Below are positions 1 to 58,849 of a DNA stretch of 58,849 bases, one piece after another. The stretch lies in NCBI GenBank assembly GCA_029820045.1, contig JALGVE010000010.1, positions 1-58,849 on the forward strand. Direction: 5' to 3'. The notes under the pieces were generated by a model. That model was not told where the DNA came from. It saw nothing but the letters and a program-made list of their open reading frames with translations, and did no database searches. The position numbers and the translations under genes were made by a program. Positions within the stretch are counted from its first letter, which is position 1, and each line of letters starts with the position of its first letter. The stretch is from Candidatus Zipacnadia bacterium. GTDB lineage: Bacteria; Armatimonadota; Zipacnadia; Zipacnadales; UBA5352.

Positions 1-1
1 C

Positions 2-142
2 ACGGCGGTGATGCACTTCGTGGACTGCCTTATGGAGGGCAGCGAACCGGTATCGCCGGGCACGGACGGCCTGCGCATCATGAGACTCCTCGACGCGATG
101 TACAAGTCCGCCGACACCGGCAAGGCGGTGACGATCAAGTAG
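2..142 (+). pseudogene. C-terminal part of a Gfo/Idh/MocA-family oxidoreductase (5' end outside window)
   Basis: Reads ...TAVMHFVDCLMEGSEPVSPGTDGLRIMRLLDAMYKSADTGKAVTIK*; typical family C-terminus. It may be the end of an intact gene starting upstream. Confidence 0.6.
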
Positions 143-175
143 TGTTGAAGCATCGGCCCGTGCAGGCAGCGCGGG

Positions 176-589
176 CTATGTGTCTTCTTCAGGTGACAAA
201 GGCAGGGGCGGCAGGACCTGCTCAACCCAGTCGAGGAAGCGCTTCGCCTGTGTGATGATCCTGTCGGCGGAATCGCGGCCGATCGCGCGCCCCTCATACT
301 CGGCGGCATTCTTCTCGCGGATGATCTGGGTGAACTGCCTGGCGTGCCTGGCCGCCTGCTCCTCCCAACGTGTACCTCTGAGTGCTCGCTGGAGGAACCT
401 GCCGGCCTCGCTATGTGATTCGCCGGCGGCTCGTTCGCCAAGCTGGTAGAGACACAGTGCATCGTTCGCAGCGATCACCGCGTGAACAGCGTTGCTGGCC
501 GCCTGACTGGTGTGCTCCGGGTCATGGGCGGCCTCAGCTACCTCCAGGAAGCGTCGGGCCTGTATCAGGAATCCCTGCCAGTTCGCCAC
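176..589 (-). CDS. HEPN-domain protein (toxin of HEPN/MNT pair)
   Basis: 137 aa helical HEPN-like sequence overlapping the 3' end of an MNT gene; order and overlap typical of HEPN/MNT modules. Confidence 0.75.
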   Translation of the reverse strand: MANWQGFLIQARRFLEVAEAAHDPEHTSQAASNAVHAVIAANDALCLYQLGERAAGESHSEAGRFLQRALRGTRWEEQAARHARQFTQIIREKNAAEYEGRAIGRDSADRIITQAKRFLDWVEQVLPPLPLSPEEDT

Positions 590-1194
590 CGGCTTCTCAG
601 CCTCTCAAGTGAGTCTCCCACCAACTTGATCCCGTCGCGCAGTATGTTCCGCCAGAAGTCGCTGTCCGCCTCCTCCCACTCACGCAGGTCAGCCAGGTCG
701 GCGATGTGCCACGACAGAGCTAGAGAGTGCTGCTCGGCAAGCGCGAGACATGTCTGATCAATCCGGGCCTCGATATGCTGGGTTTTGCGTTCGACGACGA
801 TCAGAATATCGGTGTCGCTCCCCGCTTCAGCCTCCCCGCGTGCCTCGCTGCCGTACAGGATAATGCTCAGCGCCTCCGGTACCTCCGACGAAAGAGCAGT
901 GACAACTCCCTCTGAACGCTTTTGCTCCGCAGCGAAGAGACCTCGCAGCCTCTCGATCAATTCCCCTTCGGGCTGTCTGAGTTCGTACGCGCTCGCGCGC
1001 CCGTGGTCTCGCTTGGTGAGCACCCCCGAGGCCACGAGTTCCTGCAATGCGTTCCATCCTGGCCCATATGATATGCGCGCCCGGCGGATGGTCTCTCGGC
1101 CACTAAGTGGGCTCTTGGCATGACAAAGCACGCGAAGCACGCCGACCTTCGCTGGCGACGACAGTATATCCTGGAGCGGGTACAGTAGCCACAT
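565..1194 (-). CDS. Winged-helix + minimal nucleotidyltransferase (MNT antitoxin)
   Basis: Nucleotidyltransferase motif GSEARGEAEAGSDTDILIV preceded by an N-terminal wHTH-like segment. Confidence 0.8.
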   Translation of the reverse strand: MWLLYPLQDILSSPAKVGVLRVLCHAKSPLSGRETIRRARISYGPGWNALQELVASGVLTKRDHGRASAYELRQPEGELIERLRGLFAAEQKRSEGVVTALSSEVPEALSIILYGSEARGEAEAGSDTDILIVVERKTQHIEARIDQTCLALAEQHSLALSWHIADLADLREWEEADSDFWRNILRDGIKLVGDSLERLRSRWRTGRDS

Positions 1195-1220
1195 TCGATA
1201 TCACGCAAGCAGCCGAGCTT

Positions 1221-1256
1221 GGTCTGTTTTCAGACCATATGGTCTGTATTCAGACC
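1221..1256. promoter_or_regulatory. Tandem palindromic operator-like site upstream of the MNT/HEPN genes
   Basis: GGTCTG-N4-CAGACC-ATAT-GGTCTG-N4-CAGACC; two 16-bp palindromes with 20-bp period, 27 bp upstream of the MNT start. Confidence 0.65.
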
Positions 1257-1419
1257 AATCATACCCGTAGCAAACGCCCGTGTCAAGCCCCGCCGAAGCA
1301 GGCCGGAGGTCGTACCTTTACGTCTCCTCCGGGCTTGCGTCCTCATGTATGTGTGCTTCTCGCTTCTCCTCCGGGCCGCGACAGCTGTGCGGGTCGCTGG
1401 CCGCGGCGACACGAGCCAA

Positions 1420-1533
1420 CTTGCCGGGGGTTATCGGCTGTGGGGCGCCCGCTACGGCGTCATCTTCGCCCTTGACGAGCACCGCCGGCGCATATCAATC
1501 CGCGAGGTGGGGCACAGCGGCAGCATCTACTGA
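1420..1533 (+). pseudogene. RelE/ParE toxin C-terminal remnant
   Basis: GGYRLWGARYGVIFALDEHRRRISIREVGHSGSIY* aligns to the tail of the intact copy at 1963-2220. Confidence 0.65.
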
Positions 1534-1554
1534 GAGGGGAATGCGAAGGCGTCG

Positions 1555-1623
1555 CGCATCATGAGGCTCCTCGACGCGATGTACAAGTCCGCCGACACCG
1601 GCAAGGCGGTGACGATCAAGTAG
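1555..1623 (+). pseudogene. Duplicated Gfo/Idh/MocA 3'-end fragment
   Basis: RIMRLLDAMYKSADTGKAVTIK* repeated nearly identically at 82-142 and ~2462-2528. Confidence 0.75.
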
Positions 1624-1639
1624 CGCGGCTGCCTTCGCC

Positions 1640-1668
1640 TTGTCGCTCCCCATGGGCTGTGCTACAAT
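1640..1668 (+). promoter_or_regulatory. Sigma70-like promoter candidate for the antitoxin/RelE pair
   Basis: TTGTCG-N17-TACAAT, about 50 bp upstream of the antitoxin ATG. Confidence 0.4.
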
Positions 1669-1718
1669 GTGGGAGTAGGCCAGTGCTGTGTAAGGAGCGC
1701 CCCAGAGGAGGCAACGCA

Positions 1719-1976
1719 ATGGCTGAAGCCAAGGCACGGGATCGGCTGGCCCGGGCGTGGGAGCAGGCCCAGCGCCTGCCGGATCACCGCAAGGCCGCGC
1801 TGATAGACTACATCGAGTTCCTCGCCTCTCGCAGCGACGAGGATGAGATATGGCAGCCGGACCCCGAAGAGGAAGAGGCCATTCGCGCCTGGCTTGCCGG
1901 TGAGGGCGACGACGGTGTTCCCTGGGAAGAAGTGAAGCGCCGCTCGCGGGAACTGGGCGACCGTGTACTCGATTAG
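1719..1976 (+). CDS. Putative antitoxin of RelE-type TA pair
   Basis: 85 aa acidic protein, RBS AGGAGG, overlaps the downstream RelE-like start (1963). Confidence 0.65.
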   Translation: MAEAKARDRLARAWEQAQRLPDHRKAALIDYIEFLASRSDEDEIWQPDPEEEEAIRAWLAGEGDDGVPWEEVKRRSRELGDRVLD

Positions 1977-2220
1977 GTTCACAGGCAAGTCGGAGAGGCA
2001 GTTCCTACGCCTCGACGCGCGGACACGTGCACGGCTTGAGGAGCGGATCGATCAACTGGCGCAGTGGCCGAACACGACGCTCGATGTACGACCCCTCAGG
2101 GGCAACCTGGCGGGGGTCTACCGTCTCCGTGTCGGCCAGTACCGTGTGATTCTCGTGGTAGACGAAGAGCGCAAGCGCATCTCAGTGCGGGAGATCGGCC
2201 CCCGCGGGAGTATCTACTGA
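1963..2220 (+). CDS. RelE/ParE-family toxin
   Basis: 85 aa; ...LRGNLAGVYRLRVGQYRVILVVDEERKRISVREIGPRGSIY is a classic RelE-family pattern. Confidence 0.8.
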   Translation: MYSIRFTGKSERQFLRLDARTRARLEERIDQLAQWPNTTLDVRPLRGNLAGVYRLRVGQYRVILVVDEERKRISVREIGPRGSIY

Positions 2221-2239
2221 GGCGGGAATGCCAAGGCCT

Positions 2240-2528
2240 CAGGGGCCTCGCGTATCGAGCGCGAGTTCGTCTACTCGACGCTATGCGGCACCGAGGCGGG
2301 CGCGAGCCTGGAGCGCGTCTTCGGCTTCGACGGCATAGACGACACCGCGATTGACACCTGCGAACTGTACACGCAAGAGCACGGGGTGCCGGTGAACTGC
2401 ACTTCGTGGACTGCCTTATGGAGGGCAGCGAACCGGTATCGCCGGGCACGGACGGCCTGCGCATCATGAGACTCCTCGACGCGATGTACAAGTCCGCCGA
2501 GACAGGGAAGGCAGTGACCATCAAATAG
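2240..2528 (+). pseudogene. Frameshifted Gfo/Idh/MocA C-terminal fragment
   Basis: EFVYSTLCGTEAGASLERVFGFDGIDDTAIDTCELYTQEHGVPV then, in another frame, HFVDCLMEGSEPVSPGTDGLRIMRLLDAMYKSAETGKAVTIK*. Confidence 0.65.
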
Positions 2529-2562
2529 TATTGTGGCAGGGGCCGCCCTCGGCCCCCGCATG

Positions 2563-4905
2563 TTAGTCCAGGTGTATCCCCGGAAGCAGCGTCCCGAGCA
2601 GGCCACGCACGTGGCGATTGGGGAACTGGGAGGCGGGTCTGAGTTCCCGGCCGACGCGGAACCGGACACAGGCCGCGATCGCCCCAGGCGAACCATCGTA
2701 GCTCCCACCGGGGGTGAACACGAGCCAACCGCCCTTCTCGACGCCGGGGCCCTTCACGAGCAGCAGGTCTGCCACGCGCTCGCCGGTGACAGTGCTCGCC
2801 AACACGGTCCTGCCGTCTCTACCGACCGTCACGATCATGCTGCCGCTCGGCCCGAATGCGAGCGACGTGACCGCGTCATCGTGTGCCGCGATGTCGTGCA
2901 GGAGGGACCCATCGCGGGCGTCGTGCAGCCCAACATGGCCGTCGGAGCAGCCAACAGCCAGTATCCTGCCGTCCGGGCTGAAGCGAAGCACTTGTGGGCT
3001 GTGAGGCGAGCCGCCACTGCCGAGGAGTTGACCGGACGCGGACTCGTAGACGATGATCCCGCCATAGGCCCCAATGGCAAGCCGGTCGCCGGTCGGGCTG
3101 AAAGCCATGAGGTCGCTCGCAATGACGCCCCGCTCCGGGAAGCGCGCCAGCTCCTCGCCGGTCGCTACATTGAGCACGACGATCTTCCCGCAGTGCGCCG
3201 CCAGCGTGCTTCCGTCCCCGCTCACGGCGATGGTCCTTATCGGCTCGAGGTCGGCCTCGTCGAGGTCAAACGATGCCGTTTCGTGCCCGTCCGCAAGGCG
3301 GATGACTCGCACGTGCCTGTTTGTCGGGAAGGCCACCAATCGTCCGGCTGTGTCCAGGACCGCCTCCGTGAGCTCACACGGATTGGAGATGGGCAGCGTC
3401 GCGATCAGCGATCCGTCAAAGAGGCTGTAGACCTGGGAGATGTGATTGCCCTCCCGCCGCGCGTCCAGCGTGAGGAGGAGCATGTTCCTGGCGTCGATCT
3501 GGAACGCCGAGGCGCTTCCGATCTCACAGCCGGTCCCCTCAAGCGACGGCCCTACTCCCGACCACGTGACTCTGTCTACCGATGATCGCCGCTCCGGGAC
3601 TAGTCGGCCAAGGTGCGGGTCGATCCACCACCGCGAACTCGCGGCGCGGGCGCGGATCGCGGTCAGGCGCCCATCGGGCTGAAACGCGACGGCGAAGGGC
3701 ACCATCCCCCCAGGTCTTGCGGTCGGCGCCATGGGGCGCGGTGCCGGCTCGGAGGCCGGCCGCCACACACACGTCAAGGCCTGCGCCACCCCCGCGGCGA
3801 TCAACTGTGGCTCCCGTGTGTAGCGTAGGGCGCGGATGGGGCGGTGATCGTGCGGGGGTTCGTCGGGCCACTGCCACGAGGCGATTTCCGCGTGTGTGCC
3901 CAAGTTCCAGACCCGCACCGTGCCGTCGCAGTGCGCCACCGCCACTCGCTGCTCCCAGTGCTGGAGGGCTACCAGCAGCGGGTCTTCCGGCCGCCCGCCG
4001 GGCCCGTGCCCGGGAACCAGCTCTACCCCGTCGGCCGAGCGTTCGCGCCAGACCCAGACTCCGGTCTCGGGACCCGAGGCTGCCCTGAGATGACCCGAGA
4101 TGGCGACGCCCGTTATAGTCGGGCGCGCTGGGAGCGCTGAGCTGAGCTGCGGGGGCATCCAGTGGTCTGGTCTGGGCCGCAAGTCATAGGTGCCTCGATT
4201 GATGTGATGGAAGCGCACGGCGCCGTCGGCGTACCCCAGGAGCAGGTACGGAGCGTGCGGCTCGAAGGCGACGGCCGTTGCCGGGGCCTTGGTGGCACCC
4301 CCGTGGATGATATCTACCTCCTCCCCTGTGCTCGTATCCCATATCCGAACGTCCTCGTGGTGCCTGCAGGAACCGGATGCGAGCCGCTTGCCGTCCGACG
4401 AGAGGGCCAGAGCCCGCAGGCACTTGTCAGCGGGGGAGAATGCGAGCAGCTCCTCACCCGTGGCCGCCCGGAGCAGTCGGATCTTGCCGTGGGAGAAGCT
4501 GCCGTAGGCGAGCAGGAGCGCCTCGTCGGCGAGCGCCGGCAGTCCGGCCACCTTTGGCTGCAGCTCGTAGGCGGCCCGCAGCTCGAGGCTGTCCGCGTCC
4601 CAGACCTGGATGCGTCGTCCGAAATCGGCAAGGACCAAGCTGCGCCCGTCCTGGCTGAAATCGATCCACTGGGGTTCGGAGACAATGCGTAGGATCAACT
4701 CGGGATCAGTCGCCCAGTCAGGGCGTGAGCTTCGCTGGCTGTGTATTGGCCCTGCCTGCCCGCCAGAGATCTCCTGGTCGGCGAACGCAGCCGCGAGAGA
4801 GAGGCGATCAGGCTCAGCGGCTGCATCACCAGACCGCGCGCAGCCACCGATGCAACATGTAACCGCGAGCACGCAGCAACCCACCGCGGCCGACAGCAGC
4901 TTCAT
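2563..4905 (-). CDS. WD40-repeat lipoprotein
   Basis: Start MKLLSAAVGCCVLAVTCCIGGCARS (lipobox-like); multiple WD40 blades (LAFGPSGSMIVTVGRDGRTVLAS etc.). Confidence 0.75.
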   Translation of the reverse strand: MKLLSAAVGCCVLAVTCCIGGCARSGDAAAEPDRLSLAAAFADQEISGGQAGPIHSQRSSRPDWATDPELILRIVSEPQWIDFSQDGRSLVLADFGRRIQVWDADSLELRAAYELQPKVAGLPALADEALLLAYGSFSHGKIRLLRAATGEELLAFSPADKCLRALALSSDGKRLASGSCRHHEDVRIWDTSTGEEVDIIHGGATKAPATAVAFEPHAPYLLLGYADGAVRFHHINRGTYDLRPRPDHWMPPQLSSALPARPTITGVAISGHLRAASGPETGVWVWRERSADGVELVPGHGPGGRPEDPLLVALQHWEQRVAVAHCDGTVRVWNLGTHAEIASWQWPDEPPHDHRPIRALRYTREPQLIAAGVAQALTCVWRPASEPAPRPMAPTARPGGMVPFAVAFQPDGRLTAIRARAASSRWWIDPHLGRLVPERRSSVDRVTWSGVGPSLEGTGCEIGSASAFQIDARNMLLLTLDARREGNHISQVYSLFDGSLIATLPISNPCELTEAVLDTAGRLVAFPTNRHVRVIRLADGHETASFDLDEADLEPIRTIAVSGDGSTLAAHCGKIVVLNVATGEELARFPERGVIASDLMAFSPTGDRLAIGAYGGIIVYESASGQLLGSGGSPHSPQVLRFSPDGRILAVGCSDGHVGLHDARDGSLLHDIAAHDDAVTSLAFGPSGSMIVTVGRDGRTVLASTVTGERVADLLLVKGPGVEKGGWLVFTPGGSYDGSPGAIAACVRFRVGRELRPASQFPNRHVRGLLGTLLPGIHLD

Positions 4906-5100
4906 GAGTACCCCCTGTCGTCGATCAACGGCCCGCGACTGTCCCGGCGACGCAAGCGTGGTTAGGGTCATAGAAACCTCCCGGCCGCCCCGTCAGCAGT
5001 CGGCCACTCCGTCTCGATGAGCGCGACGACCTCCCGGGGACCGTCCCGAGATCCTCCTTGGCGTCGACCTCGCCCGCTTGTGCTGTTCGCCTGAGGCGCA

Positions 5101-7728
5101 TCAGGCCTCAGCGAGTATCCCGTCCATGTGGTCTGCCAGCTTCTCCAGGGCCTCGTCTACGTCGCGCTCGCCGAGCAGGACCGGGTGGAGGTGATGCTGC
5201 ATCAGTTGGGATATGCGCGAGTAGTGGGGGATGTCGTGACGGTGCCGCGCCGTGCGCAGCATCTCGCGTAGCAGGGGATAGTGCGGGTTGAAGGCCAAGA
5301 CGTCGGGGTCGGCGTACAGCGACTCAATCGTGGGCAGCGGGCCGCCGCGCAGGGCCCGCTCCTTCTGTATCTCGTGGCTGCTCATGAACTTGATGAACTC
5401 GCCCGCCGCCACCGGCGCGCGCGCGTTCATCGGAATCGCGTAGTGCCACCCGCCCAGGAACGTGTACCCGGCATCTCCCTCCGGGCCCCGGGGCGGCGGC
5501 GCAATCCCAACCTTACCGCGCACCGCGGCGTCGGGCCGGTTCGTCTCCTGGAGCACGCTGGGCAACATGCTGAGGAAGACGGTGTGGCCCTGGACGAAGT
5601 TCTCCTGCGGCTCAAGGCCGTGGGCCGCCGTGGTCACGCTCAGCGGCGTAATCCCGTGGACGTGAATGAGGTCGCGCATGAACTGCAGGGCCGCGCGGGC
5701 CGCGTCGCTGTTTAGCGCGCTGCGCCCGTCCTCGAGCACCTCGCCACCGTTGCTCCACAGGTTGGTGAGGAACGAGGTGCTCAGGCCCTCGTAGAGATAG
5801 CCCGGGAACTGATAGCCGATGAGGCTCTCATCCTTCTCGCCCGCCAGGATGGTCTTCGCCTGCTCGATAAGCTCATCCCAGGTCGCAGGCGGGTCCTGGA
5901 AGCCGTAGGTCTCAAGGAGGTCCTCGCGGTAGAGGAAGACGCCACACAGAGCAATCGCCGGGACGCCGTAGAGATGCTCGCCCCGGATGGCCGGCTGAAC
6001 GAAATCGCTGATATGCTGCTCAAGCTCCTCGGGCGGCAGCAGGTCCTCCACCGGGCGCAGATCCATGGTGTCAATGACCTCAGGCATCCAGTACAGGCAC
6101 AGCGGCGCCACGGAGAGGTTGGTGCTCTCAGCGCGCATGGCGGTGGTGACGACGTTGAAGACCTCGTCCGGGTTGTACGGAATGCTCAGCGCGACTGAGG
6201 AGACGTTGGGATACATCTGAGTGAACCTGTCCAGCAACTCGGCGTTGAGCTGCTGATCGTACTCGGTGAAGCTTCTGACGGAGAGGGTAACGGTGGTGGC
6301 GCGCGCGGCGCCGGCCATCACGCCCTCGGCGCCCTCGAAGCGGCTCTGCACCTCGATGCCTCGGTCGGTGATGCTGTAGCGCCAGATGCCCTTGTCATGG
6401 TCGCAGCCCCGCATCTTGAGCACCGAGATGGCGCGCTGTATCTCGCTCTCCAGCTCCAGGTACTTCATCAGGATGATGCCATCAACGATGATGGAGATGT
6501 GCTCGCTGGTGACGTAGGTCTGACCGAAGAGCTCCGGCACCTCGGTGGTCAGCAGGGCAGTGACCCCGCGGCGGTTGAGCATCTCCACGAGGGAGTAGAC
6601 CGACTCGCGCAGCGAGTTGCTGTCCGTAATGGACAGTTCGAGGTCGGTAAGGCTATCGAAGACCACGCGGCTGGCTCCCATCTGCTCGATCGCCTGGTCG
6701 AGTTCGATCATCAGTTGCTCGAAGCGTGTGGTGAGCGGCGAGCAGTGGATGACCCTGAGCTTGCCGGTCTGCTCGAGTTGGGGGAGGTCCAGCCCGAAGC
6801 CGGCCGCCAGACAGGCCAACTTCGCGGGCGACTCCTCGAAGCTCACGAGGAGGCCCGGCTCCCCTTGGCGGGCGCCCTCGCAGACGAACTGCAGTCCCAG
6901 CGTGGTCTTGCCTACTCCCGCGCTGCCGGCGACCAGGGTGGCGCTATTCTCCCCTAGCCCGCCGCAGAGCATGCCGTCGAGGCCGCTCACACCTGTGGAG
7001 ATGCTCCCGACCGGGAGGGCCGGCTCAGGTTCGCGCGACACAGGGTGGTATCGCGGGTAGACGACAGCGCCCTCGGAGGTCAACTCGAAGCCGTGGCGCC
7101 CTTGCCGGTGCGCCTGGCCTCGCGCCTTGAGCACCTCCACGTAGCGCCTGCGCCTCAACTGCCCAGCCAGCGGGTAGTCCAACCTGATGACGGTGTCGCA
7201 CAGGTACTCCTCAAAGGGCACGAACTCCGGCTGCGTGTCCTCGAGTTCTTTCGTGATGATCGCGGTGAGTTCCGCACGCTTGATGCCGTTTATCATCCCG
7301 TAGAAGAGGGAGCGAAGCTCCTTGGGGTCGTCGCTTATCTGCATCAGGTGGGAGGCGCTGTCAATCATCAAGCGGCTGACGCCCATCTCCTCCACGAGCC
7401 GGTCAACCAGCCCGCCGACTTCACCGAGCTGGTCCAGGAAGACCTCGGGCGAGGTGCAGATGAGCCTGACCAGCCCGTCCCGCTCCAGGGCCTCCAGGTC
7501 CCAGCCGAACCTGGTGGCATCAGCCACCATCTGCTCCGGGAACTGCTCGAAGGTAATGACCAACCCGGCCTCGTTCTCGTTCAGGGCCCCGTGGTGTATG
7601 AACTGCAGTCCCACGGTGGTCTTTCCGGTGCCGGGAATGCCCTCGAGCAGCGTGCAGGTGCCGCTGCGCAGCCCGCCTGCGAGAATCTCGTCCAGGCCGG
7701 CGATGCCAGTGGCCACCAGCTTACTCAT
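5101..7728 (-). CDS. Dual KaiC-domain ATPase fused to an ABC-type family 1 solute-binding-protein domain
   Basis: Two KaiC domains: Walker A GIPGTGKTT and GSAGVGKTT, Walker B RLMIDSASH and RVVFDSLTD, FEQ/FEES acidic motifs. C-terminal ~400 aa has SBP signatures (DPPATWDELIEQAKTI, ALQFMRDLIH, GGWHYAIPMNARAPVAAGEFIKFMSSHEIQ). Confidence 0.85.
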   Translation of the reverse strand: MSKLVATGIAGLDEILAGGLRSGTCTLLEGIPGTGKTTVGLQFIHHGALNENEAGLVITFEQFPEQMVADATRFGWDLEALERDGLVRLICTSPEVFLDQLGEVGGLVDRLVEEMGVSRLMIDSASHLMQISDDPKELRSLFYGMINGIKRAELTAIITKELEDTQPEFVPFEEYLCDTVIRLDYPLAGQLRRRRYVEVLKARGQAHRQGRHGFELTSEGAVVYPRYHPVSREPEPALPVGSISTGVSGLDGMLCGGLGENSATLVAGSAGVGKTTLGLQFVCEGARQGEPGLLVSFEESPAKLACLAAGFGLDLPQLEQTGKLRVIHCSPLTTRFEQLMIELDQAIEQMGASRVVFDSLTDLELSITDSNSLRESVYSLVEMLNRRGVTALLTTEVPELFGQTYVTSEHISIIVDGIILMKYLELESEIQRAISVLKMRGCDHDKGIWRYSITDRGIEVQSRFEGAEGVMAGAARATTVTLSVRSFTEYDQQLNAELLDRFTQMYPNVSSVALSIPYNPDEVFNVVTTAMRAESTNLSVAPLCLYWMPEVIDTMDLRPVEDLLPPEELEQHISDFVQPAIRGEHLYGVPAIALCGVFLYREDLLETYGFQDPPATWDELIEQAKTILAGEKDESLIGYQFPGYLYEGLSTSFLTNLWSNGGEVLEDGRSALNSDAARAALQFMRDLIHVHGITPLSVTTAAHGLEPQENFVQGHTVFLSMLPSVLQETNRPDAAVRGKVGIAPPPRGPEGDAGYTFLGGWHYAIPMNARAPVAAGEFIKFMSSHEIQKERALRGGPLPTIESLYADPDVLAFNPHYPLLREMLRTARHRHDIPHYSRISQLMQHHLHPVLLGERDVDEALEKLADHMDGILAEA

Positions 7729-8116
7729 TCGAGGCACTCTCCTCTTCGGACTCGGTGGCCCCATTGCCCCTCTCCTGGAGCCTTCTCTCTATCAACAGCC
7801 GCACGATCTGCTTGCGGCTCTGCGGATCATCGTGATACGCCTCACTCACCAGACACAAGAGCCGCCACACCTCCAGGTCCGTGGAGAGAGCGTAGCACTG
7901 GTAGCGCCCATCGCCGCGAGTGAAGGTCTCGAGGATCTCGCACTCCGCCAGCCGTTCCAGCGCAGGCTCGACCATCTCCACTGACCGGTGTGTGCGCAGG
8001 GCGATGCCCGCGGCAGTGTCGAAAGTCCGTGGGTTCGCCTGGTAGAACAGCGCCACGTCCAGACCCACGAGGGTCTGAGCGATGTCCTGGACGAAGGTTG
8101 TCACGCGCTGGTCCAT
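7721..8116 (-). CDS. Small winged-helix-like protein translationally coupled to the KaiC-SBP gene
   Basis: 131 aa from MDQRVTTFVQDIAQTL; AGIALRTHRSVEMVEPALERLAECEILETF resembles wHTH; 3' end overlaps KaiC start by 8 nt. Confidence 0.6.
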   Translation of the reverse strand: MDQRVTTFVQDIAQTLVGLDVALFYQANPRTFDTAAGIALRTHRSVEMVEPALERLAECEILETFTRGDGRYQCYALSTDLEVWRLLCLVSEAYHDDPQSRKQIVRLLIERRLQERGNGATESEEESASNE

Positions 8117-8385
8117 CTCGGCTCGACCTCTACGCCGCGAACCAATGGCCCTGTCACTTCCAGTAGCACACCTCATCTATGCTTCGCCTCCCCTGTATCA
8201 TTCTCCTGCGTGTTATACAAATCATGTACCATCGTCCGGTGTTCCGTCCCCGCGCGTTAAGAGGAGGTGACGGGGGGTGTGTGTCGGAAGTAACCCGGTA
8301 CACTGCTCGCCCGTGAAGCCGTCGCCTTTCTCCAGTCGCGGGCGTGCCCTCGTCTTACTGCCTGAGACGCGCCAAGGGAGCTGCC

Positions 8386-11106
8386 ATGACAGGAAACGGC
8401 CAGGACATGCCGCGTGCTGAACATCCCCGACCCTACCTCCACCGCGGGCTGCGGTCAGGGATTGACTGGCTCAATCTCAATGGGCCCTGGCGATTCGAGT
8501 TCGACCCCTCCGATGAGGGTCTTGAGGGGGGGTGGTACCGGCCGGGAGAGCAGGAGTTCTCACGTGAGATTGTCGTACCCTTCCCCTGGGAGAGCCACCT
8601 CGCCTGGGGCACCGAGGGGGAGGCCGGCAACGACAACTGGTTCAGCCCGGAGGCCTACCTGGAGCCAGCCACGGTGACGGTTGAGAACTACCGCGAGGCG
8701 CCACGGCACACCGTCGGCTGGTATAAGCGATCCTTCCAGGTCCCGGCGAGTTGGCGAGGCCGCCGCGTCTTCCTGAACTTCGGCGCCGTTGACTGGCACG
8801 TCCAGGCGTGGGTCAACGGCGAGGTGGTGGGCAAGGCTGAGAGCGGCTATGTGCCCGTGAGCTTCGAGGTCACCCAGGCGCTGACCTGGGAGCGGGACGA
8901 GCTAGTGGTGCGCGTGGTTGACCCCGAGGATCACGGCCGCCAGCCGGTCGGCAAGCAGTACAACTGGTACACGCGCACCAGCGGCATCTGGCAGACCGTG
9001 TGGCTGGAGCCGCGAGGGGTCGGGTATATTGCCGAGGCTGTGGCTCGTCCCTCACTGGCCAAGGCCAGCGTCGAGTTGGAGTTCACGGTCATACCGCCCG
9101 AGGGCCGCGCGGACTGCGAGATCGAGGTATTCATCCGCCCCGAGGGCAAGACCGGCGTGGCAGCCACGGCACGCGAGAGCCTGCCAGCTACCGGAGGCAC
9201 GATCTCCCTACGAGTTGACCTGCCCCAGGCCAGGCCTTGGACGCCGGAAGCGCCCAACTTGTACCGCCTTACCGCGACCCTGAGCTGCGAGGGCGAGCGG
9301 GTAGACCAGGTGCACACCCAGTTCGGCCTTCGCGACGTATCTGTGTGTCCGTTGCACGAGGGCGGCCCTAACTACATCTGCCTCAACGGCGAACCGGTCT
9401 ACCTGAGGGGCGCGCTCGATCAGGCCTTCCATCCGCAGGGTGTGTACACGTTCCCGACCGACAAGGCGCTCAAGGCCGACCTGAAGGCCGCCAAGGCCGC
9501 CGGCTTCAACTTCCTGCGCCTGCACATCAAGGCGGAGGATCCCCGGCTGCACTACTGGGCCGACCGCCTCGGCGTGCTGCTCATGTGCGATATGCCCAAC
9601 TTCGGCTACGATGGTTACTCGGACGAGGCGAAGCAGCGCTGGGAGCGCACGACCGAGGCCATCATCCGGCGCGACTTCAATCATCCCAGCATCATCTCCT
9701 GGTGCCTCTTCAACGAGACCTGGGGCCTGGGCGGCAGGGATTACGCCGACAGCCCCGACCGACAGGCTTGGGTCAAGGAGCGATACGAGGCGGCGGAGGC
9801 GCTCGACCCGACACGCCTGATCGAGGACAACTCCGCCTGTCTCCACGATCACGTCGCCACGGACCTCAACAGTTGGCACTTCTACCTCAACGATTACGAG
9901 CAGGCGCGCCAGCACCTCGAGGAGGTGGTGGAGAACACCCACCCCGGCTCGGAGTTCAACTTCGTCGGCGGCAACGTGCAGGCCGACCAGCCGCTGCTGA
10001 ACAGCGAGTACGGCGGCATCTCCGCACGCGCCGGCGACCTCGATGTCTCCTGGTGCTTCCGCTTCCTCACCAACGAGCTACGCAAACACGAGAAGGTCTG
10101 CGGCTACGTGTACACCGAGCTGACCGACATCGAGTGGGAGTGCAACGGTATCCTCAACTATGACCGCACGCCGAAGGACTTCGGCTACGATCCGTCCCTC
10201 CTGCAACACCGTCAGTTCCTCGGGCTGGACTGCCCGCCCGGGCAGACGGTTGAGCCGGGCGCGCCGGTTCGCATTCCGGTCTTCCTGCGGCCCAGCCTGG
10301 AAGCGGCACAGATGCGTGATCGTACTACCTGGACCGCCAGCTTCGTGAACTCGCTGGGGAACCAGCGCACGCTGGTACGCCGCGCGCCGCTGGGGAACGC
10401 GGAGGGCGACACGGCCGACATGGAGCTAACTGCCCCCGATGAGCCGGGGCTGGTGCGCGTGGAGGTGAACCTCCAGGACCGCCAGGGAGGGCTCGCCGCG
10501 ATGAACTTCTGCTACCTGGAGATCCTGGGCGACAGGTCGGCCACGGAGTGGACTGACCACCGCACTCTTGTCCTGCGCAGGCAAGCCGGCGAGGCCAGGG
10601 CCGAGTTCGACGGCGCGGTCGAGATGGGCGAGTTCGAGGGCGGGGTGCACCTCATCGGCGGCGAGGGCAACGGCTGGTTGGAGTACGACTTCGACCTGCC
10701 GGAAGAGCCGCCCTCGGAGAGCATCGAGAGCGTTCGCGTCGTGCTGGAGGCCTCCAGCAAGCGGCCCGGCGCGCCGCAGACGGACGCCGACACTTGGCCC
10801 TCGATCCTACGGGTAAGTCTCAACGGCATCGAGATGGCGAGACGCGTTCTACGCAATCAGCCGGCTGACTCGCGCGGGGCGCTGTCGCACATGCACGGCT
10901 TCCAGGGCCGCTACGGGGAGTTGCTCCGCGTGCAACTGGGCGGCGAGGACCTTGCCCGAGCGCTTGAGGGCGCAGCGACCGTGACGCTCAGGCTGGAATG
11001 TGAGGCGCCGGCGGGCAGAGGTGGCGGACTTGTCGTCTACGGCTCGCGCGCGGGACGCTATCCCTGCGAGGTGCAGCTTCTGCTGAGCGTTGCCCCGCCG
11101 ACGTGA
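8386..11106 (+). CDS. Glycoside hydrolase family 2 (beta-galactosidase/glucuronidase-like)
   Basis: LNGPWRFEFDP, RRVFLNFGAVDWHVQAWVNG, HPSIISWCLFNETWG; no signal peptide. Confidence 0.85.
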   Translation: MTGNGQDMPRAEHPRPYLHRGLRSGIDWLNLNGPWRFEFDPSDEGLEGGWYRPGEQEFSREIVVPFPWESHLAWGTEGEAGNDNWFSPEAYLEPATVTVENYREAPRHTVGWYKRSFQVPASWRGRRVFLNFGAVDWHVQAWVNGEVVGKAESGYVPVSFEVTQALTWERDELVVRVVDPEDHGRQPVGKQYNWYTRTSGIWQTVWLEPRGVGYIAEAVARPSLAKASVELEFTVIPPEGRADCEIEVFIRPEGKTGVAATARESLPATGGTISLRVDLPQARPWTPEAPNLYRLTATLSCEGERVDQVHTQFGLRDVSVCPLHEGGPNYICLNGEPVYLRGALDQAFHPQGVYTFPTDKALKADLKAAKAAGFNFLRLHIKAEDPRLHYWADRLGVLLMCDMPNFGYDGYSDEAKQRWERTTEAIIRRDFNHPSIISWCLFNETWGLGGRDYADSPDRQAWVKERYEAAEALDPTRLIEDNSACLHDHVATDLNSWHFYLNDYEQARQHLEEVVENTHPGSEFNFVGGNVQADQPLLNSEYGGISARAGDLDVSWCFRFLTNELRKHEKVCGYVYTELTDIEWECNGILNYDRTPKDFGYDPSLLQHRQFLGLDCPPGQTVEPGAPVRIPVFLRPSLEAAQMRDRTTWTASFVNSLGNQRTLVRRAPLGNAEGDTADMELTAPDEPGLVRVEVNLQDRQGGLAAMNFCYLEILGDRSATEWTDHRTLVLRRQAGEARAEFDGAVEMGEFEGGVHLIGGEGNGWLEYDFDLPEEPPSESIESVRVVLEASSKRPGAPQTDADTWPSILRVSLNGIEMARRVLRNQPADSRGALSHMHGFQGRYGELLRVQLGGEDLARALEGAATVTLRLECEAPAGRGGGLVVYGSRAGRYPCEVQLLLSVAPPT

Positions 11107-11342
11107 CGGCCCGGTTCCGGGCTGATTCCTCAGATGCTCGCGGGATTGACAGCGGCCCGGCTATTGACGCCATCCCTGTTGCCGTATGCTTGTTGCTCGT
11201 GATGATGCGCAAGATATGTGTGATCCGCAAGAACCTTGTGCGCAGTTCAAGCGTTTGTTACAATGCACCGTGCCTGACTCCGGGCGCAGGCCTGCTTAAC
11301 CAGGGCCTGCTACGATCAACACAAATGAGGAGGCGGACGCAA

Positions 11343-11984
<642 letters not shown>

Positions 11985-12185
11985 GCCACAGCAAACCCGG
12001 AGCAGTCCGAAGCGCGCGGCCCAAAGTCGCGCGCTTCTTCATTTGTGCCGATGGAGGAGGAGGCCGTCCCTGAGGCGAAGCAGCCGCGCGAGTTCGCATG
12101 ACAGCTTCGTTCGGAGGCGCGGGACCTGTGCGCCGTAGCCTTGGCGAAGGTGCATCGTATCCCGCGCACTGGGAGGTAAGCAGCA

Positions 12186-13163
12186 ATGTCGGAGGTAAGG
12201 ATAGGTTTCGTCGGAGCAGGCGGGAACGCACGCGGTCACATGAGCCGCCTGGCCGAGCTTGAAGATGCAACTATCGTCGCGATCTCTGACCTGGTGGAGG
12301 AGAAGGCGAAGGAGGCCGCCGGCGAGTATGGTGCTACGCCTTACACTGACTACCATGCGATGCTCGACAGCGAAGAGCTGGACGCGCTTTACGTGAGCGT
12401 CCCGCCCTTCGCTCACACGGACGCGGAGGTCCTCGCCGCCCAGGCGGGCCTGAACCTCTTCGTCGAGAAGCCGGTAGTGCTGGACATGGACAAAGGCTTG
12501 GAGAATCTGGAGGCCATCAAGCAGGCGGGCGTGCTCTCCTGCGTCGGCTATCAACTGCGTCTGATGGACACGACGCAACGGCTGAAGGCCTACCTGGCGG
12601 ACAAGACGGTAGCGATGATCTCCTCGCATCGCTGGGGCGGCCTGCCCGGCACCCCCTGGTGGCGCGTCATGGAGCAGTCCGGCGGTCAACTCGTCGAGCA
12701 GACCACCCACCAGGTGGACCTCATGCGATACGTCACCGGCGATGAGATCGTCGAGGTCTACGCCAAGTACGCGACGCGCACTCTGGGAGACCTGGAGAAC
12801 TTCACCATCCCCGACAGCCAGGCGGTGATCTTTGAGTTCGCCAGCGGTATCCTGGCAACGCTTTCGACCAGCCCGATGATGACCCAGGGCGGCGGCAAGA
12901 GCGACGTTGTCTTCCTGCTGCGCGACCAGATCATCGGCTGGTCCACGACCGGGCTTAGCGTCACTCCCGGCGGTGATCCCGACCTTGAGGCCGAGCCGAA
13001 GGAGACGCCTAACATTGACCAGGTGTTCGTGAAGGCGATCCTCACGGGCGATCAGTCGCTGATTCCGGTCTCTTACGAGGACGGCCTGCGCACTTGCGAC
13101 GCCACGCTGGCGGCCAACGAGTCGGCGGCCACCGGCAAGCCGGTCAAGCCAAAGCTGAGCTAG
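12186..13163 (+). CDS. Gfo/Idh/MocA-family oxidoreductase
   Basis: N-terminal RIGFVGAGGNARGHMSRL Rossmann motif; VEKPVVLDM. Confidence 0.85.
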   Translation: MSEVRIGFVGAGGNARGHMSRLAELEDATIVAISDLVEEKAKEAAGEYGATPYTDYHAMLDSEELDALYVSVPPFAHTDAEVLAAQAGLNLFVEKPVVLDMDKGLENLEAIKQAGVLSCVGYQLRLMDTTQRLKAYLADKTVAMISSHRWGGLPGTPWWRVMEQSGGQLVEQTTHQVDLMRYVTGDEIVEVYAKYATRTLGDLENFTIPDSQAVIFEFASGILATLSTSPMMTQGGGKSDVVFLLRDQIIGWSTTGLSVTPGGDPDLEAEPKETPNIDQVFVKAILTGDQSLIPVSYEDGLRTCDATLAANESAATGKPVKPKLS

Positions 13164-13190
13164 CCACGCACCATGGGGCGCGAACTGAAG

Positions 13191-13219
13191 GTGGGCAGCG
13201 CAGATCGCGCGCTGCCCAC
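13191..13219. repeat. Hairpin GTGGGCAGCGC/GCGCTGCCCAC (11-bp stem, 7-nt loop)
   Basis: Perfect inverted repeat 27 nt after a stop codon; shares GGGCAGCGC/GCGCTGCCC with the outer stem of the element at 51207-51400. Confidence 0.7.
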
Positions 13220-13276
13220 AATGCTGTACCGCGATGGTCGAACGGCCCGGGCCGCCAACGACAGCCTCACCCCCGG

Positions 13277-13311
13277 CCCCTCTCCCTCACAAGGGCACTT
13301 CGGGAGAGGGG
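13277..13311. repeat. Imperfect dispersed-type inverted repeat CCCCTCTCCC/GGGAGAGGGG
   Basis: 10-bp stem within CTCACCCCCGGCCCCTCTCCC...GGGAGAGGGGTGA. Confidence 0.6.
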
Positions 13312-13597
13312 TGAACGACCGCGAACCCAGCGACCTCTTCCCTAGCCGAGGGCTTGCCCTCGGCGCGGCCTGCCACCCGTAGTCTCGCAGAGCGGGACAA
13401 AGGGTGAAGCGCATCCGCCTTCGCCCCGCCCGCTGGGTAGGCTTCAGGCTGCGCTATGCGCGTCGGCCTCGCACAGAGATACAGAGTGGCTGCCTCGGTC
13501 GGTCGCGGCCAGGAAGGAGCACGGCCGCCCTTCGCCGAACTCCCCAGGGGGTACGACAGGTAAGACGCCGGTTCGCCAGAGACTGGAGCACGATGAG

Positions 13598-15604
13598 ATG
13601 AGCAAGGCGCAAAGCATGATCCTGGGAACCCTCATACTGGTAGGGCTGCTGGCGGCAACCTATGTCGCACTAGGCCGCATGGTGGTGGAGAACACGAACC
13701 GGACGGTCGGCCTGGCGGTTGACTACGCAGAGGTGGAGAGGCTGGCCGCGGCGACGGCCACGGCGCCGGTCAGCGTGCTCCAGCGTCTTCAGGAGGCAGG
13801 CGCAACTCACCTGGCGGTCAGCGAGGATGACCTGCAGACCTTGCTCGGCCGGGGGCAGGTCGCGATGTTTGCCAAGGGCAACACCGTCGAGATCTGGTTC
13901 GCCTCGGCCAAGCGGCTGCACCAGGCAGCCGAGGCCCTCAGCAACAAGTTGCCCGGCGAGTACGCCGAGCGGGAGACGGAGGACGGCGACAGAGTGCTGG
14001 AGGCGCCGTTTGCCGCAACCTCCGTGCCGAATGTGGGTGTCGGCTATCCGCCCGAGGCGCTTGAGGCCGCTCGCAAGCTCGGACTTCACGTGGTCGCCCG
14101 ACCGCACTGGCAGGGCGTTCGCACCCCGAGAGCAGTTACCGCCACCATCGAGCAGGCGGCCGAAGCTGGCGCGCAAATCGTCGTTTTCACGGGCGATCAA
14201 GTGATCGGCCATCCTAACCTGATCGAGACCACCGCCCAGGCCCTCATGCAGAAGAAAGTAGCCTTCGGATTGATCGAGCTAGCGCCGCAGAAAGGCGCCG
14301 CGAAGCTCGCGGCCAAGCTCCACTACCGAGTCGTGCGCGTGCATAGCGTTACTGAGCCGGAGATGCACACCATCTTGCCCCAGCGCGCCGTTGAGCGTTT
14401 CGTGCGGGCCGCAAGGGAACGCGAGGTGCGGCTGCTTTACCTGAGGCTCCTGCCGGGCGCCGAGGACCAGCCGGCCAAGGCTAACGCGACCTATGTGACC
14501 GCCATCAGGGAGGGCCTCAAGGACCACGGGCTGCAGACCGGGGCGCCGCGACCGTTGGCGGACTTCGGAACGCCCCCCTGGCTCCTGGCGTTGGTCTTGT
14601 TAGGCGCATGGGGCGGCGCGCTGTGGCTCATGCAGGCCCTCTTCGGGCTACCGCCGGAGTATTTCTGGGTGCTCACGTTGCTGGCGGTTGTCGGCGGATC
14701 GGCCGGGGCCTACGTGGCCGACGACCTGGCCCGCTCGTTGGGCGCCCTGACAGCGGCCACCGTCTTCCCGCTCCTAGCCGTGCTGTACGCGGCGCAGAGC
14801 ACCACCCCCACCTCCAACTGGCGACCTCGCCTGCTCCACGCCCTGGGCCCGCTGCTAGGCGGGTTCCTCAAGGTGTCGGTCATCACCGCCTTCGGCGGGC
14901 TGCTGGTGGTGGGTGCGCTGGGGGACTCAAGCTACCTGGTGAAAGTCGCGCAGTTCCGCGGGGTGAAGCTGGCTCAGGTCATTCCTCTCGCGGTTGTGGC
15001 ACTGGTCTGGCTGGCGCGCTCCACCGGGGCCTACCGCAACGCAACCCCGGAGGAGGGACCTGACCTCCTGGACCGGCGTAGCGGCATCACACGGCCTGAG
15101 TGGCCGGCGCTCTGGCCCGGTCTGCGCGAGGCCTTCAGTGAGTTCGTCGCCTACTGGCACGTGGCCGCCGCCGTGGTGGGGCTGGCGCTTCTAGGGCTGC
15201 TCATCGTGCGTTCGGGCAACGAAGCGGCCGGTGCTATTCTCCCCGGCGAGCTTCAGTTCCGGGCCTTGCTGGACAAGCTCCTCGTGGTGCGGCCGCGCAC
15301 CAAGGAGGTCTTCCTCGGGCACCCGGTTATGATACTCACTCTGCTGCTCGCGCTGCGGGGCGCGCGTCGGGGCCTGTGGGTCGGGTTCGCGCTTGGCACC
15401 ATCGGACAGATCTCGATTCTCAACTCATGCTGCCATCTGCACACACCGCTGCTGCTGACACTGGTCCGCATCTTCAACGGTCTCTGGTTGGGCGCGCTTG
15501 CCGGGATCGTTCTGTGCACCATCTGGGACCTGCTGAAGCTCCCGCCGCGGCCGGACCGAGCCGCCGAGCCAGCGATGCCGCCCGATGATGAGGACCAGGG
15601 ATGA
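13598..15604 (+). CDS. DUF5693-like multi-TM protein
   Basis: 668 aa with periplasmic domain and multiple TM helices, overlapping csaB by 4 nt; this arrangement is familiar for DUF5693-CsaB pairs. Confidence 0.65.
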
Positions 15605-16683
15605 CAATAGCCCTCTCAGGATACTACGGGTTTGGCAACGCCGGCGACGAGGCTATCCTGGCGGCCACCCTCGCCGGCCTGCGACGGCGCTTGCCCGAAG
15701 CTCAATTCGTGGTCCTCTCCGGCAACCCGCCAGCCACTGAAGCAGAGCATCAGGTGGAGGCATACCCCCGCTGGCGGCCGGCCAGCATCTGGCGCACTGT
15801 GCGCAAGGCCGACTTGCTTGTCTCAGGCGGCGGCGGCCTGCTGCAGAACAGCACCAGCGCACGCTCACTGATGTACTACCTCACGGTGCTGAAGGCCGCC
15901 TGGTTCGCGCGCACGCCCTACGTCATTTTCGCCCAAGGAGTAGGGCCGCTGCGAGGTTGGCTCGCGCGCTGGGGCACGGCGTTCTGGGCCCGGCGCGCGG
16001 TCGCCATCACCGTGCGCGATGAGGCGTCCGTGCAGTTGCTGCAAGAGATCGGCATTCCCGTCGAGCGCATTGAGCTAACGGCTGACCCGGCTCTGACGCT
16101 CCAGCCGCCGCCACCGGAACAGGTCCAGGAGGTGCTCGGCAGCGCCGGTATCACAGAGGACCGGCCGCTGCTCGGCCTGGCGGTCAGGCAGTGGAAGGAC
16201 CAGCAGATGGCGGTTGAGGGCATGGCGGAAGCCGCCCGGCGCGCTGTGGATGAGCTGGATGTGCAACCCATCGCGCTGCCCTTTCAGCCGGCACAAGACC
16301 TCGAGGTCTGCCGCTCGCTCGCTGCGATGATCCCGGGCTGCGTGGTGCTCGACGCGCCCCTGCGGCCGGCGGAACTGATGGCAGTCGTTGGCCGCCTGGA
16401 CATGCTCCTGGCAATGCGGCTGCACGCCCTCATCTTCGCAGCAGCGCAGGCCGTGCCGGCCGTAGGCCTCGTCTATGACCCAAAGATCAGAGCATTCTGC
16501 GAGCAGGCAGGACAACCGTCGGTGGAGGCCGCCGCGCCCGCTGACCTCAGCGACGTCCTCCAGCAGGCGTGGTCCTCCCAGGCTGAGAGCACGCAGGACC
16601 GAGGCCGGCGCGCAGAGCAGCTACGAGCGCGCGCGGAGCGCAACTTCGAGGTCGTGGCGGAACTTGCCCGGGCGCTGAGGTAG
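15601..16683 (+). CDS. csaB: CsaB-like polysaccharide pyruvyl transferase
   Basis: [67 protein letters not shown]. Confidence 0.85.
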
Positions 16684-16699
16684 CGGCCGCCAACAGGCC

Positions 16700-16860
16700 C
16701 GGGCAGCACGGGGGCGGGCTTCCAGCCCGCCCCCAACGGCAAGCGCCGCCGGCGCCCTGCGAATGCAGGGCGCTGCCGGACTTCGTCCGGCCCGCAAGCC
16801 CCCAGGCTTGCGGCGGCGCTTGCCGTGCGATCCCGCTTACGCGGGATCGCGTGCTGCCCG
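16700..16860. repeat. Nested multi-branched palindromic element, copy 1
   Basis: Outer 11-bp stem 16700-16710/16850-16860; arm A 16711-16733; 15-bp stem B 16736-16750/16812-16826 enclosing hairpins 16752-16773, 16775-16791, 16792-16813; arm F 16827-16850. Almost every base is paired. Confidence 0.85.
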
Positions 16861-17103
16861 CAAGTTAGCGAAATAAGCAATACGGAGCTGGCGACGACGC
16901 AAGTAGACACCGCACGGGAGATGCGGGGTCTTCTCGGCCGGTGATTTGCCCAGTGGGCCTGCGGATAGGGAGGGGGAGCCGGCCGGCGCCCGGGATGGTA
17001 TCCCGCGCCTCCGAACGGTATTGTCGAGCGCAACCTAGTATTCGCTTGCGTAGCAAAGCGTCAGGTCGCACAAGGACGTCCGTATGATGGAGCGGCCGCC
17101 TGA

Positions 17104-17257
17104 GCGCGTCTGTCGCGCGCGCAGACGCCGCGTCTGCGCGAGACGCGCGAAGCCGGCCCGCCGTATGCGCTAAGGGCCGAGTTCGGCCCTTCGGGCCTCA
17201 CGCGGCCCTCCCAACGACTCGGACCGGTCCCGCTCAGCGGGCGGGACGATGTCCCGC
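17104..17257. repeat. Cluster of GC-rich hairpins
   Basis: Nested GCGCGTCT[...CGCGCAGACG-CCG-CGTCTGCGCG]AGACGCGC (17104-17148), GGGCCGA-GT-TCGGCCC (17174-17189), CCCGC-TCA-GCGGG (17229-17241), GCGGGAC-GAT-GTCCCGC (17241-17257). Confidence 0.6.
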
Positions 17258-17276
17258 GGAACTACGCGAGTAGGCA

Positions 17277-17480
17277 CTAGTGTCCGGCCTGTGCGCGAAC
17301 CGCTGCGGAAGGCGAACTGCGGACGGCCCCGAGCCTCTTGGCCAGCACTGTAGCTGCGAGCACTTGCGCCGGGATGATGACGACTGAGAACACTTCGTGG
17401 GCGGCGCGCACTAAGGCTAACAGCGCCCCCACGCCGAAGTAGAGGGCGCAGAAGGCGATGACATCGAGCGCGTTACGCAT
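17277..17480 (-). CDS. Small membrane protein
   Basis: MRNALDVIAFCALYFGVGALLALVRAAHEVFSVVIIPAQVLAATVLAKRL; RBS-like AGGAGG upstream; two hydrophobic segments. Confidence 0.5.
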   Translation of the reverse strand: MRNALDVIAFCALYFGVGALLALVRAAHEVFSVVIIPAQVLAATVLAKRLGAVRSSPSAAVRAQAGH

Positions 17481-17782
17481 CGTCGGCCTCCTATCTCTGC
17501 CGACAGCGTTTGAGCACCGAACGCGCCCGGAAGCACGACGAGCGGCGGAGGTCGCCCCCGGACAGGGGGAGGCTACGCGACCTCGGTGAAGTCGGACGGG
17601 CCACGGCATCCGCGCCTCGAGCCCTCCTGGGAGGTTGTCTCCCCGCGTTTTGCCTGGTAGAGTTACCCAGGCAGCCCGGGCCGTAAACGGAGCGCGAGCA
17701 ACAGAATCGTAACGATGCAACGGCCCGCCACGGGCGAAGGGCGCCGCCTGTTGCGAGATCACACATGGAGGTACTGAAAGCC

Positions 17783-19063
17783 ATGAGCAGCAAGCCGGTA
17801 ACTGCGGTCATCATCGGATGCGGACATCGCGGCGTGGGCTACGGGCGCTACTCCCTGACGCACCCGGAGGACCTCAAGGTCCTCGCCGTGGCTGATCCCG
17901 ACCCCATCAGGCGCGAGCGCGCGGCTGAGCAGTTTGACATCCCGCCGGAGCGTCGCTACGAAACGGGACAGGAGTTGGCGGAGGAGCCGCGCCTCGCCGA
18001 CGCGGCCATCAATGGCACCATGGACCGCGACCATGTCCCCACCACGCTCCCGCTTCTCGACGCAGGCTACGACGTGCTCCTGGAAAAGCCCATCTGCTCC
18101 ACCAGGGAAGAGCTGTTGGGGCTGCTCCGGGCGGTGCAGAGGACCGGCCGGAAGCTCATGATCGGCCATGTCCTGCGCCACGCCCCGTTCTACGTGGCAA
18201 TCAAACAGCGCCTGATGGACGGCGAGGTCGGCGAGATCATGACAATGCACACGGCGGAGAACGTTAGCTACCACCACGTCGCGGCCGCCTTCATCAGGGG
18301 CAGGTGGAACCGCAGGGATACCTCCAACCCGATGCTGCTGGCCAAGTGCTGCCATGACCTCGACCTGATAGCTTGGTTCAAGAGCGGCATTCGCCCCGTG
18401 CGCGTCGCCAGCATGGGCAGCCGCATGTTCTTCCGCGAGGAGATGGCGCCTCCCGGCTCGGGAACGCGCTGCCTGGTGGACTGCGAGATTGAGGACACCT
18501 GCCCGTACTCGGCTCGCAAGAACTATCTGGAGCAGAAGCGCTGGGGCGCATACTGCTGGGAGGCCATCGAGGATATCGCCGAGCCGACCGAGGAGGACAA
18601 GCGCGAGTCGCTACGCACCGACAACCCTCATGGCAGGTGCGTCTGGCGCTGCGACAATGACGTGGTGGACCACCAGTCGGTCATCACCGAGTTCGAGGAC
18701 GGGGCGCTTGCCACGCATGACCTGATAACCGGCACGGCCCGGCCGGGGCGGTCAATTCACATCGCCGGCACCGCCGGCGAGATCGAGGGGTTCATGGAGC
18801 ACGGGAAGTTCGTCGTGCGGCATCCGGACGCGCGCGTCGGGCACGAGTACTCCGAGGAGGAGACGGATCTGACCGTGTCTGCTGATATGCACGGCGGCGG
18901 GGACATGCGGCTGGTGGAGGACTTCATTCACGTGGTCCGCGGTGAGGCGCCTTCCATCTCGACCACGGACATTGCGGACTCCGTCTACGGACACCTCATC
19001 GCCTTCGCCGCCGACGATGCGATGCTGCACAGGCGCGTGGTCGAGATCGAGGAACTCGGGTAG
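17783..19063 (+). CDS. Gfo/Idh/MocA-family oxidoreductase
   Basis: VTAVIIGCGHRGVGYGRYS; LLEKPICST; MIGHVLRHAPFY. Confidence 0.85.
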   Translation: MSSKPVTAVIIGCGHRGVGYGRYSLTHPEDLKVLAVADPDPIRRERAAEQFDIPPERRYETGQELAEEPRLADAAINGTMDRDHVPTTLPLLDAGYDVLLEKPICSTREELLGLLRAVQRTGRKLMIGHVLRHAPFYVAIKQRLMDGEVGEIMTMHTAENVSYHHVAAAFIRGRWNRRDTSNPMLLAKCCHDLDLIAWFKSGIRPVRVASMGSRMFFREEMAPPGSGTRCLVDCEIEDTCPYSARKNYLEQKRWGAYCWEAIEDIAEPTEEDKRESLRTDNPHGRCVWRCDNDVVDHQSVITEFEDGALATHDLITGTARPGRSIHIAGTAGEIEGFMEHGKFVVRHPDARVGHEYSEEETDLTVSADMHGGGDMRLVEDFIHVVRGEAPSISTTDIADSVYGHLIAFAADDAMLHRRVVEIEELG

Positions 19064-19164
19064 CGCCAGCCGCCGAACCCACAAGGGAACCCAGCCGCGG
19101 CCTGTGATGTCCATATACTGTAGAACGGGCGCGCGTGGCTGCAGGACTGCGATGCCGAGGAGCG

Positions 19165-20169
19165 ATGATGGTGAACCTGGTCGCTTGGTCAGCGATGCTC
19201 ATCACAGCCGCCCTGTGCCAACAGACGCAGAGTCAGCTAGCCTTCGTCTCCTCGCGTGACGGCAACCCCGAGGTCTACGTAGTAAACGCTGATGGCACAG
19301 GCCTGAAGCGACTTACGCGTAATCCGGCGGAAGACACCAAGCCTGCCTGGTCCCCAGATGGGACCACGCTCGCCTTTGTGACCGACCGCGACGGCAACCA
19401 GGAGATATACCTGATGGCCGCCGACGGCTCCCATCAAAGGAATCTGACCAACAACCAGGCCTTCGAGGACTACCCCTGCTGGTCGCCCGACGGACGATAC
19501 CTCTTGTTCGCCACTGACCGAGATGGCAATTCCGAGGTATACATCACGGGCCGCGATGGCGCCTGGAGCCGCGATCTCAGCAATCATCCCTCCTGGGACA
19601 GCCTGCCGACCTGGTCGCCCTCAGGTGAGGCCATCGCCTATGTCACCGACCGAGAGCAGGACCAGGAAATCGTGGTCGGCGCGCCGGATGGTTCATCCTT
19701 GCGGAACGTCACAGCCCACCAGGCATGGGATGGAGACCCGAAGTTCTCACCGGACGGCAAGCGCCTGGCCTTCAGGACTCACCGCGATGGCAACATCGGG
19801 GTCTACGTATGCGAGCTGGAAAGCCTCAAATTGACTAACGTCAGCCAGAACCAGGTCTGGAATGAGGAGCCTGACTGGTCGCCGGACGGAGGCAAGCTGG
19901 CATACGCCTCCTCGCCCGCCGGCAACAGGGAGATAATCGTTGCTGACATGCAGTCCGGCGCCCGGACCAACATCACGAGCAACGCCGCCAACGACTGGGG
20001 GCCGAAGTGGTCGCCGGACGGGGAGAGCATCGCCTTCCTGTCAGACAGGGACGGCGAGGCAAGGCTCTACGTCATGAAGAGCGACGGGAGCGAGGTCAGG
20101 GAAGTCAGCGGTGGGCAGGTCTTCGATAGCGGCCACGCTTGGCGGCCTGGAAGCGCGGGCGATAGGTAA
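19165..20169 (+). CDS. TolB-like PD40 beta-propeller protein
   Basis: Signal-like N-terminus; seven SPDG-type blades (PAWSPDGTTLAFVTDRDGNQEIYLM...). Confidence 0.8.
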   Translation: MMVNLVAWSAMLITAALCQQTQSQLAFVSSRDGNPEVYVVNADGTGLKRLTRNPAEDTKPAWSPDGTTLAFVTDRDGNQEIYLMAADGSHQRNLTNNQAFEDYPCWSPDGRYLLFATDRDGNSEVYITGRDGAWSRDLSNHPSWDSLPTWSPSGEAIAYVTDREQDQEIVVGAPDGSSLRNVTAHQAWDGDPKFSPDGKRLAFRTHRDGNIGVYVCELESLKLTNVSQNQVWNEEPDWSPDGGKLAYASSPAGNREIIVADMQSGARTNITSNAANDWGPKWSPDGESIAFLSDRDGEARLYVMKSDGSEVREVSGGQVFDSGHAWRPGSAGDR

Positions 20170-20231
20170 TAACAGGCAAGGGGCAAAGCGCGAACGCCGT
20201 AGCCCTTGCTGTCCCAGCCGTTCCCGATCTC

Positions 20232-23200
20232 CTATTCGCCATTGCCCATTCCCCCTCGTTCCTGAGCCTTTTTCCAGTGCGCGGTCACGTAGATGAAGAT
20301 GTTGGTGCCCATCTCGAAAGCCGGTTCGCGGCTCTCGGGGCGGACCCATTCACCGGTCCCCTCCCAGCAGTCCCCGTAGTCGTTCCGTGAGAAGATCACA
20401 CCAAGCCGGCCGCCGACGTCAATGCCCTGCAGCGGATAGCGCTCCCCCATGTCCCCCGCCGGCACCCGGTCGAGCACGTAGCGCGCGCGGTAGAGGTCGT
20501 GCTCAAGAGGCAGGTCCTCGGGGGCTTTGCCGAATATCTTCTTCATCTCTCGCTCGAAGCACTCGCCGAACGGGCCGTGGGAGTCCTCGCCGAAGATAGT
20601 GCCCCCCTGGGCCACGTACTGCCTAAGGGTTTCGCGCTCCTGGTCGGTCAGACTGAAGGGCCTGTGGCCGCGGAGGTGCAGGAGGGGAGTGTTGCGGATG
20701 TTGTCCAGTGTAAGCGGCACGAAACGCTCCTGGACGGTCACGTGCACGTTGGTTCGCTCGCGCACCTCAGCCAGGAGATTGCGCATGCCCTGGGCGTCGG
20801 CCTGATAGTCGGCGGTAGTAACGCCCATCGGCATGTCGAAGCTACCGCTCACGTTTGCGTAAAGGCCGCCCAGAGCTGCCTTAGCAGCATCACCGACAAG
20901 CCCCGCGCCAACGCCACCGCCACCCGGCCCCAGGCCCGCTATGCCGGAGACCGGCAGTGCCTTGTCCTCAGAAGGGAGCCGCGGCAAGCCGATGCCGCCG
21001 GCCTGACCTCCCTCCGCGCCCAGGCCAAAGCCCACCGGTCCTCCTGTACCCAGCCCCGGGCCGGCTCCTGCGCCGGCGCCGGTACCAGTGCCAATGCCGA
21101 ATCCCAGGCCCGTGCCTCCAGGTACGGCCAGAGGACCCCGAGCCATGCGCGGAGCGCCCTTGCCAAACCCGTAGCCTGCCCCGCCCACTCCTGTTCCCGG
21201 GCCTTCCCCGGTGCCGGTCCCCAGCGCTCCCCCCAGCGCCGGCATTACGTACTCATTAAACGCGCCAACCAGCAGCCCGGGGATATTCGGGCCACGGTGG
21301 CCGGCTCCCAGACCTACCGGCCCCTCGGCGCCCATGCCTCGACCAACGCCATCACCAATGCCGCCTCCCTCGCCAGCGCCCACGCCGCCTTCGCCTCCCT
21401 GCCCACCACCGGGACCCGGCCCGCCGATTCCGACCGGTCCGTGGCCTATCTTCCAGAGGCCCTCCGTCTTTGCCTTACCCGGCAGTCCGGGCAGGCCGGT
21501 ACCCGTGAAGCCCGGGCCACCAGGTCCGGTGCCTCCGAAGCCGCCACCGCCGCCCAGCACCAGGCGCTCGCCGTACGAGCCTGGGCCGCCCGTGCCACCG
21601 GGGGTGCCCCAGGGCACGCCGTAAGGCCCACGTCCCGTGCCCGGTCCCCAGCCGGCTCCGCCGCCGGAGCCGAATCCCACAGGGCCGCCGCCGGAAGCCG
21701 CCTGACCTCCTCCCCCACCTCCGCCGCCAGTGCCTGCCCGAGCTAGACCGAATACGGAAGCTCCACTTCCTCCGCGCGCCCCGAACCGTGGAGAGGCCTT
21801 GCCCGCTCCGGACCCCAGCGGACGACCATCTCCACCACCTCCACCGAGACCCCCACCTCCGCCAAAGCCGATGCCACTGCCCCTGCCAAAGCCCGGCCCG
21901 CTACCACCTGGCCCAGCGCCGCCAGCACCCGCACCACCACCTGTGCCCGAACCGACGCCTATGCCCGGGCCGACGCCTGTGCCCACGCCACCGCCCGTGC
22001 CAGTACCCCCTGAGCCTGCACCAGCGCCACCAATGCCTATGCCGCCACCACTACCCAGGCCGGTGCCGGCCCAGCCCTCTCGCCCAACGTATACTGGCCT
22101 GCCTCCCCGGGGATTCGTGGCTACCGCCAACGGCTCCCCTCCAGGCGGTCCACTACCAGCAACCGCTCCGCTGCCACCGCCCGACCTGCCGCCACCGGGT
22201 CCGGAGCCCCCGCCGCCCGACCCTCTCTCCGCGACTGCTGGCCCAATAGGCCCCGCGCCGCCTCCGGGGGCAGACTTGTCGCCGGAGAGTCCTGTGCCCC
22301 CGTATCCCTCAGGCGCGCCGGGAGCCTCAATAGGCGCGGACGGGATTCCCTGGCGCATCGTGGGCGGGCCAGGCCCAGCGCCAGATCCTGCCTTACCGTT
22401 ACCAGCAGCGCCACCACCGGTCCCAGTCAACGAGGCAGGAGAGCCACCACCACCTCCGCCTTCAGGAGTGCCCTTCGGCAGGTCGGCAGTGACATCAGGG
22501 CTGATCTGGGGCCCGCCTGTGGGGAGGCTGCCCAGAGCCGGCGAGGCCTTGGTCAGCGGCCCGCCGGCGGACGCTGCCCCGGTGCCCGGTGACTCGCGTA
22601 TCGGTTCGGGAGCGGTGGAGGGCGCGAGAGCTATCCGAGTCTCCCCCGGGGTCGGCGGCCCCGGCGCCTTGCCGCCACCACTTCCCGCTGTCGGCATGGC
22701 GACCGGCACGGCCCCGGCGCCGCTGATTTCAGCGCCTGGCGCCTGAGCCTCCTGGGTCGGCGCTACAGCGGTCATCTGAGGCGCAGCCTTCGCCACCGTA
22801 GGCGCACTCGCTGGCCCGGGCGCACCGCCACCAGGCACAGACGGGCGCACAACGACCGGCGCAGGGTGGGGCGTAGTCACATCGGCAGGTCTCTGCGGTT
22901 GGCTTGAGGCCGGAGGCAATACCGTAAGCTGAGGAGCTACCTGCGGCTGAGGAGCAGGTTCAGGCCGCGGTGTATGAGCAACGGGCGCAGGCCGCACCTG
23001 CGGCATGGGCCTGGGCGATGACTGCGGCCCTCTTATGCCCACCACATTCACCATCGGCACGAACTGCGCGGCAGGCATTCGCCGCACAACTCGCCGTCGG
23101 GGCCTTCGTACCACCCGCCGGCTTGTCGTTCGACGGCGCGGAGCAGCCTTCACCTCAACCGGAGGTGGCTTGGGCTTGACAATTCGCACGAAATCCACGG

Positions 23201-23336
23201 CCGTCTCACTGACACGCGTGACCACCCTCGCGCGCGCTTTCCCTATCGGGCCGCCTATCGGCACGGTCAGGAAGACGGTGATGTGCAGGGCGATGGAGCC
23301 CAGGATCGCCCACTTGAAGCCAGCCTGATGCAGCAT
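20232..23336 (-). CDS. TonB-like N-terminus + ~600 aa Gly-rich low complexity + C-terminal DUF4159-like domain
   Basis: N-terminal TM LGSIALHITVFL then Pro/Arg-rich; long G-P/G-T/G-A repeats; C-terminus ADAQGMRNLLAEVRERTNVHV...LLHLRGHRPFSLTDQERETLRQYVAQGGTIFGED. Confidence 0.8.
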   Translation of the reverse strand: MLHQAGFKWAILGSIALHITVFLTVPIGGPIGKARARVVTRVSETAVDFVRIVKPKPPPVEVKAAPRRRTTSRRVVRRPRRRVVRRMPAAQFVPMVNVVGIRGPQSSPRPMPQVRPAPVAHTPRPEPAPQPQVAPQLTVLPPASSQPQRPADVTTPHPAPVVVRPSVPGGGAPGPASAPTVAKAAPQMTAVAPTQEAQAPGAEISGAGAVPVAMPTAGSGGGKAPGPPTPGETRIALAPSTAPEPIRESPGTGAASAGGPLTKASPALGSLPTGGPQISPDVTADLPKGTPEGGGGGGSPASLTGTGGGAAGNGKAGSGAGPGPPTMRQGIPSAPIEAPGAPEGYGGTGLSGDKSAPGGGAGPIGPAVAERGSGGGGSGPGGGRSGGGSGAVAGSGPPGGEPLAVATNPRGGRPVYVGREGWAGTGLGSGGGIGIGGAGAGSGGTGTGGGVGTGVGPGIGVGSGTGGGAGAGGAGPGGSGPGFGRGSGIGFGGGGGLGGGGGDGRPLGSGAGKASPRFGARGGSGASVFGLARAGTGGGGGGGGQAASGGGPVGFGSGGGAGWGPGTGRGPYGVPWGTPGGTGGPGSYGERLVLGGGGGFGGTGPGGPGFTGTGLPGLPGKAKTEGLWKIGHGPVGIGGPGPGGGQGGEGGVGAGEGGGIGDGVGRGMGAEGPVGLGAGHRGPNIPGLLVGAFNEYVMPALGGALGTGTGEGPGTGVGGAGYGFGKGAPRMARGPLAVPGGTGLGFGIGTGTGAGAGAGPGLGTGGPVGFGLGAEGGQAGGIGLPRLPSEDKALPVSGIAGLGPGGGGVGAGLVGDAAKAALGGLYANVSGSFDMPMGVTTADYQADAQGMRNLLAEVRERTNVHVTVQERFVPLTLDNIRNTPLLHLRGHRPFSLTDQERETLRQYVAQGGTIFGEDSHGPFGECFEREMKKIFGKAPEDLPLEHDLYRARYVLDRVPAGDMGERYPLQGIDVGGRLGVIFSRNDYGDCWEGTGEWVRPESREPAFEMGTNIFIYVTAHWKKAQERGGMGNGE

Positions 23337-23583
23337 GACAATCCGCCCTCACGTTGCCTGTCGTCGTCCCTCTCCGGTCGGCAGTACCCGCTGGCATAAG
23401 TCCGCGTCACACGCGCTGGCTGCGGGTTGTGTTCGAGGTACACCCAACCCCGCCCTTGCGGTTCTCCTCACGCTCCGCGTCTCCGCGGTGAAACAACTCG
23501 TTGGCACTTGTCTGAACCTTCGCGGAGGCAGCGCCTGGCCGTCCAAGGCCGTATGATGGCTTGCGTACCTGCGCGAGTGAGGC

Positions 23584-24006
23584 CTAGTTGGGACCGGCCC
23601 TCGAGCTTTGGACTTCGATCTCGGCGGCCAGGGTTATGTCGGCGCCCAGGAGCTTGGCGGTGTCCATCACGGTGACTATGGTACCGTAGGGCACGCCCTC
23701 ATCACCGCGAATCGTCACTCCCCTGGATGCGGATTGCGCGAACTCGCGCTTGAGCACCAGGGCGAGGTCCGCGGGCTTAATCCAGTTCTTGTTAACCTTG
23801 AGCTGGCCGGCGCGATTGACCCAGATGGTGACCTCCCGCTTGGGCAGCGCCTCCGAGGTGATGGCCTTGGGCAGGGTGATGTCCAGGCCCGTGTCCTTCG
23901 CGAAGGTGCTGGTGAGCATGAAGAAGATAATGAGCAGAAAGGCCACGTCGGCCATGGTGGCCATGGGTATCATGTCGGCAGGGGTGAGGCGGGACCTAAG
24001 CTTCAT
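23584..24006 (-). CDS. exbD: ExbD/TolR-family protein
   Basis: MKLRSRLTPADMIPMATMADVAFLLIIFFMLTSTFAKDTGLDITLPKA. Confidence 0.9.
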   Translation of the reverse strand: MKLRSRLTPADMIPMATMADVAFLLIIFFMLTSTFAKDTGLDITLPKAITSEALPKREVTIWVNRAGQLKVNKNWIKPADLALVLKREFAQSASRGVTIRGDEGVPYGTIVTVMDTAKLLGADITLAAEIEVQSSRAGPN

Positions 24007-24640
24007 TATCATCCCCCTTGGACAGGAGGCTGACAAGTTGGGCGCTGCCCAACTCTATGCCCAGCGCCAGGCCGTTGACGCGAGCCACAAAGAAACTATA
24101 CGCGATGTAGCAGGGGATGGCAACGACCAGGCCGGAGGCGGTGGTGATGAGGGCCTCACCGATGCCACCTGCCACAACGCCGGGCTCGCCGAGGCCGCTC
24201 GCGGCGATGGCGGTAAAGGCGCGGATCATCCCGCTTACCGTGCCCAGGAAGCCTATGAGCGGCGCCACGCTGGCTATGGTGGACAGCGCCGGGAGGCCTG
24301 ACTCGAGCGAGGCAAGCTGCCTGGCGCCTGCGGAGGTCGCTGCGTCCTGAACGGCCTGCCGGGCGCTGCCCGCCGTCGCCAACACCGCCTGAAGGACTTG
24401 GCTGACCGCTGCCGGTGACCTCGCGCACCTCTGCCGGGCCGCCTCGTTCTCCCCCTCCGCCGCGAGCTTGCTGACCTCTTCGACCAGGGCTGAGGCGCCC
24501 CGTCCTGCCCACCACAGGTCGAAGGTCTTGTACAGCATCACCGCAAGCGCGATGATGGAGCACGCCAGCAGAACCCACATCCAAGGCCCCCCACGCACGA
24601 AGTAGTCAAACAGGGCCAACTGTGACATCCACTCGCTCAT
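23996..24640 (-). CDS. exbB: ExbB/TolQ/MotA-family proton channel
   Basis: GGPWMWVLLACSIIALAVMLYKTFDL; LSTIASVAPLIGFLGTVSGMIRAF. Confidence 0.9.
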   Translation of the reverse strand: MSEWMSQLALFDYFVRGGPWMWVLLACSIIALAVMLYKTFDLWWAGRGASALVEEVSKLAAEGENEAARQRCARSPAAVSQVLQAVLATAGSARQAVQDAATSAGARQLASLESGLPALSTIASVAPLIGFLGTVSGMIRAFTAIAASGLGEPGVVAGGIGEALITTASGLVVAIPCYIAYSFFVARVNGLALGIELGSAQLVSLLSKGDDNEA

Positions 24641-24762
24641 AGATCATGTCTCCCTCTGTGTTTGTGCCCCGCGTCGCGCGCGGTGGCCGTGCGGGGCCTC
24701 CCGCCCGGGTATTGCTTCTCGGTACTGCTGCCATATTCCGCGAGAGCCAGAGAATGCTGTTC

Positions 24763-24840
24763 GTAGGTCGGGCTTTCTAGCCCGACTCATCAGTCGTTTC
24801 CCCGGCGGTCAATAGACTCGGGCTAGAAAGCGCGACCTAC
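24763..24840. repeat. REPIN-like pair of inverted GTAG-hairpin elements
   Basis: GTAG-GTCGGGCT-TTCT-AGCCCGAC (24763-24786) and inverted GTAG-GTCGCGCT-TTCT-AGCCCGAG ending at 24840. Confidence 0.7.
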
Positions 24841-24951
24841 CTTGAGGCATGTGAACTCGGGCCCCCCGGTTGCGGCGCACCCTACCCCCTGCGCACAACA
24901 CCGCTAGTTCTGACGGCAACCGCCAGTAGGATTACCTTCACAGTGCTGACC

Positions 24952-27654
24952 CTAACGCTGTAAGGCCTCGATGCGCGCCTTCGCCTTGTCTACCCATTGC
25001 TGTTGGTCCGCGTAGCGGTTGATGATCACCTGATAGCTCTTAAGTGCGTTATCCGCATCCTGAAGCTGCTCGTAGCACTGACCGGCCTCGAACTGCGCCT
25101 GCGCCGCCCAGCGCTCATCGCCGTAAAGGATGGCCACCTTGAGGAACTCCTCTGCCGCCCCCCTCAGATCGCCCTTATCCCGCCGACAGGCGGCCAGCTC
25201 GTACTGAGCTTGCACGGCGACCTGCCCGTTGGTAGAGGCGGTAACCTTCTGCAGAGCCTCCAGCGCCCGGTCGAACTGCTTCTGCTGCCGGTAGCATCGC
25301 GCCAGGCCCAACGCGGCGTGCGCCGCCGCCGGATGGTCGGCATGAGCGGTCGCGACCATGTTGAAGGCTTCCAGCGCCTGCTCCGTTCGGCCCAGCTCCA
25401 TATCGGCCCGCCCCAGCAGCACCAGCGCCCACGGCGCATTCTCGGCCCCGGCGTATTCGCCGCGGAACGGCTCCAGGAGTTCAGCTACCTGCTGATGCTC
25501 ACCCTTGTCAGCGAGGAGCAGGGCCGCCTGATAGCGCGCATCGGCGGCGACCGCCGGTGAGCTTGCCGCGGTGGCTGCTTGCGAGAACAGGGGCAGGGCC
25601 TCATCGCCCTTGTCCTGCCTGAGTAAGGCCCACGCGAGGCCGTACTGCGCCTCGTCTACGAACTCGCTGCCCGGGAAGCCGTCTATGATCTGCTTATACA
25701 GACCTTGAGCCTGGGCGTACTGTTCCTGCGCAAACAGCTTCTCGCCGACCGCCAGCATGCCCTCGATGGCTCCCTGAGCCGCCTGGGAGTCAGGATGCTT
25801 CTGAATGACCACCTGAAAGGCTTCGGCGGCCGTGAGGTCGCCACCGGCGAGCTTGGCCCAGCCGATGCCCAACTGCGCATAGGGCGCGGTCTCACCCTCA
25901 GGAGCGGTCTTAAGGGCCTTGAGGTAGAGGGGGATTGCCTGTGTGTGCTTCTCCGCCCTGGTGAGCGCCTCCGCGACAGTGTAGTACGCGAAGGCCACAG
26001 CCTCAGCGCTCGCCCCGGACTTCTCCAGGTTACCGGCAAGCTGTTGCGCCCGATCCAGATCGCCGCGGCCCGCATAGAGGGTCACCAAGGCGGCAGTGGC
26101 GCGACCAACATACTCAGACTGCTTGCCTTGCTCGAGCGCCTGGCGATAGAACTTCTCGGCCTCCTGTTCATGGCCCAGCTTCTGGTGACAGGCAGCCAGG
26201 AGATAGAGGGCCTCCGCAAGCCGCTCGTGCTCAGGGTGACTGGCGATCAGCCCCTGGAGCATCTCAAGGGAACCCTGATAGTGTTCAGCGCTAAAGTAGG
26301 CGTGGGCCAGGCGATAGGACAACTCCGCGGCGAGAGCCGAACCGGGATTGCTCTTGATTACCCTCTCAAGCTCCGCCAGCGACGCCTCGGACCCGTCCTG
26401 CTGATACCTGGCCCAGGCGAGGTAGGCCATGGCCTGCTGCTTGTGCTGCTCATCCTGGGCCGCATCGGCGGCCGCCTGATAAGCGGCGAGGGCGGCCTCA
26501 TTGTTGCCGGCGGCGGTCTGAAGCTGGCCGATGCGGAATTGCGCGTCGCTCAGGCGCTTACTATCCTTATGCTCCTTCACGAGGCGAGTGTGCGCCGCCA
26601 GGGCCTTTTCCGCGTTGCCCTGCTGCTCGTAAGTAACCCCCAGCCAGTAGAGCGCCTCGTCGGCCCACTCGTTGGTGGGGTCGGCGCTCACCTGCGCGTA
26701 AAGCTCGGCGGCCCGGTCCCAGCGGCGAAGGTGGTAGAGGCAGTCTGCGGCGCGCAGCCGCGCTTCCGCCGCCACCGGACTGTCAGGATAGGTATCCGAC
26801 ACACTCTTGAAGGCCCGCAGGGCTCCCTCGTAGTCATTCTGCTGGAAGTAGCACCAGGCGATCCCGGCTTGAGCCTGAGCGGCGAACCCGGAGTCAGCGT
26901 GCGCCAGGACCTTCTTGAAGGCCTCCATGGCAGCCGCAAAGTTAGCCTGCGCCCGGTAGGCAGTGCCCAGGAGATACTGACACTCAGCGGCCACAGGGCT
27001 GTTCGCATACCGGGTGAGCGCCTGCGATAGAGGCTTGACGGCCTCCTGGGGCTGCTCAAGCTGGAGGTAGGCCAGGCCTATTGAGTAGTAGGCATAGGGC
27101 ACTTCCTGGTCGCTGAGGTTACGCTTGAGGGCGTCCCGATAGCTGGCAATGGCCTTCTCGTATTGGCCGAGATGATAGTAGCTCTCACCGCGCCAGTAGG
27201 CTGCCCTGGCGGCCTGCTTGCTGTTGGGGAACCTGCCCAGCAGCGTCTCGTAGGCGGTCGCAGCCTGCTGGTAGTTCTTGAGCTGATAGTACGCGTCGCC
27301 CAGCCAGAGGTAGCTGGGCTCGGCCTCCTCACTATCAGGAAACTCGTCCCCTACGCGCCGCAAGTACGGCAGAGCCTCGGCGAACTTGTTGAGCCGGAAG
27401 TTACACTCGCCGATGCGGAAGAGGGCCAGCGATATGTTAGCATGGTCAGGATGGTCCTTGACGAATTGAAGGTATTTCTCGGTCGCGAGCTGGTAGTTCT
27501 CCTGGCCGTACAGGCCCTCGGCGAAGGCGAAGTCCCTCTCGGCCTGGTCCGCAGCCTGCGCCCAGGAAGTGATGTTGGAGCCGCATAACAGCGCGGCTCC
27601 AACGGCCATCAGCACACATAGTTCCGTCAACAGGTCCAAAGATCGCCGGTTCAT
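24952..27654 (-). CDS. Periplasmic TPR-repeat protein
   Basis: Signal-like N-terminus and ~20 TPR units (LATEKYLQFVKDHPDHANISLALFRIGECNF...). Confidence 0.85.
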   Translation of the reverse strand: MNRRSLDLLTELCVLMAVGAALLCGSNITSWAQAADQAERDFAFAEGLYGQENYQLATEKYLQFVKDHPDHANISLALFRIGECNFRLNKFAEALPYLRRVGDEFPDSEEAEPSYLWLGDAYYQLKNYQQAATAYETLLGRFPNSKQAARAAYWRGESYYHLGQYEKAIASYRDALKRNLSDQEVPYAYYSIGLAYLQLEQPQEAVKPLSQALTRYANSPVAAECQYLLGTAYRAQANFAAAMEAFKKVLAHADSGFAAQAQAGIAWCYFQQNDYEGALRAFKSVSDTYPDSPVAAEARLRAADCLYHLRRWDRAAELYAQVSADPTNEWADEALYWLGVTYEQQGNAEKALAAHTRLVKEHKDSKRLSDAQFRIGQLQTAAGNNEAALAAYQAAADAAQDEQHKQQAMAYLAWARYQQDGSEASLAELERVIKSNPGSALAAELSYRLAHAYFSAEHYQGSLEMLQGLIASHPEHERLAEALYLLAACHQKLGHEQEAEKFYRQALEQGKQSEYVGRATAALVTLYAGRGDLDRAQQLAGNLEKSGASAEAVAFAYYTVAEALTRAEKHTQAIPLYLKALKTAPEGETAPYAQLGIGWAKLAGGDLTAAEAFQVVIQKHPDSQAAQGAIEGMLAVGEKLFAQEQYAQAQGLYKQIIDGFPGSEFVDEAQYGLAWALLRQDKGDEALPLFSQAATAASSPAVAADARYQAALLLADKGEHQQVAELLEPFRGEYAGAENAPWALVLLGRADMELGRTEQALEAFNMVATAHADHPAAAHAALGLARCYRQQKQFDRALEALQKVTASTNGQVAVQAQYELAACRRDKGDLRGAAEEFLKVAILYGDERWAAQAQFEAGQCYEQLQDADNALKSYQVIINRYADQQQWVDKAKARIEALQR

Positions 27655-28196
27655 GGCCTCAGGAGTCCCTCACTCATCGAGCGGACCGCGCATGGGATGA
27701 CTCGACCGCCCGAAGGCAGCCGAGCGCGGCTACTCTCGCCTGGGTTCGCGGGTCCGAGGTTCAACGTCTGCCTGTAGGCTACACAACAGTCAGCCCGCCG
27801 TGCAGTTCCATCCTGAGTACCCGCTTAGCGTCTGGCGCGCGCCTGTCTGTGAGGATTGCCGGTGCGCCGGGGGCGTTGCCATCCGTAGGTCGGAACTCCT
27901 GCTCGTACATGTCTAGCGCGTCGGCGCGTCGTCTGTCGTGGGGAGGGGCCGCACGAAGGCTGAGGCGCCTCGCGCGCCGATGCCTGAGGCCGGCCCGCGC
28001 CTCACGCGAAGTAGCGGGCGCAACCGTAACCTCCGGCCCGCTGATATGCCGTGGCTTTTCCCGGGCCGACCTCGGCCGCCTCTCCCGCTGAGCGGGAGAA
28101 ACGGCCTCGTGCGGGCCCTCCCCTCTACGACGTTGCGTCGAGGCGAGCCCAACGGGTGGCAAGCCAACGCTAAACAGGCACCCTGCTCCGACTCTG

Positions 28197-30584
28197 TCAG
28201 TCCTCGGCCTTTATGATCCTGAGGTCGTCCAGGTAGGCCTCAACGTCGGCCGAGGTGAAGCTATGAATCCAGAGCTGTATGCTGGCGGTCTCATGCGGCG
28301 TCTCGAAGCGGAACTCGAAGGGTTCCCACTGCCCGGCAGCGCCCGACAAGGAGCCGACCGGAGCGATCCATCCTCTCTCGTCGGTGGGGTTCAGAGGATT
28401 CCCCTCAGCATCGAACAGCTTCACGTACATCCCGACCCCCTCGCCGCTGACATGGAACACCTTGCCGCTCAGGACAAAGGCTCCCGCGCCCTCCACCGGC
28501 ATGAGAGCCGAGGAGATATTCGAACCGCGCTGCTTGTCGTGGTCGGTGATCTTGAGCGAGGCGCTGCCCGTCGCGGCCTGCTCCTCAGATACCTCTCCCA
28601 GCCCGTTGCTCGGCAGAGACCAGCACCAGGACCCGTGCTCAAACCCGGCGTTCCTCAGCAGGCCGCCCACGCCTTCGTCCTCCAGCCCCTCCAGCGGGGT
28701 GATGCTCACGGTGATGGAGGCCGAGGTCACCGGGGCGACCAGCTTGATTGCCAGGCGAGTGGGCTGCGCGTGGGCCTCCTCATGGATCTCGTCCGCCTCG
28801 ATGGTGAACTCGCTGCCCTCAGTCTCAATATCAACCCTGAGGGCCTCGTCGAAATCGTAGACTGTCAGGCTTCCGTCCTCCATCTGACGCCAGGCACCGT
28901 CGGTAATGAGCGCGGTCTCAAAGGACTGCGGGCTGTCGAACTCGACGCGGTCAGTTACCGTCAGGGAACCGGCGCCCTGCCGCGAGTAGACAAAGGTGCG
29001 CTCCAGCGTTTTCAACTCAGGCACGTCGTAGGCCGATTTGATATCAAGCTGCAAAGTGTCGGCCTCGTCAGTGAACTCGGTCCGCAGGACCTCCGCTCGA
29101 GCCTCGCGGCCGGTCCGTTGGAGCTTCCCGGCCACGACGGGCACCGGGTGGCCGTAGGAGTTGAGCAGCTTGCTTTCGTAGCGCCGGCTGCTGAAGGTGC
29201 GGGCAGTGTAGACCTCGCTGCCCGGGTCGAGCAGGACCGCGCGCTCACCGGAGACGACCACATACGATCCCACGTCATTGTGATTGTGATGCTCCGCATT
29301 GTTGCCGCCCTTGAGGGCTACGCCCAGCCGGGATGCGGAGCCAGGAGCCGGGCGGCCTATCAGGATGCCGGCCTGATCAAACCACGTGCGCAGGCCGGGG
29401 CCCTCGGACTCCGCTGCGGTTGTCTCTGCCTCGGAGGCGGAGTTGGGGAAGGAGAAGATCATGGCCTCGGGAAGACTGCCGAGACCAGCGTTCGGCGGCA
29501 GCTCCTCGTACCCAGGCAGCCCCAGGTCCAGGCGCCGATTGACGTAGTACATGGTCGTCGTCGCGGGCTTAGCATTCACGCTGCAGTCGGCGAAGGCAGG
29601 AGACACGCCGCCGATGATCTGGATGCGCGCCCCGAAGCTCGCGGGCGCCCTGACCTCGGGAAGCTCGAACAGGTCCACGCCACCGCCGGTCGCCTGATAG
29701 ATGGTCTCGGCAAGCAGCACATAGTGGCCGAAGCCGTAGTTCCAGTAGCCCAGCCCCTCGCTGCAGTAGCCATCGGAGGTAAAGCCGGCCAGGAAGTTGC
29801 GCGAGTACTTCCCCGCCGCCACGACGAACTCAGCCCGTTGCTCGCGCGTCTCAAGCTCCACCAACCCTGCGCCCGTCACGCCCGCCAGGCAGACCGCGTT
29901 CCAGTTGTTGGTGGTCTTCATCCACCAGTTCGGCCCCCGGGCCCCGGTGAACATGTCGCGGTAGGGCGCCAGCACGCGGCGGCTCACATTGCTGCGCAAC
30001 AGCTCTCGCGTCGCCGCGCCGAGCTTGTCCCCCAGCAGGTAGTCTGCTGTTGCCAGGTTCCAGGCCAGTGCGGACGAGGCCAGGTCTATGTCGGTGGTCT
30101 CGCCGTTGAAGTTCGTGAGCTTGCGGTCATGCGCCGGCATGACCCAGGTGCGCTCTGCGCACAGCGCCTGCACGACCTCCTCTATCGCCGCGAGGAAGCG
30201 TCCCTTGTTTTCGGCGCACTCCGCGAGGACCAGGGGCGTCAGGCGGCCTCGGCGCTGCCCGGAGACCTTCTGCCATCGGGTGCGATTGCCGGTCCGAGAG
30301 AAGTCAAGGTAGAGGTCATCAGGCTGTTCGGGCAGGGGCTCGGAGAGGAGCTTCTCCGCCCGGGCAATCACTTGCTGGTAGGCGTCCTTCGCAGCGAGGG
30401 CATCCCAGGCAGCGCGATCTGTGATAGGTCTGCCCAGCCCGGCCGGGCGCTCCGGCAGCATGGCCGCTACCTCGGCGACGCGGTCGGCGTCCAGGCCTTC
30501 TTCGGCGCTCTCGGCAGAGGTCGCCGAGGTAAGCAAGACGGATAGCAGCAAGACCAGATAGAAGAGAACCAGGGGGGTGTTCAT
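28197..30584 (-). CDS. Heparinase II/III-like polysaccharide lyase family protein with C-terminal CBM-like domain
   Basis: Signal peptide; GPNWWMKTTNNWNAVCLAGVTGAGL; AEHHNHNDVGSYVVVSGERAVLLDPGSEVYTARTF. Confidence 0.75.
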   Translation of the reverse strand: MNTPLVLFYLVLLLSVLLTSATSAESAEEGLDADRVAEVAAMLPERPAGLGRPITDRAAWDALAAKDAYQQVIARAEKLLSEPLPEQPDDLYLDFSRTGNRTRWQKVSGQRRGRLTPLVLAECAENKGRFLAAIEEVVQALCAERTWVMPAHDRKLTNFNGETTDIDLASSALAWNLATADYLLGDKLGAATRELLRSNVSRRVLAPYRDMFTGARGPNWWMKTTNNWNAVCLAGVTGAGLVELETREQRAEFVVAAGKYSRNFLAGFTSDGYCSEGLGYWNYGFGHYVLLAETIYQATGGGVDLFELPEVRAPASFGARIQIIGGVSPAFADCSVNAKPATTTMYYVNRRLDLGLPGYEELPPNAGLGSLPEAMIFSFPNSASEAETTAAESEGPGLRTWFDQAGILIGRPAPGSASRLGVALKGGNNAEHHNHNDVGSYVVVSGERAVLLDPGSEVYTARTFSSRRYESKLLNSYGHPVPVVAGKLQRTGREARAEVLRTEFTDEADTLQLDIKSAYDVPELKTLERTFVYSRQGAGSLTVTDRVEFDSPQSFETALITDGAWRQMEDGSLTVYDFDEALRVDIETEGSEFTIEADEIHEEAHAQPTRLAIKLVAPVTSASITVSITPLEGLEDEGVGGLLRNAGFEHGSWCWSLPSNGLGEVSEEQAATGSASLKITDHDKQRGSNISSALMPVEGAGAFVLSGKVFHVSGEGVGMYVKLFDAEGNPLNPTDERGWIAPVGSLSGAAGQWEPFEFRFETPHETASIQLWIHSFTSADVEAYLDDLRIIKAED

Positions 30585-30679
30585 CGGGTTAGCTCGCTCC
30601 CTTTCGTGGAGTCTACGGCCGGGCCAGCCTGCTCTGACATTCGGCGTGCAGGCCCGACCTGAAGGACTGCTCTTTCACC

Positions 30680-30711
30680 GGCGCGAAGTATACGCGCGGG
30701 TACTTCGCGCC
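30680..30711. repeat. Hairpin GGCGCGAAGTA-N10-TACTTCGCGCC
   Basis: Perfect 11-bp inverted repeat upstream of the heparinase-like gene. Confidence 0.6.
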
Positions 30712-30852
30712 GTCAACTACTGTAGACGCCCAGCAGGAGCATCGGTTTTAGCTGCAGGGCGTGCGGCCGGGTGTTCTCTGGTTAAGAAAAGCCCCCAGGT
30801 ACAGGCTTCGGTGCGATGCTCCTTGAGCGCTATTGCTTGCCTTATCCGAATC

Positions 30853-30872
30853 GGCCGACAAGAATGTCGGCC
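30853..30872. repeat. Hairpin GGCCGACA-AGAA-TGTCGGCC
   Basis: Perfect 8-bp stem; same GACA-N4-TGTC core as 55054-55073. Confidence 0.6.
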
Positions 30873-31080
30873 CCCTGACAAGAAAACCGATGCCCCTGCC
30901 GCGTCGGGGGCGTCTAGAGATCGTCGGTGGGTTGGGACTATGCGGGGGCTGAGGGCAGCCCCCGCCACCAACGGACCGCAGCGCCCTCGCCACCCCGCAC
31001 ATTCTGACGGGGGCGCCCTGGCCCGTATATCGTGACGGGGGCGCCCTCGCTCCCCCCCCCGTAGCCGAGGTGAGCAACAG

Positions 31081-31560
31081 ATGCAATACAGTGAGGGCCG
31101 CATCGGCCGCGTCTTCGCCCTGCGACTCGAGCACACGGAACCCATGCCAGAAACCCTCGAGACCTTCGCCGCTGAGAAGGGCGTCTACTCGGGGCTGGTC
31201 ATCATGGTCGGCGGCGTGGATAAGGGCAGCAGGCTCGTAGTTGGGCCTGAGGATGGCGAAGCCCTGCCCGCGGTGCCGATGGTTGCGACGCTTGCCGGCG
31301 CCCACGAGCTGGCCGGCGTTGGCACGCTCTTCCCAGCGGAACCTGAGACCCCGGGAGAGCCCGGCAAGCCAGTGCTGCACATGCACGCCGCCTGTGGCCG
31401 CGAGGACAGCACTATCACCGGCTGCATCCGCGAGGGCATCAGCACCTGGCAGATACTTGAGGTCATACTCATCGAGATTACCGGGTTGGACGCGGCCCGT
31501 GTCAGCGATCCGATCACCGGCTTCGAGCTCTTGCAGTGCCAGACCGCAGGCGGCGCGTGA
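31081..31560 (+). CDS. PPC/DUF296-domain protein
   Basis: FALRLEHTEPMPETLETFAAEKGVYSGLVIMVGGV; LHMHAACGREDSTITGCIREGISTWQILEVILIEITGLDAARVSDPITGFELL. Confidence 0.75.
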   Translation: MQYSEGRIGRVFALRLEHTEPMPETLETFAAEKGVYSGLVIMVGGVDKGSRLVVGPEDGEALPAVPMVATLAGAHELAGVGTLFPAEPETPGEPGKPVLHMHAACGREDSTITGCIREGISTWQILEVILIEITGLDAARVSDPITGFELLQCQTAGGA

Positions 31561-31668
31561 CAACGCTCCGCGGTTGTTGGGCATCGCGAAGGCGTGACGA
31601 GAGGATTACCGCGCCTCGAGAGAGAAGAACCTGTTGTCCGATTCCAGCTTGCCCGCGAGGTGGATGCC

Positions 31669-34600
31669 ATGAGGCACCTGATAGCCGTCAGCCTGGTAGC
31701 ACTTATCCCGATGACCGCGATCAGCGCACCCGTGCACGTGCTGGACATGACCACACTGACGCCCGCGTTTCCGGTTGAGGACGCGCTGGCGGACCTTGGC
31801 GAGCGCGTTCAGGTCAGCCAGCCGGATGTTGCTCAAGCGCAGGCGCTTGAGGACGTTGATGTCCTGTTGATAGACGGCGGGGCCAATCTCGAGAGGCTCG
31901 GGTTGGGCGCTGGAGGCCTACAGGAGTTTGTGAGGCGCGGTGGCGGCATCCTGGTGGCGGGCCTGCCCGATGCACTGCCGCGCACTAACGCCCTGTGGGA
32001 ACTGCTCGGTGAGGCTGCGCCGGCCGATGTGCCGGCCGCCGACCTGTTCCCGAGCGAGGCGGGCAACTGGATGTGGATCCCACCGCAGCAGGGCGAGACA
32101 CCAGATCATATCCGCTACATCCGCAAGGTCATCGAGGTTACCAAGCCAGTCAAACGCGCGTTCATCCGCTGCACCGTGGACAACCTCTACTGGGTCTACC
32201 TCAACGGCGAGCAGGTCGGTTACCACTGGAGCTGGTACGATAACGAGCTGTGGGACATCGCGGACAAGCTGAAGCAGGGCAAGAACGTGGTGGCCTTCAA
32301 GGGCCGGAACGTGGATGGCCCGGGGGGCTTCTTCGCGCAGGTGGGGATCGAGTATGAGGACGGGACGCGCGAACTCATCGTGAGCGACAAGTCCTGGAAG
32401 TTCCACATCCCGGAGGAGGAAGGCTGGTCAAGCCTGGAGTTCGACGACTCCGGTTGGGGCACAGCTACGTCCGTTACGCCCATGGCCAGCAAGCGCGTGC
32501 TGCCAGATACCGCGACGAAGACCGAGGGCGACCTCGCGCTGGACGCCTCACACCCGATCCTCAATGCCATTGCTAACCGCTTCGGCACGGAGCACTTCCT
32601 TCGCGGCGTGATCCCGCGGGAGGGCGCAGCCGTCATCGCGCGCGTCGGGGACCATCCGGTCATGCTCGCGAGCAGCTTCGGGGAGGGCCGCGTGGTTCTC
32701 ATTGACGCTGTTACCCAGCCCGGGGGCATCGGCGTCGGTGACATGAGCGACGATCTGTTGGCAACCTCAATCCTGTGGCTGGCCGGGCGCGCGGACGGCC
32801 TCAGCATCGCCGAGGTCGCCTATCCCCCAGCCGAGCTTACCCGCGCCGACCCGTGCTCGCTCGGCTTCACGCTCAAGACCCCCCAGGCGCGGGTGAGCTG
32901 CGTTCTAACCGCGACTCTGACCCGTGATGGTCAGCCCTTGGGCGACGAGTGGCGCTTCAACCTTGGCCCGGGGATTGAGCCTCAGACGGAGGAGCGATCG
33001 GTCGAGCTGCGCGGCTACCAGGCCGAGGGGGCCTACGAGCTATCGCTGACTGCAAGGGATGAGCAGGGAGACATTATCTTTCACAGGGATGCGACGACGG
33101 AGGTGAAGAACCCCGTGAACCTGACTCTCAGCGTTCCGGCGAACCGGTATGTGACAGCCGAGGGAGCGCGAATTGACTTCCAGGGCGCCGTCGAGGGCGA
33201 GTTCCCGGCAGGCAGTGTCACGACGGCGAAGATCATCGGGCCGCGCGGCGAGGAGTTGACCGCACTCGAGGGCACGCCGGCGGAGGAGGGCATAGTATGG
33301 TCGTATGAGGTGCCTGACCTGGCGGAGGGGGAGTACCAGCTTGTAACGCAGGTGACGGGCGAGGACGGCAAGATCATTGACACCTCGCGACTGAGCTTCT
33401 ACGTTGTGCCCCGCCTCGACCTGGACGACTTCTTCTGCACCACCATGCGCATGTCCAAGCTCACGGTCCTCAACAAGCAAGCGGTGGAGCGTGAAATAGA
33501 CGACATCATCGCCCACGGCTTCAACACTCTGACCTTCAGCGCCCGCCGGCTGGGGGCCGCCCCCGGCTCCCCTTACGACTACGCGGAGGACTATGCGCAG
33601 CGCCGGGGCATGGCTATCACCTACTCATTCCAGGGCAGCTTCTCCCTGCTGCGCCGCGATGCCCTGCCGGAGGTCTCCGTCTTCTCGCCGGAGTACAAGG
33701 AAGCGCTGCGTCCGCGGATCGAGAAAGCGATTGAGACGTGCAGGCTGGTGCCACGGCTGCTGAACGTGCAGGGCTACATGGACGAACCCTTCCAGGTGAG
33801 CGGGAAGACCTTTGACGACCGCCCGCCCGCGCGCGCGGAGTTCAAGCGGCGCTACGGCATCGAGATGCCGACCCGTGAGGAGGCGATGAAAGACCCCGCT
33901 CTGTGGCTCAAGTACGTTGACTTCTGGAGTGACGGCTTCGCGGCGGGCTGGCGGCAGAGTTATGCGATGGTCAAGGAGATGTACCCTGACTTCTGGGTGG
34001 AGCTTACGCATGATTCGCACAACACCTTCGGCGCCGCGGGCCGCGACTTCAAGGGTTCATGGGCCGTGGATGATGTCTATCACTGGGGCGCGCCCTTCGA
34101 TTCGGTGAACTATGACATCTATCCCTACTGGTCCATAGACTTCCGCCTGGGCAAGTTCCGCGAGCATCCCCTCCCACGCATGGCCGGGGTGCACATGGCC
34201 TTCGCGGAGATGCGCAACCTCGCCTACACCTATGACAAGAAGCTCGGCTTCTGGCTGGAGTCCGTGGCGACCGGCGGGGGCAACAAGAACCCCAACATCG
34301 GTGACATCTACTGGTCGCCGCGCGAGCTGACCTACACGGCCATCGCCGCGGGCTGCGACTACCTGAACACCTTCTGGGGCATCCCGCAGAACGACCGCTG
34401 GTGGCAGACCTACGGAGAGACGATGAACGAGGTCAAGCAGGTCGCGCCCCTGCTCACGCGAAGCCGCGTCCCCCGCGCGCGGGCCGCGTTCCTTTTCCCC
34501 CGCACCCAGCACGTGCTCCTGCAGGAGGAGTACTGGAACGTGATGGTGGGGCTGGAGGCCTTCCGCCAGGCCTACGGCGAGCTTGACTGCATTCATGAGG

Positions 34601-35619
34601 ACCAGCTCGCGGAGGGGACGCTGGATGAGTACCGGGTCCTTGTGCTCTTCGACATCCACCTGATGAAGCGGGCCTCCGCCGAGATCATCCGCGAGTGGTG
34701 CAAGGCGGGCGGTATCATCATCGCGGACGAGGTCCCCTCGATGGATGAACTCAAGCAGCCGCTGGGGGTCTTCGAGCCGGTCTTCGGCCTTGCGGGCACC
34801 GGCGAGGTCAGAGAGGGACCCTTTGAGATGGAGGGAGGGCACAAGCTCTGGGGGATGCGCAGCTATGTCGCCGACGGGGCGGAGGAACGCGGAGCGAGAG
34901 TCGGCGATGCCCCCCTCGCGTTCGAGCACGACCTGGGGCAGGGCACTGCGTGGCTGCTGAACTACCCGGTGAAGGACTGCTACCTCGATGCGCTGGTGCG
35001 CGGCAACGAGAACAGGGACGCCGACCTGATCCTGGGGACCATTGATGACTGCCTGCGAGAGGGCCCCCCACCGAACGTCAGCTCCAGCAACCCGTGGATC
35101 GAGGCGGCGCTGCGGCAGACCGCGGACGGGGTCACCCTGGTGCTCCTGATCAACCACGAGAGCGAGGATGCCCTGACCCGGGTAGAGGTCCGCGGCGCGC
35201 CGGACGGGGGTATTGTCCGCGACCTGATAACGGGCGAGCGCCTCCCGCACGGCGCGGCGTACGCGATGGACCTGCGATGTCCATGGGGTACCACCCGCCT
35301 GCTCGGTATCTTCCCGTCCGATCCGAGCGGGACCGCGATAAGGGACCTACCTGCAACCGGGAAGCGGGGCGAGAGGGTGGACTACGCCGTGAGGGTCGGC
35401 GGCGCGGGCACTCGCGGGAACTACCTGCTGGAGATCACTGTCACCGGTCCCGACGGCGAACGTCGCGAGGCGTTCTGCGCTCGCACCTGCACGAGGCACG
35501 GCACCTGCGCACGCTCGATTCGTCTGCCCATCAACGCGGAAGAGGGTACGTGGACGATCGGCGCCCGAAGCCTGTGGGACGGCTCCGAGGCCCGCGCGAC
35601 CTTCACGGTGCAGGGCTGA
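31669..35619 (+). CDS. Giant secreted glycoside-hydrolase-like protein (GH42/beta-galactosidase-like TIM barrel)
   Basis: Signal peptide MRHLIAVSLVALIPMTAISA; sugar-binding jelly roll (VDNLYWVYLNGEQVGYHWSWYD); TIM barrel with NVQGYMDEPFQV and VELTHDSHNTFG. Confidence 0.6.
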   Translation: MRHLIAVSLVALIPMTAISAPVHVLDMTTLTPAFPVEDALADLGERVQVSQPDVAQAQALEDVDVLLIDGGANLERLGLGAGGLQEFVRRGGGILVAGLPDALPRTNALWELLGEAAPADVPAADLFPSEAGNWMWIPPQQGETPDHIRYIRKVIEVTKPVKRAFIRCTVDNLYWVYLNGEQVGYHWSWYDNELWDIADKLKQGKNVVAFKGRNVDGPGGFFAQVGIEYEDGTRELIVSDKSWKFHIPEEEGWSSLEFDDSGWGTATSVTPMASKRVLPDTATKTEGDLALDASHPILNAIANRFGTEHFLRGVIPREGAAVIARVGDHPVMLASSFGEGRVVLIDAVTQPGGIGVGDMSDDLLATSILWLAGRADGLSIAEVAYPPAELTRADPCSLGFTLKTPQARVSCVLTATLTRDGQPLGDEWRFNLGPGIEPQTEERSVELRGYQAEGAYELSLTARDEQGDIIFHRDATTEVKNPVNLTLSVPANRYVTAEGARIDFQGAVEGEFPAGSVTTAKIIGPRGEELTALEGTPAEEGIVWSYEVPDLAEGEYQLVTQVTGEDGKIIDTSRLSFYVVPRLDLDDFFCTTMRMSKLTVLNKQAVEREIDDIIAHGFNTLTFSARRLGAAPGSPYDYAEDYAQRRGMAITYSFQGSFSLLRRDALPEVSVFSPEYKEALRPRIEKAIETCRLVPRLLNVQGYMDEPFQVSGKTFDDRPPARAEFKRRYGIEMPTREEAMKDPALWLKYVDFWSDGFAAGWRQSYAMVKEMYPDFWVELTHDSHNTFGAAGRDFKGSWAVDDVYHWGAPFDSVNYDIYPYWSIDFRLGKFREHPLPRMAGVHMAFAEMRNLAYTYDKKLGFWLESVATGGGNKNPNIGDIYWSPRELTYTAIAAGCDYLNTFWGIPQNDRWWQTYGETMNEVKQVAPLLTRSRVPRARAAFLFPRTQHVLLQEEYWNVMVGLEAFRQAYGELDCIHEDQLAEGTLDEYRVLVLFDIHLMKRASAEIIREWCKAGGIIIADEVPSMDELKQPLGVFEPVFGLAGTGEVREGPFEMEGGHKLWGMRSYVADGAEERGARVGDAPLAFEHDLGQGTAWLLNYPVKDCYLDALVRGNENRDADLILGTIDDCLREGPPPNVSSSNPWIEAALRQTADGVTLVLLINHESEDALTRVEVRGAPDGGIVRDLITGERLPHGAAYAMDLRCPWGTTRLLGIFPSDPSGTAIRDLPATGKRGERVDYAVRVGGAGTRGNYLLEITVTGPDGERREAFCARTCTRHGTCARSIRLPINAEEGTWTIGARSLWDGSEARATFTVQG

Positions 35620-35731
35620 GGGGGTTCAAGAACCTGTGCCGCAAAAGTGGGGCAGTCCGGAGACCGTCCCACTGTTAGCCCGCATTGTCCAGCAGCTCAC
35701 CCTCGGCGCCTATCCAGGGCGGTGGGCCGTT

Positions 35732-35795
35732 GGGGACTGACACCATTTCGGGCGTTCCCGCCCATGGGCGGGACCCGAAATGGCTGTCTGTCCCC
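35732..35795. repeat. Two-level inverted repeat with GGGGAC/GTCCCC ends
   Basis: GGGGAC...CCATTTCGGG...TCCCGCCCATGGGCGGGA...CCCGAAATGG...GTCCCC. Confidence 0.65.
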
Positions 35796-35951
35796 CTGTA
35801 GGGGTGGCTGAGCCTCGCGCAACACACTGCCCCGGCGGCGCAAATGGCGGTCAGTGCACGACAACCACAGGAATAGGGCACTCTGCCCGATCTACGCCGG
35901 CCCCCATGCCTATCATCAATAATGCGGGTCAGAGGGCGACAGCCCCCGCTC

Positions 35952-36944
35952 TCACGCCACGTAGACTACGGCCTCGTTCTGCACGGACTCGATGGCTGCG
36001 GCGATGACCTTTTGCGCCGCGAGGCCGTCCGCTCCCGAACCGTCAATCTCCGCCGGCGGCGTCCCCTGGGACACCTGGCGGGTGAAGGTGCGCAGCCGCT
36101 CGATGAAAGTGTCAACGAAGTCGCGGTAGCCGCCGAAGACCGGGTTGGTGTACACGACCTTCTGAGGATCGCCCGCCGGGTAAAGCGTGGCCTCCCGCCA
36201 CATGTCCTCCAGCACGAACCGGCCGCTCACGCCCGCCACCTCGCAGCGCTCCATGGGATGACCTCGCTCGATGTCGTAGCTCGCCGTGAGGTTCCCTACC
36301 GCGCCGCTCTCGAAGCGGGCGTTCATCTGCATCGTTGTCCAGATGCTGCGACCGGGCGCCTTCGTGGCGAAGCAGTGCACGGCCTCGATGTCCCCCGCGA
36401 AGTACCGCATCATGTCCACCGTGTGGGGGTTGAGGGCCTTCATCATGAACCACGGCGAACTCTCGTTGGGGTTCTTGATCCACATCGCCATGTTCACGAA
36501 CAACTGATGGCCGATACGCCCCTCCTCTACCCACTGCTTTGCCAGGCGCGCGGCGGGCGTGAACCGGTGGTTGAAGTCAATCCCGAAGCACAGGCCCTTC
36601 TCGCGCGCGAGCGCCACCATCTCCTCAGCCCGGGCTATCTCGTTACAGATCGGCTTCTCGCACAGCACGTGGCAGCCGGCGCCCAAGGCCTGCATGGTCG
36701 GCTCATAGTGATCGCTCCCGTACTCCACGCCGCCCGTGGCCACGCTGCACATGTCAGGCTGAAGGCTGTCAATCATCTCCTGGGCGTCGTAGAACGCCGG
36801 GACCTCCAGCCTCTCAGCCGCCGCGTCAGCGCGGTCGTGGAGGATGTCACAGACTCCCACCAGCTCGCTTAGAGGGTCTTGCTTGTAGATGTCGGCATGG
36901 CGATTACCGATCGGACCACAACCTATCACCGCAACTCTCAACAT
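35952..36944 (-). CDS. Gfo/Idh/MocA-family oxidoreductase
   Basis: MLRVAVIGCGPIGNRHADIY; LCEKPICNEIARAEEMV. Start set at 36944, not 37097. Confidence 0.85.
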   Translation of the reverse strand: MLRVAVIGCGPIGNRHADIYKQDPLSELVGVCDILHDRADAAAERLEVPAFYDAQEMIDSLQPDMCSVATGGVEYGSDHYEPTMQALGAGCHVLCEKPICNEIARAEEMVALAREKGLCFGIDFNHRFTPAARLAKQWVEEGRIGHQLFVNMAMWIKNPNESSPWFMMKALNPHTVDMMRYFAGDIEAVHCFATKAPGRSIWTTMQMNARFESGAVGNLTASYDIERGHPMERCEVAGVSGRFVLEDMWREATLYPAGDPQKVVYTNPVFGGYRDFVDTFIERLRTFTRQVSQGTPPAEIDGSGADGLAAQKVIAAAIESVQNEAVVYVA

Positions 36945-36985
36945 GGGCTTGTGACACTTCCTGTCAGTGCGATTTGGCCTGAAGT
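36937..36985. repeat. Direct repeat copy 1 (~49 bp)
   Basis: CTCAACATGGGCTTGTGACACTTCCTGTCAGTGCGATTTGGCCTGAAGTC; partner at 37077-37125, 140 bp away. Confidence 0.85.
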
Positions 36986-36987
36986 CA

Positions 36988-37076
36988 GGAAAAAGGGGAC
37001 AGTCACCTATTTCCCCGTCACGCCTTGTAACGAGCAAGAGTGAAGGCAGGGAAATAGGTGACTGTCCCCCTTTTCC
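36988..37076. repeat. Long palindromic insertion (28-bp stem, one mismatch, 33-nt loop)
   Basis: GGAAAAAGGGGACAGTCACCTATTTCCC (36988-37015) / GGGAAATAGGTGACTGTCCCCCTTTTCC (37049-37076). Confidence 0.85.
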
Positions 37077-37125
37077 CTCAACATGGACTTGTGACACTTC
37101 CTGTCAGTGCGACTTGGCCTGGAGT
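37077..37125. repeat. Direct repeat copy 2 (~49 bp)
   Basis: CTCAACATGGACTTGTGACACTTCCTGTCAGTGCGACTTGGCCTGGAGTC; contains the sulfatase-like stop codon. Confidence 0.85.
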
Positions 37126-38513
37126 CGGGCGGCCTGCTTGGGGTCGCCGATGTGAAGCGTGTCATAGGCCTGCTGGCTGCTCTCGAATGCAGGGCCGACC
37201 TCGGGGTGGCCGTGCCAGGCCGTCTGCGTCAGCATCGGGTTAGTGATGCCCTCCTCCTCTTCGCGCCGCGCAATGAAGGCTTCCATCCGCCCTCTGAGCA
37301 GATCAACCACCTCGGGCAGCTCGTCGGCCAAGTTGTTGTTCTCGTCCGGGTCCTCGACCAGGTTGTAGAGCTCGACCGGGGGCTTGAAGTGGAAGTCCGG
37401 CTCCAGCGCTACGATGAGCTTCCATTCCGGCGTGCGCCAGCCGTGCTTGCGCATCCAGGTGCATTCCGTGATGTAGAACTCGGGCCCGAAGCTCGCCTCT
37501 TCGCCGCGCACGAGTTGCATGAGCGAGCGCCCGTCGAACTTCCGCCTCGTCCTGGTCCCGATAAGCTCGAGCAGCGTCGGCACCAGGTCCTTATGCTGCG
37601 TGTAACCCTTGATGCGCAGGCCGGCGGGGACCTTCTTGGGGTAGCGGATAATGAGCGGCACGCGCAGCGTCACGTCGTAGATACCGTGATGGTCAAACCA
37701 GCATTCGTGATCGTAGAGCGTCTCCCCGTGGTCGGCGTTGACGACCACGATGGTGTCATCGAGGATGTCCATGTACTCCAGGGCGGTGAAGATAGTCTTG
37801 ATGCAGGCATCCATGTACGCGACAGCGCCGTCGTACTGCGCGATGATATAATCCTTGTCCGTGACACCCGGCGGCATCCAACTCGCGAAGTAGTCGCGGA
37901 AGGGCTTGAACGCGAAGACCGGCTCCATGGACTTGTTCTTCGGATCGCACTCGTCCCCGTGATAGAACATGCGCTCATAAGGCTCCGGTGGCAGGTACGG
38001 CGAATGTGGGTCCATGTGGCGCAGCAGCATGAAGAATGGCTTCTCAGACGCCGCCAGCCGTTCCAGCTCGGGGATCGCCACCTTGTTCAGATTCTGGGCC
38101 TTCGGGCTGCGCCCGTCCTTTCCTGCGCCCCAACCTTCGTAGTTAAGATAGTTGTTGAACCCGCGCGAGGCCGGGTTGCCCGTGAAGCCGACGCAACTCG
38201 TCTCGTACCCTATCCCGCGCAGGATCTCGGGGAGCGTCTTGATCTTGTCAGTCAGCGGCCCCTGATGGCGCAGGGCCACGCACTCCGTACCAAAGCAGTC
38301 GCGCCCGGTCAGCATCGAGGCGTACCCCGAAGTGGTGGGAACGTGCGGGCAGAAGTTGTTCTCGAAAAGGGTGCCGCCCTCGGCGAAGCGGTCAATATGC
38401 GGCGTCGTGTGACGGTGATAGCCGTAGCAGCTCATGTGGGTGGCCAGGAGCGAATCGATGGCTATCATGAGCAGGTTCGGTCTGTCCTTCTTCGCGGTTG
38501 CACGCTTGGGCAT
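37104..38513 (-). CDS. Sulfatase/alkaline phosphatase-superfamily hydrolase with noncanonical nucleophile motif
   Basis: RPNLLMIAIDSLLATHMSCYGYHRHTTPHIDRFAEGG; HVPTTSGYASMLTGRDC; VVVNADHGETL. Confidence 0.8.
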   Translation of the reverse strand: MPKRATAKKDRPNLLMIAIDSLLATHMSCYGYHRHTTPHIDRFAEGGTLFENNFCPHVPTTSGYASMLTGRDCFGTECVALRHQGPLTDKIKTLPEILRGIGYETSCVGFTGNPASRGFNNYLNYEGWGAGKDGRSPKAQNLNKVAIPELERLAASEKPFFMLLRHMDPHSPYLPPEPYERMFYHGDECDPKNKSMEPVFAFKPFRDYFASWMPPGVTDKDYIIAQYDGAVAYMDACIKTIFTALEYMDILDDTIVVVNADHGETLYDHECWFDHHGIYDVTLRVPLIIRYPKKVPAGLRIKGYTQHKDLVPTLLELIGTRTRRKFDGRSLMQLVRGEEASFGPEFYITECTWMRKHGWRTPEWKLIVALEPDFHFKPPVELYNLVEDPDENNNLADELPEVVDLLRGRMEAFIARREEEEGITNPMLTQTAWHGHPEVGPAFESSQQAYDTLHIGDPKQAARLQAKSH

Positions 38514-38573
38514 GGTAAGACCCCCTCACTGCTCAGATGGGTACGTGCCCGGGTCGGAGTCGGTCCACGGAGG

Positions 38574-39635
38574 TCACACTGCGGCGATGGCTTCGTCGTC
38601 GAGACTAACGCGCCTCCCCTCGCGGGCCGAGACGTAGCAGGCCAGCACCATCCGCAGTGCCATGCGCCCCTCCTCGGCCGTCGCGATCGGTGGCCGCCGC
38701 CCCTGGAGGAACTCTGTCAGCGGCCCCGCCAGCCCGGCGATGCGTTCGCCATGGCCGGCCGGGGTCGGGATCTCGCTGCAGGTCCACTCGCGGCTCTGCG
38801 CCAGGTACCACTTCAGACCGCACGCGCCCTCCGGGCGCGGCACATTGCAGCTCGGCGCGTCCCCGTAGTTGTGAATGATGGAGCCGCGTTCGGCGACGAT
38901 CTCCGTCGTGTTCTCACCCGCGAGATTCGTGAACGAGCAGCACACTTCGGCCAACGGCCCACCCGGGTACCGGAACACGGCGATGCCGTTGTCCATCGGC
39001 ATCCTCGGGTTGTAGAGGGACTCCATCTCCGCGGTGACGGTCTCAGGCTCACCCAGCAGCCAGAGAATGAAGTCAATCGCATGGGCGGCGTCGTCCGCCC
39101 AGATGTCGCGGTTGAGGGAGGGGTCAACATGCCACGAGTCCGCAAAGGCACTGTTTAGCCCCAACCCCAACCCGTGCCGGCGGCGCACCATGAAAACCTG
39201 CCCCAACTCTCCGCTGTCCAGCAGCTCCTTCATCTTCAGGTTCTGCGGGTCCGCACGCATCTGCCACGCCATGGTGAAGGGCACACCGTGGCGCTCCACG
39301 GCGGCCACGATGCGGTCGGCCTCCGACATGGTGAGGGCCATCGGCTTCTGCAACACGATGGCCTTCCCGGCGGCGGCCGCCTGCTCGACCAGGTCGGCGT
39401 GCATGGAGGTCTCGGCGGCGATGACCACCGCGCTTATCTCCTCGCGCCTGAGAAGGGCCTCCAGCTCTTCGTCGCCCTGGATCCCGTGCTCCGAAGTAGC
39501 CTGGCTCAGACGCTCCACGTCATGGTCCCAGCCTGCGACCACCTCGACCCCCATCGAGGGGTCCGCGCGCCACTGATTGCAGTAGGAGTTCACATGGCCG
39601 TGTGCGAAGCCGACGATGCCGATGCCGAGGGGCAT
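38574..39635 (-). CDS. Gfo/Idh/MocA-family oxidoreductase
   Basis: GIGIVGFAHGHVNSYCNQW; LQKPMALTMSEADRIV. Confidence 0.85.
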   Translation of the reverse strand: MPLGIGIVGFAHGHVNSYCNQWRADPSMGVEVVAGWDHDVERLSQATSEHGIQGDEELEALLRREEISAVVIAAETSMHADLVEQAAAAGKAIVLQKPMALTMSEADRIVAAVERHGVPFTMAWQMRADPQNLKMKELLDSGELGQVFMVRRRHGLGLGLNSAFADSWHVDPSLNRDIWADDAAHAIDFILWLLGEPETVTAEMESLYNPRMPMDNGIAVFRYPGGPLAEVCCSFTNLAGENTTEIVAERGSIIHNYGDAPSCNVPRPEGACGLKWYLAQSREWTCSEIPTPAGHGERIAGLAGPLTEFLQGRRPPIATAEEGRMALRMVLACYVSAREGRRVSLDDEAIAAV

Positions 39636-39678
39636 TCCTGGCTCCCTTCTCTTGGGCGGCCAGCGTCACTGCTGCGCC

Positions 39679-40482
39679 CTATCTCCCGCCGCAGGCCTTG
39701 AAACAGGCGTTCAGATAGCCGTAGCTCTCCGCCGCGATGATTGCCTGACGGTTCAGCTCATAGTCCTTCGCACCGATGATCTCGAGGTCCACGGGGCCAT
39801 CGTATCCCGCGTCCACGAGAACCTGGCAGTAGCCCATGAGATCAATCTCCCCGCGTCCACAGGCCTGCAGCTCCGGAGGGCCCGGACTCGGCCCCGGCCC
39901 GACGCAGTCGCGAATGTGCACATGCCTGACGCGGGATATGACCTGCTTCAGCGCCTCTTTGGGGACCTCGCCGGCGCGGTGAATATGGCTCGGGTCCATG
40001 TCTATCCCGAAGGCGGGCGAGGACACGCCCTCCATGACCTGGAGAGTTGTCGGGGTACTGTGCACCGCTCTCCCCACGTGCGCCTTCATGCACAGAGTTA
40101 CGCCGAACTCCTCGGCCTTCGCGGCCATCGCGTTCAGGTGGTCAACAAGTCGGGCCATGTCGTCAGCGTTGTCCTGATCGTAGCCTTGGGGCCCGATGTT
40201 CACAACGGGAATGCCGATCTCGGCGCCCGCCTCAAAGGCTGGCAGCAACCTGTCCTCGACACTCGCCCCCACCTCCATGGCGTTGAGCGGCAGTTCCAGC
40301 TCCTCGACCAGGGCTTTGATCTCGGAAGCGTGATTCTTCCAGTCGTCCAGCGGCAGGTGGTTAGCCATGCCCGCAAGGGCCGATATCTCGGCCGCGTCAT
40401 ACCCGGCCCACTTAATGTGCTCCATGGCGGTGCGCACATCGCGCTCGCCGAACAACACGGTATTCGCGCCCAGCTTGATCAT
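39679..40482 (-). CDS. Xylose isomerase-like TIM-barrel protein
   Basis: MIKLGANTVLFGERDVRTAMEHIKWAGYDAAEISAL; GIDMDPSHIHRAG; HVHIRDCVGPG; PVDLEII. Confidence 0.8.
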   Translation of the reverse strand: MIKLGANTVLFGERDVRTAMEHIKWAGYDAAEISALAGMANHLPLDDWKNHASEIKALVEELELPLNAMEVGASVEDRLLPAFEAGAEIGIPVVNIGPQGYDQDNADDMARLVDHLNAMAAKAEEFGVTLCMKAHVGRAVHSTPTTLQVMEGVSSPAFGIDMDPSHIHRAGEVPKEALKQVISRVRHVHIRDCVGPGPSPGPPELQACGRGEIDLMGYCQVLVDAGYDGPVDLEIIGAKDYELNRQAIIAAESYGYLNACFKACGGR

Positions 40483-40504
40483 GTAAGGCACTCCTTGTCC
40501 TCCG

Positions 40505-40575
40505 ACCACCGACTTCCAACTGACGACTTTGCCGGTTGCCGTTGGTCCGCGCTCGGTTGTCCGTTGTCCGAATCG
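40505..40575 (-). repeat. Degenerate heptad repeat tract
   Basis: Minus strand: gtcgtca gttggaa gtcggtg gtcggag preceded by acaacgg acaaccg units, just 5' of the 40482 start codon. Confidence 0.5.
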
Positions 40576-40582
40576 GGGCCTA

Positions 40583-41578
40583 CTACGCCTCGGGGACCTC
40601 GATCACCTTGTTCGTCTCCCACGATTTGATGCACGCCTCGATGACCAGTTGGACCTTGAGGGCGTCCTCGGCCTTCGCGTCAACTTTCTCGGGTGGCGTT
40701 CCCTTCCGCAGGTCGTCCACCCAAGCTCCGATGCGCGAGGCGAAGGTGTCAGGGAAGGCGTTCATACCTCCCAGGTGCTCATAGCATTCCACCTGGTTCG
40801 AGTTGCGCGGATAGAACGACAGCTTCTCGCACGCCTCGTTGATGACCACGCGGCCCTTGGAGCCGACGAGTTCCAGCGTCTCCAGGCCGTAGCTGCCGCC
40901 GGCGTCGTAGCTCCCGGTCAGGTGCCCGATGACGCCATTCTTGAAGAGCAGGTTAGCCTGGAGGTTGGACCAGATGGTGCGTCCCTCTCCCTTCTTGAAG
41001 AAGGCCTGCACCTTGTCGTAGTCCCCCGCGAAGTAGCGCATAACGTCGAGCGAGTGCGGGTGCAGCGCACGGATGTGGAAGTGCGGGCTGCTCTCGACCG
41101 GATTGTTGATCCACATCGTCATGTTGACGATGTTGAGTTCGCCCAGGCGCCCCTTGTCCAGCCATTGCTTCGCCCGGACGGCGCTGGGCGTGAAGCGATG
41201 GTTCAGGTTTATCGCGTAGGGGATGTTCTTTTTCTTACCCAGGGCTACCATCTTGCGCGCCTCGGGGATCTTGTTTGAGATCGGCTTTTCGCCCAGCGTA
41301 GGAATGCCGGCCTCGAGCAGCTCCATGGTCGGCTTGTAGTGGTCGCCGCCGTTCTCCTCGCCCTTGGTGCACATACTGGCGGCGTCAATCGCGATGCCGC
41401 TCGCCAGCATCTCCTTGATGCTGTAGAAGGGCGTGGCGTCATAGGCTTCGGCGGCTTTGTCGGCCTTTTCCTCGATGATATCACAGACGGCGACGACCCG
41501 CGCGTGCTTGTTCTCCTGGTAGCACTGGGCGTGCCTGTTGCCGATGCCGCCCATCCCGACGACAGCTATCTTGAGCAT
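40583..41578 (-). CDS. Gfo/Idh/MocA-family oxidoreductase (paralog of 35952-36944)
   Basis: MLKIAVVGMGGIGNRHAQCYQEN; shared NHRFTP...AKQW...MRYFAGD. Confidence 0.85.
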   Translation of the reverse strand: MLKIAVVGMGGIGNRHAQCYQENKHARVVAVCDIIEEKADKAAEAYDATPFYSIKEMLASGIAIDAASMCTKGEENGGDHYKPTMELLEAGIPTLGEKPISNKIPEARKMVALGKKKNIPYAINLNHRFTPSAVRAKQWLDKGRLGELNIVNMTMWINNPVESSPHFHIRALHPHSLDVMRYFAGDYDKVQAFFKKGEGRTIWSNLQANLLFKNGVIGHLTGSYDAGGSYGLETLELVGSKGRVVINEACEKLSFYPRNSNQVECYEHLGGMNAFPDTFASRIGAWVDDLRKGTPPEKVDAKAEDALKVQLVIEACIKSWETNKVIEVPEA

Positions 41579-41728
41579 GGTTCACTCTCCGTAGGAGGTC
41601 TAATGTCGCGTACTCCGGCCCGCTGTCCTGACTACGGCACACCTACGTCGCTGCCATTATATCCCCGACGGGGCAGCAGTCAACCGCCGAGGCAAGAAGC
41701 ACGCGCAGCCCTGCCCGCTCAGCGGCGC

Positions 41729-41750
41729 GGGCCGGGCTGAAGCCCGGCCC
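41729..41750. repeat. Hairpin GGGCCGGGCT-GA-AGCCCGGCCC
   Basis: Perfect 10-bp stem. Confidence 0.6.
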
Positions 41751-41768
41751 CTCCATGCGACCGCCCGC

Positions 41769-41792
41769 GTAGGTCGGGCCTTCTAGCCCGAT
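41769..41792. repeat. GTAG-hairpin (REP-like) element
   Basis: GTAGGTCGGGCCTTCTAGCCCGAT. Confidence 0.55.
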
Positions 41793-41819
41793 TCTCAAGG
41801 CGGCACGGCACAGATCCCC

Positions 41820-41890
41820 GACCTCGGGGACTGTCCCCTTCTTCGCGTTGTTTGCGAAAAAGGCGGACTGTCCCCCTCTCGCCCGAGGTC
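41820..41890. repeat. Imperfect inverted repeat with GGGGACTGTCCCC...GGACTGTCCCCC
   Basis: Outer GACCTCGGG/CCCGAGGTC, adjacent to the 41891 stop codon. Confidence 0.6.
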
Positions 41891-43108
41891 TCACAGCCAG
41901 CCAGCAACTGTCCACATGGCGCTGGCGCGGGTGTACTTGACCTTCAGTTGGGCGTCAATGTCCTCAAGCGGGTCGCATCCGTAACGCCGCTCGAACTCCT
42001 CATGCAGCCGCTTCTCGACACTTGTGACCTCGCGCAAAGGCAGATCAATCCACTCGCTCCCCCGCCAGGCGCTCTCCTTGAGGGCAATGCAAAGCTCCAT
42101 GTCCCGGCGGGCGTTCTCCCCGCCGTAACGGGGGTCGCAATTCTCGACCACCGCCCGGTACATGCTCTCCAGGATCGCCGCCTTCGCGATGTTGTCCATC
42201 TCGGAGATGCCGTAGCGCACGTAAGGGTTCTCCCACACCACCGGCGGATCGGTGTTGACACGCACCGCCTCGAGGACCTGACCGTCGTCCGTGTCCTTGT
42301 GGACCTGCTCGATCGGGTAGTGGTCCTCGGATCCCGAGCCGTGGTGGTGGCCCTCCACGTAGAGGTAAAGGTCGTCCCCCGAGAGATACCCGTGGGTGCC
42401 AACGATGTCCCAGTTGCGCTCCCAGACAGGCTTCTTCGGGGGCATCTCGAAGAGGCAGTTGACGCCGCTGGGGAACTCAAGCACCCCGCCATCCCACTGC
42501 ACGCTGGTCATCATTCCCCCGCCGTAGGCGGGCAGGGGCATCACCGGGACCTCGCCGCCGTAGCCCAGCACGCGCGTCGCCTCCTCGGCCAGGATCATCC
42601 TGATGCCGTTGAAGCCGTGGTAGCTGCCGCAGGGGTACTTGAGGCGCGCGTGCGTCGGCTCGCCGATAAGGCCGGCTTGCACGATCTTCTGCTTGAGCTG
42701 TTCCTGGGGCCAGAGCCAGACGTTCTCGGCAATCTCCAGCTTGACATCGTTGTCACGGCAGGCGGAGATGATACGGTCGGCCAGAGGGAGAGTGATGGCT
42801 ATTGGTATCTCACTGATAACGTTACATCCAAGCTCGGCGGCCCGCACACAGCCCGACACGGCGGCATCGGTAGGCGCCACGCGCAGGGCTACGTCCGGGC
42901 TCTCACTCCTCAGCATCTCCTCGACATCAGTGTAAACGGCTGGGATGTTGTACTCCGCAGCGGCTTGCGCGCCGGCATCCTCATTCGGGTCTGCCACTGC
43001 GCACAACTCATACATGTCCGTCAGCTTCGTGATGACGTCCATGTAGCTGCGCGTGCGTGACCCGCTGTCGGGCCCGGCGCCAATACATGCGATGCGGAGC
43101 TTTCCCAT
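41891..43108 (-). CDS. Gfo/Idh/MocA-family oxidoreductase
   Basis: KLRIACIGAGPDSGSRTRSYMDVI; Rossmann N-terminus and family-like C-terminal half. Confidence 0.8.
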   Translation of the reverse strand: MGKLRIACIGAGPDSGSRTRSYMDVITKLTDMYELCAVADPNEDAGAQAAAEYNIPAVYTDVEEMLRSESPDVALRVAPTDAAVSGCVRAAELGCNVISEIPIAITLPLADRIISACRDNDVKLEIAENVWLWPQEQLKQKIVQAGLIGEPTHARLKYPCGSYHGFNGIRMILAEEATRVLGYGGEVPVMPLPAYGGGMMTSVQWDGGVLEFPSGVNCLFEMPPKKPVWERNWDIVGTHGYLSGDDLYLYVEGHHHGSGSEDHYPIEQVHKDTDDGQVLEAVRVNTDPPVVWENPYVRYGISEMDNIAKAAILESMYRAVVENCDPRYGGENARRDMELCIALKESAWRGSEWIDLPLREVTSVEKRLHEEFERRYGCDPLEDIDAQLKVKYTRASAMWTVAGWL

Positions 43109-43217
43109 CTCACGTTTCCTCCTGTCTGTCTGGATTGCGCTGACCGGATTGCGTGTACGCGTTTACGGCGGACATGAGGCACTTGCCGGCACAAACGGGT
43201 TGCGCTTGCGTCACCGC

Positions 43218-44753
43218 TCACAGGCCGGGCTCCTCGGGGTCGCGCTTGACCGGGTTCCGGCGGCCCGGAGGGACAGTCGCCATCTCATATCCGGGCGGGA
43301 ACATGTCCGAGTAGTCCCTGCCCTCCTGGTAGAGCAGGCCGGCATCCGGATCGTCCGGCACTGTGGGCCGCTCCTCCGGTGGGTAGACTTTCCAGCCCTC
43401 GCCCTCCAGCACTTCCTCGTATCCATCAGAGCGGAACCAGCGGGTCAGGCTCTCCCGCATCTCCGCGACCACGTTTTGATAGGCGACGTTCCCCGCCAGG
43501 CTGCGCTCCTCCGGCTCGGCACCGTGCCGCTGGAAGAGATACTCCCTGTCGTCGGAGGCCGAGTAGACGTACTTGAAGTCGTCATTGATGAGCGCGTACA
43601 GCCCGCTCTCGCGCTGGCTGTACTGGCAGAGGACGCCGGGCCGGTCGGCGTTGCCATCGCGGACCTCGGCGAGGTCTATGCCCTCATGCTGGTCAATGCG
43701 GTCAAGGCCGACCGTCGCCAGGATGGTAGGCGTGAGGTCCACCAGGCTGCAGACCTTGTCGCAGCGCTCGCCGGCGGGGAAGCGCTGCGGGTAGCGGATG
43801 ATGACCGGCACGCGCGCCGCAGCGTCGAACATTGAGCGTTTGCCGAAGCTGCCGAAGTCGCCGAGCATCTCGCCATGGTCGGAGACCCAGATGATGATGG
43901 TGTTGTCCATCTCACCGGTCTCGCGCAGGCGCTGGAGGATGCGCCCGGCGTTGTAGTCCACGAAGGAGATGCAGGCATAGTAAGCGGCGCGCATGGTGCG
44001 CAGGAAGTTCAGGTCCCAGCCCTGGTCGCGGTACTTGTAGCGGTTCTGCCGCCGGTTCCAGTAAGTTAGCAGGCTCTCGTACCCCGTCGGCAGATGCGGC
44101 AGGGGCATGTCAACCGGCTTGTAGAGCCGGTGCCAAGGGCTTGGTGACTCGAAGGGTGGATGCGGCTTGATGAAGCTGCTCCACAGGAAGAAGGGCCGGT
44201 CGCGGTCGCGGCTCTCCAGGAACTCCAGCGAGCGGTCGGCGACCCAGGTGCTGTTGTGCAAGCGCGCGGGAAGCTGTGAGGGCTGGGGGATGTAGTAGTA
44301 CTCGCTGCGCACGCCCATCAGCGCGGAGACGTGGTCATAGCCGCTATCGTGCACGAAACGGCAGTAGTCGTCGTCCTCCCGCCAGCCGCCCTCCTCGGAG
44401 TAATCGCGGCTTTCGTAGCCCCACATCTTGTGGCTGTCGGGCGAGAAGTGCATCTTGCCGACGCCGTGGGTCTGATAGCCGCCCTCGTGCAGTATCTCCA
44501 TCAGGGAGGTGCGCTCCTGGGGCATGGGGCAGTTGGTGGTGCAGCCGGTCTGATGAGCCCACTGGCTGAGGATCAGGCTGCAGCGCGAGGCGATGCAGAC
44601 GGGCGAGGCATCGTAGGCCGAGGTGAAGCTGATCCCCTCCTGCACGAGGCTGTCGAGCGTGGGGGTCTGAATGTGACTGTTGCCGAGCGCGCGGATGGTG
44701 TCAAAGCGTTGTTGGTCGGTGAGAAAGAGCAATACGTTCGGTTGGTCGGCCAT
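43218..44753 (-). CDS. Sulfatase (Cys-type formylglycine motif)
   Basis: QPNVLLFLTDQQRFDTI; SPVCIASRCSLILSQ (C-X-A-S-R); WVSDHGEMLGDFG. Confidence 0.9.
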   Translation of the reverse strand: MADQPNVLLFLTDQQRFDTIRALGNSHIQTPTLDSLVQEGISFTSAYDASPVCIASRCSLILSQWAHQTGCTTNCPMPQERTSLMEILHEGGYQTHGVGKMHFSPDSHKMWGYESRDYSEEGGWREDDDYCRFVHDSGYDHVSALMGVRSEYYYIPQPSQLPARLHNSTWVADRSLEFLESRDRDRPFFLWSSFIKPHPPFESPSPWHRLYKPVDMPLPHLPTGYESLLTYWNRRQNRYKYRDQGWDLNFLRTMRAAYYACISFVDYNAGRILQRLRETGEMDNTIIIWVSDHGEMLGDFGSFGKRSMFDAAARVPVIIRYPQRFPAGERCDKVCSLVDLTPTILATVGLDRIDQHEGIDLAEVRDGNADRPGVLCQYSQRESGLYALINDDFKYVYSASDDREYLFQRHGAEPEERSLAGNVAYQNVVAEMRESLTRWFRSDGYEEVLEGEGWKVYPPEERPTVPDDPDAGLLYQEGRDYSDMFPPGYEMATVPPGRRNPVKRDPEEPGL

Positions 44754-44942
44754 GATGCTGGGCCTCTCTCTCCGAGGCTGAAGTGATCGAGCGAGCCACC
44801 GAAACGGGAGGTTCGCCGCAGTTGCTGGCTTTGCCTGCCCTTGTGCGCAGGAGATGGCTCCCCAGGGGCGAACTTGTTGGGGGCAGCGGGCTGGGTGGTG
44901 GTCGAACCTCTTCTGACGAGAACGGCGGCAGTCAAGTCGTTT

Positions 44943-44968
44943 GTAGGGCGGGCTTTCCAGCCCGACTC
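44943..44968. repeat. GTAG-hairpin (REP-like) element
   Basis: GTAG-GGCGGGCT-TTCC-AGCCCGAC. Confidence 0.5.
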
Positions 44969-44981
44969 CGTCGCCGTTTGC

Positions 44982-45037
44982 CGTTGTCGTCAGTCGTTTG
45001 CCGTTAGTCCGTGGTCGGATGTCGGAAGTCGGATGTC
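44982..45037 (+). repeat. Degenerate heptad repeat (8 units, consensus NNNNGTC)
   Basis: cgttgtc gtcagtc gtttgcc gttagtc cgtggtc ggatgtc ggaagtc ggatgtc. Confidence 0.75.
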
Positions 45038-45058
45038 GGAGAAAGCGGAGGTAAGCCG

Positions 45059-46417
45059 ATGAACCTGATAATGATTGTCTGTGACACTCTGAGGAGAGAC
45101 TTCCTGGGATGCTACGGGAATGAGTGGGTGAAGACGCCCTCGCTCGATGCGCTCAGTGCCTCCGGCGTGACCTTCGATCGGTGCTACGTGGGGTCCTTTC
45201 CTACCGTGCCCATGCGCCATGACCTGATGTGCAGCAACTACGTCTTTCACACCACCGGCTGGGCGCCGATCGCGCCGGGGAACACGCCGATTCAGAGCCG
45301 CCTGAGAGCCGAGGGCTATGTCACTGCCTTCATCACCGACCACCAGCAGCTTGCCGTGCCGGGGATGAACTACCACCAGGGCTTCGATGCCGTGCGCTGG
45401 ATGCGCGGGTTCATCCCCGACCCGTACATCACCGAGCCGGTTGAGTATGAGCCGCCCTGCGACCTCGCGAAGCTGCGAGCGCCGGAGAACTGGCTGGACA
45501 AGTTCTATCACAACATGTCCGTGCGCCGCTATGAGGAGGACTGGCCCTCGCCGCAGACCATGTCCGCCGCCATGCGCTGGCTGGAGCGGAACTACAAGCA
45601 TGAGAAGTTCCTGCTGTACATAGACACCTTCGACGTGCATGAGCCGTGGCTGCCGCCGGAGTGGTACACGGAGGCGTACGACCCCGGCTATGAGGGCGAA
45701 GAGGTCATCTACCCGCGCTACGACTTCGCGGGCTATCTGAGCGAGGAGGAGCTGCAACATTCTCGGGCGCTGTATGCGGGCACCATCACCATGATGGACA
45801 AGTGGATCGGGCGGCTGCTTGAGAGGGTGGAGGACTTGGGGATCGCGGATAACACCGCTATCGCCTTCATCAGCGACCACGGCTGGTATCACGGCGAGCA
45901 CGGCTACATCGGCAAGCACACGGTGCTCGACCGGGACAAGGGCTGGCAGTACTATGACGAGGTGGCGCGGATTCCTCTGCTCATCCGCGCCCCGAACCTG
46001 CAACAGGGCGTGCGCAGCAACCTGCTCGTGCAGCCGGTGGACGTGGGGCCGACCCTGATGGAGATCATCGGGCTCGAAGCCCCGCAGGATGTACACGGCA
46101 AGTCGGCGCTGCCGGCGCTCATGGGCAAGGGCGAGGCGCCGCGTGAGATCGCAGTAACCGCGCGAGACCTGCGCAAGGCCCCGGGCTACCGAACCTACAG
46201 TGCCATCCACGACGGCACCTGGACCTTGCAACATGCGGCGGAGGCCGCCGAGCCGGAGCTGTACAACGCTGTGCAGGATCCGAAGCAAGAGCGTGATGTG
46301 ATAGCGGATCACGCGGACGTAGCGACTGACCTGCTCATGAATTACCTGGAATACTTGCGGGAGATCGGGGCGGAGGAGGAGCAGATTGACGGCAGGCGAC
46401 CGCTGCGGCCGAGCTAA
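45059..46417 (+). CDS. Sulfatase/alkaline phosphatase-superfamily hydrolase with Thr at nucleophile position
   Basis: MNLIMIVCDTLRRDFLGCYGNEWVKTPSLDALSASGVTFDRCYVGSFPTVPMRHDLMC; FISDHGWYHGEHGYIGKHT; RBS GGAGGTAA. Confidence 0.85.
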   Translation: MNLIMIVCDTLRRDFLGCYGNEWVKTPSLDALSASGVTFDRCYVGSFPTVPMRHDLMCSNYVFHTTGWAPIAPGNTPIQSRLRAEGYVTAFITDHQQLAVPGMNYHQGFDAVRWMRGFIPDPYITEPVEYEPPCDLAKLRAPENWLDKFYHNMSVRRYEEDWPSPQTMSAAMRWLERNYKHEKFLLYIDTFDVHEPWLPPEWYTEAYDPGYEGEEVIYPRYDFAGYLSEEELQHSRALYAGTITMMDKWIGRLLERVEDLGIADNTAIAFISDHGWYHGEHGYIGKHTVLDRDKGWQYYDEVARIPLLIRAPNLQQGVRSNLLVQPVDVGPTLMEIIGLEAPQDVHGKSALPALMGKGEAPREIAVTARDLRKAPGYRTYSAIHDGTWTLQHAAEAAEPELYNAVQDPKQERDVIADHADVATDLLMNYLEYLREIGAEEEQIDGRRPLRPS

Positions 46418-46530
46418 CGGCAAACGGCATGAGCTAGCACCGCCGAGACGCTGAGGGCGCAGAGAACGGCTATCAAGGGAGCGTTGCTGTGAGGCTACGA
46501 AGAGGGCTGATGGAAGGAGTCGGGACCGAT

Positions 46531-49500
46531 ATGCGCAGATGGATGACCGTCACAATCGCAGCTTTGCTGGTGGCATCGGTGTACGCTCAGGAGGAGGCGC
46601 CGAGAGTGTTGCTCTTCGGCCAGGGCGGGTTCACAGCTCAGGCGCTTGACGCGCTTGGTGTCAGGTACGACACCGCCACGTGGGCCGACTACGCGGCGAG
46701 CCGAGTCAACATATTCAACTACGAGGTCGGCATCAGCGGAATGGACGTTGACCGCCGACGACTGGCCGATGACCCGGAACGGCTGCTGGCCTTCGTGGAG
46801 AGCGGCGGCGTCTTTGTGGGCATGCGATACAACCATGAGGACCTCTGGCTGCCCTCGCCGGTCAAGCGGGACAAGGCCTACGAGTTCGGTGAGGTCCTGG
46901 CTCCTGACCACCCCATCTTCAACACGCCGCACCGCCTCAGCCGCGACGTGATGGCCCGCGTGCATAGCGGCAGCATTTACGACGCCTTCTATGACCTGGG
47001 CGAGGGCTGGGCGCCACTGGTAAGCACGGGCGCGGAGCAGGGCTGGGACGAGCGCGAGGCGCAGAGCAAGGGGCCGCATTACGGGATCATCAAGCTGAAG
47101 TACGGCAAGGGGCGGATCATCCTGTGTCAGATGATTCCCACCTACGCTTGGTTCAACGACAACGGCGGCGAGGACTGCGAGGGGAAGCTGCTCTTCGAGA
47201 ACATGCTTGCCTACGTGCAGTCCATCGCGCCCCACTGGCCGCAAGCAGGGAGGGCGAGCGTAATGCCCGACAGCTACTACGAGCGCTTGAGCGAGCTGCT
47301 GCCAGAGCCGACCGCCGGCGGGAGCCTGCCGCTTGATGAGGAGGGCTGGCGGTTCGAGAGCAGCGGCGACTTCACCGGTAAGGCGGACCGGCGCTACGTG
47401 TTCACCATCTCATATCCGGACGAGCCCTCAAAGGCGGGCGGCTTCGGGCGGGTGCAGAGAAAGGTCAAGCTCACCAACGCCGAGGGCGGCTGCTACCTGA
47501 GGTTCTATGTCTCCGACGACTACTGCGGCGGCTGGGACCGAGAGTTCGAGGGCGACCGCTCGGTCGGCAAGACCGAGAACCGCAAGAGGGATATGCGGTT
47601 CGCTGAAGTACTCGTGGACGGCAAGCGCGTCTGGGAGACCGACGTGCTTGGCATGAACCCGCGGCCCGCAAGGGATCGCTTCTACGTGGCGGACATCTCT
47701 CGGCAGGCGCGCGGCAAGGATGAGGTAACCATCACGCTCCAGGTCTCGGACCGGCAGGGCAGCGGCGAGGCGCCCTTCGCAACCGAGGTGTTCTGGGCGG
47801 GCGTGGAACTGTTCGAGGGTGTGCAGCAGTTGGACCTGCGGACCGCAAGGGCAAAAGGATTCGTGCCCGACGAAGAGTGCGTCCGTCTGCAAGACGAGGC
47901 GGAAAACGGCACGCTGGCGCGCAGGTTCACAGGCAAGACCGGCGACTACTACGCTGCCATCAACCTGCGCGATGAGCATACCGGGCAGTCCGAGCTGTCG
48001 CTTAGCGTGGGTGGCAGGGAGATGGGCCGGGTCAAGCTCACCGCCGATGACTACGGCTGGCACTGGGCCCGCCTGGGGCCGAGCCGCATCGAAGAAGGCG
48101 CGGAGATAGAGTTGCGCTGCCGGCGCGAGGGCGAGGAGCAGGTGCGCCTCCGCGAGATGGTGCTTCTGCCGAAGGAGCTGGTCGAACGCAGGCCGGCGCG
48201 GCCACCGCTCGCCATCAGGAAGCCGTGCTACCAACCCGGTCCCGAGTCCCGTCGCGAGAGCTTTGCAGCGCGCGTGCAGGAGAACGCAGGCGTACCCCGC
48301 GAGGGCGAGGTCGCCAGCCACGGCATGCCCTTCGCCCACGGCGCGCTGAAGTCGGTAGAGAACATCCGCGTGCTGTCGCCGACCGGACAAGAGGCGCCCA
48401 GGCAGGTGCGTCAGCTTGCCGCCTGGCCCGACGGGTCAGTCATGTTCGCGCTGGTTACCTTTCCGGCCTCAGTCGGCGCGGGCGAGACCGCCGAGTACCG
48501 CGTCGAGTACGGCTCCCAGGTGCAAGCAAGCGCGCAGCCGACGCAGCCTGTCAGCGTGGCTGAGAAGGGTGACGAGATTGTCATCAACACAGGCCCGCTG
48601 ACGGCCACGCTCAGCAAGGTCATGGGGACGGTCTTCGACTCGGCAGTGCTCGACGGCAAGGAGATGGTGGCGGGCGGCCAGCCTTGGACAGCGCTGGTCA
48701 CGACCGAGGACGGGAAGACATACTCCTCCGCGAGCGGCTCGGTGACAAAGGTGCAGATACTGGAGAGCGGACCGCTGCGCGCCATCGTGCGGCGCATCGG
48801 CAGGCACCAGGGGGATGATGGCTCGACGCTGCTGGAGTACGAAATAATCCAGGAGTTCTACGCCGGCAGTCCGATGACACGGCTGCGGTACTACTTCACG
48901 CATAGGGAGAACAGCGACACCGAGAAGATCCGGCAGGTTCGCCTGCAACTGCCGACGCCGTGGGCGTCGGGCAACGGCGCGCGGTCCCTGGTTTGGCTCG
49001 ACGGCGACAAGATGGCGGAGAGCGCGGGCGGCGTGAGCGTCAACCAGCATGACCTCGACGTGGCCACGGTGACCACCGGTGGGGAGGTCTCGGAGGCCGG
49101 GCGCACGCGCGGCTGGGCGCGACTGAGCGCGGACGGTGGACTGTCGGTCGCCACCCGCTGGTGGTGGGAGAAGTTCCCCAAGGCCGTCGAGGTTGGGCCG
49201 GACGGGATCGCGCTTGACCTGATCCCGCGGGATAGTCACACGCTCTTCAGCGATGGGCCCTTCGCGCTGCACCAGGGGGAGTGCATCGGGCACGAGATTC
49301 TCGTAAGCTTCGAGAGGCCGGGCAGCGAGCCGGAGTCCACGGACGTGTTCCGCGCGTTCCAGGACCGTCTGCTGCCCACGCCCGATCCGCAGTACGCCTC
49401 CACCACCATGGCTCTCGGGGAGGTGGCGCCGCACAACGAGTTGATGTTCCCCGACTATGAGGCGGGGATTAAGAGGCTTTACGACGGCTACCTCGCCAAG

Positions 49501-51186
49501 CGTGAGCAGCGCAAGGAATACGGGATGGAGAACTTCGGGGACGATACCTTTGAGTGGGGCTACGGGCCGAGTTACACCTTCTGGAGCAATCAGGAGTACG
49601 ACCACCACCACGGGTTCCTGATGGAGTACCTGCGCTCGGGGGATCGGCGTTACTTCGAGATAGGCGAGCAGGCGGCCCGGCACCACCGGGACGTTGACTG
49701 CATTCATGGGGCGCCCGGGCGGGAGTATGTCCTGGGCTCACCCCACCACCACAACAGCAAGCACCTGGTGGAGGAGGGCTGGTTCCCGGATCACTGCCTG
49801 CGCCCATCCGACGTCACCCACGCCTGGGTCGAGGGCCTGCTGACGTACTGGATGCTGACCGGCGATGTCCGGGCGGAGGAAACCGCGAAGCAGATGGGCG
49901 ACTGGTTCGTGTGGTGCGTGAAGAATGACCACTACGGGGCAGGCGGCCAGGAGCGCGGCCCGGGCTGGACGTTGATTGCACTGTCCGCCCTGTACCGGAT
50001 AACCGGCGACGAACGCTTCAAGCAGGCCGGCGATACTATCCTCGACTGGATGGAGGATATCCAGGACCCGGTGCGCGGCGTCATCAGCGTGCCCATCTCG
50101 GAGCAGCCCAGCTACGAAGGCGGGACCGCCTTCATGCACGGCATTGTCGGGCGCGGCCTGGGCAGGTTCTACGAGGCCACCGGCGAGCGGCGCGCCATGC
50201 GCATGTGCCTGGGGATCGGCGAGTGGCTGACCACCGAGCCGATGGGCCCGCCCGCGAGGTTCTGGTACAAGCAAGCGCCGAGCTGTAAGCACGGCTACGG
50301 CGCTACCTCGCAGTGTCTGAGCGCGCTGAGCTACCCCTACCGTTATACCGGCGACGAGTGGTTCGCGGAGATGAGCGAGGCATTGCTGGCGCAGACGCGC
50401 CCAAGTGTGCGGAGCGTGGCGTGGGCTTACACCACGCTCGCCCACCTCGCCCCACGCCTCACACCCCTGCGCCTTGATCTCCCGAGGGAGCCGCTGGCGG
50501 TTGCACCGGCAACGCCGGGCGAGGTGTCCCTGCACCTGACCAACACAAGTGCGGGACCGGTCGAGGCACGCATACGTGCGGCAGCCGCTCAAGGGCTGGC
50601 GCTGAGCGCGCAGCCCCCGCTCGTCAAGCTGCCCAGCGGCGAGACCGCGGAAGTCAAGCTTACCATCAGCGCTAACCCCCAAGCCGTCGGCAAGACGGTT
50701 GACCTCACCCTCCAAGTAGTGAGCGGGGAACGGACACAGGAGAGGACCTTGCGCGTCAGGGCCATCAAGGAGCTGGTGCGCAAGACGCTGGGCGTGGAGC
50801 AGGCGCAACTGACCTCACCGTTCGTCCTCTCCGAGGAGGACGGCAAGAAGTACGCGCATGTGCCTCGGGAAGCTCGCTTCAACCCCGATCCGTGGGCCGT
50901 GCAGGACGAGGCCGGCGCAGTAACCTGGCAAGTCACCCTGCCGACGCGAGGTGAGTACTCCCTCCTCGCGGACTGCTACTGGCTGGACGACAAGGGCAAC
51001 TCCTTCTACGCTGCCGTGGATGACGGTAAACCAACGGAGTTCGGGAACGACTCCCGCCTCGAGCAGTGGCATTCGGTGCGTGGGGAGGCCTACCAGCTCG
51101 AAGCCGGTACGCATACCATCTCACTCCGCAGCCGTGAGGACGGCGCCCGCGTGCGGGCCATCACGCTCACGAATATGCCGCAGTAG
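46531..51186 (+). CDS. PcRGLX/YetA-like (exo-rhamnogalacturonan lyase-like) large secreted protein
   Basis: Signal peptide MRRWMTVTIAALLVASVYAQ; RIFT-like region and (a/a) barrel with FGDDTFEWGYGPSYTFWSNQEYDHHHGFLMEYLRSGDRRYFEIGEQAARHHRDVD. Confidence 0.7.
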   Translation: MRRWMTVTIAALLVASVYAQEEAPRVLLFGQGGFTAQALDALGVRYDTATWADYAASRVNIFNYEVGISGMDVDRRRLADDPERLLAFVESGGVFVGMRYNHEDLWLPSPVKRDKAYEFGEVLAPDHPIFNTPHRLSRDVMARVHSGSIYDAFYDLGEGWAPLVSTGAEQGWDEREAQSKGPHYGIIKLKYGKGRIILCQMIPTYAWFNDNGGEDCEGKLLFENMLAYVQSIAPHWPQAGRASVMPDSYYERLSELLPEPTAGGSLPLDEEGWRFESSGDFTGKADRRYVFTISYPDEPSKAGGFGRVQRKVKLTNAEGGCYLRFYVSDDYCGGWDREFEGDRSVGKTENRKRDMRFAEVLVDGKRVWETDVLGMNPRPARDRFYVADISRQARGKDEVTITLQVSDRQGSGEAPFATEVFWAGVELFEGVQQLDLRTARAKGFVPDEECVRLQDEAENGTLARRFTGKTGDYYAAINLRDEHTGQSELSLSVGGREMGRVKLTADDYGWHWARLGPSRIEEGAEIELRCRREGEEQVRLREMVLLPKELVERRPARPPLAIRKPCYQPGPESRRESFAARVQENAGVPREGEVASHGMPFAHGALKSVENIRVLSPTGQEAPRQVRQLAAWPDGSVMFALVTFPASVGAGETAEYRVEYGSQVQASAQPTQPVSVAEKGDEIVINTGPLTATLSKVMGTVFDSAVLDGKEMVAGGQPWTALVTTEDGKTYSSASGSVTKVQILESGPLRAIVRRIGRHQGDDGSTLLEYEIIQEFYAGSPMTRLRYYFTHRENSDTEKIRQVRLQLPTPWASGNGARSLVWLDGDKMAESAGGVSVNQHDLDVATVTTGGEVSEAGRTRGWARLSADGGLSVATRWWWEKFPKAVEVGPDGIALDLIPRDSHTLFSDGPFALHQGECIGHEILVSFERPGSEPESTDVFRAFQDRLLPTPDPQYASTTMALGEVAPHNELMFPDYEAGIKRLYDGYLAKREQRKEYGMENFGDDTFEWGYGPSYTFWSNQEYDHHHGFLMEYLRSGDRRYFEIGEQAARHHRDVDCIHGAPGREYVLGSPHHHNSKHLVEEGWFPDHCLRPSDVTHAWVEGLLTYWMLTGDVRAEETAKQMGDWFVWCVKNDHYGAGGQERGPGWTLIALSALYRITGDERFKQAGDTILDWMEDIQDPVRGVISVPISEQPSYEGGTAFMHGIVGRGLGRFYEATGERRAMRMCLGIGEWLTTEPMGPPARFWYKQAPSCKHGYGATSQCLSALSYPYRYTGDEWFAEMSEALLAQTRPSVRSVAWAYTTLAHLAPRLTPLRLDLPREPLAVAPATPGEVSLHLTNTSAGPVEARIRAAAAQGLALSAQPPLVKLPSGETAEVKLTISANPQAVGKTVDLTLQVVSGERTQERTLRVRAIKELVRKTLGVEQAQLTSPFVLSEEDGKKYAHVPREARFNPDPWAVQDEAGAVTWQVTLPTRGEYSLLADCYWLDDKGNSFYAAVDDGKPTEFGNDSRLEQWHSVRGEAYQLEAGTHTISLRSREDGARVRAITLTNMPQ

Positions 51187-51206
51187 CGGGCAAGGTCGCG
51201 GAGGCT

Positions 51207-51400
51207 CGGGCAGCGCCGGGGTCGGCGTGGCATCAGCCGCGCCGACCCCGAAGCGCAGCGATGGCAGGCGATCCCGCAACCGCGGGATCGCCGACGCGCA
51301 CAGGCTCAGCCGCACCTCCTGCGGCTGAGCCTGTGCGCGTCCCGGCCCCAGGCCGGTGCCATCGCTGCGTTGTGCGCGCTTCGCGCGCACGCGCTGCCCG
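51207..51400. repeat. Nested multi-branched palindromic element, copy 2
   Basis: Outer 10-bp stem 51207-51216/51391-51400; arm A 51217-51250; 13-bp stem B 51254-51266/51357-51369 enclosing hairpins 51267-51292, 51293-51341 (perfect 22 bp), 51342-51356; arm F 51372-51390. Confidence 0.85.
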
Positions 51401-51416
51401 TGAGGGCTCGCCTCAC

Positions 51417-52037
51417 TCAGGCCGCAAGACTCTGCTCGATCTGAAGGATGCTGATGAGCACGGCGACGACGTCCGGGTGGAACTGCGTGCCTGCGCGCAT
51501 GAGGAGTTCAGCAAGGGCCTGCGCGCGTGGCCTGGCGGGACGGTAGGGACGCCAACTCGTCATGGCGTCGTACGCATCGCAGACGCCGAGTATGTAGGCG
51601 CGCAGGTCGAGTTCGTCACCGCCCAGCCCATCGGGGTAGCCCCGCCCATCGAACTGTTCGTGATGATGGCGCACGGGGTCGCTCAGGTGAGCGAGGGCGG
51701 GGATGCCAACGATCAGCTCGGCTCCTACGATGGGGTGCTGACGCACCTGGCGGAACTCGGTGGGCGTAAGAGGTCCCGGCTTGGAGAGAACCGCGCGATC
51801 CACCCCTACCTTGCCGACGTCGTGCAACATACCCAACACGCCCAACTCGTTCAGGCTGGAGCGGGGCAGGCCGAAGAAACGGCCAACCTCCACGGCAAGC
51901 TGGGCGACGCGGCACGAGTGAGCGTAGACACACGCGTCCGCGCTGGCCGCCCGAGAAAGGAGGCTGGCAACTGCGGCATCAGTGTGCGGGGGGAATGCGA
52001 CGTCCACCCACCCACGTTGCGGTTCATGCGCGGACAT
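51417..52037 (-). CDS. HD-GYP domain protein
   Basis: LHDVGKVGVDRAVLSKPGPLT; RHHHEQFDGRGYPDGLGGDEL. Confidence 0.9.
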   Translation of the reverse strand: MSAHEPQRGWVDVAFPPHTDAAVASLLSRAASADACVYAHSCRVAQLAVEVGRFFGLPRSSLNELGVLGMLHDVGKVGVDRAVLSKPGPLTPTEFRQVRQHPIVGAELIVGIPALAHLSDPVRHHHEQFDGRGYPDGLGGDELDLRAYILGVCDAYDAMTSWRPYRPARPRAQALAELLMRAGTQFHPDVVAVLISILQIEQSLAA

Positions 52038-52845
52038 TGCGTACTGGCGCCTCTGTCCGCGAGCCGGCGCAGGCCACGGCCTGTGCCATCGGGCGCTGGT
52101 GGTAGGAAGCCGCGGGTAGGATGAGCAGGATGCCTGGGCGGTCGGTGAGCAGATCGAGGCTCCCACCGTGCCGGATGGCGATAAGCCGCGCGGCGGTCAT
52201 CGGCAACTGATCGGCCGCGAGCGCTCCCGGCGTGTCCTGCTCATTGTTGCTCAGCGAATCGAGGCGGACGACCAGCTTGACGCGCGCCTCTTGACCTGCC
52301 TGTGCCGGGACCGGCGTCACGGAGGTGACTACCCTGTCGCCCGCACGCGCCAGCGAGGTGACGGACCGCAAGGCGCTCAGCACGGCCTGGTGCAGCAGGT
52401 CTTCGTCCCCCAGTACTGGTGGACAGGATTGAGCCGCATCCACCACCAGCCATGCACCCACGAGCTGCGAGTAGGAGGCGAGGGTGCGCACCGCGCGCCT
52501 GCTGATGCCCACGAGGTCCACCGGGCTGAGCAGTCTGGCGTCCAGCGCTCCGCCCTGCCTCGCCACCACCAGGAGGTCGGAGACCAGCCGGTCAATGGTC
52601 GTTACCTCGCTCGCAATCATGCTCAGCATCTCACGGTGGTCGTTCGGGTCAAAGTCCCCGCCGAGCAGGTAGTCGGCGGCGGCCCCGATGGTGGTCAAGC
52701 TCGAGCGAGTGCGATGGGCAAAGGACTCAACGGCCCGCAGGTCGAGGTCAAAGGAAGGGCCCGTGGCCCCGCCCGAGATAGCCGCATCCTGCGGAGCAGG
52801 CTGCTCTGCGCCGTCGGCGGCTTGATAGCCGATTCCCTCGGACAT
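52024..52845 (-). CDS. Degenerate histidine-kinase-like protein
   Basis: FAHRTRSSLTTIGAAADYLL resembles a HisKA H-box; DEDLLHQAVLSALRSV at N-box position. Confidence 0.65.
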   Translation of the reverse strand: MSEGIGYQAADGAEQPAPQDAAISGGATGPSFDLDLRAVESFAHRTRSSLTTIGAAADYLLGGDFDPNDHREMLSMIASEVTTIDRLVSDLLVVARQGGALDARLLSPVDLVGISRRAVRTLASYSQLVGAWLVVDAAQSCPPVLGDEDLLHQAVLSALRSVTSLARAGDRVVTSVTPVPAQAGQEARVKLVVRLDSLSNNEQDTPGALAADQLPMTAARLIAIRHGGSLDLLTDRPGILLILPAASYHQRPMAQAVACAGSRTEAPVRNVRA

Positions 52846-52943
52846 GGTAACACCGCATCCCGTTCGCTGAGAATAGCGTGTCTATGATTGGTTATCGGCA
52901 GGATACGCCGAGAGTTTAGTGGCTGAGGCGAATACGCGCTTGC

Positions 52944-54586
<1,643 letters not shown>

Positions 54587-54603
<17 letters not shown>

Positions 54604-54982
54604 TATCGGTCACCCCCGTAATCTCGGCCACGATGTCCCGAAGCGTTTCCGGCGCAAAGGGTTTGTGAATGAACTTAGCGCCGATCTGCACCAGGCGATT
54701 GATGCGCGTCTCACTGCCCTCGGTGGAGACGACGATGACGGGGATCTCCGCGACGTTGGGGTCGGCCTGCATCCGTTGGATCATCTCCTCGCCATCCATC
54801 ACAGGCATGTTGATGTCCACGATGCCCAGGTCAATCCAGTGCTCACCGAGGGCGTCGAGCCCCTCCTGGCCGTTAGCCGCCTGATGGACCTCTCCGACCG
54901 GTATGCCGGCCATGCCGAGCGTCTTGATGATCATCGCCCTCATCACGGCGCTGTCATCCACCACTAGAACGTTCAGTGCCAT
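54587..54982 (-). CDS. CheY-like response regulator
   Basis: [46 protein letters not shown]. Confidence 0.9.
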
Positions 54983-55139
54983 CTTGCTTACCTCCAGCAC
55001 TACGGCTTCGAGCTGCGAGCGACGAGTTCCCAGCCTCTAACACCAACGACCTTGCGCGACAGCAATGTCGCGCCTCCTGTAGGCGGGCATCGCCTTGCGC
55101 GCGTCGGGCTAGAAGCGCAACCCACGCGAGTAGTTGGGG

Positions 55140-55619
55140 CTAGAGTTGCGTCTCTTCCCGCCCCGTGCTGACCCAGGTGCGGCCGCTGCCAATCTCCAGG
55201 TACATCGTCCTCGCCTTGCTGCCTCCGACATCCTGCGCATCTATGAGGATGCCGTTCTTCCAGAACAGCTTCTTGAGTGTGACGATGTTCCTCTTGCCGA
55301 TGGCAAAGCGGTCGCTGCTGCTGTCCTGGACGTTCGCGCCACCCGCCACCTTCACAACCAGCCGGGCTTTGTCCGCACCGGCGGCGTAGACCTCGCGAAA
55401 GAACGCGGGCACACCCGTGTCCACGAACATGAAGGGGTTCTTCTCAGCCTTCTCAGGGTTGATAGATGACACCGGCATCATCACATGCAGCACACCCCCG
55501 ACGCCCGCGACCTCGTCGTGAATGGCTATGCCGAGGCAGCTACCCAGGGCGTGGGTGATGATGAGGTCTCCCGCCTCGCTCGAGAGCTTCATCTCCGCTA
55601 TGCCGACGATGTGTTTCAT
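55140..55619 (-). CDS. cheD: Chemoreceptor glutamine deamidase
   Basis: HALGSCLGIAIHDEVAGVGGVLHVMMP. Confidence 0.9.
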   Translation of the reverse strand: MKHIVGIAEMKLSSEAGDLIITHALGSCLGIAIHDEVAGVGGVLHVMMPVSSINPEKAEKNPFMFVDTGVPAFFREVYAAGADKARLVVKVAGGANVQDSSSDRFAIGKRNIVTLKKLFWKNGILIDAQDVGGSKARTMYLEIGSGRTWVSTGREETQL

Positions 55620-56476
55620 GCTGCCTTTTCCTCGCTCAGGGGCGCTGGCTTTTCGTACACGGTCGGCTCTACGTAGCGAAGCTGGTGGCGGACACCGGTC
55701 AGGCTCTCTGAGTGGCCGATGAAAAGCGTTCCGGCGGGCGCGAGCAGGTCCGTGAAGCGTTCGACAAGCTGGGCCTGCGTGGGTTTGTCAAAGTAGATCA
55801 TCACGTTGCGGCAGAAGATGATCTCAAAGGGCCCACCCATCGGCCACGTGTCCATCAGGTTGAGACGTGCGAAGTGCACGAGCTGGCGCAAGCTCTCCTT
55901 CACCTGGTAGCGGCGCTCCGGACGCGCCTCAATGCACGTGAAGTGCTTCGACCGCAGCATCCCCGGCACGTCCTGGAGACGCTTCTTGTCGTAGATGCCC
56001 TCTCGGGCACGCTCGAGCACGGTGGTGGAGAGGTCCGTGGCCAGGATCTTGACATCCCAGGCTTGCAGGTCCGGGATCGCCTCGGCCAGGTGGATCGCGA
56101 TGGAATATGGCTCCTCCCCTGACGAGCAGCCGGCGCTCCAGACGTGCAGGCGACGGCTTCCGCTGGCGAGGAGGCGGGGCACGATTGTGTTGACCATGTA
56201 CACGAAGTGGCTTGGCTCGCGGAAGAATCTGGTCAAGTTCGTGGAGAGGGCATCGAGCATGGCGGTGAGCTCGTCCCCGCTGTCGTCGCGCCGGAGGTAG
56301 TCCATGTACTCCTCAAAGCTCGCCATGCCGAGCGCCCGCAGGCGCTTGGCGAGGCGTGCCCTGACGAGTTGCTTCTTCCCCTCGTGCAGGTTGATCCCGC
56401 ACAGCTTCTTGGTCAGCGTGCTGACCCTGCGGAACTGTGCGTCCGTCAATTCGGCCCCTTGCAGTCCCGACTGCAT
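55616..56476 (-). CDS. cheR: Chemotaxis methyltransferase
   Basis: TNLTRFFREPSHF; VWSAGCSSGEEPYSIAIHLAE; IIFCRNVMIYFDKPTQ. Confidence 0.95.
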   Translation of the reverse strand: MQSGLQGAELTDAQFRRVSTLTKKLCGINLHEGKKQLVRARLAKRLRALGMASFEEYMDYLRRDDSGDELTAMLDALSTNLTRFFREPSHFVYMVNTIVPRLLASGSRRLHVWSAGCSSGEEPYSIAIHLAEAIPDLQAWDVKILATDLSTTVLERAREGIYDKKRLQDVPGMLRSKHFTCIEARPERRYQVKESLRQLVHFARLNLMDTWPMGGPFEIIFCRNVMIYFDKPTQAQLVERFTDLLAPAGTLFIGHSESLTGVRHQLRYVEPTVYEKPAPLSEEKAA

Positions 56477-56577
56477 CGCGAACACCACACAAACAGTATA
56501 TCGAACTCTCAACTCGACGCCCTGGCGCCGCCCAAGCGACATGGCGAAGAGTGGACTCACGGATGCGCGAACTACGC

Positions 56578-57189
56578 TTACCCCTGCACCTTCTGAAATA
56601 GCTGGGCATCAGGTGCTACCCGCTCAAAGAGAGCAGCCACCTCTCGCGGCAGCTTCTGAGTCTGCTCTACCGCCAGGAAGCCGTCAGCCGCCAGCGCATC
56701 ATGGAACATCTGGAGCACATCTATTCTCTCCTTGGGCTTGAGATGAAGCAGCACGTTCTTACACACGATCAGGCCGAAGCCGGAGCGGATCGGCTTCAAG
56801 GAGAGCAGGTCATGCCTCTGGTAGCAGACAACTCTCATGAGTTCCGGGTCAATTCTGAAGTGCTTCGGCGTGTCCTCGACCGGCGTGAAGTACCTCGCGA
56901 GAAGGTCGGCGGGTATCCTCTTGACAGACTCATAGGGATACATCCCTTGAGCGATGATGTCCCCGAAGCGACGGCTGCTATCAATATCGCTGGCATATAT
57001 CTTCAGGTTCCTGAAAAGGAAGGGACCCATGTTCTCACGGAAGATGATAGCGAGCGAGTATGGCTCCGGTCCCATGGCACAACCGGCGTCCCAGACATTG
57101 ATGTAGCGCCTACCTTTGAGCTGCGGGATGGCGTGTCTTTCGATGGCACGCAAGGCATCCATGTCACGGAAGAAGTAGGTAAAGGCCAT
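56578..57189 (-). CDS. Second CheR-like methyltransferase lacking the N-terminal subdomain
   Basis: TYFFRDMDALRAIE; VWDAGCAMGPEPYSLAIIFRE; LIVCKNVLLHLKPKERI. Confidence 0.85.
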   Translation of the reverse strand: MAFTYFFRDMDALRAIERHAIPQLKGRRYINVWDAGCAMGPEPYSLAIIFRENMGPFLFRNLKIYASDIDSSRRFGDIIAQGMYPYESVKRIPADLLARYFTPVEDTPKHFRIDPELMRVVCYQRHDLLSLKPIRSGFGLIVCKNVLLHLKPKERIDVLQMFHDALAADGFLAVEQTQKLPREVAALFERVAPDAQLFQKVQG

Positions 57190-57306
57190 CAGTATGACCC
57201 CTCATCGGCTGGCCCCCTTTACTCGGCGGCAGCTACTCACGTTGTCACCCGGCGAGTGCCTGCGGTCGCAAGCGGAGCGAATGGTCTCATAGGCGTCTCG
57301 GCCATA

Positions 57307-57331
57307 GTAGGACAGGTGCCCTCACCTGTCC
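57307..57331 (+). repeat. GTAG-hairpin element
   Basis: GTAG overlapping GGACAGGTG-CCCT-CACCTGTCC (9-bp perfect stem). Confidence 0.6.
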
Positions 57332-57354
57332 CGGCTGCTCGCCCGGCGATGCCT

Positions 57355-57568
57355 CGGACAGACGAGGCGTCTGTCCTACTACCCGACAGACGAGGCGTCT
57401 GCCCTACTACGCGACAGACGAGGCGTCTGTCCTACTACGCGACAGACGAGGCCTCTGTCCTACTACGCGACAGACGAGGCGTCTGTCCTACTACGCGACA
57501 GACGAGGCCTCTGTCCTACTACGCGACAGACGAGGCCTCTGTCCTACTACGCGACAGACGAGGCCTCT
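57355..57568 (-). repeat. 28-bp tandem array (7 full + 1 partial units) of hairpin units
   Basis: Unit GCGACAGACGAGGCGTCTGTCCTACTAC; minus strand reads GTAGTAG-GACAGACG-CCT-CGTCTGTC. Confidence 0.95.
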
Positions 57569-57652
57569 CCCAGGTGAACAGTTACACTCAGCGCGACAAG
57601 GGGGGAGCCGAGCGAACCCGGCTCCCCCTTTGCCTGTACTGTGAAGCTGATC

Positions 57653-58438
57653 TCAGAAGCTTCCCAGCGCCTCCTTGTCGCCCTCATCCATCGGGATTAC
57701 TTCCTCGGCCGCCGGCGCGTTCTCTCCGCCAACTAGCTTTAGTGACGTGCCTGCGGCCTTGTGCGCGGTCGGAGCATGGGCTGGTGTTGTAGCTCGGCCC
57801 CCTCCTCCCGCGGCGCTGCTCAGCCTGAAGGCCTCCACCATCGCGCGCAGCTCCTGAGCCTGAGCGGATAGCTCCTCCGAGGCGCTGGCCGACTCCTCGG
57901 AGTTGGCCGCGTTCTGCTGAGTGACCTGGTCCATCTGGCCCACGGCGGTGTTGATCTGCTCGATGCCCTGGGCCTGCTCGTTGCTGGCCGCGGCGATCTC
58001 AGCCACCAGGCTGTTGACCTTGCTGGAGCCGTCGGCGATCTCCACCAACGCCTCGGCGACCTCCTGGCTGATAGCGACGCCGCCTTCGGCGTTCTTCACC
58101 GATTCCGCGATCATGTCGGCAGTGTTCTTCGCAGCCTCGGCGCTGCGCTGCGCGAGGTTGCGGACCTCCTCGGCCACCACGGCAAAGCCCTTGCCAGCAT
58201 CGCCAGCGCGGGCCGCCTCCACCGCGGCGTTGAGCGCCAGCAGATTGGTCTGGAAGGCGATCTCGTCAATGGTCTTGACGATCTTGCTGGTCTCCTCCGA
58301 GGATTTCTGGATGTCGTCTATGGCCGCGGACATGCGTCCCATTGCCTCGCTGCCCTTGTCGGCACTCGACTGGGCCCCGGCGGCGAGGTTTGTGGCTTCG
58401 TCGGCATTGCCAGCGTTCTGCTTGGTCATCGAGGACAT
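57653..58438 (-). CDS. Methyl-accepting chemotaxis protein, C-terminal signalling domain (downstream of an apparent frameshift)
   Basis: [50 protein letters not shown] hairpin tip. Confidence 0.9.
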
Positions 58439-58842
58439 CTGCTCGAGGCTGGCTCCTCGAGAGCACTGGCTTGCTCGGCGGCGCCTTCAGCCAGGCTCTG
58501 GCTGCCAGTGCCGATCTGTCCGCTGGCCTCGGCAATCTGCACCACCGCCGCCGCGACCTGGCCCAGAGCCTCATCTATCCCGGCGACCGCGGCGTTGATG
58601 TTGTTCTTCAGCTCTGCGAAATCGCCTTTGTAGGCGCCCTCCATGCGCTTGGTGACGTCCCGCTGCGCTGCGGCCTCCAGCACTATCGCGGCCTCGTTAA
58701 TCGGCCCGACGATCGCGTCGAGCGTATTGTTGACGCCCTGGAGAATCTGAGCGTAGTCGCCTTGGTACTGCGAGATGTCGGCGCGGCTGTCGAGCTTGCC
58801 TGCGACCGCGTCATCGGCGAGCCGGGCCGACTCGGCGATCAA
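58426..58842 (-). CDS. MCP N-terminal/HAMP-like portion (partial, continues past window; broken from 57653-58438)
   Basis: [43 protein letters not shown]...[15 protein letters not shown] then out of frame. Confidence 0.8.
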
Positions 58843-58849
58843 TCCGTTC

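Follow-up and report, generated by a model that had tools for sequence, protein, structure and literature searches.

What kind of element is the palindromic tract that follows a csaB-like gene in this 58,849-nt stretch of DNA (the whole of which is referred to here as the window)? An initial annotation, made from the letters alone, described a nested multi-arm palindrome behind the stop codon and proposed three identities for it: a structured RNA, an element transposed as single-stranded DNA, or a recombination or cruciform site. We examined the fold, the relatives, the placement and the mode of pairing of this element in the window's genome (G000; 2.6 Mb, 173 contigs, 60% complete) and in related genomes.

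Architecture of the two elements in the window

Folding of positions 16695-16865 yielded -149.5 kcal/mol on the plus strand (z -11.75) and -150 kcal/mol on the minus strand (z -11.3), values that no shuffle matched, while the element itself (copy 1) folded with DNA parameters at -94.6 kcal/mol (z -14.3). Thus the nested palindrome is real. The upstream gene product matches PF04230, which fits CsaB. The features at this locus are as follows:

15601-16683, plus strand: upstream gene, polysaccharide pyruvyl transferase (CsaB-like; PF04230, 2.6e-44), ending 16 nt before copy 1
16700-16860, unstranded: copy 1, whole nested double cross (RNA and DNA folds)
16700-16709, unstranded: outer stem P1, 5' arm CGGGCAGCAC, 10 bp (this and the following parts from the helix list)
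16710-16734, unstranded: arm A hairpin, 11 bp
16736-16750, unstranded: inner stem P3, 5' arm, 15 bp
16751-16774, unstranded: inner hairpin B, 10 bp
16775-16791, unstranded: inner hairpin C, 7 bp
16794-16811, unstranded: inner hairpin D, 7 bp
16812-16826, unstranded: inner stem P3, 3' arm, 15 bp
16827-16850, unstranded: arm F hairpin, 10 bp
16851-16860, unstranded: outer stem P1, 3' arm GTGCTGCCCG

The layout is that of two four-way junctions, one within the other. Pairing is nearly complete, as first described: 140 of the 161 nt are paired and every hairpin loop is 3-4 nt long. The 15-bp stem enclosing three hairpins and the arms A and F of the initial annotation were all recovered in the helix list; the outer stem, there given as 11 bp, measures 10 bp.

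A second copy had also been claimed, and it is present with the same architecture:

46489-51186, plus strand: gene for a 1565-aa PcRGLX-like protein, ending 20 nt before copy 2
51207-51400, unstranded: copy 2, nested double cross of the same layout

Its helices (10, 15, 15, 11, 22, 6 and 8 bp) repeat the architecture of copy 1 in largely different sequence. Individual parts travel more widely: the GCGATCCCGC arm of copy 1 arm F recurs in copy 2 and at three other loci (L047, L085 and L088), at other positions in the element, and the GGGCGGGCTTCCAGCCCGCCC core of arm A is found too as solo hairpins of the GTAG-type REPs. REPs are single hairpins of 20-40 bp in which an unpaired GTAG/CGTC foot stands on a 5-13 bp hairpin (PMC3733652).

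Further perfect GC-rich palindromes lie at 17118-17140 and 17172-17191, within the 1 kb of intergenic DNA that follows copy 1. A hairpin on its own (GTGGGCAGCGC/GCGCTGCCCAC), nearly the same as the crosses' outer stem, stands at 13191-13219, 27 nt past a stop codon.

A family of nested and single crosses

Genome searches, together with 0.51 Mb of sampled stretches, on which the counts rest, gave 11 nested double crosses and two single crosses (an outer stem plus three hairpins) in G000, and four single crosses in G005, which belongs to a different genus of the same family. Eight further copies, of which seven are nested and one is single, came from a search of G000 with GGGCAGC..GCTGCCC; a covariance model brought two further nested copies with other outer stems in G000 and one copy in G005, and more were added by a structural scan and a second covariance model. 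Thus the nested stems, whose absence from other copies would have counted against the initial description, recur in the 11 nested elements of G000, but not in the two single crosses there or the four in G005.

Across copies the outer stem is 8-12 bp long and mostly CGGGCAGCG/CGCTGCCCG, the element measures 113-198 nt, and the P1 core CAGCG is the sole sequence common to nearly all copies. The middle arm exceeds the others in single crosses, at 19-27 bp. In nested crosses a second cross stands in place of that arm, and its own middle arm is usually 21-23 bp: hairpin C is of this length in nine of the 11 nested copies, as against 7 bp in copy 1.

The cross detector returned zero crosses on 474 kb of dinucleotide-shuffled window, and the structural scan found none in ~0.9 Mb sampled from eight further members of the family. 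Models R1 and R2 matched nothing in the order and phylum sets, but with limited recall (copy 2 escaped R1 in the genome-wide search, and R2 failed to recover the G000 single crosses and one of those in G005), so that absence elsewhere is not established by this result. Larger third-order crosses did not appear in 0.5 Mb searched with outer-stem gaps of up to 460 nt. Three other candidate forms were rejected: three-way-junction intermediates, which were mere fragments of known crosses; solo outer-stem hairpins as a zeroth-order form, whose number in the genome (five, vs five for a control pattern) is that of chance, save for the well-placed one at 13191; and matches to the loose pattern CAGCGCC..CGCGCTG, which were noise. 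Among 16 further CGGGCAGCG sites in 0.5 Mb of G000, 14 fell within called genes and one beside a cross.

No Rfam family scored above its gathering threshold (the best sub-threshold score of copy 1 was 19.2 bits against a cut-off of 42), and no named nested-cross family was found in the open-access literature, in agreement with the first impression that this shape has no name. The crosses are therefore a real, previously unnamed variant of the bacterial dispersed palindromic repeat, in which the recursive architecture is unusual.

Two local variations were also seen. At L088:4483 and L047:2083 the outer stem is preceded, at a distance of 13-16 nt, by an extra GGGCAGCG that forms a direct repeat with it. 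L051:11045-11193 and L087:4370-4521 share an additional upstream tract found at no other copies in the genome, which consists of a purine-rich stretch (GGTGGAGGTGGAAGGTGAGCGGGGAGGG) and a hairpin and extends up to ~140 nt.

Crosses lie mostly at the 3' ends of genes

With genes called by a simple codon-usage caller and sampled stretches partly picked for holding crosses or REPs, 14 of 17 crosses lay within 43 nt of a gene 3' end, as compared with 8.9% of random intergenic blocks (binomial P about 1e-12) and with six of 29 intergenic GTAG-type REPs in G000 (Fisher P 6e-5). A stable hairpin shortly after the stop codon, as in an intrinsic terminator, is therefore the usual situation of a cross. 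Ordinary 3' ends of G000 and G005 have perfect, GC-rich single hairpins of at least 9 bp, in most cases lacking a U-tract, between +4 and +57 nt, and such hairpins occurred at 21 of 173 3' ends in G000 vs two of 320 mid-gene positions (counts that include a few crosses). No U-tract follows the crosses (T is 0.235 in the first 12 nt vs a background of 0.17); U-tracts are rare after ordinary 3' hairpins here too, so a U-less class of terminator stays compatible with the crosses. Thus the initial judgement that the element is far more complex than a terminator holds for its shape, but a role in termination is suggested by where it lies and by the ordinary hairpins found at the same place after other genes.

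In three convergent gene pairs a cross nearly fills the gap, leaving 17-18 nt on either side at L047, 28 and 11 nt at G5a, and less than 10 nt on either side at G5b. Codirectional sites are as frequent as convergent ones. The cross at L087 is 72 nt from the nearest gene 3' end. L089:14422-14601 is the sole cross flanked by divergent genes, whose starts are about 100 nt and 170 nt away.

Our leading explanation, held with moderate confidence, is that the crosses are dispersed palindromic repeats that probably act as bidirectional, U-tract-less terminators, and whose arms may be kept perfect by template switching.

Dispersal and mobility

The chief rival to the terminator reading is mobility, with gene ends as the targets; both can hold together. 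Here the crosses would be non-autonomous, MITE- or REP-like elements moved in trans by a postulated recombinase with specificity for the folded cross and a preference for terminator hairpins or the 3' ends of genes; an effect on termination would then be a by-product. We regard this as possible but not the likelier outcome. Several observations suit it: i) L050b and L051 are 86% identical across their full 176 nt, in opposite orientation and between unrelated flanks, so that a cross has been copied as a unit with exact ends; ii) the distribution is patchy, with crosses neither at csaB orthologues nor in the ~0.9 Mb sampled from sister genera, as would suit a mobile element more than an essential part; iii) Y1_Tnp transposase genes, the kind (RAYT) that accompanies GTAG REPs and is flanked by them, occur in both host genomes (four matches in G000; the four Y1 loci checked were read for GTAG hairpins only).

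Against it, Y1 genes are found just as well in three sampled relatives that gave no cross, and no larger autonomous copy was seen. No target-site duplication flanks the crosses (mean best flank match 2.12 nt vs 2.09 nt in the control) and no GTAG/CGTC tag is shared at the outer-stem foot or in the flanks of the 16 copies read; these features gave no signal of single-strand transposition, one of the identities first proposed. Moreover the genome's true mobile REPs are not confined to 3' ends. An ancestral element at the csaB 3' end was considered and rejected: the orthologues of G001, G004 and G005 (49-50% identity) end without a cross, but their downstream gene order differs as well, which leaves no clean empty site.

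Pairing is kept at the DNA level

Over 17 elements we counted 1211 Watson-Crick pairs, nine G·U pairs (0.7%) and nine one-by-one mismatches, in a set for which the search favors well-paired elements, while arm sequences vary from copy to copy. Since G·U pairs are no commoner than other mismatches, pairing is kept on the DNA, that is on both strands, and not on one RNA strand. Between L087 and L051, 18 pairs are altered on both sides, none is broken and none has changed to G·U; the comparison of L050b with L051 shows five double changes, one G·U and three broken pairs. Of the three proposed identities, the cruciform, a DNA-level reading, is thus the one favored.

A cruciform may serve as a chromosomal site for protein: once extruded, the cross could be the target of a nucleoid protein or of one that manages supercoiling, or could take up positive supercoils where two convergent genes meet. 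In favor of such a site are the perfectly palindromic DNA, the four-way junctions and the location at the ends of genes, many of them convergent, and REPs have been reported to bind proteins of this kind (PMC2817692). But convergent sites are no commoner than codirectional ones, and a protein would find nothing except the P1 CAGCG in common to nearly all copies; we consider this function improbable. A structured non-coding RNA, stand-alone or in a 3'-UTR and selected for its RNA shape, is more improbable still: the extremely stable fold, the conserved geometry and the shared upstream tract of L051 and L087, with a hairpin whose arm sequences differ between the two, would suit it, but G-U pairs are nearly absent, loops and inner blocks occur in both orientations, both strands fold equally, loop and junction sequences are not conserved, and Rfam holds no match.

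Arm rewriting and inversion

When copy 2 is aligned with L047, the outer arms A and F keep their order, while the 120-nt inner block reaches 88% identity only when inverted, vs 63% in direct orientation; the F loop reads TTC in one of the two and GAA in the other, and is thus inverted as well. Template switching between the arms of an inverted repeat is known to homogenise the arms and invert the spacer (PMC8604942), and paired changes without intermediates have been described as its product (PMC8794818). Judging from these alignments, template switching may be the cause of arm rewriting and inversion in the crosses; junction resolution or recombination could be an alternative source of the inner-block inversion, and the data fit both. 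The crosses resemble the template-switch-maintained hairpins of those reports in arm homogenisation, paired substitutions and spacer inversion. Those hairpins, however, are single stems, whereas in the crosses several levels of a nested structure appear to be involved and a 120-nt arm is inverted whole.

Comparison with known systems

Like REP, REPIN and BIME elements, the crosses are short, dispersed extragenic palindromes in many copies and both orientations. Unlike REPs, they are 113-198 nt long, form one- or two-level four-way junctions, carry no tag, and lie at gene 3' ends, where the GTAG REPs of this genome do not concentrate. Membership of the GTAG/CGTC REPs was therefore rejected, on the missing tag and the different placement. 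GTAG-tagged REP hairpins of the GTAGGGCGGGCTTCCAGCCCGCC type lie in the window at 24763-24786 and 44943-44966, about 33 are present in 0.51 Mb of G000, and several of them form inverted head-to-head pairs (REPINs). At 57310-57570, short palindromic units GACAGACGAGGCSTCTGTCCTACTACGC stand head to tail and adjoin a GGACAGGTGCCCTCACCTGTCC hairpin; hairpins of a related GGACAG type lie after other genes.

U-less terminators (PMC8355165) and hairpin-cluster terminators (PMC8269248) have been described in GC-rich bacteria. With these U-less (I-shaped) and cluster forms, some of them bidirectional, the crosses share GC-rich hairpins soon after the stop codon and the lack of a U-tract. The known forms, however, are single or tandem hairpins of unrelated sequence, whereas crosses have a common outer stem, are nested, and are related by descent between unrelated genes.

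As in MITEs, the crosses are small, non-coding and dispersed and have terminal inverted repeats (here CGGGCAGCG); unlike MITEs, they show no target duplication, no cognate insertion sequence was found in the 0.5 Mb searched for CGGGCAGCG, and they are palindromic throughout the body and not at the ends alone. Integron attC sites, CRISPR repeats and IS200/IS605 ends are defined by a single-hairpin or tag layout; this layout was not seen in the crosses, and all three were set aside.

Proposed mechanism and meaning

A cross is built of an outer stem with the core CAGCG and three perfect hairpins, the middle one longest, and in G000 a second cross mostly takes the place of the middle arm. Most crosses lie no more than ~40 nt past a stop codon, where ordinary genes have a single perfect hairpin. 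According to the terminator reading, they would act as very strong two-way U-tract-less terminators and as 3'-end barriers; pairing would be strictly Watson-Crick, since the two DNA strands would have to fold equally well. At replication, template switching in the arms would keep them perfect, give rise to paired substitutions, and flip loops and whole arms. On the other hand, a plain hairpin would be enough for termination, and the nested geometry would be left without explanation.

A more speculative proposal, which we think rather unlikely, is that the crosses represent a new class of element, in which the heritable property is the shape of the DNA (a recursive cruciform) and not its sequence. 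Arms would be rewritten and flipped as modules by template switching or junction resolution, with the dimensions kept (outer stem ~10 bp, inner stem ~15 bp, long arm ~22 bp), and the unit would be copied to the 3' ends of new genes as a two-way terminator.

The two-level four-way-junction architecture is an addition to the catalogue of bacterial dispersed palindromes. Moreover, with pair changes on both sides and almost no G·T intermediates, the crosses document arm rewriting and arm inversion in nature with unusual clarity, so that the upkeep of stems, whether by selection on shape or by template-switch correction, becomes directly testable. If two-way termination is true, the crosses would be unusually compact insulators, and would be an instance of terminators that spread as mobile parts.

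Follow-up and report, generated by a model that had tools for sequence, protein, structure and literature searches.

The window analysed here is a stretch of 58,849 nucleotides from Candidatus Zipacnadia bacterium, one contig (C90) of a fragmented assembly of 2.6 Mb in 173 contigs that is about 60% complete. It carries two nested palindromic elements, w1 and w2, whose sites give the strongest folds of the whole window in a sliding-fold analysis. w1 follows a gene for a CsaB-like polysaccharide pyruvyl transferase, and w2 lies between the convergent genes of a PcRGLX-like protein and an HD-domain protein (Table 1).

Table 1. Nested elements w1 and w2 and their neighbouring genes, in positions of the window
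Feature	Positions	Strand	Basis or remark
Gene upstream of w1: polysaccharide pyruvyl transferase (CsaB-like)	15601-16683	+	Pfam PF04230, E=2.6e-44; stop codon 16 nt before w1
w1, whole copy with the topology of w2, 161 nt, 70 bp	16700-16860		fold z = -11.5
w1 arm A, 11 bp	16710-16734		fold
w1 stem B (16736-16750 with 16812-16826) plus three inner hairpins	16736-16826		fold
w1 arm F (GCGATCCCGC, loop TTAC)	16827-16850		same arm as w2 inner hairpin 1
Gene upstream of w2: PcRGLX-like protein	46489-51186	+	Pfam PF21345, PF19501, PF21346; stop codon 20 nt before w2
w2 outer stem, 5' side (CGGGCAGCGC)	51207-51216		perfect pairing with 51391-51400; most other copies share this outer stem
w2 arm A, 15 bp, loop ATCA	51217-51250		fold
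w2 stem B, 5' side	51252-51266		partner strand 51357-51371
w2 inner hairpin 1 (GGCGATCCCGC, loop AACC)	51267-51292		arm common to w1, C3, C95 and C34
w2 inner hairpin 2, perfect 22 bp	51293-51341		fold
w2 inner hairpin 3, 6 bp	51342-51356		fold
w2 stem B, 3' side	51357-51371		fold
w2 arm F (GTGCGCGC-TTC-GCGCGCAC)	51372-51390		stem recurs: arm A in C3, arm F in C43
w2 outer stem, 3' side (GCGCTGCCCG)	51391-51400		fold
Gene downstream of w2, convergent: HD-domain protein	51417-52166	-	Pfam PF13487, E=1.4e-29; stop codon 16 nt from w2

The boundaries that an earlier note, made from the sequence alone, had assigned to w2 (51207-51400) are exact, with CGGGCAGCGC...GCGCTGCCCG at the ends, and the fold reproduces the order it had read there: an outer stem, arm A, a stem B with three hairpins, and arm F. 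The 194 nt of w2 form 87 base pairs and leave 19 loop bases and one further unpaired base. The pairs are distributed over the outer stem (10 bp), arm A (15), stem B (15), the inner hairpins (11, 22 and 6) and arm F (8 bp), and the perfect 22-bp stem described in the note is the second of these inner hairpins. As DNA, w2 folds at -127 kcal/mol compared to -67.7 +/- 3.9 for dinucleotide shuffles (z = -15.3), none of 200 shuffles being as good. The order had been called identical in both copies, and w1 indeed folds with the layout of w2.

Outside the nested elements, the hairpins of the window are few and mostly unrelated to the element arms. A 28-bp unit, GACAGACGAGGCCTCTGTCCTACTACGC, is repeated 7.6 times in a tandem array at 57357-57568, with 96% matches and a small palindrome in each unit; an inverted relative of this unit lies at 57294-57331. 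At 36988-37076 there is a 28-bp inverted repeat, 96% complementary (GGAAAAAGGGGACAGTCACCTATTTCCC / GGGAAATAGGTGACTGTCCCCCTTTTCC), which we take to be reminiscent of the repeat ends associated with REP/Y1 transposases. Two further inverted-repeat sites, at 24763-24840 (GTAGGTCGGGCTTTCTAGCCCGACTC...) and 1219-1258 (TTGGTCTGTTTTCAGACCATATGGTCTGTATTCAGACCAA), are simple hairpins unlike the nested element.

Copies elsewhere in the genome were sought by DNA search, by the pattern of the outer stem and with covariance models. The resulting family comprises at least a dozen copies of roughly 150-200 bases each, a figure that is a lower bound because the number of candidates scored in the genome search is limited. 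Eleven copies are full (w1, w2, C3, C34, C43, C68, C75, C78, C95, C96 and C130, nine of them beyond the window), and together with a three-arm variant (C114) and a decayed copy with a broken outer domain (C46) they are spread over 12 contigs. Single-sequence folds, made without any alignment, give the same two-tier tree for 11 of the 11 full copies: the outer stem, 10 bp long in w1 and w2, leads to two arms, A and F, with stem B between them, and stem B in turn leads to three hairpins. Both branch points are near-perfect four-way junctions with hardly any unpaired bases in any copy. The outer stem is CGGGCAGCG in most copies, with variants in C78 and C130 (GGCCAGCGC, CAGCCAGCGT). C114 (L047:2018-2175) has the outer stem and arms of 21, 24 and 18 bp without a stem B, and is perhaps an ancestral or reduced form. 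A further pattern match, C54 (L018), does not fold as a tree and was set aside as chance.

The elements have sharp outer ends, CGGGCAGC...GCTGCCCG, which show no target-site duplication, and the flanks beyond the outer stem are unrelated between copies. The sole clear shared flank is a stretch of 47 bp, 91% identical (AGGATGATGGGCGGGGCGGGGTGGAGAGGGAAGGTGAGCGGGGAGGG), immediately to the left of the C68 and C96 elements (L051, L053). A sequence search of the genome with w1 found no other full copy, and it is therefore the fold that holds the family together. These observations point to a repeat family that is defined by fold rather than by sequence.

Individual arms recur between copies, and they do so in different slots. 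The arm GCGATCCCGC-N4-GCGGGATCGC, which the earlier note had seen in both window copies, occurs there twice and 0 times in 100 shuffles, as arm F in the first copy and as the first inner hairpin in the second, just as described. Its GATCCCGC hairpin has six sites in the genome (0 for a reversed-pattern control), being arm F in w1, inner hairpin 1 in w2 and C3, and inner hairpin 3 in C95 and C34. The CGGGGTYGGC arm is arm A in w2, and its relative (CGGGGTTGGC...) occupies slot F of C3 and C95; the GTCCCGTCCCGC arm serves as A in C95 and as F in C34; and a CGGGCGC arm recurs in the A or F slots of several copies. The GTGCGCGC arm occupies slot F in w2 and in C43 and slot A in C3. Of its two loops in slot F, the one in w2 reads TTC and the one in C43 is its reverse complement, GAA, as would result from an inversion of the arm. 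Part of the apparent shuffling is orientation only, as reversal of an element swaps A with F and inner hairpin 1 with inner hairpin 3. Real movement or inversion inside the element is nevertheless needed for w1, where an inner arm is present as an outer arm, and for C3 relative to w2, where the outer arms are swapped relative to the inner domain. The proposal of exchangeable arm cassettes is thus partly supported: arms are shared across the slots of several copies, the exchange of cassettes is a possible mechanism for this, and nothing points to a specific enzyme.

The only GATCCCGC arm outside the recognised nested elements is intergenic, GATCCCGC-CCCG-GCGGGATC at C34:10782-10801 (L068 about 1490-1530), and adjoins a CCCCTCTCCC/GGGAGAGGGG hairpin. 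We rejected the idea that the element arms form a genome-wide vocabulary of stand-alone hairpins, given this one solitary site and the mostly unrelated hairpins of the window.

The earlier note had staked its reading on additional copies and on covariation beyond chance; more copies were found, as described above, and the covariation among them is overwhelming. In an alignment that was fitted to the model and holds both strands of the 11 full copies, whose rows are not independent and which leans towards structure, pairing extends to 98.0% of cells, two-sided change is seen at 72 of the 79 pairs, bearing out the suspected compensatory change, and the covariation score is 0.83. The corresponding values are 60%, 58 pairs and 0.18 for shuffles, and 35-40% and 0.07-0.10 for slid partners. 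Alignment-free folds give the same picture, those of the 12 intact elements containing five G-T pairs and eight 1x1 mismatches altogether. The notion that the palindromes are an assembly or binning artefact, or chance palindromes in GC-rich DNA, can draw on the fragmented, 60% complete assembly, but is refuted by the covariation and by the independent copies, which differ in sequence and are embedded among ordinary genes in the interior of many separate contigs. Fold z-scores of -11 to -15 also speak against it, and 33 viral contigs in which the outer stem occurs by chance fold otherwise.

Several features of the stems and loops bear on whether the fold exists as DNA or as RNA. G-U pairs make up 0.7% of cells and A-C mismatches 0.4%, an excess that is not clear. 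Substitutions between copies are of the transversion type in 68.5% of cases and of the transition type in 31.5% (26% expected under random replacement), which indicates no bias towards a wobble path, since passage through G-U would be expected to enrich changes of the transition type. Between homologous arms, 36 changes are two-sided, with many flips from G-C to C-G, and 4 are one-sided, in comparisons that overlap and whose events are not independent. The hairpin loops are 3-4 nt long and closed by a C-G pair in 51 of 58 cases. GNRA or UNCG sequences are found among the 21 four-base loops 0 times on the + strand and once on the - strand. GNA triloops are exceptionally stable in DNA, and GNA is present on either strand in 14 of the 36 three-base loops, compared to 3.7 expected by permutation, the loops of related arms not being fully independent. 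Together, the few G-U pairs, the random-like substitution, the two-sided changes and the loop types favour DNA over RNA, and they are also compatible with selection for the fold. Template switching during replication is a documented source of perfect stems, of compensatory changes at several bases and of inverted loops (PMC8794818). Strong selection for a fold, be it of RNA or of DNA, would also be expected to give perfect pairing.

The family appears confined to its own genome in the searches made. Covariance models detected no copy in other genomes, whether in nine from the family, 40 from the order or 290 from the phylum, at a sensitivity limited by a pre-filter that left 9 to 150 candidates to be scored per genome and that recovered most of the own-genome copies. 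Direct sequence search in 60 relatives gave only chance matches of 27-48 nt that do not fold as elements, counts of the outer-stem pattern in the nine family genomes are overall about equal to those of a reversed control, and BLAST against plasmid and phage collections gave no match. The pattern does occur in the 33 viral contigs mentioned above, but by chance: they are 60-78% paired, have no tree fold and match no model below E = 0.4, and lacking the tree fold they also serve as a negative control. Among family orthologues of csaB, the element is absent and the next gene usually starts soon after csaB; these relatives are about 50% identical and differ in synteny, and are not clean empty sites.

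In the genome itself, the elements are found at the ends of genes. The earlier note had put the start of both window copies about 16-21 nt past a stop codon, and the measured distances are 16 nt (w1) and 20 nt (w2, with 16 nt on the other side). For the other elements, the nearest stop lies at 18 and 17 nt (C3, both sides), 38 (C43), 19 (C95), 13 (C34), 13 (C75), 34 (C96), 12 (C130), 36 (C114) and 72 nt (C68), and C78 is the sole intact element without a nearby gene end. For 10 of the 12 intact elements, a stop codon is thus no more than 40 nt away, which holds for about 15% of intergenic positions as estimated from a rough gene set of the window (p about 4e-7). The neighbours are mostly Pfam-confirmed genes of unrelated functions (sulfatase, DegT-type aminotransferase, glycosyltransferase, ADH, GH2 and others), and a Pfam scan of flanking proteins revealed no transposase domain.

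Such a location is equally expected of a transcription terminator, and the main rival explanation is indeed a structured 3'-UTR RNA, the fold of which would be selected as RNA to form an unusually large terminator or an exonuclease barrier at mRNA ends. The 12-38 nt that separate the 10 elements from their stop codons are the usual place of a terminator, the very strong covariation fits a selected RNA, and w2 and C3 serve both sides of convergent gene pairs. We nevertheless consider this account unlikely, though the most serious of the alternatives, because G-U pairs are nearly missing and in no clear excess over A-C mismatches, stable RNA tetraloops are essentially absent, no relative was found in the phylum, the window has no Rfam match at gathering scores, and a two-tier tree far exceeds the needs of a terminator. 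Nor does a T run (U-run in RNA) follow the outer stem, and a scan around w2 revealed no site resembling a terminator or a promoter, so that the elements fit the class of intrinsic terminators in position but not in these respects.

A second rival would have the two four-way junctions extruded from the chromosome and bound by a junction-recognising protein, such as a recombinase or a nucleoid or segregation protein, with the sites being kept for that role. Junctions nearly devoid of unpaired bases in all copies, small C-G-closed loops enriched in GNA, which favour DNA hairpins, and a shape that is fixed while the sequence is free would all suit such a site. However, only about a dozen copies were found, beside unrelated genes and at lineage-specific positions, and no partner protein is known, which makes this explanation improbable. 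Less probable still is a family of non-coding RNA genes, that is, a stand-alone structured RNA in many dispersed copies: the topology is conserved with covariation, but the loops and junctions are not conserved in sequence, no Rfam family matches, and no promoter-like site was found near w2.

We therefore favour, with a probability of roughly one half, a reading of the elements as a young, lineage-specific, non-autonomous family of nested-palindrome repeats, MITE- or REPIN-like, which is predicted to act and evolve as folded DNA. Each copy, whether single-stranded or extruded as a cruciform, would take the shape of a tree in which two four-way junctions are stacked, a geometry that, like the mechanism, is read from sequence. 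Copies would arise by duplication, presumably enzyme-mediated, of the whole unit delimited by the outer stem (CGGGCAGCG...CGCTGCCCG), and the stems may be kept perfectly complementary by template-switch copying of DNA, that is, palindrome correction. Recombination between copies, at junctions or palindromes, could swap or invert whole arms, and insertion combined with selection would leave copies just downstream of stop codons. Once transcribed, a copy would form a very stable hairpin tree at the 3' end, which may stop transcription or protect the transcript. More tentatively, the heritable identity of the element might be its branched DNA shape of two nested four-way junctions and five arms rather than its sequence, with copying and insertion taking place as a folded single strand or cruciform; the arms would then be interchangeable palindromic modules, and the element would persist when one of them is replaced or inverted.

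Sequence is the usual basis on which repeat families are detected and defined, whereas here the fold is nearly perfect despite sequence divergence. The sequence likeness of some copies is at or below the detection limit of BLAST, and ordinary repeat finders therefore miss such families. The set of copies also provides two natural tests, one of whether compensatory change originates from DNA template switching or from selection through G-U intermediates, and the other of how nested palindromes of large size persist in the chromosome of a bacterium.

With several dispersed copies, discrete ends and unrelated flanks, the nested elements are a kind of interspersed palindromic repeat in the broad sense. 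ERIC, bcr1, BOX and RUP are MITE-like bacterial repeats of 100-200 bp, intergenic, dispersed and capable of a stable fold, with a shared consensus sequence. Those families are defined by that consensus, whereas the nested elements are held together mainly by their fold. The RAYT-associated REP, BIME and REPIN sequences are short GC-rich extragenic palindromes, often just downstream of coding regions, whose paired units can form one large nested hairpin and which are thought to spread as single-stranded DNA (PMC3733652, PMC3116915, PMC8266576). Our elements are likewise GC-rich, palindromic, extragenic and close to the ends of coding regions. However, REP and REPIN have stems of 5-13 bp, a fixed GTAG or CGTC tag and a conserved sequence, whereas the nested elements measure 150-200 bp, have seven helices in a fixed two-tier tree and differ widely in sequence while pairing is kept. 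We do not assign them to REP/REPIN, as they lack an unpaired GTAG or CGTC at their ends and have a different stem architecture, with most arm sequences unconserved. The double hairpin elements (DHE) and repetitive hairpin-forming elements (RHE) of mitochondrial genomes are mobile-looking hairpin elements in intergenic DNA, those of sponges being described as having conserved stems and differing loops (PMC2800124). They are organellar and consist of one to three hairpins; our elements, with a bacterial host, five arms, two enclosing stems and stem sequences that are themselves replaced, do not belong to them either. A parallel to the changes within the stems is given by the template-switch hairpins of Monttinen and Loytynoja (2022, PMC8794818), which likewise show perfect stems, multi-base compensatory change and loop inversion at the DNA level. 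Template switching is in that case a mutational mechanism seen in RNA genes, whereas the nested elements constitute a repeat family.
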